Below the pieces are notes generated by a model that saw only the letters and a program-made list of their open reading frames with translations, had not been told where the DNA came from and did not search any database. Positions 1-54,671 of a stretch of 54,671 nucleotides of DNA are shown here, in pieces. Origin of the DNA: Bacillota bacterium (GTDB taxonomy: Bacteria > Bacillota > Clostridia > Saccharofermentanales > UBA5734); contig JAKPNJ010000098.1 in NCBI GenBank assembly GCA_029548445.1, positions 1 to 54,671 of the forward strand, in the 5' to 3' direction. The translations under genes and the position numbers were made by a program. Positions within the stretch are counted from its first letter, which is position 1, and every line of letters begins with the position of its first letter.

Positions 1-618
1 ATCAAGACCCTGAACCCGATGAAGCATGCCATCCGGCTCATCGAGCTGCGGAAGGACTATTGCGAACGCATCGCCACGGATTTCGACGTGGATGTATACA
101 ACGGCGACGGAACCAACATGGACCTGCTGGACCAGGCCGGATGCGGCGAATGCGACTTCGTCATCGCCATCACCGGCAAGGACCAGGTCAACCTGGTGGC
201 CTGCGAAATCGCGAAGCGGCGGTTCGGGGTCCGGCAGACCGTGGCCAAGGTCAACAATCCGAAAAACATCGATATGTTCGTCAAGCTGGGGGTTGATCGT
301 CCCGTCTCCAGCACCCAGGTCCTGGCGGACCTCATCGAGCAGGAAGTGGATTTCACGGGCATGCGGATGGTGCTGCGCCTGCAGGGAACGACCAAGTGCC
401 TGGTGGAGTTCACCCTGTCCCCCAAGTCGACGGCTGTCGGGAAGAGGCTGCGGGAGTACACGTTCCCCGGCCAGTCCCGAGTGGTCGTGGTGACCCGGAC
501 CGATGGCACATCGGAACTGCCGGGCGGAGACCTTATGATGAAGGCCGGGGATGTCATGATCATGTCGAGTGATCAATCCCAGCTTGACGCCCTCTGGAAG
601 CGCATGGTCCAGCCCTGA
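1..618 (+). CDS. trkA: TrkA/KtrA-type potassium uptake regulator, 5'-truncated
   Basis: The reading frame is open from base 1, so the gene begins outside the window and only about 205 C-terminal codons are present. The visible part starts inside a Rossmann RCK_N domain: the acidic NAD/nucleotide-contact strand (LIEL), then NGDGT and the AITGKDQVNL stretch typical of TrkA. A hinge follows and then a TrkA_C (RCK_C) domain with GKRLRE and the terminal GDVMIM strand. Family knowledge: these are cytoplasmic gating subunits that bind NAD(H) or other nucleotides and control TrkH/KtrB potassium channels. No channel gene is visible; it could lie upstream of the window. One-RCK and two-RCK versions cannot be told apart from this fragment. 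The gene converges on ychF with a 45-bp gap in which I see no clear terminator. Confidence 0.9.
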   Translation: MKTLNPMKHAIRLIELRKDYCERIATDFDVDVYNGDGTNMDLLDQAGCGECDFVIAITGKDQVNLVACEIAKRRFGVRQTVAKVNNPKNIDMFVKLGVDRPVSSTQVLADLIEQEVDFTGMRMVLRLQGTTKCLVEFTLSPKSTAVGKRLREYTFPGQSRVVVVTRTDGTSELPGGDLMMKAGDVMIMSSDQSQLDALWKRMVQP

Positions 619-663
619 CAACACGGGTGGGCGATCCGGGACCGTCCATGGAATGGAAAGGGA

Positions 664-1752
664 TCAGACGTTGAACCTGAAAAGGACCACGTCGCCGTCC
701 TGCATTACATAGTCACGGCCTTCGGAACGGACCAGTCCCTTTTCCCTTGCAGCCGCCATGGTGCCGCAGGCCTTCAGGTCATGGAACGCGACGACCTCGG
801 CACGGATGAAACCCCGCTCGAAATCCGAATGGATGCTCCCTGCGGCAGCCGGTGCCCGGGTGCCGGCCGGGATGGTCCAGGCCCGGACTTCGGTAGGCCC
901 TGCCGTAAGGAATGAAACCAGGCCCAGCAAATGGTATCCCGCCCGGATCATCCGGTCCAGGCCGGAATCGGGCAGGCCCATCTCCGCCAGGAACAGGGCC
1001 CTTTCATCCGCGTCGAGTTGGGAGAGCTCCTCCTCGATCCGGGCGCTGATCACCAGCATTTCCGCATTCTCCTCCTCCGCGACGCGGCGGACCGCCTCGA
1101 CATAAGGGGAATGGGAACCCGCCGCCTCCGGCTCGGGCACGTTGGCGGCATACAGGACCGGCTTCGACGACAGCATCGGGAGTTCCGACACGGCGGGGTC
1201 GTCCCTCTCCGGGAAGGACCTGGCTGTCCGGCCGGCATCCAGGTGGACCCGCAGCCGTCCCAGGGTCTCGAGCTCCTCCAGGATCCTCGCTTCTCCGGAC
1301 TTGGACGCCTTCCGCAATTTCTCGATCCGCCGGTCCAGGAATTCAAGGTCCGACAGGACGAGTTCCAGGTGGATGGTCTCGATGTCGCGCACCGGATCCG
1401 TGGCTCCGTCCACATGCACGATGTCGGTGTCGTCGAAGCACCGGACCACATGGACGATGGCGTCCACTTCGCGAATATGCGACAGGAACCGGTTGCCTAG
1501 GCCCTCGCCCCTGCTGGCGCCCCGCACGAGCCCCGCGATGTCCACAAACTCGATATGGGCCGGCGTCACCTTCTCGGGATGATGGAGCGCGGCCAGCCAC
1601 TGCAGCCGCTCGTCGGGAACCGCCACCACGCCCACATTGGGCTCGATGGTGCAGAACGGGTAATTGGCAACGGCAGCCCCCGCCCGGGTTATGGCGTTGA
1701 ACAGGGTGCTCTTGCCGACATTGGGCAGTCCGACGATTCCGAGACGCAGCAT
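664..1752 (-). CDS. ychF: Ribosome-binding ATPase YchF (Obg family)
   Basis: The protein is 362 aa, close to the usual 363-366. It opens with a G1/P-loop GLPNVGKST (about residues 8-16). The G4 position reads NVPE rather than NKxD, the hallmark that makes YchF prefer ATP to GTP. A coiled-coil region lies in the middle, and the C-terminal TGS domain ends in the conserved GDVVLFRFNV. Family role: cytoplasmic ATPase that binds ribosomes and modulates translation and stress responses. I chose the ATG whose complement is at 1752-1750 because AAAGGAG lies 8 nt upstream. A GTG three codons earlier would overlap that ribosome-binding site. A good promoter lies directly upstream, and the gene is divergent from comM. 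Confidence 0.96.
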   Translation of the reverse strand: MLRLGIVGLPNVGKSTLFNAITRAGAAVANYPFCTIEPNVGVVAVPDERLQWLAALHHPEKVTPAHIEFVDIAGLVRGASRGEGLGNRFLSHIREVDAIVHVVRCFDDTDIVHVDGATDPVRDIETIHLELVLSDLEFLDRRIEKLRKASKSGEARILEELETLGRLRVHLDAGRTARSFPERDDPAVSELPMLSSKPVLYAANVPEPEAAGSHSPYVEAVRRVAEEENAEMLVISARIEEELSQLDADERALFLAEMGLPDSGLDRMIRAGYHLLGLVSFLTAGPTEVRAWTIPAGTRAPAAAGSIHSDFERGFIRAEVVAFHDLKACGTMAAAREKGLVRSEGRDYVMQDGDVVLFRFNV

Positions 1753-1776
1753 GGTCCTCACTCCTTTGACCTATGG

Positions 1777-1805
1777 ATTGTACGATGGACGGGGCGGATT
1801 GTCGA
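1777..1805 (-). promoter_or_regulatory. Predicted SigA promoter of ychF
   Basis: On the minus strand a -35 TCGACA (complement of 1800-1805) and a -10 TACAAT (complement of 1777-1782) are separated by 17 bp. The predicted start is about 20 nt upstream of the ychF ATG, leaving room for the ribosome-binding site. The -35 differs from consensus at one base. Confidence 0.6.
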
Positions 1806-1912
1806 GAAACCGCGCTGAAGGTCGCAAGAAGGCTTCGCCCGCCCCTGGGGCGATCCGGTAGGATGGGGTGGATCCGGCCGAATGGCCGTACGGGATCGGA
1901 AGGGAGCCCAGC

Positions 1913-3463
1913 ATGAGCCGGTTCTGCAGGATCCAGACCTTCGCGCTCCACGGGATCGACGGGTTCCCTGTCATGCTCGAGGTATCGCTGCACGCGGGGC
2001 TTCCGTCCTTCGACATTGTCGGATGGGTCGGATCGGCCGTCCGGGAATCCAGGGAACGGGTCCGGGCGTGTATTCGAAATACCGGACATCCTTTTCCGGT
2101 GGGCCGGATCGTGGCGAACCTGGCCCCTGCGGACCTGAGAAAGGATGGTACCGGGTTCGACCTGCCCCTGGCCCTGGCGATTCTTTCGGCTTCCGGCGAG
2201 ATTGGGGCCATGCCCGACGGATGGGCGGCGTTCGGCGAGCTGTCCCTGATGGGGGCCCTGCTCCCGGTCCGGGGCGCCCTGTCGATGGCCCTGGCAGCCC
2301 GGGACGCCGGCACCCGGGCGCTGCTGGTCCCGATGGACAACCTGGCGGAAATCGCCCGCGTCGACGGTCTTCGCATCGCCGGAGCCCACCACCTGGACCA
2401 GGTGGTTTCGATCCTGGCCGGCAAGGAGCCCGGCTGTGAGCCCGCAAGGGAAAGGGAGACGGATCGGGATTCTCCTTCGACCCGGGTGGATGCCGCGTCC
2501 ATCCGGGGACAGCCGATGGCCTGCCGGGCCCTGGAAATCGCCGCCGCCGGCCACCATGCCCTCCTGATGGTGGGAAGCCCCGGGTCCGGTAAAACGAGCC
2601 TCGCCAGGATCCTGCCCTCCCTCCTGCCGCCGCTGGAGGAGTGGGAGCGGCTCGAGGTGGCCCGGATCCACGGGGCGGCGGGGATGCCGGACCGGGATCC
2701 GGCAGCCGGGGGGCTGCCGCCATTTCGTGCGCCCCACCATACCTGCACCCTGGCCGCCATGGCCGGAGGCGGCGCATCCCCCCGCCCGGGGGAAATGAGC
2801 CTGGCCCATCGCGGGGTCCTGTTCCTGGACGAAATGACGGAATTCGCTCCCCAGGTCCTGGATGCGCTGCGCACCCCCCTCGAGGAAGGAGAAGTCCGAT
2901 TGTCCAGGTTTCCGGCGCCCTATCGGTTCCCGGCGGATTTCCTGCTGGTTGGAGCGGCCAATCCCTGCCATTGCGGCTTGCTGTATGAGGAACATCCGCC
3001 CTGCCGCTGCACTCCGGAGCAGCGGGATCGCCACTGGAGGCGCCTGTCCGGCCCCCTTCTCGACCGCGTCGATCTTTTTGTGGAAATGCGCCGGCTCTCG
3101 GGGGAGGATCTCGCCCTGACCCTCGAGCGGCCGGATCCCGTCTCGCAGGACACCATGCGGCGGATCCGGAACGCCAGGGAGCGGCAGAAGGCCCGGACCC
3201 CGTCCGGCATCCAGCCGGCCTGGAACGGCCGGATCCGTGAATCCCCCCTGGCGGATCGCCTGGTCATTCCCAAGTCCGTCTACCGCCATGCGGCCGACTG
3301 CGCCGATGCCCTCCACCTGTCCGTCCGCTCCTACCAGAAAACGTTGCGCGTGGCGCGAACCCTGGCGGATCTCGATGGAACCGACAGCGTGGCGCGATCC
3401 CATGTAGCCGAGGCGATTCAGTACCGCCTGGTTCGGGAGCGTGCCGGGGAGATGTCGCCATGA
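1913..3463 (+). CDS. comM: YifB/ComM family Mg-chelatase-like AAA+ ATPase
   Basis: The protein is 516 aa, normal for ComM/YifB. The N-terminal ChlI-like domain contains GLPSFDIVG and a conserved NLAPADLRK stretch. The AAA+ core has Walker A GSPGSGKT (residues 221-228) and Walker B LFLDE (D306-E307). A Cys cluster NPCHCG...CRC follows, and then the C-terminal Mg-chelatase domain ending LRVARTLADLDG. Family knowledge: ComM is a hexameric helicase that extends heteroduplex during natural transformation. I chose ATG 1913 over an upstream in-frame GTG at 1868 because AAGGGAG sits 6 nt before it and the conserved protein begins there. It overlaps dprA by 4 nt (ATGA), so the two DNA-processing genes are probably translationally coupled. 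Confidence 0.95.
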   Translation: MSRFCRIQTFALHGIDGFPVMLEVSLHAGLPSFDIVGWVGSAVRESRERVRACIRNTGHPFPVGRIVANLAPADLRKDGTGFDLPLALAILSASGEIGAMPDGWAAFGELSLMGALLPVRGALSMALAARDAGTRALLVPMDNLAEIARVDGLRIAGAHHLDQVVSILAGKEPGCEPARERETDRDSPSTRVDAASIRGQPMACRALEIAAAGHHALLMVGSPGSGKTSLARILPSLLPPLEEWERLEVARIHGAAGMPDRDPAAGGLPPFRAPHHTCTLAAMAGGGASPRPGEMSLAHRGVLFLDEMTEFAPQVLDALRTPLEEGEVRLSRFPAPYRFPADFLLVGAANPCHCGLLYEEHPPCRCTPEQRDRHWRRLSGPLLDRVDLFVEMRRLSGEDLALTLERPDPVSQDTMRRIRNARERQKARTPSGIQPAWNGRIRESPLADRLVIPKSVYRHAADCADALHLSVRSYQKTLRVARTLADLDGTDSVARSHVAEAIQYRLVRERAGEMSP

Positions 3464-4824
3464 GGACGGCCACGCCATCGGAACGGCTGCTGCCGCAGCC
3501 CTGCGACCGGGTACCCCTGGGGGAATGGACACAGGACCCCGTCCTCCTGGGGCTGGTCGTCTCCCGGATTGTCGAACGGTCCGGCATGCAGGTCGGGTTC
3601 CTCGTGCCCGAGATCCGCAATCTGAGCCTGCTGGACATCGCCGGCAGGAAAGAACCGGGCGCCGGGCAGGCGCTCGTCCTGCCCGGGATGGACCCCGGCG
3701 GGCGCGACAGGGCCTCCATCCTCTCGATGCTGTTCTCCGGACCGGGAGCGGAACGGGAACTGGGGGGCCAGCTGGCCGCATGCCGGCGGCATGACATCCG
3801 GACGACCCTCCGGGGAGACCCCGATTATCCGTGGCGACTGGCCAGGATCCCGTCGCCGCCTCCCGTCCTGTATCTTCGGGGACTGGACTGGCGCTGGATC
3901 GAGGAAGACGCCCGGAACATCCTGCGGCTGTCCGTCGCCCTGGTCGGAACCCGGACCCCGACGGCCTACGGGCTGGAAGTCGCCAGGCGACTGGGCAAGG
4001 ACCTGGCCGCCGCCGGCGTCACAGTTGTCAGCGGCCTGGCCCGCGGCATCGACGCCTGCGCACACCAGGCGGCCCTCGACTGGGGCGGACTGACGGTATC
4101 GGTCCTGGCCTGCGGCCTCGATCGGGTCTATCCGCCTGAAAATGCCGGCCTGCAAAAGCGAATTCTGGAAAAGGGATGTTCCCTGTCGGAATGGTCTCCC
4201 GGGGCGGTTCCCCACCGGGGCCGGTTTCCCGCACGAAACCGCATCATCAGCGGCCTGTCCGACGTGGTGGCGGTTCTGGAAGCGTCCGAGCGCAGCGGAA
4301 CCATGATCACGGTTGAATGGGCCAATGAGCAGGGGAAGGACGTCATGGCCGTGCCCGGCAACATCACATCCTCCCGAAGTCGCGGCACCAACGCCATGAT
4401 CCTGGATGGCACACCGCCGCTGACCGAGACCAGGGACCTGCTCGACCGACTGGAAACCATTGCCCGATTGCGGGCGGCCGCGGAAGGCGGGCCCGGCATG
4501 GCCCGGCCCCATGCAGTCCGAAGGACCGGCACAACCGAAGGGGATGGGAAAAGGGAGGGAAGGGGAGGCAGGCGAAAGGTTCCGAAGGGGCCCGACGGGG
4601 AGTTGCTTCGCCTGTACGACTCGCTTAGGGGCCAGGAATGCGGGCTTCCAAGGATCCTGGAACGATCGGGCATTCCGGTGGAACGACTCATGCCGCTCCT
4701 GGGCGGACTGGAGCTCGAGGGCCTTGTGACAAGGCGTCATGGCTGCTACTGGTTCGAGCCGGATCCCCGCCGCTGGGACCCCGCCAGGATCGAGGCCCTT
4801 TTGACACAGGAACCGGAAATATAA
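3460..4824 (+). CDS. dprA: DNA-processing protein DprA
   Basis: The protein is 454 aa, longer than the common 300-380. An N-terminal extension of roughly 100 residues precedes the Rossmann-like domain. That domain is typical: VALVGTRTPTAYG (G163-T164-R165), then SGLARGIDACAH, then GLDRVYPPEN and RFPARNRIISGLS. A charged linker leads to a C-terminal winged helix that reads as a DprA_WH domain. Family knowledge: DprA loads RecA on incoming single-stranded DNA in transformation. Its presence with comM here and cinA and recA later suggests recombination functions are kept, but these genes also occur in bacteria with no known competence. The start overlaps comM. The 3' end carries the topA promoter. 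Confidence 0.94.
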   Translation: MRTATPSERLLPQPCDRVPLGEWTQDPVLLGLVVSRIVERSGMQVGFLVPEIRNLSLLDIAGRKEPGAGQALVLPGMDPGGRDRASILSMLFSGPGAERELGGQLAACRRHDIRTTLRGDPDYPWRLARIPSPPPVLYLRGLDWRWIEEDARNILRLSVALVGTRTPTAYGLEVARRLGKDLAAAGVTVVSGLARGIDACAHQAALDWGGLTVSVLACGLDRVYPPENAGLQKRILEKGCSLSEWSPGAVPHRGRFPARNRIISGLSDVVAVLEASERSGTMITVEWANEQGKDVMAVPGNITSSRSRGTNAMILDGTPPLTETRDLLDRLETIARLRAAAEGGPGMARPHAVRRTGTTEGDGKREGRGGRRKVPKGPDGELLRLYDSLRGQECGLPRILERSGIPVERLMPLLGGLELEGLVTRRHGCYWFEPDPRRWDPARIEALLTQEPEI

Positions 4825-4830
4825 TATAAC
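4801..4830 (+). promoter_or_regulatory. Predicted SigA promoter of topA
   Basis: A perfect -35 TTGACA (4801-4806) and a -10 TATAAC (4825-4830) are separated by 18 bp. The pair lies across the dprA stop codon in an AT-rich island of an otherwise GC-rich sequence. The predicted leader is about 50 nt, ending at AGGAGG before the topA ATG. Confidence 0.6.
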
Positions 4831-4889
4831 CTTATTCGTGCCGCGGGGCAGGCCAGGCCGGGATCCCCGTCCGCATCCCAGGAGGAAGA

Positions 4890-7097
4890 ATGGCAAGAAA
4901 GCTCGTCATCGTCGAATCGCCCGCCAAGGCCCGCACCATTGGCCGCTATCTCGGTTCCGAATACCGGATCGCCGCCTCGGTGGGCCATGTCCGGGACCTT
5001 CCCGAATCGAAGCTTGGCGTCGACGTGAAGAAGGACTTCGCTCCCCAATACGTCAACAAGAAGGGGAAGGAGAAAGTCATCCAGGAACTCCGGGACCAGG
5101 CGGCTTCTTCCGAACGCACCTATATCGCCACCGACCCGGACCGGGAGGGTGAAGCCATCGCCTGGCATATCGCCACCCTGCTACACATCGATCCTCGTGA
5201 CGCCTGCCGCATCTCCTTCCATGAAATAACCCAACCGTCCGTTCGGCAGGCCATCGCGACGCCCCGTGCCATTGACCAGCCCCTGGTGGATTCCCAACAG
5301 GCCCGTCGCGTGCTGGACCGGCTGGTTGGATACGAGTTGAGCCCCCTCCTCTGGAAAAAAATCAGGAAAGGCCTTTCCGCAGGCCGCGTCCAGTCGGTAG
5401 CCACCCGGATGGTGGTGGACCGGGAGGCGGAGATCCTCGGGTTCAAGCCGGAAGAATTCTGGGTCCTTGTGGCCCTCCTGTCGAAAAAGGGTCATGCCCG
5501 GACCTTCCAGGCCCGGTTTTACGGCGAGCTGTCCGGCGGACGCCTCCGTCGGATCCGCCTGAAGACCGGACAGGAGGCGCAGCGGGTCCTGGAGGATGTG
5601 GACAGCCATCCTTTCGTGGTGCATGATGTCCGGAAGCAGAAAAAGAAGCGGCAGCCGGCGGCGCCCTTTACAACGAGCACGCTGCAGCAGGAGGCATCCC
5701 GCAGGATGGGCCTGCCCTCCAAGAAGACCATGAGCCTGGCCCAGCAGCTGTATGAAGGGGTCGACCTGGCTGGCGACGGGGCGACGTCTCTCGTGACCTA
5801 TATCCGCACCGATTCCGTCCGGGTGTCGTCGGAAGCCGTCGAGGAAGCCCGGAAGCTGATCGCAACGCAATACGGAGCCGAATACCTGCCTGGAATCCCG
5901 CGCGTCCACGCCAATCGGAATTCCGCCCAGGACGCCCATGAAGCGATTCGACCCGCCCATTTCGACCTGCCCCCCGAGAAGGTCCGGTCGTCCCTGACCT
6001 CGGACCAGTACCGGCTGTACAAGCTGGTCTGGGACCGGTTCCTGGCCTCCCAGATGGCGGCTTGCGAACTGGAAACGGTCACGGCCGACATCGCTGCCGG
6101 CCGGCAGATATTCCGGACTACCGGTGAAACCGTCCTGTTCAAGGGGTACCAGGTCCTCCTGGACGAAGGGGTGCCGGAACCCGGCGATTCACCTGCGGAG
6201 GCCAAGGCCGACGAGGAGGAGGCCCCCCTGCGGGAACGGCTGCCGGCCCTGAAGACGGGAGAAACCCTGGAGCTCGCTTCCCTGAAGCCGGAACAGAAAT
6301 TTACCCAACCGCCCCCTCGCTATACCGAGGCCACCCTGATCAAGGCTCTCGAAGAGCAGGGCATCGGACGACCGTCGACCTATGCGCCGATCCTGTCGAC
6401 CCTGATGGATCGGAAGTATGTCGAGAAGGAGAAGAAATTCCTGCATCCGACGGAACTCGGGAAGGTCGTGACGGAGATCCTGAAGGAGCATTTCCCGGAT
6501 ATCGTCGATATCCACTTCACGGCGGAAATGGAAAATCGCCTCGACACTGTCGAGAATGGCGACCGCCCCTGGACCGAAATCCTGAAGGAGTTTTATCCCG
6601 GGTTCCACGGCCAGGTCGAGGCTGTCCTGAAAACGCCCGGGCGGGTCCGGATCGCCGACAAGCCGACCGGAGAGACCTGTCCTGCCTGCGGTCAGGGCGA
6701 CCTTGTCATCAAGGAAGGCCGTTTCGGCAAGTTCACTGCCTGCTCCCGGTATCCCGAATGCCGCTTTACCCGGAACATCGCCCAGGAAGTCCAGGGCCGC
6801 TGTCCCCTCTGCGGATCCGGGCTCCAGGCACGCACCTCGAAGAAGGGAAACCGCTTTTATACCTGCGATCGCAAGGGGTCGGCCCCGGAATGCCCCTTCA
6901 TTAGTTGGGACCTGCCCATCGAGGGCCGGAGCTGCCCGACCTGCGGGTCCTTCATGGTACTGAAGAATTACCGCGGCCGTCGATTCGCGAAATGCGGCAA
7001 CAAGGATTGTCCAAGTCACCGGAAGGGCGAAAAGTCGTCCGGGATTGCGGAAGAACCGGGAACCGACGTCGAGCCGGCCGGCCACACCTCCCCATGA
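4890..7097 (+). CDS. topA: DNA topoisomerase I (type IA)
   Basis: The protein is 735 aa, a usual length for Gram-positive TopA. The N-terminal Toprim domain has VESPAKARTI and the acidic DPDREGEA motif. The active-site tyrosine is Y304 in LVTYIRTDSVR, the type IA signature. GRPSTYAPI and FTAEMENRLD mark the remaining core domains. Three C-terminal zinc-ribbon repeats follow, beginning CPACG, CPLCG and CPTCG, each with a second Cys pair. Family role: relaxation of negative supercoils. AGGAGG lies 7 nt before the ATG. The gene overlaps trmFO by 4 nt (ATGA); dprA-topA-trmFO is a conserved order in Bacillota. Confidence 0.97.
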   Translation: MARKLVIVESPAKARTIGRYLGSEYRIAASVGHVRDLPESKLGVDVKKDFAPQYVNKKGKEKVIQELRDQAASSERTYIATDPDREGEAIAWHIATLLHIDPRDACRISFHEITQPSVRQAIATPRAIDQPLVDSQQARRVLDRLVGYELSPLLWKKIRKGLSAGRVQSVATRMVVDREAEILGFKPEEFWVLVALLSKKGHARTFQARFYGELSGGRLRRIRLKTGQEAQRVLEDVDSHPFVVHDVRKQKKKRQPAAPFTTSTLQQEASRRMGLPSKKTMSLAQQLYEGVDLAGDGATSLVTYIRTDSVRVSSEAVEEARKLIATQYGAEYLPGIPRVHANRNSAQDAHEAIRPAHFDLPPEKVRSSLTSDQYRLYKLVWDRFLASQMAACELETVTADIAAGRQIFRTTGETVLFKGYQVLLDEGVPEPGDSPAEAKADEEEAPLRERLPALKTGETLELASLKPEQKFTQPPPRYTEATLIKALEEQGIGRPSTYAPILSTLMDRKYVEKEKKFLHPTELGKVVTEILKEHFPDIVDIHFTAEMENRLDTVENGDRPWTEILKEFYPGFHGQVEAVLKTPGRVRIADKPTGETCPACGQGDLVIKEGRFGKFTACSRYPECRFTRNIAQEVQGRCPLCGSGLQARTSKKGNRFYTCDRKGSAPECPFISWDLPIEGRSCPTCGSFMVLKNYRGRRFAKCGNKDCPSHRKGEKSSGIAEEPGTDVEPAGHTSP

Positions 7098-8497
7098 CCG
7101 ACGCCGGCCCGGAACCCCGCGCTCTCGTGGTCGGGGCCGGACTGGCCGGCTGCGAATGCGCCCTGCAGGCCGCTTCCCTGGGCTTGCTCGTGGACCTGGC
7201 CGAACAGAAACCTGGCAGGCGTTCGCCCGCCCACCACTCGGACGGGCTGGCCGAACTGGTCTGCAGCAACTCCTTCAAGTCCATGCAGCCGTCGTCTGCG
7301 TCCGGCATCCAGAAGGAAGAGCTTTTCCGGATGGGATCCATCCTCCTGCGCGTTGCCAGGGAAACCGCCGTTCCGGCCGGAAACGCCCTGGCGGTGGACC
7401 GAACCCTGTTTTCCGAACAGGTAACCCATCGGATTCGAACCCATCCGCGCATCCGCCTGGTCGAAGAGCGGATTTCCGATCTTCCGGATGACCGCCCCGT
7501 CGTCATCGCCACCGGGCCGCTGACGGACGGCCCTCTGTATGACCGGATCCAGGAGCTGACCGACTCGCCGTCGCTCCATTTCTTTGACGCGGCTGCCCCG
7601 CTGGTGCGGGCCGACACGATCGACCGCACCCTTGCGTATGCTGCATCCCGGTATGGCAAGGGCGGCGACGATTACCTGAATTGCCCCATGGACCGGGACA
7701 CTTACGACGCCTTCGTCCGGGAACTCCTGTCCGCCCGGCTGGCGCCGGTCCAGGGCGCGGACGAGGGAACCGTGTTCGAGGGCTGCATGCCGGTCGAGAC
7801 CATGGCGGCACGGGGACCGGAGACCCTTCGGCATGGCCCGATGAAACCGGTCGGGCTTCCGAATCCTTCTACCGGGCGGATTCCCCACGCCGTTGTGCAA
7901 CTGCGGCAGGACGACCGGGCCGCCAGCCTGTATGGACTGGTGGGATTCCAGACCCGCCTCGCCTATCCCGAACAGGACCGGGTATTCCGAATGATTCCTG
8001 GCCTGGGCCGGGCCGTTTTCGAACGGTATGGCGTCATGCATCGCAACACCTACCTGGCGCCCGACGGTCTCCTGGACCATGACTGCCAGCTTCGGCCCGA
8101 CCGCATGCGGATCGTGCGCCGGTACCCCCTGCTTTTCGCGGGACAGATCACCGGGGTCGAGGGATATGTGGAGTCCATCGCCTCGGGACTGGTCGCCGGA
8201 TGGTCCCTGGCGTTCCTTGCCCATGGCCTCCGGCTTCCCGTCCTGCCCTCCACGACCCTGACCGGCGCCCTCCAGGCCTATCTCTCCCATCCGTCTTCAG
8301 GCTCCAGCCTCTCGCCGATGAACGCGAACCTCGGTCTCCTGCCCCCCCTGGCCGAAGCGCACTGGAAAAAGGCGGATCGCCACGCAGCCCTGGCCGAGCG
8401 GGCCATGGCCGATCTCGACCGGTTCCTGGCGCAGTTGTCATCCACCCTCGATTGGTTTAGTATGACGAATGGACGCGGATCGGAAGCGGTCCGCTGA
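7094..8497 (+). CDS. trmFO: Folate-dependent tRNA (uracil-54-C5)-methyltransferase TrmFO
   Basis: The protein is 467 aa from the ATG that overlaps the topA stop. The frame stays open farther upstream inside topA, but the conserved protein starts here. The N-terminal dinucleotide-binding motif VVGAGLAGCE binds FAD. ELVCSNSFKS contains the catalytic-region cysteine, C57. EGCMPVE, GLVGFQT and the late GQITGVEGY are TrmFO-specific. Family role: makes ribothymidine (m5U54) in tRNA using methylenetetrahydrofolate and FADH2; folD in this window supplies enzymes of the same folate pool. A promoter for the next gene lies inside its 3' end. Confidence 0.96.
   Translation: MTDAGPEPRALVVGAGLAGCECALQAASLGLLVDLAEQKPGRRSPAHHSDGLAELVCSNSFKSMQPSSASGIQKEELFRMGSILLRVARETAVPAGNALAVDRTLFSEQVTHRIRTHPRIRLVEERISDLPDDRPVVIATGPLTDGPLYDRIQELTDSPSLHFFDAAAPLVRADTIDRTLAYAASRYGKGGDDYLNCPMDRDTYDAFVRELLSARLAPVQGADEGTVFEGCMPVETMAARGPETLRHGPMKPVGLPNPSTGRIPHAVVQLRQDDRAASLYGLVGFQTRLAYPEQDRVFRMIPGLGRAVFERYGVMHRNTYLAPDGLLDHDCQLRPDRMRIVRRYPLLFAGQITGVEGYVESIASGLVAGWSLAFLAHGLRLPVLPSTTLTGALQAYLSHPSSGSSLSPMNANLGLLPPLAEAHWKKADRHAALAERAMADLDRFLAQLSSTLDWFSMTNGRGSEAVR
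8435..8463 (+). promoter_or_regulatory. Predicted SigA promoter of the DUF624 gene
   Basis: A -35 TTGTCA (8435-8440) and a -10 TAGTAT (8458-8463) are separated by exactly 17 bp, inside the last codons of trmFO. The predicted start lies about 57 nt before the ATG at 8527. Confidence 0.45.
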
Positions 8498-8526
8498 CGC
8501 GGGGTTCCCACCGCCAGGAGGTATGC

Positions 8527-9540
8527 ATGGCCGGCTTTTTCGGACTGTTCGACTATACGAAGGAAGGACCCGGCATCCCCAAGGATGCGCCGCCCAAGGG
8601 TCCGTTCGCCACATTTTTTGATATCCTGGGCCGGAAATTCTGGAAAGTCGTGACGGTCAACCTGATGTTCGTTCTCCTGGCCCTGCCGGGAATCGCCCTG
8701 GCATTTTTCCTGTCCATGTACCTGTTGCCCACCCTGTTTCCGGGATTCGGGCTGGAAACCCTGAAGACCCTGCTGACCCAGGCGGGTCTCGAGGCGGAGA
8801 ACCTGGACGAGATCGCCTCGCTCTTCATCCTGGTCGCCACCTTCCTCTCCGCCATGCTCCTGACGGGCCTTTCCTACGTGACCGTCGGACCGACCCTGGC
8901 CGGCGTGACGTATATCTTCCGCAACTACGCCCGGGAAGAGCATGCGTTCCTGTGGAGCGACTTCATCAAACACGCCCGATCCAATTGGAAACAATCCTTC
9001 CTGGTCTCCGTGCTGTCCACCGTGGTCGTGGTTGTCCTCAGCGTGAACTACGCGTTCTATGCCGGCATGGAAGCCCCGGAATTCCTCAAGGGGCTGTTGC
9101 TGGGCCTGATTGTCCTGCTTTTCGTCCTGGTCTCGGTGATGCTGATGTACATCTACCCCATGATGGTGACCTTCCGGTTGACCATCCGCCAGATGATGAA
9201 GAACGCCCTGCTGTTTTCCATCGCCCGGCTCTTCCCGAACCTCGGCATCCTGCTCCTGTCGCTGGTGCTCCTGTTTGTCCTGCCCGCCGCCCTTATCCTG
9301 TTTGCCGGCCAGATCGGGATGATTCTCGGCATCTTCTACTACCTGTTCCTGGCCTTCGGGGTCAATTCCCTCGTCGTCAACTTTTACGTATACCGGCAGC
9401 TAAAGAAATATATGATCGACCATGCCGCCTCCAATGAGGAGGAAGCCGATGCAGGGGAGATTCCGGACGAGATCGGGGATCGGACCGATTCGGACATTTC
9501 CGGGATCGCCGACGAATCGGCCGGTTCGGGACAGAAATAA
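8527..9540 (+). CDS. DUF624/YesL-like integral membrane protein
   Basis: The protein is 337 aa with CCAGGAGG 6 nt before the ATG. The N-terminus MAGFFGLFDYTKEGPG and the motif NYAREEHAFLWSDF resemble the DUF624/YesL family of Bacillota. About six hydrophobic segments are evident: near residues 40-65, 97-125, 158-178, 195-218, 237-262 and 263-283. A hydrophilic, acidic tail (residues 300-337) follows. Family members are often near sugar transporters and glycosidases, but their biochemical role is unknown. Here the neighbours are trmFO and the convergent dap genes, so context gives no clue. The family call is moderate; the membrane topology is clear. Confidence 0.75.
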   Translation: MAGFFGLFDYTKEGPGIPKDAPPKGPFATFFDILGRKFWKVVTVNLMFVLLALPGIALAFFLSMYLLPTLFPGFGLETLKTLLTQAGLEAENLDEIASLFILVATFLSAMLLTGLSYVTVGPTLAGVTYIFRNYAREEHAFLWSDFIKHARSNWKQSFLVSVLSTVVVVVLSVNYAFYAGMEAPEFLKGLLLGLIVLLFVLVSVMLMYIYPMMVTFRLTIRQMMKNALLFSIARLFPNLGILLLSLVLLFVLPAALILFAGQIGMILGIFYYLFLAFGVNSLVVNFYVYRQLKKYMIDHAASNEEEADAGEIPDEIGDRTDSDISGIADESAGSGQK

Positions 9541-9542
9541 GA

Positions 9543-9562
9543 CCCGGGCTGATCCACCCGGG
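9543..9562. terminator. Convergent hairpin between the DUF624 gene and dapB
   Basis: CCCGGG, an 8-nt loop and CCCGGG form a stem just after the DUF624 stop. On the minus strand it is followed by TCTTATTT, so it fits best as the terminator of dapA-dapB. On the plus strand no T-run follows. Confidence 0.5.
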
Positions 9563-9591
9563 CCCTCCGGTTCGTTCTGTCCGTTTCGGGA

Positions 9592-10392
9592 TCAGTCCCT
9601 GTCCGAGAGCTCCCTGACCAGGTCATCCATCGAATAGAGCCCCGCCGGTTTCCCCGCCAGGAAACGGGCGGCCTGGAGGGCACCCCGGGCAAAGACGTCC
9701 CGGGTCAGGGCGGCATGGCGGATCTCCAGGATTTCTTCCTCTCCTGCGAACATCACGGTGTGCTCGCCGACGATGCCGCCGCCGCGTACCGCCTGGATGC
9801 CGATTTCCCGACGATCCCGCGGACGGCGTTCCGCGTGGCGGTCCAACACATAGGGAATGTCGCCTCCCAGGCTGTCGCGGATCGCGTCGGCCAGCAGCAG
9901 GGCTGTCCCGGACGGCGCGTCCAGTTTTCGACGATGGTGGGCCTCGACGATCTCGATGTCGAAATCCTCCGCCAGCAGACGGGCCGCCCGGACGGACAGG
10001 CTCTTCATCAGGTTGATGCCCAGGGACAGGTTCGCGGAACGCAGGATCGGGATTGCGGCTGCGGCCTCGTCGACCATCCGGACATGCTCCGGGGAGAGGC
10101 CGGTGGTGGCTACCACGACGGGCAGGGACAAGTCCGTGCACATCGCGAGAAGGGCCGCCAGGAGAGAGGGGTGGGAGAAGTCGATGACGACATCGACGGC
10201 TATGCCGGATGCCTGGAAGAGGGCGGCATCAGGGAAGACAGGACAGCTGCGCGGTCCGGTCGGCAGGACCCAGTCCATGCCGGCGGCCACGACCGTCCGG
10301 TCCGGCATGGATTCGGCCATGGCCAGGACGACACGCCCCATCCGGCCCTCGATGCCATGGAGCAGGATCCGGACAGGCCGATCGCCCGGCAT
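9592..10392 (-). CDS. dapB: 4-hydroxy-tetrahydrodipicolinate reductase DapB
   Basis: The protein is 266 aa from the ATG that follows the dapA stop by 2 nt; an upstream in-frame extension lies inside dapA and is not conserved. The N-terminal nucleotide-binding motif is GIEGRMGR. DVVIDFSHP and VVATTGLS follow. The substrate-binding signature EAHHRRKLDAPSGTA, with its His-His and Lys, is complete, and the C-terminal AARFLAGKPAGLYSM is typical. Family role: NAD(P)H reduction of the DapA product toward diaminopimelate (peptidoglycan) and lysine. It is co-transcribed with dapA; no other lysine-pathway gene is in the window. Confidence 0.96.
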   Translation of the reverse strand: MPGDRPVRILLHGIEGRMGRVVLAMAESMPDRTVVAAGMDWVLPTGPRSCPVFPDAALFQASGIAVDVVIDFSHPSLLAALLAMCTDLSLPVVVATTGLSPEHVRMVDEAAAAIPILRSANLSLGINLMKSLSVRAARLLAEDFDIEIVEAHHRRKLDAPSGTALLLADAIRDSLGGDIPYVLDRHAERRPRDRREIGIQAVRGGGIVGEHTVMFAGEEEILEIRHAALTRDVFARGALQAARFLAGKPAGLYSMDDLVRELSDRD

Positions 10393-10394
10393 GG

Positions 10395-11288
10395 TCAGGC
10401 GCCCTCGACCAGGGGCAGCCCGTAGGCGGCCAGGGCCGACCGGACCTGGGACAGCCCGGATTCGGAGAGATCGCACAACGGCATGCGGCAGGCACCGACA
10501 TCCAGTCCCATGAGATTGAGGGCGGCCTTGACGGGAATCGGATTCACGTCGCAGAACAGCGCCTTCACCAGGGGAACCGTGGCCAGTTGGATCCTTCGGG
10601 CGGTGACCACATCCCCGGCAAACCAGGCGGCCACCATCCGCTGGACATCCTCGGGAATCAGGTTGGCCATGACGGAAATCACGCCCTGTCCGCCGAGGGA
10701 CAGCAGGGGCAGGACATGGCCGTCCTCGCCGGAATAGAGGAAAAAGTCGTCACCGCAGAGATGGGCGACTTCTGCCGCCTGCAGCAGGTTGCATTCCTTG
10801 AGCCCGACGATATTGGGGACCCGGGACAGGGCGGCAGCCGTCTCGGGTGCAATGTTGACCCCTGTCCTGGACGGGACATTGTACAGGAGGACGGGGAGGG
10901 ACGTGGCGGCGGCGATGTCGCTGAAGTGTCGGATCAGGCCGCGCTGGGAGGCCTTGTTGTAATACGGCGTTACGGACAGGATGGCATCCGCCCCGATGGA
11001 TTCGGCCTCGGCTGTCAGGAAGACCGCATGACGGGTGTCGTTGCTGCCGGTTCCGGCGATCACCGGGACCCGGCCATCGACGGCTTCCACGACACAGCGG
11101 ATCGCAGCCAGGTGTTCCTCGTCCGGCATGGTGGAGGCTTCGCCTGTCGTACCGGCCACCACGATGGCCTGGGTTCCGCCCCGGACCTGCCGTTCGCAAA
11201 GGAAGGCGAGGGTGTCCGTGTCGACTGTCCCGTCCCGGAAGGGCGTCACGATGGCGACGGCGGATCCCTGAAAGATCGGCGTTCTCAT
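10395..11288 (-). CDS. dapA: 4-hydroxy-tetrahydrodipicolinate synthase DapA
   Basis: The protein is 297 aa, the standard length. The Schiff-base lysine is K164 in IVGLKECN. Y136 lies in LLYNVPSRTG, and the threonine pair is T47/T48 in AGTTGEAS. Family role: condensation of pyruvate with aspartate semialdehyde, the first committed step toward lysine and diaminopimelate. GGAGGAGGT lies 6 nt upstream of the ATG. The promoter is divergent from that of queA, and the two -35 boxes share a palindrome. The predicted leader of about 45 nt is too short for a lysine riboswitch. Confidence 0.97.
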   Translation of the reverse strand: MRTPIFQGSAVAIVTPFRDGTVDTDTLAFLCERQVRGGTQAIVVAGTTGEASTMPDEEHLAAIRCVVEAVDGRVPVIAGTGSNDTRHAVFLTAEAESIGADAILSVTPYYNKASQRGLIRHFSDIAAATSLPVLLYNVPSRTGVNIAPETAAALSRVPNIVGLKECNLLQAAEVAHLCGDDFFLYSGEDGHVLPLLSLGGQGVISVMANLIPEDVQRMVAAWFAGDVVTARRIQLATVPLVKALFCDVNPIPVKAALNLMGLDVGACRMPLCDLSESGLSQVRSALAAYGLPLVEGA

Positions 11289-11338
11289 GGGTGGACCTCC
11301 TCCGGATGTGCAGGGGACAAATGTCCGATTTGGGTTTC

Positions 11339-11368
11339 ATGATAGCACCCGTTTCGATTGCGCGTCAA
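11339..11368 (-). promoter_or_regulatory. Predicted SigA promoter of dapA-dapB
   Basis: On the minus strand a -35 TTGACG (complement of 11363-11368) and a -10 TATCAT (complement of 11339-11344) are separated by 18 bp. The -35 is inside the palindrome shared with the queA promoter. Confidence 0.6.
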
Positions 11369-11380
11369 TCGAACCCGTGC
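11345..11380. promoter_or_regulatory. Palindrome spanning the divergent dapA/queA promoters (possible operator)
   Basis: TTCGATTG (11353-11360) and its exact inverse CAATCGAA (11366-11373) are separated by 5 nt. An outer GCAC (11345-11348) and GTGC (11377-11380) add a second symmetric layer. The -35 boxes of both divergent promoters fall inside the inner palindrome. This could be a repressor or activator site controlling both directions, or partly a by-product of two back-to-back -35 boxes. No regulator gene is adjacent. Confidence 0.45.
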
Positions 11381-11386
11381 TATAGT
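11358..11386 (+). promoter_or_regulatory. Predicted SigA promoter of queA-tgt, leaderless
   Basis: A -35 TTGCGC (11358-11363) and a -10 TATAGT (11381-11386) are separated by 17 bp. The predicted transcription start, about 7 nt after the -10, lands within 1-2 nt of the queA ATG at 11395. No Shine-Dalgarno sequence precedes this ATG, consistent with a leaderless message. Confidence 0.6.
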
Positions 11387-11394
11387 TGAACACC

Positions 11395-13640
<2,246 letters not shown>

Positions 13641-13691
13641 AAATTACCGGATCGGCCGCAACCCATGGCCGACATGCAAGGAGGTCGTTCC

Positions 13692-14024
13692 ATGAACCCC
13701 TTCGCCCTTTTCCTTACGACAGCGACACCCCAGGAAGTGGATCCCATTACCTCTCTCCTGACCATGGTGGTCCCCTTCGGCCTGATGTTCGCCTTCCTCT
13801 ATTTCTTCATGATCCGTCCCCAGAGAAAGAAGGACAAGGAACTCCGGGCCCAGATCAACTCGATGATCGTGGGCGATGACGTGGTGACCATCGGGGGGAT
13901 CATCGGCCGGGTCGCCAACATCAAGGATGATGAGATCACCATCCAGACCAGCGTCGCCAAGACGCTCGTTACGGTTCGGAAAAGCGCCATCAGCCAGGTC
14001 CTGAAGAAAATCTCCGACGAGTGA
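13692..14024 (+). CDS. yajC: Preprotein translocase accessory subunit YajC
   Basis: The protein is 110 aa with AGGAGG before the ATG. One N-terminal transmembrane helix (about residues 22-42) ends in the family motif FFMIRPQRKKDKE. A small cytoplasmic domain follows with VGDDVVTIGGIIGRV. Family role: membrane partner of SecDF-YidC in Sec-dependent export. Position between tgt and the SCIFF precursor matches a conserved clostridial neighbourhood. Between its stop and scfA, CGGTCC and GGACCG can form a small stem without a T-run. Confidence 0.95.
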   Translation: MNPFALFLTTATPQEVDPITSLLTMVVPFGLMFAFLYFFMIRPQRKKDKELRAQINSMIVGDDVVTIGGIIGRVANIKDDEITIQTSVAKTLVTVRKSAISQVLKKISDE

Positions 14025-14091
14025 CGGTCCCCGCATCCCGGACCGCTTCCGGCGCCTGGAAGACGCATATAGTCATGAGGAGGGTTGATCC

Positions 14092-14238
14092 ATGTCCCAC
14101 ATCCGGACCGTCGCGACACCCAGCGTGAATCCGCCCAAGGGCGGCGTCGCCTGCGGCGAATGCCAGACATCCTGCCAGTCCGCCTGCAAGACCAGCTGCA
14201 CGGTGGCCAACCAGAAATGCGAAAATCCCCATCGCTGA
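14092..14238 (+). CDS. scfA: SCIFF ranthipeptide precursor (six cysteines in forty-five)
   Basis: This is a 48-aa open frame that is easily missed because of its size. Six cysteines fall at positions 21, 24, 28, 32, 36 and 43. The core CGECQTSCQSACKTSC (residues 21-36) followed by TVANQKCE is the highly conserved SCIFF signature. GAGGAGGG lies just upstream of the ATG. Family knowledge: SCIFF peptides are near-universal in Clostridia; the partner radical SAM enzyme installs thioether links from cysteines to non-alpha carbons (ranthipeptides), and a signalling role has been proposed. The neighbour at 14366 is the maturase. No dedicated transporter or protease is adjacent; YajC/Sec is next door, but that is only context. 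Confidence 0.95.
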   Translation: MSHIRTVATPSVNPPKGGVACGECQTSCQSACKTSCTVANQKCENPHR

Positions 14239-14263
14239 TTCCGGTCGTTCGGGCCGGAACGGC

Positions 14264-14336
14264 TTGAATCCATCGGGAATTGGAGTCCGAAGGGAGCGAA
14301 GGGCGCCGCCCGGACGCTCCCTTTTGAATCCATCGG
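14264..14336. repeat. 13-bp direct repeats flanking the scfA-scfB hairpin
   Basis: TTGAATCCATCGG occurs at 14264-14276 and again at 14324-14336, exactly 60 bp apart. The copies bracket the 14292-14321 hairpin. Both lie in the noncoding gap between precursor and maturase. They could be protein- or RNA-binding sites or the trace of a local duplication. Confidence 0.6.
14292..14325 (+). terminator. Terminator or attenuator between scfA and scfB
   Basis: GGGAGCG (14292-14298) pairs with CGCTCCC (14315-14321), with an inner GGGC/GCCC stem, and TTTT follows. The T-run is short, so partial read-through is likely. That would keep the precursor message more abundant than the maturase message, as in many RiPP operons. 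A smaller stem, TTCCGG/CCGGAA, directly follows the scfA stop. Confidence 0.55.
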
Positions 14337-14365
14337 CGGCATTGCCCTGAACCGGAGGCAATATC

Positions 14366-15769
14366 TTGCTCCACCTGTATGAACTCCATGGGGACCGACT
14401 CGCCTTTGACAGCGAGAGCGGTGCCCTCCACCTCCTGGATCATGTGTCATGGGACGTGCTGTCCGCCTGTGCAGCGTCCGGCGGTCCACGGCCGGACCCT
14501 GTGCGGATGGCGGCCCTGGAACGGAAATTCGGATCCGAGGCAGCGGCCTGCCTTGACGAGGCGAATCGCCTGGTCGCGGACGGAAGCCTGTTCCGGCCAG
14601 CGGAGCAGGTGGATTTGTCGCACCTGTATCCCGAAGATCCGCCGGTCAAGGCCATGTGCCTCCATGTATCCCACGACTGCAACCTGCGGTGTGCCTACTG
14701 TTTTGCCGGAACCGGCGACTTCGGCACCGGTCGGCGCCTGCACATGACCTCGGAGACGGGCCGGATGGCGGTCGATTTCCTGATCCGGGCCTCCGGACGC
14801 CGTGTCAACCTGGACCTGGACTTTTTCGGCGGCGAGCCTTTGCTGAACTGGCCCCTGGTCGAGGAACTGACCCGGTACTGCCAGGTCCGCGGGACGGAAT
14901 CCGGCAAGCGAATCCGGCTGACCCTGACGACCAATGCGACTCTCCTCGACGAGAGAAAAATGGCCTTTCTGGACGAGCATATGGACAATGTCGTCCTGAG
15001 CCTGGACGGACGGCCGGAAATCCACGACCGCATGCGCCCCCGGGCCGGCGGACAGCCTTCCTGCCATGACGTAACGGAACGGATCCTTGCGTTCCTCCAG
15101 CGCCGAGGGTCCCGCCAGAGCTATGTCCGGGGCACCTTCACACGGATGAATCCGGATTTCGACCGGGATGTCCTGCATCTTGCGTCCCTCGGCATCACCG
15201 CCATCTCCATGGAGCCCGTTGTGCTGCCGGACGGCCATCCCCTCGCCCTGGGACAGGACGACCTGCCTGCCGTCGAGGCGGCCTATGACCGCCTGGCCCT
15301 GGCCATGGACCGGATGCGGCAGGAGGGAAGGGGTTTCCGGTTCTTCCATTTCGACATCGACCTGGAAGACGGGCCCTGCGCCCTGAAGCGGCTCAAGGGA
15401 TGCGGCGCGGGGTGCGAATATGTCGCCGTGACACCGGATGGAGACATTTACCCCTGCCACCAATTCGTGGGCGAGACCCCGTTCCGGCTCGGAACCCTGC
15501 GGGACGCCATGGCGTCGGACAATCCCCGATCCACCCTGGATCCGTCCCTTCGCCGCCGGTTTGCCGACCTGCTGCCGGCATCCCGTCCGGAATGCCTGTC
15601 CTGCTTCGCCCGCCGGTTCTGTTCCGGCGGATGCGCGGCCAATTCATACCACGCATCCGGCGACATTCGCGGCCTGTACCCGCTGGGATGCGCCCTTCAG
15701 AAGAAACGGCTGGAATGCGCCCTCTGGCTGAAGGCCAGGGAAGGGTGCCACAAGGAGGAATCCGCATGA
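14366..15769 (+). CDS. scfB: Radical SAM SCIFF maturase (thioether-forming)
   Basis: The protein is 467 aa, in the family range. It starts at TTG, supported by GGAGG 7 nt upstream and no better start. An N-terminal RRE-like peptide-binding region (about residues 1-95) precedes the radical SAM core, whose cluster cysteines are C105, C109 and C112 in CNLRCAYC. FFGGEPLLNW and LSLDG are typical. The C-terminal SPASM/Twitch region carries many cysteines: CGAGC, YPC, CLSCFARRFCSGGC and a late GCAL. Family role: forms Cys-derived thioether bonds in the SCIFF peptide encoded upstream, under anaerobic conditions. It overlaps the next gene by 4 nt (ATGA), tying a carbonic-anhydrase-like protein to the maturase. 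Confidence 0.95.
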   Translation: MLHLYELHGDRLAFDSESGALHLLDHVSWDVLSACAASGGPRPDPVRMAALERKFGSEAAACLDEANRLVADGSLFRPAEQVDLSHLYPEDPPVKAMCLHVSHDCNLRCAYCFAGTGDFGTGRRLHMTSETGRMAVDFLIRASGRRVNLDLDFFGGEPLLNWPLVEELTRYCQVRGTESGKRIRLTLTTNATLLDERKMAFLDEHMDNVVLSLDGRPEIHDRMRPRAGGQPSCHDVTERILAFLQRRGSRQSYVRGTFTRMNPDFDRDVLHLASLGITAISMEPVVLPDGHPLALGQDDLPAVEAAYDRLALAMDRMRQEGRGFRFFHFDIDLEDGPCALKRLKGCGAGCEYVAVTPDGDIYPCHQFVGETPFRLGTLRDAMASDNPRSTLDPSLRRRFADLLPASRPECLSCFARRFCSGGCAANSYHASGDIRGLYPLGCALQKKRLECALWLKAREGCHKEESA

Positions 15770-16284
15770 TCTTCGCATTCAGGGGCAGGACTCCCGTTCT
15801 CTCGGACGGCGTCTACATCGCCGAAACCGCCGCCGTCGGCGGCGATGTCACCATCGGCCCGGACAGCTCCGTCTGGTTCGGTGCCTCCGTACGCGGAGAC
15901 GAGGCGCCCATTCACATCGGCGCCGGCAGCAACATCCAGGACTCCGCGTCCGTCCATTGCGACGAGGGGATCCCGTGCGTGATCGGGAACCATGTGACGG
16001 TCGGCCACAATGCCGTCCTCCACAGCTGCCGCGTCGGGGACGGCACCATGATCGGCATGGGAGCCATCGTACTGAGCGGCGCCGTGATCGGTCAGGGATG
16101 CGTCGTGGCCGCCGGCAGCGTGGTCCGTTCCGGTACGGTGGTTCCGGACGGCATGCTGGTGGCCGGGGTTCCGGCGGTCGAGAAAAAGGCCGTCGATGGG
16201 GAGACCCGGCGCGCCAATCTCGCCAACGCGGAGGAATACATCCGCCTGTCCCGGGAATACGCCCTCGAACACCCGGATTTCTAG
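15766..16284 (+). CDS. Gamma-carbonic anhydrase-like hexapeptide-repeat protein
   Basis: The protein is 172 aa of left-handed beta-helix hexapeptide repeats. The three metal-binding histidines of the gamma class are present in SVHC, VGHN and LHSC. The start FRGRTPVLSDGVYIAETA and the end AGVPAVEKK match the YrdA/PaaY-like branch. Members of this branch bind zinc or iron, and only some have carbonic anhydrase activity, so activity is not assured. AAGGAGG lies before the ATG and the start overlaps the scfB stop, so it is probably translated from the maturase message. Whether it has anything to do with ranthipeptide maturation is unknown. Confidence 0.9.
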   Translation: MIFAFRGRTPVLSDGVYIAETAAVGGDVTIGPDSSVWFGASVRGDEAPIHIGAGSNIQDSASVHCDEGIPCVIGNHVTVGHNAVLHSCRVGDGTMIGMGAIVLSGAVIGQGCVVAAGSVVRSGTVVPDGMLVAGVPAVEKKAVDGETRRANLANAEEYIRLSREYALEHPDF

Positions 16285-16309
16285 GGGCGACCCTCAAGGG
16301 AGGTTCTGC

Positions 16310-16969
16310 GTGGTCACGATCCGCGACATCATGAAGGACGAGGAGGTCCATGCCCTCCTGGAAGCGTCCTCGATCCAGATGACGGCCCTTGGATATACGG
16401 AGCACTCGTTCCGGCATTGCCGCCTCGTGTCCAACAAGGCCGGAGAGATCCTCCAGCAGCTGGGGGAATCGGAGGATGAAGTGGAGCTCGCCCGGATCGC
16501 CGGATACCTCCATGACATCGGGAACGCGGTGAACCGGGCGGAGCATGAGCAGACCGGCGCGGTCCTGGCCTACGGCATCCTGGTGCGCAAGGGCATGCCC
16601 TACCGGGACGCGGCCCGGATCATGATGGCCATCGCGAACCACGACGAAAAGGTCGGGACCCCCGTCAGCCATTTCGCGGCGGCCCTGATCCTGGCGGACA
16701 AGTCCGATGTCCATCGCTCCCGGGTCACCAATCGGGATCCCGCATCCTTCGACATCCACGACCGGGTGAATTACGCCGCCACACGGTCCTCCCTCCGGGT
16801 CGACCGGGACAGGCGGGAAGCTGTCCTGGACATCGAAATCGAGACGGACCACAGCCCGATGATGGACTATTTCGAGATATTCCTCCACCGGATGAAGCTG
16901 TGCAGGACCGCTGCGGAATTCCTGGAACTGACGTTCCGGCTTGTCATCAACGGGACCCATTTCCTGTAG
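16310..16969 (+). CDS. HD-domain phosphohydrolase family protein
   Basis: The protein is 219 aa from a GTG with AGGGAGG 6 nt upstream. An HD-domain pattern is clear: an upstream His (HSFRH), then the YLHDIGN doublet, then AIANHDE and ILADKSDVHRSR. A C-terminal region of about 70 residues has no recognised motif. Proteins of this type in Clostridia are annotated only as HD-domain metal-dependent phosphohydrolases; the substrate is unknown. It follows the carbonic-anhydrase-like gene by 25 nt and is probably the last gene of the scf operon. A GGCCGG/CCGGCC stem without a T-run starts at its stop codon. Confidence 0.82.
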   Translation: MVTIRDIMKDEEVHALLEASSIQMTALGYTEHSFRHCRLVSNKAGEILQQLGESEDEVELARIAGYLHDIGNAVNRAEHEQTGAVLAYGILVRKGMPYRDAARIMMAIANHDEKVGTPVSHFAAALILADKSDVHRSRVTNRDPASFDIHDRVNYAATRSSLRVDRDRREAVLDIEIETDHSPMMDYFEIFLHRMKLCRTAAEFLELTFRLVINGTHFL

Positions 16970-17075
16970 GCCGGCCGCTTCCGGCCGCCCCGGACTCCCC
17001 GGCGGTCGCTGTGTGAAGGAATCCTTTCCTTTCAAGCGAATCTATGATATGGAGAACCGCTTTGGAGGTGTGGGC

Positions 17076-18917
17076 GTGACAGGACGCCTTTTCCCCGATA
17101 CGCTGGTCGACGAGATCAAGAACCGCAACGACATCGTGTCCGTTGTGGAGCAATATGTGCGCCTGGAAAAGAAAAGCACCCAGAACCTGTTCGGCCTCTG
17201 CCCCTTCCACAGCGAAAAGACGCCATCCTTCAGCGTGTCTCCAGGCAAGCAGATCTTCTACTGTTTCGGATGCAACAAGGGAGGCGACGTGGTCCGATTC
17301 ATCCAGGAGATCGAGAAGGTGGAATATCCGGATGCGCTCCGTCTCCTGGCGGAGCGGGCGGGGATCCAGGTTCCCGAGCCGGAGGACGAGGCCTATCGGC
17401 AGCGGTCAGCCCGGAACCGGACCATCCTGGCCGCCCTCGTGGAGAGCGCCCGTTATTTCTACACCGCACTCAACGGTCCCGAAGGCGAAGCAGCCCGCCG
17501 ATACCTGGAGCGGAGGGGTTTCCAGCCGGGAACGGTCCGCAAGTTTGGCCTGGGATTCGCCCCGAACGACCGGAGGGGCCTCCGCGGCCACCTGGCCGCC
17601 AAGGGGTACGACGACAGGCTCCTGGCGGAGACCGGTCTCTTCCGTATCCGGGAAGGCACGCAGGAGCCGTCCGACCTGTTCCGGAACCGCCTGATGTTCC
17701 CGATCCTCGATGTCATGGGACGGGTCGTGGCGTTCGGCGGCCGGGTCCTGGACGACTCCCAGCCGAAGTACATCAATTCCCCCGAATCCCCTGTCTATGT
17801 CAAGGGCCGCCATCTTTATGCCCTCCAGATCGCGAAGAAGACGAAGGAACCCCATCTCGTGGTCGTCGAGGGCTACCTGGACGCCATCGCCATGCACCAG
17901 GCCGGCATCGACTGTGCGGTCGCCTCCCTGGGAACCGCCCTGACGGAGTCCCAGGCCCTGTTGCTGCGACGATATTCCGAGGATATCGTCATCGGGTACG
18001 ACGCCGACGCTGCCGGGCAGCGGGCGGCCCTGCGAGGCCTGGACATCCTTTCCGGCAAGGGATGCCGCGTCCGGGTGCTCGTGATCCCCGATGGCAAGGA
18101 CCCGGACGGGTATATCCGCAACCACGGGCCCGAACGATTCCGGGCCCTGCTGCAGGATGCCATGCCCCTGCTGGATTTCCGCCTGTATACTGCCGAGAGG
18201 GCCAGTACCCGGAACGGGATTCCCGACATCCTGGCGTACCAGGACGCCGCCTGCGATATCCTGGCCCGGGAGGAAAACGCGGTCCTGAGGGAGTTGTACG
18301 CCTCGAAGATCGCCGATCGGTGCGGGGTTTCCCCGGAAAGGGTCCTGCAGGAAACCGAACGCAGGATCGTTCTGTCCCGGGAAGGCGCATCCGCGGCCGC
18401 CCCGACGGTTCGGGAACGCCCCCCCGCACCCGGGCCCGCCGGGAAAGAGCCGGAAGATGCGGACGACGCCGCCGGCAAGGAAGAATTCCTGCTCCTCTGC
18501 CTGCTGGCGCACTCTCCGGACCTGTTGGAACGGATGTCGTCCCCGCCGGTTCCCGAGGACTTTTCCCGCGGGGTCATGCGGTCCCTGGCCGAGGAAGCCC
18601 TGCCCCGCATCGCCGATCGCCGGCTGGATATCGCGGACCTGGTCCGGCTCGGGGAAGGAAGGAAAATCCGGGGGCGTCCGGTGGCGGACCTGGTCGCCCG
18701 GGGAAGCATGCAATTCCATGAAGACGCACCGGCCGGCGAGCTCCTGGAGACGGCGGAACGCCTGCTTCGAAAGACCAGGACCCTGTCGCTTCGATCGAAC
18801 CGGGACGCGCTCCTGTCCCGGCTGGCCGGAACCCCCGACAGTGGGGAAGACGCCCGCCGGCTGCGGGACGAACTCAGGACTGTCAACCAGAAGATCGCCG
18901 CGTTGCGGGAATCATGA
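17076..18917 (+). CDS. dnaG: DNA primase DnaG
   Basis: The protein is 613 aa. The start is GTG 17076, with GGAGGT 6-7 nt upstream; an in-frame ATG at 17049 lacks a ribosome-binding site. The N-terminal zinc finger CHC2 domain is clear ([15 protein letters not shown], then YCFGC). The Toprim core has [13 protein letters not shown] and the acidic [12 protein letters not shown] linker rich in Pro, Ala and Glu (about residues 440-475) leads to a helical C-terminal domain likely to contact the replicative helicase. Family role: RNA primer synthesis at the replication fork. It is followed by sigA, the classic macromolecular-synthesis pairing. Confidence 0.96.
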
Positions 18918-18960
18918 TCCCGATGCACACCGTCCGACGGACGGATGGAAGGAGGAACCC

Positions 18961-20028
18961 ATGTCGAACGACAAGAAGAAGGGCCTGATCGGTGAACTGG
19001 TGGAAAAGGCCAGGGCCAAGAACAACCAGATCTCCTACCGGGACGTGATGTCCGCGGTGGAAGCCTCGGACACCGACCTGGAACAGGCCGACAAGATCCT
19101 GGAGAAGCTCGAGTCCCTGGGCATCGAGGTGATCCCCGACACGACCGTCGAGGAGGAAGTCGCGGTCGTCGACGTCGACCTGGCCCTGGCCGACAGCGTG
19201 GGCATCGACGACCCGGTCCGGATGTACCTGAAGGAGATCGGGAAAGTCCAGCTCCTGACGGCCGAAGAGGAAAAGGAACTGGCCATGGCCATGCAGAACG
19301 GCGACGAGGATGCCAAGAACCGCCTGTGCGAAGCGAACCTTCGCCTCGTGGTCAGCATCGCCAAGCGGTATGTCGGCCGCGGCATGCAGTTTCTCGACCT
19401 GATCCAGGAAGGGAACCTGGGGCTGATCAAGGCGGTCGACAAGTTCGACTTCACCAAGGGCTTCAAGTTTTCCACCTATGCCACCTGGTGGATCCGGCAG
19501 GCCATCACGCGGGCCATTGCGGACCAGGCCCGGACCATCCGGATCCCGGTCCACATGGTGGAAACCATCAACAAGCTCATTCGCGTCCAGCGACAGCTGA
19601 TCCAGGAACTCGGCCGGGAGCCGGAAGCCGACGAGCTGGCCAGGGAGATGGGCATGTCCGTGGACAAGGTCCGGGAGATCATGAAGATTTCCCAGGAACC
19701 CGTATCCCTGGAAAAGCCCATTGGCGAGGAAGAAGACAGCCACCTGGGGGATTTCATCCCGGACGACGACGCGCCGTCCCCGGCGGACCAGGCGGCATTT
19801 ACCCTTCTCAAGGAACAGCTCATGGAGGTCCTGAAGGGCCTGACACCCCGGGAGGAGAAGGTCCTGCGTCTGCGGTTCGGCCTGGATGATGGCCGGGCCC
19901 GGACCCTGGAGGAAGTCGGAAAGGAATTTAACGTGACCCGGGAGCGGATCCGCCAGATCGAGGCCAAGGCCCTGCGAAAAATGCGGCATCCCAGCCGCAG
20001 CAAGAAGCTCAAGGATTATCTCGACTGA
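18961..20028 (+). CDS. sigA: Primary sigma factor RpoD/SigA
   Basis: The protein is 355 aa, the compact Gram-positive size. A short region 1.1 precedes region 1.2 ([12 protein letters not shown]). Region 2 carries [35 protein letters not shown] and the -10-recognition helix [13 protein letters not shown]. Region 3 follows, then region 4.2 with [20 protein letters not shown] ending [18 protein letters not shown] lies 6 nt before the ATG. Family role: housekeeping promoter recognition. The TTGACA/TATAAT-like promoters seen across this window, mostly with 17-bp spacers, are what this protein should recognise. Its stop overlaps the trmK start (TGATG). Confidence 0.98.
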
Positions 20029-20777
20029 TGATCGGCCGCCTTCCCGGGATTCCGGAGTTGTCCCCGCGTCTTCGGGGCACAGCCGGGCTCGTGCCGGCCT
20101 GCGACCGGCTGGTCGACGTGGGATGCGACCATGCCTGGCTGGCGATCCACCTGGTCCTGGAAGGCCGGTGCCCCGTGGCCGTGGCATCCGACCTGCGGGA
20201 GGCTCCGGCAGCCAGGGCCCGTCACAACATCGTCCGGGCCGGCCTGGAAGGCCGGATCCAGGTGGAAGTGGCCCCCGGCCTGGCCGGCGTGTGCCTCCAG
20301 CCGGGTGATTCGGTCGTGATCGGCGGCCTGGGGGCCGTCGAGATCGCAGAGATCCTCAGGGCGGCCCTCGTCGGCCTTCCTTCCTTTCCTTCGGTCGCCG
20401 CCGTCGTGCTCCAGCCCCAGAAATCGGCGCCGCTGCTGCGTAACAGCCTGTATCGGATGGGATTCCATTTCGTGGATGAGGCCCTGGCCGAGGAACGGGG
20501 ACGGATCCACCCCATCCTGTCAGTTCTACCCGGGGAGCCAGTCCCGGAACCGGATCCGCTGGATTGCCTGCTGGGGCCGATCCTGAGGCGGAAGCGCCCG
20601 GCCCTTTTCGGGAGATATGCCCTGAGGGAAATGACCCTGCTGGCTCGCCGGATACATGGGATGGAATCTGCGTCGTCCTCCGGAGCGGGACGACGTCCTG
20701 GCGAATTGGATCCGGCCGAAGGTCGACGCCTGCTTCGACTGGCGAAGGAGCTTCTGGAGGAGGAGGGAAGGGCATGA
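20028..20777 (+). CDS. trmK: tRNA (adenine(22)-N1)-methyltransferase TrmK
   Basis: The protein is 249 aa. It opens LSPRLRGTAGLVPACDRLVDVGCDHAWLA in two adjoining parts: a start region and the SAM-binding motif I VDVGCDHAW. ASDLREAP follows as motif II, then VIGGLGAVEI and LQPQKSAPLLR, all family-typical. The C-terminal helical arm ends in a Glu/Arg-rich stretch. Family role: m1A22 formation in a subset of tRNAs of Gram-positive bacteria. It is translationally coupled to sigA by TGATG and to the Nif3-family gene by ATGA, as in many Bacillota. Confidence 0.92.
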   Translation: MIGRLPGIPELSPRLRGTAGLVPACDRLVDVGCDHAWLAIHLVLEGRCPVAVASDLREAPAARARHNIVRAGLEGRIQVEVAPGLAGVCLQPGDSVVIGGLGAVEIAEILRAALVGLPSFPSVAAVVLQPQKSAPLLRNSLYRMGFHFVDEALAEERGRIHPILSVLPGEPVPEPDPLDCLLGPILRRKRPALFGRYALREMTLLARRIHGMESASSSGAGRRPGELDPAEGRRLLRLAKELLEEEGRA

Positions 20778-21631
20778 ATGGTTCCGTCATCCCCGAAACA
20801 CCGGGATCCGCACCCGCGAGGGGCCGCGAGGGACGCCTGGAGGACCTTTTGCGCACAATGGAAGAAATCGCGCCCGCCAGTCTCGCGGAGGACTGGGATC
20901 CGGTCGGGCTGCAGGTCGGCCGGCGCCAGGGTCCATGCCGTTCCGTCCTCGTGGCCCTGGACGCAACCCCGGAGATCCTGGGGGAGGCGGTTCGCATCCG
21001 GGCAGACCTGGTGCTCGTCCACCATCCCCTCGTTTTTTCTCCCCTGGCCCGGCTGGACCTGGACCGCCCGTATGATGCCCTTGTGTCCGGGTTTGTTCGG
21101 CAGGATGTGACCGTTTTCGCGGCCCATACGAACCTCGACGCCTGCCCCGGCGGGGTGGCCGAGGCCCTGGCCAATGCGCTTGGCCTTCCGGAAGGCGGAT
21201 CCGTCCCCGTGGTGGTTCGTTCCTGCGCCGCATGCCGATTTCCCGAGGGCTCCGCGGGACATGGCCGGGTAGGCGACCTCCCCGGTGTCCTGCCGTTCCC
21301 GGACTTTTGCCGCTTCGTCCGGTCGCAGCTGGATTCCCCGGGGCTCCACCACCTGGGGTTCGGGCCGAGGCCGATTCGGAGAGTCGCCGTATTCGGGGGG
21401 TCTTTCGACGGGGACTGGATCCCCGACGTGGTCCGTTCCGGCGCCGACGCGGTGGTGGCGGGAGAGATCCGCCACCATGACCTCCTGGACCTGGCGCGTC
21501 ATGGCATTCCGGGAATCGCGGCCGGTCATGATTGTTCGGAACGGGTGGTGCTGGAACCCCTGGCTGCCCGGCTTGCCGGCCTGCATCCCGAAATCCGGTT
21601 TGCTGTCGCGCCGGCCATCGGCTATACTTGA
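20774..21631 (+). CDS. Nif3-like dinuclear metal centre hexameric protein
   Basis: The protein is 285 aa, a short-form Nif3 without the inserted PII-like domain found in longer homologues. Metal-ligand motifs are in place: VHHPLVF near the N-terminus, AAHTNLDACPGG, and the late HHDLLDLARHG and GHDCSER. GEIRHHD is conserved. Family members were proposed to be GTP cyclohydrolase-like, but their role is unsettled. It follows trmK by overlap, the normal sigA-trmK-Nif3 order. Its last 30 bases double as the promoter for RNase P RNA. Confidence 0.92.
   Translation: MNGSVIPETPGSAPARGREGRLEDLLRTMEEIAPASLAEDWDPVGLQVGRRQGPCRSVLVALDATPEILGEAVRIRADLVLVHHPLVFSPLARLDLDRPYDALVSGFVRQDVTVFAAHTNLDACPGGVAEALANALGLPEGGSVPVVVRSCAACRFPEGSAGHGRVGDLPGVLPFPDFCRFVRSQLDSPGLHHLGFGPRPIRRVAVFGGSFDGDWIPDVVRSGADAVVAGEIRHHDLLDLARHGIPGIAAGHDCSERVVLEPLAARLAGLHPEIRFAVAPAIGYT
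21600..21628 (+). promoter_or_regulatory. Predicted SigA promoter of rnpB
   Basis: A -35 TTGCTG (21600-21605) and a -10 TATACT (21623-21628) are separated by 17 bp, wholly inside the 3' end of the Nif3-family gene. The predicted start, about 21635, matches the 5' strand of the RNase P RNA P1 helix. Confidence 0.65.
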
Positions 21632-21636
21632 TCTGT

Positions 21637-21989
21637 TTTCCGAGCAGGCCGGACAATCGCGGAGGATGTGCCGAAAGGCCTCCTTCGAGGAAAGTCCGGG
21701 CTCCACAGGGTCAAGGGCGCCGGGCAGTTCCCGGTGAAGGCGACTTCAAGGAAAGTGCAACAGAAAGGTACCGCCGGTCTTCGGACCGGCAAGGGTGGAA
21801 AGGTGAGGCAAGAGCTCACCAGCGGCCCGGTGACGGGTCGGCTGTGCAAACCCCGCCCGGAGCAACACCGCGGAGGGACGGATCGGGAGACCCGCCGGTC
21901 CCGGGGAGGTGGCTTGAGGCCGTCGGAAACGGCGGTCCCAGACAGATGATTGTCCTCGACAGAACCCGGCTTACAGGCCTGCTCGGAAA
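21637..21989 (+). ncRNA. rnpB: RNase P RNA, type A
   Basis: The P1 helix is clear: TTTCCGAGCAGG at 21637-21648 pairs with CCTGCTCGGAAA at 21978-21989. Between them are the universal elements GAGGAAAGTCCGGGCTCC, ACAGAAAGGTACCGCC, GGTGAGGCAAGAGCTCACC, and near the 3' end CAGATGATTGTC and ACAGAACCCGGCTTACAG. The length of about 353 nt and this layout fit the ancestral type A rather than the Bacillus type B. Role: catalytic RNA that removes the 5' leader of tRNA precursors, such as the two tRNAs in this window. Ends are set from the helix and could shift by a few bases. Confidence 0.95.
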
Positions 21990-22022
21990 GCGCCGAAAAT
22001 CGGGATCCCGGGAGGATGAAGC

Positions 22023-23198
22023 ATGAACGCAGCCGATGCATACGCCGCTCGAGGCGTCTCGGCCACCAAGGACGATGTGAAAAAGGCCGTGTCGGGGCAG
22101 TCCGGCGGGCTGTTTCCCGGTTCGTTCTGCAAGATTGTCGAGGACCTGGCGGGAGATCCCGACTGGTGTACGGCGGTTCATGCCGATGGGGCCGGGACCA
22201 AGTCGTCCGTCGCCTACCTGATGGTTCGTGAAACAGGAGACCGTTCCTGGTACGAGGGAATCGCCCAGGACGCCCTGGTGATGAACACCGACGACCTGGC
22301 CTGCATCGGGGCCACGACGGGGTTCCTCGTTTCCAACACCATCGGGCGGAACGCCCACCGGGTGGATGGTCCGTCCATCGCCGCGGTGATCTCGGGATAT
22401 GACGCCATGATCGAAAGGCTTCGGGAAGAAGGCATCGACATCCGGATGACAGGAGGAGAGACGGCCGATGTCGGAGACCTTGTCCAGACGATGATCTGCG
22501 ATTCCACGGTCGTCGTCCGGATGCGTCGGCGCGACGTCGTTTCGGCCGCGAACATCCGTCCCGGCCATGTCCTGGTCGGGCTGGCCTCCTTCGGGAAATC
22601 CCGCATGGAACGCCGCGAAAACTCCGGCATCGGCTCCAACGGGATGACCGCTGCCCGCCACCTTCTCCTCAATCATGAATACCTTGAGAAGTACCCTGAG
22701 ACGGTGTCCGCGACCCTGTCGCCGAACCTGGCCTATTGCGGCCGGTATCGGCTGTCCGATCCGCTCCCGGGATCGGGCCTGACGGTGGGAGAGGCCCTGC
22801 TGTCCCCGACCCGGACGTACCTGCCGCTGGTCCGGGATCTCCTTTCGGCTCTCCGGGGATCGGTCTCCGGCCTGCTGCACTGCACCGGCGGCGGCCAGGC
22901 CAAGTGCAGGGATTTCGGGTCCGGCCTGGTCTATGTCAAGGACCGCCTCTTCGACCCGCCGCCATTGTTCCGCACCATCCTGGAATCCGGCGCCATCGAG
23001 CCCAGGGAGATGTACCAGGTCTTCAACATGGGGCATCGGATGGAAATCGCCTGCGAACCGGCCGCCGCCGACCGGGCGGTGGCCATTGCGGCCTCCCACG
23101 GCATCGAGGCCCGGATCATCGGCCATGTGGAATCCGGAACGGGGATCCCCGGCAACCGGGTCGTGATCCGGTCCGGGTCGGAGGAGTACATCTATTGA
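22023..23198 (+). CDS. purM: Phosphoribosylformylglycinamidine cyclo-ligase (AIR synthase), long form
   Basis: The protein is 391 aa, longer than the 340-350 of the usual PurM. It begins AYAARGVSATKDDV and contains HADGAGTKSSVAY, ALVMNTDDLACIGA, TGGETADVGDLV, LSPTRTYLPLV and YQVFNMGHRMEI. This pattern is that of the PurM variant best known from Bacteroidetes. Family role: ATP-dependent ring closure of FGAM to AIR in purine synthesis. GGGAGG lies 7 nt before the ATG. No other pur gene is in the window, so it is separated from any purine operon. Possible origins are lateral transfer or an old lineage-specific version; codon usage looks like its neighbours. Confidence 0.88.
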   Translation: MNAADAYAARGVSATKDDVKKAVSGQSGGLFPGSFCKIVEDLAGDPDWCTAVHADGAGTKSSVAYLMVRETGDRSWYEGIAQDALVMNTDDLACIGATTGFLVSNTIGRNAHRVDGPSIAAVISGYDAMIERLREEGIDIRMTGGETADVGDLVQTMICDSTVVVRMRRRDVVSAANIRPGHVLVGLASFGKSRMERRENSGIGSNGMTAARHLLLNHEYLEKYPETVSATLSPNLAYCGRYRLSDPLPGSGLTVGEALLSPTRTYLPLVRDLLSALRGSVSGLLHCTGGGQAKCRDFGSGLVYVKDRLFDPPPLFRTILESGAIEPREMYQVFNMGHRMEIACEPAAADRAVAIAASHGIEARIIGHVESGTGIPGNRVVIRSGSEEYIY

Positions 23199-23223
23199 TC
23201 CGAATTATCGGATGTGGTAACAT
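23195..23223 (+). promoter_or_regulatory. Predicted SigA promoter of rpsO-pnp
   Basis: A -35 TTGATC (23195-23200, overlapping the purM stop) and a -10 TAACAT (23218-23223) are separated by 17 bp. TGG precedes the -10 as an extended -10 element. The predicted leader is about 75 nt. Confidence 0.6.
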
Positions 23224-23248
23224 CAATTGGATTTTATCGGAACACCCC

Positions 23249-23286
23249 AGGCGCGGCTTCCGGCTTGTCCAGCCGTCGCGGCGCCT
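23249..23286 (+). promoter_or_regulatory. Structured rpsO leader (candidate S15 autoregulatory element)
   Basis: AGGCGC (23249-23254) pairs with GCGCCT (23281-23286). An inner GGCT (23255-23258) pairs with AGCC (23271-23274). The stem ends about 12 nt before the AGGAGGA ribosome-binding site of rpsO. S15 is known to repress its own translation through leader structures that differ between phyla. No match to a specific named S15 leader class could be tested. Confidence 0.4.
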
Positions 23287-23307
23287 GAGGGCACGACAGG
23301 AGGAACA

Positions 23308-23577
23308 ATGGACATTCAATCGATGACCAAGAGCGAGCTGATCTCGACATTCGGCCTTCATGAGGGCGATACGGGATCCCCGGAAGTCCAGGTGGCGATC
23401 CTGACCCAGCGGATCAACCACCTGACCGAACACCTGAAGGTCCACAAGAAGGATTTCCATTCCAGGCGGGGCCTATTGATGCTGGTCGGCCAACGGAGAG
23501 GTCTCCTGGGATATTTGCAGCGGATCGACGTGGAGCGCTATCGCGCCATCATCGAGAAGCTCGACCTGCGCAAGTAA
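23308..23577 (+). CDS. rpsO: 30S ribosomal protein S15
   Basis: The protein is 89 aa, the standard length. [21 protein letters not shown] and [15 protein letters not shown], given here as separate conserved helices, are S15 signatures. Role: an early 16S rRNA central-domain binder in 30S assembly. AGGAGGA precedes the ATG. The gene has its own promoter over the purM stop, a structured leader, and is followed by pnp, the conserved rpsO-pnp pairing. The frame stays open upstream, but the conserved start is this ATG. Confidence 0.98.
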
Positions 23578-23591
23578 GCCGGACGGCCGAC

Positions 23592-23616
23592 GGCCCGGGA
23601 TCCCCGATCCCGGGCC
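23592..23616 (+). terminator. Strong rpsO-pnp intergenic hairpin without a T-run
   Basis: GGCCCGGGATC (23592-23602), loop CCC and GATCCCGGGCC (23606-23616) make a perfect 11-bp stem. An outer ACGGCC/GGCCGT can extend it. No T-run follows, so it may act as a processing or stability element rather than a terminator. In E. coli an RNase III-cut stem in this gap controls pnp, and rnc is present in this window. The rest of the 223-bp gap (to 23800) holds short GC-rich inverted repeats and no gene. Confidence 0.5.
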
Positions 23617-23800
23617 GGGCCGTTCCATCGACATCCGAAGCGGTGCTTTTCCCTACATCGGCCCACAGGCCGGATGGACGTGGAGGGTAGGCTGCGAGCC
23701 CGAAGCATTCGGACCCGGATCCTACAAACTACGTCCTCCGGAATGGAGGGACCCGGGATCGCGATGGACGCGGTCCCACGCAAGATTGGAGCAGATTTTC

Positions 23801-26179
23801 ATGGAAAAAACCTTTACCACCACCCTGGCCGGCCGGCCGCTGGTTGTCGAAACGGGCCGCCTGGCCCAGTTCGCCAACGGCTCCTGCCTTGTCCGCTACG
23901 GGGACACGGCCATCCTGTCTACCGCCACCGCCTCCGCCAAGCCCCGGGACGGCATCGACTATTTCCCGCTGAGCGTCGATTACGAAGAGAAGATGTATTC
24001 CGTCGGCAAGATTCCCGGCGGGTTCATTAAGAGGGAAGGCCGCCCCACCGAAAAGGCCGTCCTGACTTCCCGGAACATCGACAGGCCGATGCGCCCCCTG
24101 TTCCCGAAGGACCTTCGGAACGACGTGTCCGTCGTCAACCTCGTCCTCTCCGTGGACCTGGACAATTCCCCCGAGATCGCGGCCATGATCGGCAGTTCCA
24201 TCGCCGTCTCCATTTCCGACATCCCGTGGAACGGCCCCATCGGCGGCGTCATTCTCGGCCTTGTGGACGGCCAGGTCGTCATCAACCCCACCGAGGCCCA
24301 ACGGGCCGGGAGCGACATGCATGTCACCCTGGCCGGTACCGCCTCGAAGGTGACGATGATCGAGGCCGGCGCCAATGAAGTGCCTGACGACGTCATGATG
24401 GACGCCGTGATCCAGGGTCACGAAGAAATCCGGAAGATCTGCGCCTTTATCAACGGCATCGTGGCGGAGATCGGTCGCCCGAAATTCGGGTATGTCTCCT
24501 CCGACCTGCCGGACGGGATGTTCGATCTCGTCCGGGACTTCGCCTACGATCGCATGCGCCAGGCTGTCCTGTCGGATGACAAGTCCGTCCGGGACGCCAA
24601 TGTGGCTGCCCTGGCCGCCGAAACGGAAGTCCATGTCCGCTCCGTCCGGGAGGAATGGCTGCCCCGGGTCGGGGATGCCATATACCAGCTCGAGAAAAAG
24701 GTGGTCCGGGAATATCTGTTCAAGGAACATCGCCGGGTGGACGGCCGCGCCATCGAGGCGATCCGGCCCCTGTCCGCCCAGGTGGGCCTGCTGCCCCGGG
24801 TCCATGGATCCGGGCTCTTCCAGCGTGGGCAGACACAGGTCCTGACCTCCGTGACCCTGGGCCCCCTGTCCAGCGCCCAGATGCTCGACGGCCTGGACAA
24901 CGAAGAAGAAAAACGCTACATGCATCATTACAATTTCCCGGGGTACAGCGTCGGCGAAGCCAAGTCGCCCCGCTCGCCCGGACGCCGTGAAATCGGCCAT
25001 GGCGCCCTCGCGGAGCGTTCCCTGGTCCCGGTCCTTCCGTCCGAGGTCGATTTCCCCTATGCCATGCGCCTCGTGTCCGAGGTGCTGATGTCCAACGGCT
25101 CCACGTCACAGGGGTCCGTTTGCGCCAGCACCCTGGCCCTGATGGACGCGGGTGTGCCGATCAAGGCGCCTGTGGCGGGCATTTCCGCCGGCCTCATCGT
25201 CAACGAACGGGACGAGAATGATTACCTCGTATTCATGGACATCCAGGGGATCGAGGACTTTTTCGGGGACATGGACTTCAAGGTGGCCGGTACCGAAAAG
25301 GGCATTACGGCCATCCAGATGGACATCAAGGTGGACGGCCTGTCCTATGACATTCTGCGGGATGCCTTCGCCCTGACGCAAAAGGGACGGGTCCAGATCA
25401 TCCGGGACGTGATCCTTCCCTGCATCGCCGAACCCTGGCCCGAGCTCTCCCGGTACGCACCGAAGATCGTCCAGATCCAGATCGAAGTGGACAAGATCCG
25501 GGAAGTCATCGGCCCCGGCGGCAAGATCATCAACCGCATCATCGCGGAGACCGGCGTCCAGATCGATATCGAGGAAGACGGCCGCGTCTTTGTGGCCACT
25601 CCGGATACGGACGCCGCAAATCGCGCCATCGCCATCATCCGGGGCATCGTCAGCGAGCCCGAAGTCGGCGCCGTATTCCGGGGCCGCGTCACGCGCCTCA
25701 TGACCTTCGGCGCCTTCGTCGAGTTCCTCCCCGGAAAGGAAGGCCTGGTCCACATTTCCAAGGTCGACTGGAAGCGCATCGAACGGATCGAGGACGCGGT
25801 GGCGGTCGGGGACACGGTCGATGTCAAGGTCATCGAGATCGACAACCAGGGACGGATCAACCTTTCCATGCGGGATTGCAAGGAAAAGCCCGAGGGGTAC
25901 ATCGAAAGCGAGTCCGATTCCAGGGGACCCTGTCCGGAACGCCGTGGCGACCGGGACGGGCGCCCGGGCGACCGGAGAGGCGGCGGGGGCGGGGGGTTCC
26001 GGCCCCGTCGAGATGACGACCGGCCGCCCCGCAGGGATGACGATCGGCCGCCCCGCAGGACCGACGACCGGCCGCCGCACAGTGACGACCGGCCACGGCG
26101 CGACGACAGCGCGGGCAACCGTGATTCCGGAGGCCGCGATCCGGGGGGCCGTGAACATCGGCACCACCGGGAAGTCTAG
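23801..26179 (+). CDS. pnp: Polyribonucleotide nucleotidyltransferase (PNPase)
   Basis: The protein is 792 aa against a typical 700-720. Two RNase PH domains are present; the second holds DAGVPIKAPVAGI, DIQGIEDFFGDMDF and GTEKGITAIQMD with catalytic acidic residues. Then comes a KH domain (VIGPGGKIINRI) and an S1 domain (GRVTRLMTFGAFVEF). Residues from about 710 form an extra tail of Arg, Asp, Pro and Gly with repeats of a DDRPPRR-like unit. The ATG at 23801 has GGAG 9 nt upstream; a TTG five codons earlier overlaps that site. Role: 3'-5' RNA decay and trimming. The tail could bind RNA or partner proteins. Confidence 0.97.
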   Translation: MEKTFTTTLAGRPLVVETGRLAQFANGSCLVRYGDTAILSTATASAKPRDGIDYFPLSVDYEEKMYSVGKIPGGFIKREGRPTEKAVLTSRNIDRPMRPLFPKDLRNDVSVVNLVLSVDLDNSPEIAAMIGSSIAVSISDIPWNGPIGGVILGLVDGQVVINPTEAQRAGSDMHVTLAGTASKVTMIEAGANEVPDDVMMDAVIQGHEEIRKICAFINGIVAEIGRPKFGYVSSDLPDGMFDLVRDFAYDRMRQAVLSDDKSVRDANVAALAAETEVHVRSVREEWLPRVGDAIYQLEKKVVREYLFKEHRRVDGRAIEAIRPLSAQVGLLPRVHGSGLFQRGQTQVLTSVTLGPLSSAQMLDGLDNEEEKRYMHHYNFPGYSVGEAKSPRSPGRREIGHGALAERSLVPVLPSEVDFPYAMRLVSEVLMSNGSTSQGSVCASTLALMDAGVPIKAPVAGISAGLIVNERDENDYLVFMDIQGIEDFFGDMDFKVAGTEKGITAIQMDIKVDGLSYDILRDAFALTQKGRVQIIRDVILPCIAEPWPELSRYAPKIVQIQIEVDKIREVIGPGGKIINRIIAETGVQIDIEEDGRVFVATPDTDAANRAIAIIRGIVSEPEVGAVFRGRVTRLMTFGAFVEFLPGKEGLVHISKVDWKRIERIEDAVAVGDTVDVKVIEIDNQGRINLSMRDCKEKPEGYIESESDSRGPCPERRGDRDGRPGDRRGGGGGGFRPRRDDDRPPRRDDDRPPRRTDDRPPHSDDRPRRDDSAGNRDSGGRDPGGREHRHHREV
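26009..26100 (+). repeat. Imperfect tandem repeat in the pnp 3' end
   Basis: A 24-nt unit of the form GATGACGACCGGCCGCCCCG occurs in about four increasingly diverged copies and encodes DDRPPRR-like heptads to octads. It is in frame and preserves charge, so it looks selected as a coding tail rather than random expansion. Confidence 0.7.
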
Positions 26180-26184
26180 CCTTG

Positions 26185-26213
26185 TTTACAGCATTCGGCG
26201 GGTATGGTACAAT
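26185..26213 (+). promoter_or_regulatory. Predicted SigA promoter of tRNA-Pro
   Basis: A -35 TTTACA (26185-26190) and a -10 TACAAT (26208-26213) are separated by 17 bp, with TGG immediately before the -10. The predicted start is about 8 nt upstream of the mature tRNA 5' end. Confidence 0.65.
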
Positions 26214-26227
26214 CCATCCCGCTGCAG

Positions 26228-29672
<3,445 letters not shown>

Positions 29673-29715
29673 CGCCGAATCGAGGCGCGGCAGGTCCACC
29701 CATGACAGGCAAGCG

Positions 29716-29743
29716 AAAGGCGGTGCCGTGCGGCACCGCCTTT
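29716..29743. terminator. Bidirectional terminator between lacZ and tRNA-Trp
   Basis: AAAGGCGGTGCCG (29716-29728) and CGGCACCGCCTTT (29731-29743) are perfect inverse copies around a 2-nt loop. It sits between convergent genes, with short T-runs in both directions. Confidence 0.75.
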
Positions 29744-29744
29744 C

Positions 29745-29820
29745 TGGCAGGGGAGACAGGAATCGAACCCGCAGCAAACGGTTTTGGAGACCGCTACTCT
29801 ACCAATTGAGTTACTCCCCT
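29745..29820 (-). tRNA. tRNA-Trp, anticodon CCA
   Basis: Read on the minus strand, the acceptor AGGGGAG pairs with CTCCCCT, followed by discriminator G and an encoded CCA. The anticodon loop reads CTCCAAA within AGCGGTCTCCAAAACCGT, giving CCA. The T loop is TTCGATT. A strong promoter lies upstream. Confidence 0.97.
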
Positions 29821-29833
29821 TCGAACGAGTGAA

Positions 29834-29863
29834 AGTATACCCTTCCCGTTTGCGCCCTGTCAA
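29834..29863 (-). promoter_or_regulatory. Predicted SigA promoter of tRNA-Trp
   Basis: On the minus strand a consensus -35 TTGACA (complement of 29858-29863) and a -10 TATACT (complement of 29834-29839) are separated by 18 bp. It overlaps the divergent proC promoter. Confidence 0.7.
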
Positions 29864-29878
29864 GATGAATGGTATGAT
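29850..29878 (+). promoter_or_regulatory. Predicted SigA promoter of the proC operon
   Basis: A -35 TTGCGC (29850-29855) and a -10 TATGAT (29873-29878) are separated by 17 bp, with TGG before the -10. The leader of about 75 nt holds a hairpin: GGCCTGT (29901-29907) pairs with ACAGGCC (29924-29930), with an inner TTCG/CGAA stem. Confidence 0.6.
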
Positions 29879-29958
29879 TTGCTTGATATGACACGCTTTC
29901 GGCCTGTTTCGGATGCGAAGCGGACAGGCCGTTTCAGGAGGAAAGGGAGGATGGCCGG

Positions 29959-30801
29959 ATGCGGATGCTCTTCGTAGGGTGCGGGAACATGGGATCGGCC
30001 CTGGTCCGGGGCATGGTCGGCAGTCGGGTGGTCCGGCCGGATGACCTGGCCCTCCTGGACATCGACATTCCCAGTGCCCTGAGGCTGGCCGGCGAAACGG
30101 GGGCCCATGTGGCAGACTCGCCGGACAAGGCCCTGGCCGAAGCCGACATCGTGCTCCTGGCCATGAAACCCGCCCAGACGCTTCAATGGCTTTCCGGCAT
30201 GCGGTCCCGCCTGACCTCCACCCAGGCCGTCCTGTCCATTGCCGCCGGGGTTTCCCTGTCCTCCCTCCGGGACGCCGCCGGACCCTATCCGGTCCTGATC
30301 CGCGCCATGCCCAATACCGCCGCCCTGGTGGGCGAGGGCGTGACGGCCCTCTGTACGGAAACGCCGTCGGCCGGTGCCGAGGGTCCTTCCCCGGAACGAT
30401 GCCGCCAGGTGATGGAGAAAGCCAAGTCCCTGTTGTCTTCCGTAGGCCTGGTGGTCGAGGTGCCGGAAGACCGCATGGACGCCGTGACCGGCCTGTCCGG
30501 CAGCGGTCCGGCCTATATGATGCTGGCCATCGAAGCCATGGCCGATGCCGGGGTGGCCCTGGGCATCCCCCGGGCCGATGCCATGCGGATGGCCGCCCAG
30601 ACAGTCCGGGGAGCCGGCAGCCTCGTCCTGTCCACCGGCCAGCATCCGGGCGTACTCAAGGACCAGGTCTGCTCCCCCGGCGGCACCACGATCCAGGCCA
30701 TCCGCACCCTGGAGCGTCAGGGATTCCGCTCCGCCCTCATGGAAGCGGTCCTGGCCTCCGCCGAGAAATCGGCGGCGCTTTCCGGAAAACGCAAGGAGTA
30801 G
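29959..30801 (+). CDS. proC: Pyrroline-5-carboxylate reductase ProC
   Basis: The protein is 280 aa, standard. The N-terminal NAD(P) motif is VGCGNMGSAL. LAMKPAQ and RAMPNTAALVGEG follow. The C-terminal dimer domain carries LSGSGPAYMM and the signature GVLKDQVCSPGGTTI. Role: last step of proline synthesis. AGGGAGG lies 8 nt before the ATG. It heads a long run of closely spaced genes through murJ. That proC sits 3.6 kb from tRNA-Pro is probably chance. Confidence 0.96.
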   Translation: MRMLFVGCGNMGSALVRGMVGSRVVRPDDLALLDIDIPSALRLAGETGAHVADSPDKALAEADIVLLAMKPAQTLQWLSGMRSRLTSTQAVLSIAAGVSLSSLRDAAGPYPVLIRAMPNTAALVGEGVTALCTETPSAGAEGPSPERCRQVMEKAKSLLSSVGLVVEVPEDRMDAVTGLSGSGPAYMMLAIEAMADAGVALGIPRADAMRMAAQTVRGAGSLVLSTGQHPGVLKDQVCSPGGTTIQAIRTLERQGFRSALMEAVLASAEKSAALSGKRKE

Positions 30802-30807
30802 GAGACG

Positions 30808-31302
30808 GTGCAGGAGGTCGACATCTTTACGGATGGCGCCTGTTCGGGCAATCCGGGACCCGGCGGGTGGGCCTCCATCCTCCGCTCCCGGGGAAAGGAA
30901 AAGATCCTGTCCGGCGGCACTCCCTCCACCACCAACAACCGCATGGAACTGACCGCCGCGATTTCCGCCCTCCAGGCCCTCAAGGTCCCCTGCCGCGTCC
31001 GGATTCACAGCGACAGCGCCTACCTTGTTTCGGCCTTTACCCAGGGATGGCTGGAGGGTTGGAAGCGGAACCGCTGGCGGAATGCCGCCGGTGATCCGGT
31101 CAGCAACCAGGACCTCTGGCAGGAACTGGACCGGCTGGCCGGTGTTCATGCCATCGAGTGGGTAAAGGTCCGGGGCCATGCCGGCCACGAGGAGAACGAA
31201 CGGTGTGACCGCCTGGCCGTGGACGAGATCCGTCGCATCCGGGGAGACGGCACGATCGCCGCAGAAACGCCGACTGCCGACAAAACGGGGGGAGAAGCAT
31301 GA
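30808..31302 (+). CDS. rnhA: Ribonuclease HI
   Basis: The protein is 164 aa from a GTG preceded by AAGGAG. All four catalytic acidic residues are present: Asp in [12 protein letters not shown], Glu in NNRMELTAA, Asp in IHSDSAYLV, and the late Asp in [20 protein letters not shown] holds the catalytic-loop His. A short low-complexity tail follows. Role: removes RNA from RNA-DNA hybrids in replication and R-loops. It overlaps the Nudix gene by 4 nt. Confidence 0.95.
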
Positions 31303-31886
31303 GCGATCCGTTCCGGGGTCCGGAACTGCCGAATGAACCCACCCTGTCGTCAAACCGGGTGTTCGGGGGGCGGGTCATCGCCGTGGACGTCCTGACCGTT
31401 GGGTTGCCCGACGGGCGGGAAGCGACCCGTGAAGTGGTCCGCCATCCCGGCGGTGCCTTCGTCGTGCCAGTGGATGCCAGCGGTTCCGTGTACCTGGTGC
31501 GCCAGTTCCGGAAGCCCCTGGACCGGGAAACCCTGGAACTGCCGGCCGGCAAGCTCGATCCGGGCGAGGATCCCCTGCGGTGCGCCATCCGGGAATTGCG
31601 GGAGGAGACCGGCCTGGTTGCGGACGATGTCTCGTCCCTGGCAGCCTTCCATACGACTCCCGGTTTCTGCGACGAGCGGCTGTACGGATATCTGGCCACG
31701 GGCCTTTCCCACGGACCATCGGAGCCGGATGCGGACGAGCATGTGGCGGTGGTCCGGATCCCCATGGCGGAATGCCTCCGGCTCATCGACGAAGGCCGGA
31801 TCGACGACTCCAAGACCGTCATTGGCATCCTCCTGGCCGACCGACGCCTCCGGGACGGCGGCCGTCCTGCGGCAAAAGGAGGCTGA
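31299..31886 (+). CDS. nudF: Nudix hydrolase, ADP-ribose pyrophosphatase type
   Basis: The protein is 195 aa. A complete Nudix box runs from GKLDPGE to RELREETGL. Upstream, [18 protein letters not shown] is typical of the ADP-ribose pyrophosphatase branch, and the late [14 protein letters not shown] matches it too. Likely reaction: ADP-ribose to AMP and ribose 5-phosphate. The substrate is inferred from branch-specific motifs. It overlaps rnhA by 4 nt and precedes ftsK by 3 nt. Confidence 0.9.
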
Positions 31887-31889
31887 CCC

Positions 31890-34484
31890 ATGGCCGTCGA
31901 CCGACCGGACCGCACCCGTGAAGTGGTCGGAGTCCTGTATCTGGCCGCCGCGGCCCTGGCCGCCGTTGCCTTTTACCTGCCGGCGGCTTCCGGCCGGATC
32001 GGCGAGTGGCTTCGCCATACCGGCCTTGGCCTGGTGGGGGTCGCAGGATTCGCCATTCCCGTCATCCTGCTGTATATGGCGGTAGATTACCTGGTCGAGC
32101 GCGAAAGCGCCGTCAGCCGTTCCCGGTTCGGACCCGTGACGCTGTTGATCCTCATGGCGGCGGCCCTGCTCCATGAGTTGACCATGACCCGTCCGGAGGC
32201 CGCCGCGGCCTTCCGGACCCTCTGTACCATCCCCCGGCCCGGAGACGGGACAGCCGGCACCCTGGTCTCCGCCGTCAAGGCGATGGAAACCCTCTGGAGC
32301 CTCGGCATCGACCCGTCCCGCCTGCAGGTGCCCGGCACACTGCTGCCCGGCGGCCTTGTCGGCGGCCTCGTGTCCCTGGCTTTCCACGACCTGGCCGGCC
32401 CGGTGGGGTCTCCCATCCTCCTGGGAGCCGTGGCCCTGGTCCAGGTCGTCCTGGTTTTCGACATTTCGATCTCTTCCGCCCTGACAAAAACCCGCAACCG
32501 GGTCGACCAGGCCATCCGGCAGGGGGTTGCGACCCTGAGGGAGGGTGCGGCCCGCCGCGGGGGATTCGACATGCTGGTGGGGAACCAGCCGCTTCCGGAC
32601 AAGCCGGCCGACGGGGGAAAGAGGCGGGGACGTCCCGGTGCGGAAACGGCTGCGGCCGTTCGGGAATCCCCCGCCGCCAGGAGCGGGGAGGAACCCCAGG
32701 CGAAAGGAAAGCCCTCCATGGAGGTGCCGTCCTTCCTGAAGGTTTTCTTCCGGGATGCCGAGAACGGAGGACAGGCGGCCGCGCCGGAAGCGGCCGAAGG
32801 GGAGGCCGGCGGGAACCCCGGGATGGAGAGCCGCGGAACCGCGCCCATCCCGGTCGAATCCCACGAGGACTATGCCAGTGATGCGCCGGTGGACCTTCCC
32901 GCGTCCGGACCCTCTATCCGCCCCGCCCGCCTGTCTCCGACCTTTTCGGCGCCCTCCGGGCCCTCCCAGGCCCAGGAACCCGGGTCCAGGGCCGAAGCGG
33001 CACCGGCCCGAAAGCCTGCCGATGTCCCGTCGCGACCGGCCCGTCCCTATGTCCATCCCCCCATCGAGCTGTTGGCCAACGAGCCGCCCAGGAACCTCCG
33101 GGCTGCGGCGTACACCTACGAGTCCCTCGGCAGGAAGCTCGAGGAGACCCTGGCCAGTTTCGGCCTGGCCGCCCGGGTCGTCAATATTACAGCCGGCCCC
33201 GTCATTACCCGCTTCGAGCTGACGCCGGGCCCCGGTGTCAAGGTCTCGCGCATCGTAAGCCTGGCAGACGACATCGCCCTGAACCTGGCCGCCCTGGGCG
33301 TCCGAATCGAGGCGCCGATCCCCGGCAAGTCCGCCATCGGCATCGAGATTCCCAACAAGGAAACGGGAACGGTCATGCTGCGGCGCCTGATCGAGTCCCC
33401 GGAGTTCCAGGCACAGAAATCCCCCCTGTCCGTCTGCCTGGGACGCGACATCCCAGGCGCACCGCTGGTGGCGGACCTGGCCCGGATGCCCCACCTGCTC
33501 ATCGCCGGCGCCACGGGTTCGGGAAAATCGGTCTGTCTCAACGCCATGCTCCTGTGCATCCTGTTCAAGGCCACACCGGACGAAGTCCGCATGATCCTCA
33601 TTGATCCCAAGGTCGTGGAATTGTCGGCCTACAACGGCATCCCCCACCTGCTGGCCCCCGTCGTCACGGATCCCAAGAAGGCGTCCAATACGCTCAATTG
33701 GTGTGTCCTCGAGATGACCAAGCGATACGCCCTCTTCGCCGAGCGGGGCGTGCGGGATCTCTCTGCCTTCAACGCCCAGGCGGCCACCGACGGATATGAG
33801 CGCCTTCCCCTGATCCTCATCGTCATCGACGAGCTGTCCGACCTCATGGCCACGGCTCCCACCGAGGTGGAGGATTCCATCGCCCGCCTGACCGCCATGG
33901 CCCGGGCCGCCGGGATGCACCTGGTCATCGCGACCCAGCGGCCGTCCGTCGACGTGATCACCGGGGTCATCAAGGCCAACATCCCGTCGCGGGTGGCCTT
34001 TGCGGTCTCGTCCCAGGTCGACTCCCGGACTATCCTCGACATGGCCGGCGCGGAAAAACTGTTGGGGAAGGGCGACATGCTGGTCTTTCCCATTGGGTCC
34101 GCCAAGCCCGTCCGGGCCCAGGGCGCCTTCGTTTCGGACAAGGAAGTGGAACGGGTGACGGAGTTCCTCAAGGCCCAGAACATGGCGGGATACGACGCGG
34201 ATACCGCCGAGGCCATGATCGCCGCGTCCCAGACCTCTTCCACGGAAGACACCGAGGATGCCGACGAGCTGCTGCCCCAGGCGCTGTCGATCGTTGTGGA
34301 GACAGGATACGCCTCGGTATCGCTGCTCCAGCGGCGCATGAGCCTTGGATATCCCCGGGCCGCCAGGCTGGTGGACCGGCTCCATGAAAAGGGCTTCGTC
34401 GGACCCTTCGAAGGCAGCAAGCCACGGAAGGTCCTGATTTCCCGGCAGCAATACCTGGAGCTCAAGGCCAGGGAGGGAGGCTGA
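31890..34484 (+). CDS. ftsK: DNA translocase FtsK/SpoIIIE
   Basis: The protein is 864 aa. Four or so N-terminal transmembrane helices (about residues 12-200) anchor it. A low-complexity linker rich in Pro, Ala and Glu spans about 220-400. The motor has an alpha domain ([17 protein letters not shown]), Walker A GATGSGKS at 540-547 and a Walker B-like [13 protein letters not shown]. The gamma winged helix ends the protein ([18 protein letters not shown]), needed for polarity-site reading. Role: chromosome pumping during division or sporulation. AAGGAGG lies before the ATG. Whether it acts as FtsK or SpoIIIE cannot be told from sequence. Confidence 0.96.
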
Positions 34485-34487
34485 CCC

Positions 34488-36401
34488 ATGGCCTTCCTGC
34501 CGGTCCGTCGAAGCGACATGGAGGCCCGTGACTGGGATTCCCTCGATTTCCTGTTTGTTACCGGAGATGCGTACGTCGACCATCCGAGCTTCGGCGCCGC
34601 CCTCCTGACAAGGTTGCTGGAGTCCGAAGGCTATCGGGTCGGGGTTCTCGCCCAGCCCGACCCGTCCCGTCCGGACACCTTCCTGGAAATGGGGATCCCG
34701 CGGCTGGCTGTCCTGGTTTCGTCCGGTGTCGTGGATTCCATGGTCAACAACTACACGGCCGCCCGGAAACCCCGCCGGGACGACCGCTACTCCCCGGGCG
34801 GAAAGGGAGGACGCCGTCCGGATCGGGCCCTGATCCGGTACTGCGAAGCGATCCGTGCCGCCATGGGGGATGTGCCGATCGTGGTCGGCGGCCTGGAGGC
34901 GAGCCTGCGCCGGTTCTCCCATGATGATTACTGGTCCGGCCGGGTGCGGCGCAGCGTGCTCCAGGACTCCGGGGCCGACCTCCTTGTGTTCGGCTCCGGC
35001 GAAGGACCCCTGCTGGAAATCGCGGACCGGCTTGCTTCCGGCATTCCGGTCCGGAAGCTGACCCACCTGCGGGGCACCTGCGTGCTGTCGGATGTGGATT
35101 CGCTTCCCGCCGCCATGCGCGCCTTCCTCGATGCCCATTCCCCCTGGGAGACGGTGCTGGGGCCGGTTCCGCCGCGGGCCGACCTGTGGCGGGGATTGCC
35201 TTCCGACGACCGGCATGTGCTGCTGCCTTCCCACCGGGAAGTCTCCGCGGATCCTCTGGCCCGGGCCGTGGCCTTCCGGGCTGCCCTCGCGGAGCAGGAC
35301 CCGGCCGCAGGCCGTGTGCTGTTTCAATGGCAGGACCGGAAGGTGCTGGTCCAGAATCCTCCGGCCAAGCCCCTGGATTCCCGTCTCCTGGACCGGGTCT
35401 ATGCCCTGCCCTATGAGCGAAGGGCCCATCCCGCACATGAAGCGGAAGGCGGCGTACCGGCCCTTGAAGAGGTGCTGTTCAGCCTGGCCAGCCACCGGGG
35501 CTGCTATGGCGGCTGCAGCTTTTGCGCCATCTCCATGCACCAGGGGCGCCTGGTCCAGCCGAGAAGCGCCCACTCGATCCTGGAGGAGGCCCGGGCGATG
35601 ACCCGGGATCCCCGGTTCAAGGGGTACATTCACGATGTCGGCGGACCGACGGCCAATTTCCGGCAGCCCGCCTGCGCCCGCCAGCGGGCCGGATCGGCCT
35701 GTGCCCATCGCCGCTGCCTGGTTCCGGCCCCCTGTCCCGAACTGGAAGTCGACCACCGGGAGTACCTGGAACTCCTGGCATCCCTCCGGAAGCTGCCGGG
35801 GGTCCGGAAGGTGTTTATCCGGTCGGGTGTGCGGTTTGATGTGCTGCCCCTCGACCCCCATCCCGGCGAGTTCCTGGAGGCCCTGTGCGCGCATCATGTC
35901 AGCGGGCAGCTCAAGGTGGCCCCCGAGCATGTGTCGGCCGGCGTCCTGTCCCGGATGGGAAAGCCCGGGCCCGAGGCCTACGAGCGGTTCTGCCGGGAGT
36001 ACGAGCGCATGAACCGGACTCTCGGGAAAAACCAGTATCTCGTGCCCTATTTCATGACCGGCCATCCCGGCTGCACCCTGGAGGACGCCGTGGAACTGGC
36101 GCTCCATGTCCGGGACCGGCGGGTCATGCCGGAGCAGGTCCAGGACTTCTATCCCACACCCGGAACCGCCTCGACGATCATGTACTTCACCGGATACGAT
36201 CCCTACACCATGGAACGGGTTGCCGTGCCGTCGCCGGAGGAAAAGGCGATGCAGCGGGCCCTGGTCCAATATGGCAAGCCGGAAAACCGACGGCTTGTGG
36301 AAGCGGCCCTGCGAAGGGTCGGTCGGCTGGATCTCATGGGACCCGGGCCGGAGGCCCTGGTTCGGACCGGCGGAACGGAAAGGAAAGGAAAACGAAGATG
36401 A
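34488..36401 (+). CDS. ygiQ: YgiQ family (UPF0313) radical SAM protein
   Basis: The protein is 637 aa, in the family range. It starts [17 protein letters not shown], and an N-terminal domain of about 330 residues contains [16 protein letters not shown] and [16 protein letters not shown]-like text. The radical SAM cluster cysteines are C339, C343 and C346 in [15 protein letters not shown], then a Cys-containing insert, and KVAPEHVS and QDFYPTPG complete the family pattern. Function is unknown; homologues are widespread in anaerobes. It overlaps folD by 4 nt and follows ftsK by 3 nt. Confidence 0.93.
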
Positions 36402-37258
36402 GTGCCATGCTGCTGGATGGAAAGGCCATCGCCGCTGCCATGCGGACCGAGATCCGCGAGGAAGCGGATACCCTGAAGAACCGCTTCGGCCGGGCTCCCG
36501 GCCTGGCGGTGGTCCAGGTCGGAGAAGATCCTGCGTCTTCGATTTATGTGCGGAACAAGCGAAAGGCTTGCCAGGAAGCCGGCATCGAGTCCTTCAGCCA
36601 CGACCTGCCGGAATCGACATCGGAAGCCGACCTGCTGGAACTGATCGGCGAACTCAACCGGGACAGCCGGGTGGACGGCATCCTGTGCCAGCTTCCCCTT
36701 CCGGCGGGGATCGACGCCGACCGGGTCATCTGCGCCATTGATCCGGACAAGGATGTGGACGGGTTCCATCCCATGAACGTGGGGCGCCTGTCGCAGGGGG
36801 CCGAGACCTTCGTATCCTGCACGCCAGCCGGCGTCATGGAGATCCTGAAGCGATATGACATCCCGATATCCGGACGGGAATGCGTCGTGGTCGGAAGAAG
36901 CAATATTGTTGGAAAGCCCATGGCCCAGTTGCTCCTGGCCAAGCACGGAACCGTGACCATCTGCCATTCCAGGACCCGGGACCTGCCCGAGGTCTGCCGC
37001 CGCGCCGACATCCTGGTGGCGGCGGTGGGTCGGCCTGAAATGGTTCTCGGTTCCTGGGTCAAGCCGGGTGCCGTGGTCGTGGATGTCGGGATCAACCGGC
37101 TTCCCGACGGCCGGGTGGTCGGCGACGTGGAGGCCGCCTCGGTCCGGGAAGTGGCGTCGGCCCTGACCCCGGTTCCGGGCGGAGTGGGGCCCATGACCAT
37201 CGCCTGCCTCCTCAACAACACGCTGATCTCCTTCCGCCGGCGCCATGGGATCCGCTGA
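36398..37258 (+). CDS. folD: Bifunctional methylenetetrahydrofolate dehydrogenase/cyclohydrolase FolD
   Basis: The protein is 286 aa, standard. [12 protein letters not shown] carries the catalytic Tyr and Lys. [22 protein letters not shown] and the nucleotide-binding [16 protein letters not shown] are family signatures, and the end has [19 protein letters not shown]. Role: interconverts methylene-, methenyl- and formyl-tetrahydrofolate, which feeds TrmFO and purine synthesis. The start overlaps the ygiQ stop (ATGA); its own 3' end overlaps cinA by 14 nt. Confidence 0.97.
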
Positions 37259-38573
37259 CCTCCCGCACCGCCTGGAACCCTTCGGCATCCGCTCCTGCGA
37301 GATCCTGTCCGTCGGCACGGAACTCCTGTTCGGCCAGACGGTCAATACCGACGCAGCCCACACCGCCGTTCGCCTGTCCGAGCTCGGGATCCCGTCCTAT
37401 CGCCAGACGGTCGTCGGCGACAACCCGGAACGGATGGAACAGGCCTTTCGCGAGATCCTGGGCCGTTCGGACGCGGTGGTGGCCACCGGCGGACTCGGGC
37501 CCACCCGGGACGACAGGACCGCCGAGGTCCTGGCCCGGGTCATGGGGGTGCCCCTGGAGCAGGACGACGGGGTGCTGGAAGCCATAACCCGGCGCTTTCT
37601 CTCGACCGGGAGCCCGATGACCCCCAACAACCGGAAGCAGGCCCTCATCCCCCGGGGCGCCCTGGCGATCCCCAACGGGCATGGGACCGCCCCCGGCATC
37701 GCGGCCCGTTTCGACTTCCATGGCGAACCTCGCCTGGCCATCCTCCTGCCGGGTCCTCCTGCGGAAATGCGGCCCATGATGGACCGCTCCGTGGTGCCGC
37801 TGCTGGAGCCCTTTGCGCAGTATCGGTTCCTGTCCCGGTACATCCGCGTGTTCGGCATCGGGGAATCCCGGGCCGAGACCCTGCTCCAGGACCTGGTGGA
37901 CCGACAGGAGAACCCGACCCTGGCTCCGTATTGCGGAGACGGGGATGTCGTGTTCCGGGCGACCCTTCGCCTTCCGGCGGATCGTCCGGAAGGGGAGGGA
38001 ACGGGCCCCGATGCCGCCGGCGCGCCCGGACCGGCCGATCTCGACCGGCTGGTGGCAGAGGTGGTCCGTCGCCTCGGGATCCATGTGTACGAGGTTGGGG
38101 ACCGCAGCCTGCAGGCCGTGACGGCCGACCTGCTCATGGAGCGGGGGGTGACGGTGTCCCTGGCCGAATCCTGCACGGCCGGCCTGGCGTGTGCGCTCCT
38201 GGCCGAGCGCCCGGGGATCTCGGCGGTCCTGAAGGGCGCCGTGACGGCGTATGACAATGACGTCAAGGTCCGGCTCCTGGATGTTCCCCGCGACCTCCTG
38301 GAGAGGGAAGGGGCCGTCGGGGCCGCCTGTGCGGCCGCCATGGCCGATGGGTGCCGGTCCCGCTTCGGCACCGGCCTGGCCCTTTCCATTACCGGCATCG
38401 CGGGGCCGGACGGCGGCACGCCGGATAAGCCCATCGGCACGGTCTGGTTGGCGCTGTCCGGACCGGACGGGACCGTGACGGAATCCGTCCGCCTGGCGGG
38501 GGACCGCAACCGCATCCGGAGAATGGCCGCCTTCCGGGGGCTCGACCTGATCCGGCGCAGGCTGTCGACATGA
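37245..38573 (+). CDS. cinA: CinA: competence-damage/nicotinamide-nucleotide amidase
   Basis: The protein is 442 aa. The N-terminal MoCF-like domain has [29 protein letters not shown] and [12 protein letters not shown]. The C-terminal amidase domain has [32 protein letters not shown] and the catalytic Ser/Lys environment. Between them is a short Gly/Pro/Ala-rich insert (about residues 246-262). Role: NMN deamidation and ADP-ribose pyrophosphatase activity in characterised members, and a link to competence in streptococci. In many Bacillota it directly precedes recA; here murJ lies between. The start overlaps folD, and the ribosome-binding site is weak. Confidence 0.94.
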
Positions 38574-40174
38574 GCGAACCGGGCGTGCGCCGGCATGATA
38601 TCGCCGGGGCAGCGGGGCTGCTCATGGTCTCCCTGGTGCTGAGCCGTGCCACGGGATACCTTCGGCAGATCCTGATCCCGTCCCGCATCGGCTTCGGGTT
38701 CCTGACGGATGCCTACTTCCTTGGGTTCCAGGTCCCGGACCTGATGTTCCAGCTGCTCATCGGCGGAGCCATCCAGTCCGCCCTGACGCCCACCCTGGCA
38801 GCCGGCCTCGAGAACAATGGGGTGCGGCAGGCATGGAAAAGCGTCAGCATTTTCCTGAACCTGGTCCTGCTGTCGACCCTGGCCGCCGTGACGGTCGGGG
38901 AGCTTTCCATCGGCCGGCTGCTGCCGCTGATCGCGGGGGACCGTTCGCCGGAAGTGACCGACCTGGCGGTCCGGATCTCCCGGGTGCTCTTTCCCTCGGT
39001 CGTCTTCATCCTGCTTGCCGGCCTCTGCATCGGCGTCCTGAACGCCTACCGGCGTTTCGGCGCATCGGCCTGGGGACCTTCCCTGTACAACCTGGGATGC
39101 ATCGCGTCCCTGCTGGCTTTCGGGAACCAGACTGCGGCGGGGGCCGTCCGGGTGGCCGCCGGCGTGATGCTGAGCGCCGCCCTGTACTTCCTGTTCCAGT
39201 TCGCCATGGCCCGCCGGGAATTCGCCTCCAATTACATGGCCTCCCTGGACCTGCGGGATCCCGGATTCCGTCGTTTGTTCCGCCTGGCGATTCCAACCAT
39301 CCTGTCCGGATCCATCGTCCAGGTCAACCTCATGGTGCTCTCCGCCTTCGCCACCCGGATGCAGGAGGGCGTCCTGTCCGCCATGACCCTGGCCATCACG
39401 GCATGGCAGCTTCCCTACGGCATCTTCGCCGTAGGGGTCGGCACCGCCATGCTCCCGTCACTGGCCGCGCGCCATGCCGCAGGGGACAACAGGGAAAGCA
39501 GGACCATGCTGACCCGGAGCCTGCGGGGGGCCCTTTTCCTTGCCGTTCCCTCCGCAATCCTTCTTTTCCTGTACCGGGACGAGGTGATCCGGGCCATCTT
39601 CCAATGGAACGACCGGATGCCGGATCCCGCCGTTACCCTGACGGCCTCGCTCCTGGCATTCTATTGCCCCGCCATCGTGACCCACACCATCGTCTTCATT
39701 ACCAACATGGCCTTCTATTCGGTCCGCCGGACCCTGCCGCCCATGCTGGCCGGCCTCGCAAGCCTTGCCATCACCTTCCTCGGAAGCCTCTTGTTCGTCC
39801 GGACCACCGGACTGGGGCCCGCCGGCCTTGCCCTGGCCTATACGATCTCCAGCCTGGTCTCCGCGATTTTGCTTGGAACCTGGTTCGCCCGGCTCCATCC
39901 GGAGTGTGCCCCGAGACGCCTGGTGCCGTTCCTCATCCGGCTTGTTCCCGGCGGATTGGCCCTGGTGCTGGTGCTGCTGGCCGGACATGCCGTCGGATGG
40001 AATCCGGGGGAAAAGGCATGGCAGCTCCTGTGGCTGGCCGTCCGCTCTGCAGCCGGACTTGCGGCATTCCTGGCCGTATCCCGGCTCATGGGGATCCCCG
40101 AACCTGACCGGATCCTGGACAGGGTCCGCAAGGCGTTCCAGCCAGGGAAAAGCGCGGCTCCGGACGGAAATTGA
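38570..40174 (+). CDS. murJ: Lipid II flippase MurJ (MviN)
   Basis: The protein is 534 aa with about 14 hydrophobic segments. The N-terminal [15 protein letters not shown] matches the conserved Arg-containing first loop, and [19 protein letters not shown] the second helix region. [10 protein letters not shown] and [19 protein letters not shown] are also family-typical. Role: moves lipid-linked peptidoglycan precursor across the membrane. It overlaps cinA by 4 nt and ends before the recA promoter. A polysaccharide flippase of the same superfamily is a less likely alternative. Confidence 0.92.
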
Positions 40175-40188
40175 CGTCGAACCCGTCA

Positions 40189-40217
40189 TTGACGGGGGAG
40201 AATGGGTTCATTATAAT
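40189..40217 (+). promoter_or_regulatory. SigA promoter of recA
   Basis: A -35 TTGACG (40189-40194) and a perfect -10 TATAAT (40212-40217) are separated by 17 bp, just after murJ. The predicted start at about 40224 abuts the LexA box, and excludes in-frame ATGs at 40219 and 40231 as starts. Confidence 0.8.
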
Positions 40218-40224
40218 CATGACA

Positions 40225-40236
40225 GAACATATGTTC
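40225..40236. promoter_or_regulatory. LexA/DinR operator (SOS box) of recA
   Basis: GAACATATGTTC is a perfect palindrome that fits the Gram-positive SOS consensus GAAC-N4-GTTC. It overlaps the predicted transcription start, where bound LexA would block recA transcription until DNA damage. Confidence 0.85.
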
Positions 40237-40254
40237 GAATGGAGGAAACCATAC

Positions 40255-41352
40255 ATGGCAAGCAAGGACAAACCCGTGTCCAGGCCCGCCCCGGAAGTCC
40301 AGAGAAATCCCTCGGACCGCCTGAAGGCCCTGGAGAACGCCCTGGCGCAGATCGAGAAGCAGTTCGGCAAGGGCGCCGCCATGAAACTGGGCGAGAAGCC
40401 GGAAGTGACCATCGAGGCCATTCCGACTGGCGCCCTGTCCCTCGACCTGGCCCTTGGCATCGGTGGAATTCCGCGGGGGCGCGTCGTCGAGATTTTCGGC
40501 CCGGAATCGTCGGGCAAGACCACCGTCGCGCTCCATATCGTGGCGGAGGCCCAGAAGCTCGGGGGAACCGCCGCCTTTATCGATGCCGAGCATGCCATGG
40601 ACCCGTCCTATGCGGCCAAACTGGGCGTCGATACCGACAACCTGATCGTGTCCCAGCCCGATACCGGCGAGCAGGCCCTGGAAATCGCCGAAGCCCTGGT
40701 CCGCAGCGGTGCCGTGGACGTGATCGTGGTGGACTCCGTGGCCGCCCTGGTTCCCAAGGCTGAAATCGACGGGGAGATGGGGGATTCCCATGTCGGGCTC
40801 CAGGCCCGCCTGATGTCCCAGGCCTTGCGAAAGCTCGCCGGCGTGATCAGCAAGTCAAATTCTGTCGCCATCTTTATCAACCAGCTGCGGGAGAAGGTCG
40901 GCGTCATGTTCGGCAACCCCGAAACGACTACCGGCGGACGAGCCCTGAAGTTTTATGCGTCCGTCCGACTGGATGTCCGCAAGACCGAAACCCTTCGCAG
41001 CGGTACCGACGTCATCGGGAGCCGAACCCGCGTCAAGGTCGTGAAGAACAAGGTCGCCCCGCCCTTCCGGGAGGCCGAGTTCGATATCCTCTATGGTGAG
41101 GGGATCTCCCGGGAAGGATGCATCCTCGACCTGGCCGTGACCCAGGACATTATTGGGAAAAGCGGCGCCTGGTTCTCCTATGAGGGCCAGCGGATCGGCC
41201 AGGGCCGGGAAAATACGCGCCAGTTTCTCCGCAACAATCCGGAAATCCGGGATGCCATCGAGGTCCGGATCCGCGAGTCCTTCTCCAAGGTGCCCCTCTC
41301 CAAGGAACGTTCCACCGACGAGGCGGATGATGACATCCTCGGACTGGAGTGA
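40255..41352 (+). CDS. recA: Recombinase RecA
   Basis: The protein is 365 aa from the ATG with GGAGG 9 nt upstream; upstream in-frame ATGs lie in the promoter and operator. Walker A is GPESSGKT (82-89). [34 protein letters not shown], and the L2 loop region [21 protein letters not shown] are all conserved. The tail is acidic ([11 protein letters not shown]). Role: homologous recombination and SOS co-protease. A SOS box in the promoter indicates LexA control. It overlaps recX by about 26 nt. Confidence 0.98.
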
Positions 41353-41935
41353 CGGACAGGGGCCGTCCCCCCGGGAAGCCAGGGAGATCGCCATTCTGCA
41401 TCTGAGCCGATTCCGAACGTCCAGCGGCCGTGTGCTGGCGCACCTGGCCGCCAGGGGCGTCGATACATCCATCGCTCGCCAGGTCGTACTGGACCTGGTG
41501 GCGGATGGCTGGATTTCGGACGAACAGGTCGCCCGCCGCATCATCGCAGCCAGGCAGGGCCGCCAGGCCGAGTCCCGATCCCGGCTGCGGGATCGCCTGA
41601 AGGAACAGGGCATCCCCGGGTCGGTCGCCGATCGCGTCCTCGAGGACCTGCCCAATGACCTGGACCAGGCCCGGGCCGCCCTGGAAGGCAAGTTCGGAAA
41701 GGACCTGGAGCGTTACCTGGATGCAGGCGGAACCGGCCTTGCAGGCCAGTCGGACACAGGAGACGACGGGCCCGGAGCCGATGCGACGGGAGAGGGCCCG
41801 AACTTCCTCCTGGCCCGCTGTCTTCGTTTCCTGGCCTCCCGCGGTTTCTCTCCCGAGCTCTCCCTCGCGGCCGTGTCCCGCTGGCTTCGGGAAACAGGGA
41901 ACAAAGAGGCAGGAGAAGGGGGGGAGCCGGACTGA
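41327..41935 (+). CDS. recX: RecX regulatory protein
   Basis: The protein is about 202 aa. Helical repeats typical of RecX are visible: [23 protein letters not shown] in outline, then [40 protein letters not shown] and a C-terminal [19 protein letters not shown]. Role: inhibits and modulates RecA filaments. Two adjacent ATGs (41327, 41330) are possible starts, both inside recA and without a clear ribosome-binding site, so reinitiation from recA is likely. A Gly/Asp-rich insert (about 140-160) interrupts the last repeat. Confidence 0.85.
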
Positions 41936-43410
41936 CCGACCTGCATCCCCCCCTATCCGTCGCCCTGGTCACACTGGGGTGTCCGAAGAACCTGGTGGAT
42001 TCCGAGTGTGTGGCATCGCTGCTGCTGGAATCGGGATTCAGCCTTACGGAGGATCCATCCGCAGCGGACATCATCGTCCTCAACACCTGCGGATTCATCG
42101 CCCCAGCCAAGGAGGAGGCGATCCGGGCCATCCTCGAGGCGGCCGACAGGAAGCCCCCCGGCGGGGCCTGTCGTTTCGTGGTCGTGGCCGGCTGCCTGGC
42201 CCAGCGGTATCCCGACGAGATCCTGGAGGAGTTCCCGGAAGTGGACGCCGTGGTCGGGACTCGCGGCTATGCGGACATTCCCTGGGTTATCGGGTGCCTG
42301 TCGGATGCCGCCCGGAAGGGAGGCGGCGTCCTGCCTGCTGCCGACCGGATCCGCCATGTGCCGGCAGGGGATTCGCTGGCCCACCTGGGAGCCGCCCGCC
42401 GGCCATCCACGCCTGTATACGCGTATCTCAAGGTATCCGAAGGCTGTTCCAACCGATGTGCCTACTGCGCCATTCCGGGGATCCGCGGCGATCATGTCTC
42501 CAGGCCGATGGACGACCTCATTGCGGAAGCGGTGCGGCTGGCGGGGATCGGAACCAGGGAACTTGTCCTCGTCGCCCAGGACACGACCCGGTACGGACTG
42601 GACCTGTCCGGCCGGCGCCTGCTGCCGGACCTGGTCCGTCGGCTGGCGGCCATACCGGGCATCCTGCGGATCCGCCTGATGTATGCATACGCGGATGGGG
42701 TCGATGATGCGTTGATCGATCTCTTCCGAACGGAACCGAAGCTGGCCCGGTATCTCGACCTGCCGATCCAGCACGCCTCCGACCCGATCCTGGGGCGAAT
42801 GAACCGCAGGGATACCCGGCATTCGCTGGAGGCCCTGCTGCACAGGCTCCGCCGGGACGTACCCGGCATCGTACTCCGGACCACGGTGCTGGTCGGCTTT
42901 CCGGGAGAAACCGAGCAGGATATGGATGTCCTGCTGTCCTTCCTCCGGGCCATCCGGTTCGATCGGCTGGGCTGTTTTGTCTTCTCGCCCGAAGAAGGAA
43001 CACCGGCCGCCGCCATGGAGCCCAAGGTTCCCGAATCAGTGGCCGAGTCGCGATATCATCGCGTGATGGCCCTCCAGCAGGCGATTTCCGCAGCGTCCCT
43101 CCGAAGGCGGGTCGGTACCGTTGAGTCGGTCCTGATTGAATCCGTTTCCGATGATGGTATATTCTATCTTGGACGCACGTCCGGCGAGGCGCCGGAAATC
43201 GACCCCCTGTTGCATGTCGCGGCGACTTCGGAACCCCTCGCCGCGGGGCAGCTGGTTCGGGTTCGGTGGGTGGATGCGTCGGATTACGACCTGACGGGAG
43301 TGACTGTGGACGATGAACCTGCCGAATCGCCTGACCCTCCTGCGGATCCTCCTCGTGCCGCCGATCCTGGCCTTCCTGCTGCCGATTCCGTTCCTGCCGG
43401 CATGGAATGA
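41932..43410 (+). CDS. rimO: Ribosomal protein S12 methylthiotransferase RimO
   Basis: The protein is about 492 aa against a usual 430-450. The frame has no ATG, GTG or TTG upstream of 41995, yet the essential first motif LGCPKNLVDSE lies before that point. A CTG at 41932, overlapping the recX stop (CTGA) with GGGGAG 5 nt upstream, is the best start. It keeps the auxiliary-cluster cysteines C17, C53 and C88; radical SAM cysteines are C172, C176 and C179. A C-terminal TRAM domain follows. The last 32 residues are Pro/Ala/Asp-rich and overlap pgsA by 98 nt. Role: beta-methylthiolation of an Asp in ribosomal protein S12. Confidence 0.9.
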   Translation: MTDLHPPLSVALVTLGCPKNLVDSECVASLLLESGFSLTEDPSAADIIVLNTCGFIAPAKEEAIRAILEAADRKPPGGACRFVVVAGCLAQRYPDEILEEFPEVDAVVGTRGYADIPWVIGCLSDAARKGGGVLPAADRIRHVPAGDSLAHLGAARRPSTPVYAYLKVSEGCSNRCAYCAIPGIRGDHVSRPMDDLIAEAVRLAGIGTRELVLVAQDTTRYGLDLSGRRLLPDLVRRLAAIPGILRIRLMYAYADGVDDALIDLFRTEPKLARYLDLPIQHASDPILGRMNRRDTRHSLEALLHRLRRDVPGIVLRTTVLVGFPGETEQDMDVLLSFLRAIRFDRLGCFVFSPEEGTPAAAMEPKVPESVAESRYHRVMALQQAISAASLRRRVGTVESVLIESVSDDGIFYLGRTSGEAPEIDPLLHVAATSEPLAAGQLVRVRWVDASDYDLTGVTVDDEPAESPDPPADPPRAADPGLPAADSVPAGME

Positions 43411-43885
43411 CTGGATCGGGCGGTATGGGCCCATGGTTGCCGCCGTCCTGTTCCTGGCCGCCGCCCTGACCGATACCCTGGACGGCCGGATCGCCCGGAC
43501 CCGGGGCCTTGTGACGAACCTCGGCCGTTTCCTCGACCCCATCGCGGACAAGATCCTCGTCCTGTCGGCCATGACGGCTTTTGTCCAGCGGGGGCGGCTG
43601 TCCGCCTGGATCGTGATTCTGGTGACCGTCCGGGAGTTCGTCGTCTCGGGAATCCGCATGCTGGCTTCCGACAAGGGGACCGTGGTGTCGGCCAATGCCC
43701 TGGGCAAGGCCAAGACCGTGCTCCAGGTGATAGCGGTCATGATGCTGATGGCGGAAGCCTTTCCATGGCCGTTTCCGGTTCCATCCTGGCCGTCCGACCT
43801 CATGGTGGCGGCGTCCCTGGTCATGACCCTCCTGTCAGGGCTCGTCTATGTCCTGGATCATCGTTCGATGCTCAAGGCCGAATAA
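43313..43885 (+). CDS. pgsA: CDP-diacylglycerol-glycerol-3-phosphate phosphatidyltransferase
   Basis: The protein is 190 aa. The N-terminus MNLPNRLTLLRILLVP is the standard PgsA start. The CDP-alcohol phosphotransferase motif is complete: DGRIAR, then G, then DPIADK with both Asp residues. Four to five membrane helices are evident. Role: first committed step of phosphatidylglycerol synthesis. The start lies 98 nt inside rimO in another frame, with only weak ribosome-binding sequence, so expression probably depends on translation through rimO. Its stop codon is inside a 12-bp direct repeat. Confidence 0.94.
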   Translation: MNLPNRLTLLRILLVPPILAFLLPIPFLPAWNDWIGRYGPMVAAVLFLAAALTDTLDGRIARTRGLVTNLGRFLDPIADKILVLSAMTAFVQRGRLSAWIVILVTVREFVVSGIRMLASDKGTVVSANALGKAKTVLQVIAVMMLMAEAFPWPFPVPSWPSDLMVAASLVMTLLSGLVYVLDHRSMLKAE

Positions 43886-43908
43886 TGCTTTGAAGGATAA
43901 TGCTTTGA
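43882..43908. repeat. Perfect 12-bp direct repeat upstream of the acpP promoter
   Basis: ATAATGCTTTGA occurs at 43882-43893 and 43897-43908, a 15-bp period. It is AT-rich in a GC-rich genome and ends 5 bp before the acpP -35 box. It could be an activator or repressor site for fatty-acid synthesis genes. It does not resemble the FapR operator. Confidence 0.65.
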
Positions 43909-43913
43909 TTGTC

Positions 43914-43942
43914 TTGACAATTTTCCGGTCTTCCGATACATA
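43914..43942 (+). promoter_or_regulatory. Predicted SigA promoter of acpP
   Basis: A consensus -35 TTGACA (43914-43919) and a -10 TACATA (43937-43942) are separated by 17 bp. A shifted -10 CATACT is also possible. The leader is about 27 nt with AGGAGG before the ATG. Confidence 0.65.
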
Positions 43943-43975
43943 CTAATTTATGCCGAGTGCAGGAGGGAGAAAAGC

Positions 43976-44215
43976 ATGCTGAGTGATTCAATTTTCGACC
44001 AGGTCAAGGCGATTCTCGTGGACCAGCTGGGTGTCGACGCCGACGAAGTCACCATGGAAGCCAGCTTCATCGACGACCTGAATGCCGATTCGCTGGATAT
44101 TGTGGATCTCGTCCAAACGCTGGAAGTCAAGTTCGACCTGTCCATTCCCGATGAGGAAGCCGAGCGGATCAAGACGGTCGGTGACGCAGTCGAATACATC
44201 AAGAACAACACCTGA
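43976..44215 (+). CDS. acpP: Acyl carrier protein
   Basis: The protein is 79 aa and acidic. [13 protein letters not shown] carries the phosphopantetheine-attachment serine, S39 in the DSL motif. [19 protein letters not shown] is the classic C-terminal part. Role: carries acyl intermediates of fatty-acid synthesis. It has its own promoter and terminator and is followed by rnc, as in many bacteria; fab genes are not in the window. Confidence 0.98.
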
Positions 44216-44221
44216 GAGATC

Positions 44222-44266
44222 GGACGCAATGGCAGGAAAGCCCCGAAAGGGGCTTTCTTCGCGTCC
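44222..44266 (+). terminator. Terminator after acpP
   Basis: GAAAGCCCC (44236-44244), loop GAAA and GGGGCTTTC (44249-44257) form a 9-bp stem followed by TTC. An outer GGACGC/GCGTCC (44222-44227, 44261-44266) can extend it. It separates acpP from rnc, though read-through is possible. Confidence 0.7.
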
Positions 44267-44345
44267 GGAAGCCGCAGCTTCCGCCGGATTCGGGCATCGA
44301 GGTGCGGAAGCGAACCGGACAGAACCGGAAGGAAGGCGGAATCCC

Positions 44346-45068
44346 ATGACCCTCGACGAGTTCCAGTCAGCCCTGGGGTATCGGTTTCGGAATCGGGACC
44401 TCCTGGAAGAAGCCCTGACCCACCGGACATTTGCCATGGAACAGGGCGCCCGGGAGGGGGGCCGACCGGTGGCTGACAATGAGAGGCTGGAATTCCTCGG
44501 CGATTCCCTGCTGTCCCTGGCCATGTGCCATCGCCTGTTCCTGGAGCCGGAGCGGCTGAGCGAGGGCAGGATGACACGGATCCGGGCCCTGGTGGTCTGC
44601 GAACCCATCCTGGCGGAAGCCGCCATGACGCTGGGAGTGGACGGCCTGCTTCGCGTAGGCAAGGGGGAGGCCATGCAGGATGGCCAGCGGAAGCCCTCCA
44701 CCCTGGCCAATGCCATGGAAGCCGTCTTTGCCGCCGTCTACCTCGACAGCGAGTGGGAGTCGGCCCGGGACACGATCCTGCGGATCCTCGAGCGCCCGTA
44801 CCTGGAGGCCCTGGCAGGCCGCGTCGTCCATGACTACAAGAGTCTCCTGCTGGAACGGATCCAGGCCCTGCCGGATCCCCCCGACCTGCGGTTCGAGATC
44901 CTTTCCGTCGAGGGGCCGGCCCATGAGCCGCGATTCACGGCGGGCATCCGGTTCGGCAGCCGTCTGGCGGGGCAGGGAACCGGCACCAGCAAGCAGAAGG
45001 CGGAACAGGATGCTGCCAGGTCCATCCTGGAATCCTGGCCGGAGGATAGAACCGTCGGCGCGCCCTGA
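44346..45068 (+). CDS. rnc: Ribonuclease III
   Basis: The protein is 240 aa. The catalytic domain has NERLEFLGDSLLSL with the metal-binding acidic residues, and AMEAVFAAVYLD as the second acidic site. The dsRNA-binding domain follows from about residue 160 (DYKSLLLERIQ, then GTGTSKQKAEQDAA). Role: cuts double-stranded RNA, including rRNA precursors and regulatory stems such as the rpsO-pnp hairpin seen here. GGAAGGAAGG lies upstream of the ATG. It is followed by smc and ftsY, the conserved rnc-smc-ftsY order. Confidence 0.96.
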   Translation: MTLDEFQSALGYRFRNRDLLEEALTHRTFAMEQGAREGGRPVADNERLEFLGDSLLSLAMCHRLFLEPERLSEGRMTRIRALVVCEPILAEAAMTLGVDGLLRVGKGEAMQDGQRKPSTLANAMEAVFAAVYLDSEWESARDTILRILERPYLEALAGRVVHDYKSLLLERIQALPDPPDLRFEILSVEGPAHEPRFTAGIRFGSRLAGQGTGTSKQKAEQDAARSILESWPEDRTVGAP

Positions 45069-45087
45069 CCTCGTCTCGATGCCCCTA

Positions 45088-45096
45088 TGGTATAAT
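45088..45096 (+). promoter_or_regulatory. Extended -10 promoter of smc
   Basis: TGG immediately followed by TATAAT forms an extended -10 element. No good -35 is visible, which extended -10 promoters tolerate. The predicted start is about 23 nt upstream of the smc ATG. Confidence 0.5.
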
Positions 45097-45125
45097 CGTG
45101 GAATCAGAGGCGAGAGGATATCGAA

Positions 45126-48100
45126 ATGCACCTGAAGACTCTGGAAATACAGGGTTTCAAATCTTTTCCGGAACGCACCGTCATCGAGTACCACGAAGGC
45201 ATTACAGCGATCGTAGGACCCAACGGCAGCGGCAAGTCCAACATCACGGACGCCATCCGCTGGGTTCTCGGGGAGCAGAGTGTCCGGACCCTTCGCGGTT
45301 CCAGGATGGAGGACGTGATCTTTTCCGGCACCCAGACCCGCAGGGCCATGGGGTATGCCGAAGTGACCATGACCCTGGACAATACGGATGGCTTCCTTCC
45401 AACGGAGTATTCCGAGATTTCCGTGACCCGCCGGCTCTACCGGTCGGGCGAGAGCGAGTACCTGCTCAACCGGACGACCTGCCGCCTGAAGGACATCATG
45501 ATGCTCTTCATGGACACGGGGCTGGGCCGCGACGGGTATTCCATCATCGGCCAGGGTCGTGTGGATGAACTGCTGAGCACCCGGTCGGAGGACCGGCGGC
45601 GCGTCTTCGAAGAGGCATCCGGCATTGTGAAGTTCAAGATGCGCAAGGAGGAGGCCGAACGGAAACTGGCCTCCACCGAGCAGAACCTGCTTCGCATCGC
45701 CGACATCCTCCGGGAGCTTCGCCTGCAGTTGGATCCCCTCGAGGAACAGGCCGTCAAGGCCCGGGAGTTTCTTCGGCTGCGGGATCGCCTGAAGGGGATC
45801 GAGATCGCCATGTGCCTGGACCAGGTCGATCGCCTGGGCGAACGGCTGGCCGAGGCGGAAGGCGAATGGCGGGACGTCCAGGACCGGCTGTTTTCGGCCT
45901 CCAGGGCCGTCGACCGCATGAAGGAGGAAAACCGTCGAACTGCCGAGACCTTGCGGGAACTGGACGCGGCGGTCGAGGAGCGGCGCGGGGCCTGCCAGTC
46001 CCTGTCCGACCGGATCCGGGACGTGGAATCCCAGGACGCGGTCCGGCGGGAACGCATGGCCCAGATCGAGTCCCGGCTGTCCGGCAGCCTCGAGGAATCG
46101 GGCGACCTGGTGCGGAGTGTGACCCGACTGGAGGAGGAACTGGCTTCCCGAGCCCGAAAGGACCAGGTGCTCCAGGTCCAGCGCCAGGGATTCGAGGACC
46201 GGATCCGGGAGGCGGAAGCCGACATGGCGGTCCTCCTGGAACGCCTGGACCAGGAGGGGCGCGACATCGAGGCGCTGAAGGTCCGTCTCGACGCCCACCA
46301 GGAAACCCTGTTCGACAAGCGCGGCACATCCCGGCAGGTCCAGGGCCAGGTCGGCCTGGTCGACAACCGGCAGCGGACGCTCGCCGCTGAAATCCAGGAC
46401 ATGATCCAGGAAGGGGACCGGTGTCGCCTGGAAGAGGAGGAGGTCCTGTCGCAGCTGGCGGAAGCGGGTCGCGCCGTCTCCGCCGTAGAGCGTACGATCG
46501 CATCCTGCCAGGCGCGACTGGAGAGCGCGAGAAAGGCTGCGGCGGATACGGCCCTGCGGCTGGAGACCTGCCGCATGGACCTGGCCAACCGCCAGTTCCG
46601 GGCCAAGACGCTCTCGGACCTGGACCGAAGTCATGAGGGATATGCCGAATCCGTGCGATTCCTGCTGGGACGGGCCGAGGCGGACCCTGTTTTTGGTGCC
46701 GGGATCCGGGGTACCGTGGGCAACCTGCTGCGAGTGGAGCGGGAGCATGAAACGGCCATCGAAGTCGCCCTCGGGGGTGCGGTCCAGAACCTGGTGACGG
46801 ATACCGAGGAAACCGCCTCCCGCCTGATTGCCACCCTCCGGCAGGAAAAGGCAGGCCGCGCGACCTTTCTCCCCATGGCCTCGATCCGTGGCAGGCGACT
46901 GGAAGAGACCACCCTGTTCCCCCTCCGTGCCATGGCGGGATTCGTCGGGCTGGGATCCGACCTGGTCCGCCATCCCGAGGGGCTGGAGGGAATCGTCGAC
47001 CAGCTCCTGGGCCGGGTAGCCGTGGTGCAGAGCCTGGACCAGGCGATCGCCGTCGCCCGGCGTTTCCAGTATGCCTTTCGGATCGTGACCCTGTCCGGCG
47101 ATGTCATCAGCCCCGGCGGAGCTATGACCGGCGGCGAGACAAGGCAGGGTCGGAGCGGCCTGCTGGGCCGAAGCCGGGAGATCGAGGCGCTCGGGATCGA
47201 GGTGGCCGAACTGGAACGCCTGCGCATCCGACTGGACGCGGAAGCGGCGGAAACCATGGAAAGCATGAAACAGGCGGCCCGGGACCTGGAGGAAGCGGAC
47301 GCGGAAAGGACTCGCCTGACCCATGTCCGGATCCGCGAGGAAGCCCGCCATGGCGCGCTTCGGGACAGGATGGAGCGAACAGCGGCCCGACGGACCCTCC
47401 TGGAAACCGAACGGAACCAGCTGGGCCGACAGCGGGAGGCCCTCCTCCTTGAATCCAGGGAATTGGAACAGGCGGCCGCGGCCATCGAGGCCGACATGGC
47501 CGGGATTCGATCCCATATCGCCGCCCATGAGGAGCGGAACCGGGAGGACCAGGGACATCGGGACGAATTGCGGGAATCCATATCCGACCTTCGGGTCTCC
47601 CTTGGATCCATCGACGAATCGCTGGCTGCCGCCGCCGAAATGCGGGCCAGGATCGAATCCGACCTGGCGGAGGTCCGCAGGACCATCGGACGCCGCGAGG
47701 AGGAACGGAACAGGAACCGGGCGGAACTGGAGGACCTGGCCCATGCCTGTGAAGGGGCCGGGGAGGAACGGTCCCGCCTGGCCGGGGAGAGGGAAGCGGA
47801 GAACGCCCTGCTGGAAGCGCTCCTGGAACGGCGACGCGGCATCGAAACCGAGATGGATGGGTATGTGGAGCGGCTGGAGGCCGAAACTTCCCGCCAGTCC
47901 ACCCTGACTGCCGAAATGGGTCGCATCGAGGTGCGGAAGAGCCGTTGCGAGACCGGCCTCGACGAGGTCCGAAACCGTCTGTGGGAAGAGTACGAGCTGA
48001 CGGCAGAGACGGCTTCGCCCTGGCGGGCGCCGGTCGAAAATCCGGCCACCGTACAGCGCGAAATCGCCGGGCTGCGACAATCCATCCGGGACCTGGGCGT

Positions 48101-48689
48101 GGTGAATGTCGGTGCCGTCGAGGAGTTGGACCGGGTTCGGGAGCGGCACGATTTCATGGAAACCCAGAGGAACGACATCGAGGGGACGGCCCTTCGGCTT
48201 CGAAGCGTCATCACCGAGCTGTCCCAGGAAATGAAGAAGCAGTTTCTTGAGCATTTTCATTCGATCAACGCCAATTTCAACCAGGTCTTTTCCGAGTTGT
48301 TCGGGGGCGGCATGGCGGAGATCTCCCTCCAGGACGAGGACAACGTACTGGAGTGCGGCATCGACATCCGCGCCCAGCCTCCTGGCAAGCGCCTCCAGAA
48401 CATGATGCTGCTGTCCGGCGGCGAACGATGCCTGACCGCCATCGCCATCCTCTTCGCCATCCTTCGGCTTCGTCCGACCCCCTTCTGCGTCCTCGACGAA
48501 ATCGAGGCCGCCCTGGATGATGTCAATGTGACGCGGTTCAACGACTATATCCGCCGCCTGGCCGACGATTCCCAGTTCATTCTCGTGACCCACAGGAAGG
48601 GAACCATGGAAGCGGCTGACAGGCTGTACGGCGTGACCATGCAGGAGCGGGGCGTATCCCGGGTTCTGTCCATGGTCCTGGCCGAGTGA
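45126..48689 (+). CDS. smc: Chromosome segregation protein SMC
   Basis: The protein is 1187 aa, the standard size. The N-terminal head has Walker A GPNGSGKSN (about 32-40). Long coiled-coil arms run about 170-500 and 670-1020. The hinge (about 510-660) contains VEREHETAIEVALGGAVQN and ends near ISPGGAMTGG. The C-terminal head has the LLSGGERCLTAIAIL signature and the Walker B VLDEIEAALDD. Role: chromosome condensation and segregation with ScpA and ScpB, which are not in the window. The stop overlaps a possible upstream GTG of ftsY. Confidence 0.98.
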   Translation: MHLKTLEIQGFKSFPERTVIEYHEGITAIVGPNGSGKSNITDAIRWVLGEQSVRTLRGSRMEDVIFSGTQTRRAMGYAEVTMTLDNTDGFLPTEYSEISVTRRLYRSGESEYLLNRTTCRLKDIMMLFMDTGLGRDGYSIIGQGRVDELLSTRSEDRRRVFEEASGIVKFKMRKEEAERKLASTEQNLLRIADILRELRLQLDPLEEQAVKAREFLRLRDRLKGIEIAMCLDQVDRLGERLAEAEGEWRDVQDRLFSASRAVDRMKEENRRTAETLRELDAAVEERRGACQSLSDRIRDVESQDAVRRERMAQIESRLSGSLEESGDLVRSVTRLEEELASRARKDQVLQVQRQGFEDRIREAEADMAVLLERLDQEGRDIEALKVRLDAHQETLFDKRGTSRQVQGQVGLVDNRQRTLAAEIQDMIQEGDRCRLEEEEVLSQLAEAGRAVSAVERTIASCQARLESARKAAADTALRLETCRMDLANRQFRAKTLSDLDRSHEGYAESVRFLLGRAEADPVFGAGIRGTVGNLLRVEREHETAIEVALGGAVQNLVTDTEETASRLIATLRQEKAGRATFLPMASIRGRRLEETTLFPLRAMAGFVGLGSDLVRHPEGLEGIVDQLLGRVAVVQSLDQAIAVARRFQYAFRIVTLSGDVISPGGAMTGGETRQGRSGLLGRSREIEALGIEVAELERLRIRLDAEAAETMESMKQAARDLEEADAERTRLTHVRIREEARHGALRDRMERTAARRTLLETERNQLGRQREALLLESRELEQAAAAIEADMAGIRSHIAAHEERNREDQGHRDELRESISDLRVSLGSIDESLAAAAEMRARIESDLAEVRRTIGRREEERNRNRAELEDLAHACEGAGEERSRLAGEREAENALLEALLERRRGIETEMDGYVERLEAETSRQSTLTAEMGRIEVRKSRCETGLDEVRNRLWEEYELTAETASPWRAPVENPATVQREIAGLRQSIRDLGVVNVGAVEELDRVRERHDFMETQRNDIEGTALRLRSVITELSQEMKKQFLEHFHSINANFNQVFSELFGGGMAEISLQDEDNVLECGIDIRAQPPGKRLQNMMLLSGGERCLTAIAILFAILRLRPTPFCVLDEIEAALDDVNVTRFNDYIRRLADDSQFILVTHRKGTMEAADRLYGVTMQERGVSRVLSMVLAE

Positions 48690-48736
48690 TCCGCCGGCCG
48701 ATCGCCGGACGGAACAAGACAGGAGAGGATCGCGTC

Positions 48737-49651
48737 ATGGGGCTGCTCGACCCGTTCAGAAAAGGACTGGAAAAAACCCGGAAGCTGCTGGGAGCCGGCT
48801 TTGTCCGGTTGTCTGCGGCCATGGGCCGGTTTGACGAGGAATGGCTGCAGGAGCTGGAGGATTCGTTCATCGCCGCGGATGCGGGCATGACAGCGACTCT
48901 CCGCCTGACGGACGCCGTCCGTTCCGCCATCCGGCGGACGGGGGACGTCTCCCGCACCGCCGTGGCGAGGGTCCTGGCCGACGAAATGCGCGCCATCCTG
49001 GGTCCCCCTGCGCCGCTTGCACTGGAAAAGGGAAGGCCGACAATCCTTCTGCTGGTCGGCGTCAACGGAACCGGCAAAACCACCACCACCGGCAAGCTCG
49101 CCGCACGATACCGCACGGACGGTTTCCGGGTCGTCATCGGTGCCGCCGACACCTTTCGGGCGGCCGCCATCGAGCAGCTGGAGATCTGGGCCCAACGGGC
49201 CGATACGCCCCTGATCGCCTCCCATACCGGAGCCGATCCCGCCGCCGTGGTCTTCGATACCCTCCAGGCCGCCCGGGCCCGCAAGGCCGACCTGGTCCTC
49301 CTCGACACCGCAGGCCGGCTGCACAACAAACAGCATCTCATGGACGAACTCGCCAAGATCCGCCGCGTGATCCAGCGGGAGGCGCCGGATGCCCGTTGTG
49401 ACACACTCCTCGTCATCGACGCCACCACCGGCCAGAACGCCGTTTCCCAAGCCAGGCAATTCCACGAGGCTGTCCGTGTCGACGGCCTGGTCCTGACAAA
49501 GCTGGATGGCAATGCCAAGGGAGGCGTGGCACTGGCCGTGGCCGTCGAGACCGGCCTGCCGATCCGCCTGGCTGGCTTGGGAGAACGATTGGAGGACCTG
49601 GTGGATTTCGATCCGGATGCCTTTATCCAGTCTCTCCTCCCGGAAGCCTGA
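48737..49651 (+). CDS. ftsY: Signal recognition particle receptor FtsY
   Basis: The protein is 304 aa from the ATG with AGGAGAGG 8 nt upstream; it lacks the acidic A domain of enterobacterial FtsY, as expected in Gram-positives. The start MGLLDPFRKGLEKTRK is typical. The G domain has GVNGTGKTTTTGK (from G108), AADTFRAAAIEQL, DTAGRL and TKLDGNAKGG. Role: docks the signal recognition particle and its ribosome at the membrane. Its partner Ffh lies two genes downstream. Confidence 0.97.
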   Translation: MGLLDPFRKGLEKTRKLLGAGFVRLSAAMGRFDEEWLQELEDSFIAADAGMTATLRLTDAVRSAIRRTGDVSRTAVARVLADEMRAILGPPAPLALEKGRPTILLLVGVNGTGKTTTTGKLAARYRTDGFRVVIGAADTFRAAAIEQLEIWAQRADTPLIASHTGADPAAVVFDTLQAARARKADLVLLDTAGRLHNKQHLMDELAKIRRVIQREAPDARCDTLLVIDATTGQNAVSQARQFHEAVRVDGLVLTKLDGNAKGGVALAVAVETGLPIRLAGLGERLEDLVDFDPDAFIQSLLPEA

Positions 49652-49713
49652 CAGGAAGGGTGTGCAATCGGCCTGCCTGGATGCAGTTTGGCCGCTCTGT
49701 CAAGTAAATATGC

Positions 49714-49742
49714 TTGACACATCGGCGCCTGTCGGATACCAT
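49714..49742 (+). promoter_or_regulatory. Predicted SigA promoter of ylxM-ffh, leaderless
   Basis: A consensus -35 TTGACA (49714-49719) and a -10 TACCAT (49737-49742) are separated by 17 bp. The expected start falls on or next to the ATG at 49750, so the ylxM message would be leaderless. The upstream ATG at 49741 is part of the -10. Confidence 0.65.
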
Positions 49743-49749
49743 GAAGCCC

Positions 49750-50076
49750 ATGGACCATTCGACTGCATGCCTGCTATTGGATTTCTACGGACACCTGCTG
49801 CCGGCCCGGGCCAGGGAAATGCTGGACCTTCATGTCCAGGAGGACCTGTCCCTCGGCGAGATCGCCGACCACCTTGGCGTGACCCGACAGGCGGTCCATG
49901 ACGGGGTTCGTCGGGCCATGGACCATCTCCGTCGACTTGAGGATGAACTCGGACTGGCCGCCCGCTTCCTGGAACAGCGTTCGGAAATCGCGGCCGCCAT
50001 TGACGCACTGGACCGGGGACAGGCCGACGAGGCCGCTGGCCGCCTGAAGGCGCTCCTGGCCAGGATTTCGGGATAG
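49750..50076 (+). CDS. ylxM: YlxM family helix-turn-helix protein of the SRP operon
   Basis: The protein is 108 aa. LLLDFYGHLLPARAREML and LSLGEIADHLGVTRQAVHD are YlxM hallmarks, the latter a sigma-region-4-like helix-turn-helix. A basic and acidic helical tail follows. Family members accompany ffh in Gram-positives and are thought to act with the signal recognition particle; a homologue affects SRP GTPase activity in streptococci. I chose ATG 49750 because upstream candidates lie in the promoter. It precedes ffh by 10 nt. Confidence 0.92.
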   Translation: MDHSTACLLLDFYGHLLPARAREMLDLHVQEDLSLGEIADHLGVTRQAVHDGVRRAMDHLRRLEDELGLAARFLEQRSEIAAAIDALDRGQADEAAGRLKALLARISG

Positions 50077-50086
50077 GGGAACCACA

Positions 50087-51430
50087 ATGCCGCTGTTTGA
50101 GGGCTTGTCCGGCAAGCTGCAGGAAATTGCCGCCCGGATGCGGGGAAAGGTCCGGGTGTCCGAACAGGACATCCGGGACATGATGCGGGAAATCCGCCTG
50201 GCCCTGCTGGAAGCCGACGTGAATTACCAGGTGGCCCGCCGGTTCGTCGAGGAGGCCTCCGCCCGATGCCTCGGGTCCGATGTCCTGGAAGGGCTGAATC
50301 CGGGGCAACAGGTGGTCAAGATCGTCCATGACACCCTGGTTGACACCCTGCGCCGCCAGTCGGGCAAGCTGCAGGTGTCTCCCAGCGGCTTTACCACGTA
50401 CCTCCTGGTCGGCCTCCAGGGATCCGGCAAGACCACCACGGCCGCCAAGCTGGCCCTTTACCTGCGGAAGAAGGGCAAAAAGCCCATGCTCGCCTCCGTG
50501 GACGTCCATCGTCCCGCCGCGGCGCGGCAGCTGGAAGTACTGGCGAAGCAGGTGGACATCCCCTGCCTGGTGGATCCCGACGAGAAGGATGCGGCTGCCC
50601 TGGCCCGCCGGGTCTCGGAAAGGGCCCGCTACCTGCTTCATGACACACTGATCGTCGATACCGCCGGGCGCATGACGGTGGATGCGGACCTCATGGAAGA
50701 ACTCCGACGGATCTCGGCCGTGCTCAAGCCCACGGAAACCCTGCTGGTGGTGGATGCCATGATCGGCCAGGAATCGGTGGCCATCGCCACCGCCTTCCAG
50801 GAGCAGGTCGGCATCGACGGCACCATCATGACCAAGCTGGACGGCGACGCCAGGGGAGGGGCGGCCCTGTCCATCGGCAGCGTGACGGGACGTCCCCTTA
50901 AGCTGATCTGTACGGGGGAAAAACTCCCGGACATGGAGGAATTCCATCCGGACCGGATGGCATCCCGGATTCTCGGCATGGGCGATATCCTGTCCCTCAT
51001 CGAGAAAGCCCAGGAAGCCCTGGACGAAAAAAAGGCGCTGGAAACCTTCGACCGGATGCGCCAGAATCGCTTCACCCTCCAGGACATGCTCGACCAGTTC
51101 GTCGAGATGAAAAAGATGGGGCCCCTGGACAAGGTCCTGGACATGTTGCCCGGCATGGGGAAAAAGCCCGTCGACGCCTCCCAGGTGGACCCCCGGGCCA
51201 TCGACCGGAGCCTGGCGATCCTTCGTTCCATGACCCGGCGGGAGCGGATGGAGCCGTCGCTTCTCAACGCCAGTCGCCGCAAGCGGATAGCGTCCGGTTC
51301 CGGCACCACGGTCCAGGAAGTGAACCGGCTTGTCCGCCAGTATGAAGAGGCGTCCGCCATGATGAAACGCTTTGCGTCGCTTTCAAAAGGCAAGCGGAAG
51401 GGCGCCGGGTTCCCCGGCCTGCCGTTCTGA
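50087..51430 (+). CDS. ffh: Signal recognition particle protein Ffh
   Basis: The protein is 447 aa. The N domain carries EADVNYQVARRFV. The G domain has GLQGSGKTTTAAK (from G109), VDVHRPAAARQLE, DTAGRMTVD and TKLDGDARGG. The M domain is Met-rich (GPLDKVLDMLPGMGK, MTRRERMEPSLL) and holds the RNA-binding RIASGSGTTVQEVNRL. Role: binds signal sequences of nascent chains with 4.5S/SRP RNA, which is not in this window. The following 58 nt contain a GTCCGG/CCGGAC stem (51451-51466) before rpsP. Confidence 0.98.
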   Translation: MPLFEGLSGKLQEIAARMRGKVRVSEQDIRDMMREIRLALLEADVNYQVARRFVEEASARCLGSDVLEGLNPGQQVVKIVHDTLVDTLRRQSGKLQVSPSGFTTYLLVGLQGSGKTTTAAKLALYLRKKGKKPMLASVDVHRPAAARQLEVLAKQVDIPCLVDPDEKDAAALARRVSERARYLLHDTLIVDTAGRMTVDADLMEELRRISAVLKPTETLLVVDAMIGQESVAIATAFQEQVGIDGTIMTKLDGDARGGAALSIGSVTGRPLKLICTGEKLPDMEEFHPDRMASRILGMGDILSLIEKAQEALDEKKALETFDRMRQNRFTLQDMLDQFVEMKKMGPLDKVLDMLPGMGKKPVDASQVDPRAIDRSLAILRSMTRRERMEPSLLNASRRKRIASGSGTTVQEVNRLVRQYEEASAMMKRFASLSKGKRKGAGFPGLPF

Positions 51431-51488
51431 CCCTTTTTGATTGATTCCGCGTCCGGCGAACCGGACCCAAGAGAAGGAGGACCCCTGC

Positions 51489-51734
51489 ATGTCCGTCAAG
51501 ATCCGCCTCAAGAGAATCGGAGCCAAGAAGAAGCCGTTCTATCGCGTCGTGGTGGCCGATTCCCGCTTCCCCCGCGATGGCCGTTTCATCGAGGAGATCG
51601 GCCGATATGACCCCCTCAAGGATCCTGCCGAAATCGTGATTGATGGCGAGAAGGCCAGGAAGTGGATTTCCGTCGGTGCCCAACCCACCGATACGGTGCG
51701 GTCGCTCCTGAAGCGGTCCGGCATCCTCACCTGA
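51489..51734 (+). CDS. rpsP: 30S ribosomal protein S16
   Basis: The protein is 81 aa. The start [20 protein letters not shown] is canonical, followed by [22 protein letters not shown] lies 8 nt before the ATG; the frame remains open 16 codons upstream, but without conservation. Role: 30S assembly. It begins the conserved rpsP-khpA-rimM-trmD-rplS block and is probably transcribed with ffh. Confidence 0.98.
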
Positions 51735-51750
51735 CGGGGAGGGTGCAGCC

Positions 51751-51981
51751 ATGAAGGAATTGCTCCTGATCCTCGCCAGGGCCCTGGTGTCCAAACCCGA
51801 TGCCGTCCTCGTGAACCAGGTGGACCGGGGCCATACCGTGGTGCTGGAACTCCACGTGGCGCCGGACGATGTCGGCAAGGTCATCGGCAAGCAGGGCCGA
51901 AGGGCCCAGGCCATTCGATCCGTCATGAAGGCCAAGGCCGCCCGTGACGGGAGGAAGGTCATCGTCGACATTATGTCATGA
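51751..51981 (+). CDS. khpA: KH-domain RNA-binding protein KhpA
   Basis: The protein is 76 aa and consists of a single KH domain with the GxxG loop GKQG in DVGKVIGKQGRRAQAIR. Homologues in streptococci and Lactobacillus work with KhpB on cell elongation and small RNAs. GGGGAGGG lies before the ATG. It overlaps rimM by 4 nt. Confidence 0.95.
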   Translation: MKELLLILARALVSKPDAVLVNQVDRGHTVVLELHVAPDDVGKVIGKQGRRAQAIRSVMKAKAARDGRKVIVDIMS

Positions 51982-52502
51982 CGAATCGGCCGACTCATTT
52001 CCTGATTGGACGGATCACGTCTCCCCATGGGCTCGCGGGAGAGGTCCGGCTCCAGCCGCTGACCGACTGGCCCGACCGGATTCGACCTGGCCTGGACTGC
52101 TTCCTGACCGATGCAGGCCAAACAACCCGACAACCGGTCCGGATCCGATCGGTCCGTGCGACCGGGGACCGTCTTCTTGTGCTGTTCGAAGGCGTGGCGG
52201 GCCGGGATGCGGCGGAGGCCCTGCGGGGCCGCTTCCTCTCCATTGACCGGAAGGATGCCGTTTCCCTGCCGGAAAACAGCTACTACATTTCAGACCTGCT
52301 GGGCAGCCGTGTGGAAGATGAGAGGGGAGAACCGGTGGGTCTCCTGTCCGATGTCCTTCGGACCGGCGCCAACGACGTCTATGTCGTGGAACGGCCGGGC
52401 GGCTTGCCCGACCTGCTTCTTCCGGCTATCCGGCAGGTGATCCTCTCGATCCGGGTCGATAAGGGACGCATAGTGGTCCGGCTCCCGGAGGACACGGCAT
52501 GA
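51978..52502 (+). CDS. rimM: Ribosome maturation factor RimM
   Basis: The protein is 174 aa. The N-terminal beta-barrel has IGRITSPHGLAGEVRLQPL, the family signature. A PRC-barrel follows (YYISDLLGSRVEDERGEPVG and GANDVYVVE). Role: 30S head assembly, partnering S19. It is coupled to khpA and trmD by ATGA overlaps on both sides. Confidence 0.96.
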   Translation: MTNRPTHFLIGRITSPHGLAGEVRLQPLTDWPDRIRPGLDCFLTDAGQTTRQPVRIRSVRATGDRLLVLFEGVAGRDAAEALRGRFLSIDRKDAVSLPENSYYISDLLGSRVEDERGEPVGLLSDVLRTGANDVYVVERPGGLPDLLLPAIRQVILSIRVDKGRIVVRLPEDTA

Positions 52503-53248
52503 CGATCACGGTCCTGACGCTGTTTCCCGACATGATCCGCGCCATCGCCCGGGAAAGTATCCTGGGACGCGCCCTCAAGGCCGGCCTGTTTCGGCTGGAG
52601 GTCGTGGATATCCGGGACTTCTCGGGGAACCGGTATGGAAAAGTCGACGACGCCTTGTTTGGTGGCGGTACAGGCATGCTGATGATGTGTCAACCCGTCT
52701 ACGATGCGCATCAAAAGGCATTGCAGGATGGGCCATCTCCGGCAAGGACGATTTACCTGTCTCCCAAGGGAGCCCCCCTGACCCAGGGCAAGGTGGAGGC
52801 CCTTTCCGGCGAATCCCACCTGGTCCTGCTGTGCGGCCATTATGAAGGGATCGACCAACGAGTCCTGGACGCCGTGGCGGACGAGGAAATCTCCATTGGC
52901 GACTATGTCCTGACGGGCGGGGAACTGGCCGCCATGGTCGTCGTCGATGCGGTTGCGCGCCGGATTCCGGGCGTGCTGCCCGATGCTGCCGCCTATGAGA
53001 ATGAATCCCATGCGGACGGCTTGCTGGAGCATCCCCAGTACACCCGGCCCTCCGAATGGATGGGCCGTTCGGTCCCCCCGGTGCTGCTGTCCGGACACCA
53101 TGCCCGCATAGTCGAATGGAAGCGGCGCATGTCCCTGGTGGAGACCCTGAGGAAACGGCCCGACCTCCTGGCGTCGGCCAGCCTGTCCGAAGACGACCTC
53201 TTGGCCCTTGAAGAGGAAATCCGTATGGGGGGATCCTCCCCGAAGTGA
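52499..53248 (+). CDS. trmD: tRNA (guanine(37)-N1)-methyltransferase TrmD
   Basis: The protein is 249 aa. VLTLFPDMIRA starts the SPOUT fold. DDALFGGGTGMLMM, LLCGHYEGIDQRVLD and IGDYVLTGGELAAMV form the SAM-binding knot. A C-terminal tRNA-binding domain includes PPVLLSGHHARI. Role: m1G37 formation, which prevents frameshifting. tRNA-Pro(GGG), a classic TrmD substrate, is encoded in the same window. The rplS promoter begins at its stop codon. Confidence 0.98.
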   Translation: MTITVLTLFPDMIRAIARESILGRALKAGLFRLEVVDIRDFSGNRYGKVDDALFGGGTGMLMMCQPVYDAHQKALQDGPSPARTIYLSPKGAPLTQGKVEALSGESHLVLLCGHYEGIDQRVLDAVADEEISIGDYVLTGGELAAMVVVDAVARRIPGVLPDAAAYENESHADGLLEHPQYTRPSEWMGRSVPPVLLSGHHARIVEWKRRMSLVETLRKRPDLLASASLSEDDLLALEEEIRMGGSSPK

Positions 53249-53277
53249 TTGCACAGGAATCCTTTTCATGCTATATT
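53249..53277 (+). promoter_or_regulatory. Predicted SigA promoter of rplS
   Basis: A -35 TTGCAC (53249-53254) and a -10 TATATT (53272-53277) are separated by 17 bp, starting right after the trmD stop. The leader of about 65 nt could hold an L19 regulatory structure, but I see no clear one. Confidence 0.65.
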
Positions 53278-53349
53278 ACTCCGCGTGATTACGGATGGTC
53301 CGCTGCCGGTTGCGTGCATGAACATCCCTGAAGAGAGGAGGAACGCAAT

Positions 53350-53712
53350 ATGGACATCATCAAGGTGCTCGAACAGGAGCAGCTTCGCGGGGACCTGGCG
53401 CCGCTGGACATCGGCGATTACGTCAAGGTCCACCTCAAGATCAAGGAAGGAAACCGCGAGCGAATCCAGGTCTTCGAAGGGACCGTCATCGCACGCAAGG
53501 GGAAAGGACTCGGCGAAACATTCACTGTCCGCCGCATTTCCTATGGCGTCGGCGTGGAACGGATCCTGCCTGTCCATTCTCCCAAGATCGACCGGATCGA
53601 AACCGTGCGCAAAGGCAAGGTGCGCCGGGCGAAGCTGTACTATCTGCGGGATCGGGTCGGCAAGTCCGCGAAGATCAAGGAGAAACTGGCATCCGCCCCA
53701 AAACGGGGATAA
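53350..53712 (+). CDS. rplS: 50S ribosomal protein L19
   Basis: The protein is 120 aa. [20 protein letters not shown] and [20 protein letters not shown] fit L19 in full, ending [26 protein letters not shown] precedes the ATG. Role: sits at the 30S-50S interface. It has its own promoter and is followed by a terminator, but rbgA, a 50S assembly GTPase, comes next. Confidence 0.98.
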
Positions 53713-53715
53713 AGC

Positions 53716-53749
53716 GGAAGGGGCCCGGAAGCGGGTCCCTTTCCTTATT
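53716..53749 (+). terminator. Terminator after rplS
   Basis: GGAAGGGGCCCG (53716-53727) pairs with CGGGTCCCTTTCC (53732-53744) around a 4-nt loop, and TTATT follows. It would limit, not abolish, read-through into rbgA. Confidence 0.65.
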
Positions 53750-53784
53750 GCCCAATCATCCAGGACCTTCGTCGGAGGAACCGA

Positions 53785-54671
53785 ATGGATATCCAGTGGT
53801 TTCCGGGACATATGGCCAGGACGATGCGCACCCTGCAGGAATCGCTTCCCCAGGCCGACCTGGTCATCGAGACCTGTGATGCCCGCATTCCGTTTTCAAG
53901 CCGCAATCCGGCCCTTGGGGACCTTCTGGGCGCCCGTCCCCGGATGTTGCTGCTCAACAAGGCCGATCTCGCGGATCCCGTCCTGACCCGCCGCTGGCTC
54001 GACCGCCTGAGGAGGGAGGGGATGCCGGCCCTGGCTGCGGACGCCCTGTCCCGGAAAGACCTGCCTCGAATCCGGGCGGAATGCTTCCGGCTGGGTGCCG
54101 AGGTCCTCGAGAAAGCCCGGGCGAAAGGCCGAAAGCCACGGCCTGTCCGTGTCCTGGTCGTGGGGATTCCAAATACGGGAAAGTCGTCCCTGATCAATGC
54201 CCTGTCCGGCCGAAAGGCATTCCAGGTCGAGGACCGCCCCGGTGTGACCCGGGGGCTGCAATGGATTCGCACACCGGACGGACTGGAATTCGGGGATGCC
54301 CCCGGCGTTCTCTGGCCCAGCCTGGGGGCCAGAGGGGTCCAGGTCCGGCTGGCTGCGACCGGTGCGATCAAGGATGCCGTCCTGGACCAGGAAACCCTCG
54401 TCATGGAGGTCCTGGAGCTGCTGCGGGTCCGGTATCCCGAGGCCCTTTGCCGGCGCTTCCGGCTGGAACGGGAAGAGGTGGAAAACCTGGCTCCGCCGGA
54501 CCTTCTGGAGCAGGCTGCCATCCGCCGGGGATGCCTGCTGCCCGGTGCCCGTCCGGACCGACAGCGCTTCTCTGTCCTGTTCCTCGACGACTTGCGGGCC
54601 GAGTTCGAGCGGATTAAGAGCAACAAGAACCAACTGAAACAGTTCCACCAGAAACTTGCCGGGCTGCACTT
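53785..54671 (+). CDS. rbgA: Ribosome biogenesis GTPase RbgA (YlqF), 3'-truncated
   Basis: The frame is open from the ATG (GGAGGA 6 nt upstream) to the end of the window, 295 complete codons. The start IQWFPGHMARTMR is the RbgA signature. The GTPase motifs are circularly permuted: G4 LNKAD (about residue 55) comes before G1 GIPNTGKSS (about 131) and G3 DAPGV (about 172). G3 normally reads DTPG, so the Ala is a mild deviation. A C-terminal helical domain follows and lacks only its last residues, if any. Role: late 50S assembly. The rplS-rbgA order is conserved in Bacillota. Confidence 0.95.
   Translation, partial: MDIQWFPGHMARTMRTLQESLPQADLVIETCDARIPFSSRNPALGDLLGARPRMLLLNKADLADPVLTRRWLDRLRREGMPALAADALSRKDLPRIRAECFRLGAEVLEKARAKGRKPRPVRVLVVGIPNTGKSSLINALSGRKAFQVEDRPGVTRGLQWIRTPDGLEFGDAPGVLWPSLGARGVQVRLAATGAIKDAVLDQETLVMEVLELLRVRYPEALCRRFRLEREEVENLAPPDLLEQAAIRRGCLLPGARPDRQRFSVLFLDDLRAEFERIKSNKNQLKQFHQKLAGLH

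Follow-up and report, generated by a model that had tools for sequence, protein, structure and literature searches.

A SCIFF Ranthipeptide Gene Pair with a Conserved Inter-gene Hairpin, Kept in a Clostridia Order in Which SpoIVA and Spo0A Were Not Found

The scfA-scfB Locus

We analyzed a window of 54,671 nucleotides (the whole stretch of DNA considered here) from a Clostridia genome. Within it a gene for a small peptide is followed on the same strand, at a distance of 127 nt, by a radical SAM gene (table 1), and this pair is kept in relatives. Taken whole, the locus is almost certainly a standard SCIFF (ranthipeptide) pair.

Table 1. Features at and around the SCIFF locus (positions in the window).
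Feature	Position	Strand	Description	Basis
yajC	13692..14024	+	preprotein translocase subunit	TIGR00739, 82 bits (cut-off 44); family-wide upstream neighbor by synteny
scfA	14092..14238	+	SCIFF ranthipeptide precursor, 48 aa, six cysteines	TIGR03973 and PF13165 above cut-off
Hairpin	14289..14326	+	hairpin resembling a terminator; short T run	folding; same element in relatives' scfA-scfB gaps
scfB	14366..15769	+	radical SAM/SPASM SCIFF maturase, 467 aa, TTG start	TIGR03974, 502 bits (cut-off 425); CteB match
Carbonic anhydrase-like gene	15766..16284	+	gamma carbonic anhydrase-like hexapeptide-repeat protein	NF050158, 152 bits (below cut-off of 250); PF00132 above cut-off

Profile searches recover the peptide with both SCIFF models, TIGR03973 (69.2 bits, cut-off 50, E = 2e-19) and PF13165 (71.3 bits, cut-off 27, E = 6e-20). 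Its gene starts with ATG and has a purine-rich ribosome-binding site, GAGGAGGG. The leader comprises residues 1-20 and the core begins at Cys21; reading the sequence places the six cysteines at 21, 24, 28, 32, 36, and 43, the conserved SCIFF spacing also found in relatives. The core CQSACKTSCTV is identical in all SCIFF peptides picked up by cysteine spacing alone, while the leader is variable; this invariance rests on the spacing-only search. Column counts from a separate pattern search are circular at residues 28-36, which that pattern itself demanded, and carry no weight here. Extra spacing matches at two loci (L079 and L080) are Cys-rich frames out of context and were left out. At three other loci (L032, L039, and L067) the peptide was not found in the DNA examined, and in two of these scfB lies near a contig end. 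A PDB search with the ScfA peptide gave no match, a common outcome for a query of 48 residues.

The maturase passes TIGR03974 (502.3 bits, E = 1e-150) as well as TIGR04085 (63 bits, cut-off 27), and scores slightly under the gathering score of Pfam SPASM (20.5 against 21.5 bits). Its sole close solved structure is CteB (PDB 5wgg/5why; E = 2.4e-126), with residues 1-459 of 467 aligned. The alignment places an N-terminal RRE domain in ScfB; the radical SAM motif CX3CX2C reads CNLRCAYC at residues 105-112, with the cluster cysteines as in CteB, and nine cysteines of the SPASM region line up as well. Two other assignments were rejected, namely an ScfB-related orphan maturase (NF040492, 415 bits, far under its cut-off of 855) and PapB (NF047865, 224 bits, far under 340). 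The genome of the window holds one SCIFF peptide and one ScfB, and a second, weak TIGR03974 match belongs to another radical SAM protein. These results bear out the first-pass annotation of the locus, which had described a peptide of 48 residues with exactly six cysteines followed by a radical SAM/SPASM enzyme of 467 residues, and had proposed a search against SCIFF models, in which both proteins score above the cut-offs. It also noted how readily small genes of this sort escape annotation, a point made in PMC5300114 as well.

In the family of the window the gene order is dapA, queA, tgt, yajC, scfA, scfB, (gamma carbonic anhydrase-like), (HD protein), dnaG, rpoD, where the bracketed genes are present only sometimes. 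Outside the family, tgt, queA, or yajC still lies upstream of scfA in some lineages. The closest loci are from Clostridia MAGs, with ScfB identities of 50-59%. The start of the carbonic anhydrase-like gene overlaps the scfB stop, and a gene of this kind adjoins scfB in distant Clostridia too (L019, L031, L061, L068, and L078). This neighbor probably stands outside the SCIFF pathway.

A Conserved Hairpin and the TTG Start of scfB

The gap between the two genes contains a predicted hairpin, GAAGGGAGCG-AAGGGCGCCGCCCGGA-CGCTCCCTTTT, and the surrounding 46 nt have a folding energy of -25.8 kcal/mol (z = -3.4). A standard terminator scan, with a loop limit of 3-8 bases, missed this structure, which was revealed by folding and a separate scan. 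One fixed criterion detects the element in 80 of the 93 distinct gaps between scfA and scfB, where dinucleotide shuffling predicts 4.8; of 85 stretches lying immediately 5' of scfA, 2 carry it. The scan in relatives uses a consensus criterion, and the T run at the hairpin of the window is short (TTTT). The hairpin sequences vary between lineages, so conservation in the gap applies to the element rather than to its letters. In two loci (L085 and L095) scfB, with a TTG start, begins right at the end of scfA, leaving neither gap nor hairpin; the hairpin is thus common but not universal in SCIFF loci. Among the open papers searched, we found no description of a terminator in SCIFF loci. The conserved inter-gene hairpin is offered here as a concrete regulatory feature, open to easy test.

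The first-pass annotation had instead called attention to the TTG start of scfB, which should keep enzyme output low relative to the peptide. The start itself is credible, since residue 1 of ScfB coincides with the starts of relatives and with the start of the CteB match, and a GGAGG ribosome-binding site lies immediately 5' of the TTG. Its supposed effect on enzyme level fares less well. Most of the window's family starts scfB with TTG, and almost all other Clostridia of the set use ATG, so the codon looks like a lineage habit. TTG is generally a weaker start codon, and its use by most of the family would suit a start codon that, in place of the hairpin, mainly sets the level of the enzyme. 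Nevertheless, the GGAGG site before it is strong, and the hairpin is kept even in other Clostridia where scfB starts with ATG, and we therefore consider this explanation improbable. As a candidate means of keeping peptide in excess of enzyme, the conserved hairpin is preferable to the TTG start.

Distribution in Clostridia

In a class sample of 196 Clostridia genomes, the SCIFF peptide is present in 169 and a maturase above cut-off in 167. By counts read by hand from the presence tables, 166 genomes have both, three the peptide only, and one the maturase only; a near-complete genome, G117, has the peptide with ScfB above cut-off absent. The two genes lie on different contigs in nine genomes (G061, G089, G112, G129, G134, G156, G174, G191, and G205) and 85 kb apart in G142, and non-adjacent genes in several lineages suggest pairing without linkage.

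Within the order of the window, the peptide is kept in 30 of 39 genomes. Both peptide and maturase are missing in all four sampled genomes of one genus (g13; G027, G032, G035, and G037), which is a natural loss, comparable with SCIFF-carrying neighbors. The maturases of the window's family score about 500-577 bits to TIGR03974, and most of the class sample about 625-800. Five genomes of the same order (G023, G026, G031, G034, and G029) reach about 720-760 bits, and two ScfB classes inside one order suggest either transfer or fast divergence.

This wide distribution weighs against an antimicrobial, bacteriocin-like role for the peptide, which would fit a cysteine-rich RiPP whose maturase is related to sactipeptide maturases. 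A product of that kind is hard to reconcile with a nearly fixed core in 169 of 196 genomes, and the broad spread of SCIFF has been held to count against an antimicrobial role (PMC8326336). Moreover, the direct neighbors of the pair (tgt, yajC, the carbonic anhydrase-like gene, the HD protein gene, and dnaG) include no exporter or immunity gene. We regard an antimicrobial role as very improbable indeed.

Relation to Sporulation and Agr

The first-pass annotation held that the family is known and its physiological role unsettled, a fair description, as reviews report effects of SCIFF on quorum sensing and sporulation in only two solventogenic or acetogenic clostridia (PMC8102284, PMC8326336). 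In one of these reviews, disruption in C. beijerinckii is described as lowering sporulation genes and raising agr (work of Chen 2020, cited in PMC8102284), from which the peptide could be taken for a signal in a sporulation or Agr quorum-sensing circuit. The order of the window speaks against extending this further. Profile searches of the genome of the window and 38 relatives found SpoIVA in 0 of 39 and Spo0A above cut-off in 0 of 39, the best Spo0A matches covering the receiver domain only, and AgrB occurs in one of the 39, which is not the genome of the window; SCIFF is nonetheless retained there at the frequency given above. The assembly of the window's genome (G000) is a draft, 97% complete and in 359 contigs, so that a single missing gene could be a gap, and the absence pattern across 39 genomes is firmer than G000 alone.

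In the class sample, a clear Spo0A is missing in 41 of 169 SCIFF carriers and in 4 of 27 non-carriers (Fisher p = 0.33, kinship ignored; counts read by hand from tables, five intermediate scores taken as present). SCIFF does not track Spo0A across the 196 genomes. Because SCIFF is kept in an order in which SpoIVA and Spo0A were not found and AgrB almost never, and because the class sample gives no association with Spo0A, the general role of SCIFF cannot be one specific to sporulation or Agr. In addition, the core is nearly constant across species, unlike species-specific signals. The signal reading is thus unlikely as a general role, and we give it little credence, although somewhat more than an antimicrobial function.

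We give rather less than even odds to a scenario in which SCIFF serves an ancestral Clostridia housekeeping function independent of sporulation and Agr, its core being near-completely conserved, while a terminator between scfA and scfB, kept in place and not in sequence, sets the ratio of peptide to enzyme. The value of the locus lies in its host, from a Clostridia order that keeps SCIFF and in which the sporulation genes tested were not found, and AgrB almost never. This order offers a natural setting in which to seek the general function of SCIFF apart from the two reported roles.

Proposed Pathway and Comparison with Known Systems

Transcription probably reaches scfA from the side of queA, tgt, and yajC, and the majority of transcripts would probably stop at the hairpin. 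With such partial termination, read-through, or a separate scfB promoter, would yield less scfB transcript, so that peptide would exceed enzyme. The ScfA leader is most likely bound by the RRE domain of ScfB, whose radical SAM cluster most likely removes a hydrogen from the side chain of a threonine. With a SPASM cluster assisting, ScfB would then join Cys32 to Thr34 or Thr37 through a thioether; such a link is expected because of the identity with the studied pairs. The mature peptide probably carries out a general, conserved function with no tie to sporulation or Agr.

Judged by its sequence, the scfA-scfB pair of the window is an ordinary new copy of a known family, correctly named, and what it adds to the known picture is the conserved inter-gene hairpin and a constraint on function. 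It shares with CteA-CteB of Clostridium thermocellum (TIGR03973, TIGR03974; PDB 5wgg, 5why) the numbering of the core Cys and Thr residues, the maturase domains, and the cluster cysteines. Cys32, Thr34, and Thr37 of CteA are numbered as in ScfA (PMC8326336), and whether Thr34 or Thr37 is the acceptor in CteA is disputed between reports (PMC8326336). ScfB differs from CteB in an extra cysteine at position 350, where CteB has His, and in the TTG start of its gene. Tte1186a-Tte1186 of Caldanaerobacter subterraneus is a pair of the same type, in which Cys32 and Thr37 match ScfA in numbering (PMC8326336); its product is known, whereas that of the pair in the window is predicted. Freyrasin/PapB ranthipeptides (NF047865) resemble the proposed SCIFF pathway in that a radical SAM/SPASM enzyme forms thioethers to non-alpha carbons of the acceptor. 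However, freyrasin has six Cys-Asp links and a different precursor, unlike the SCIFF peptide of the window.
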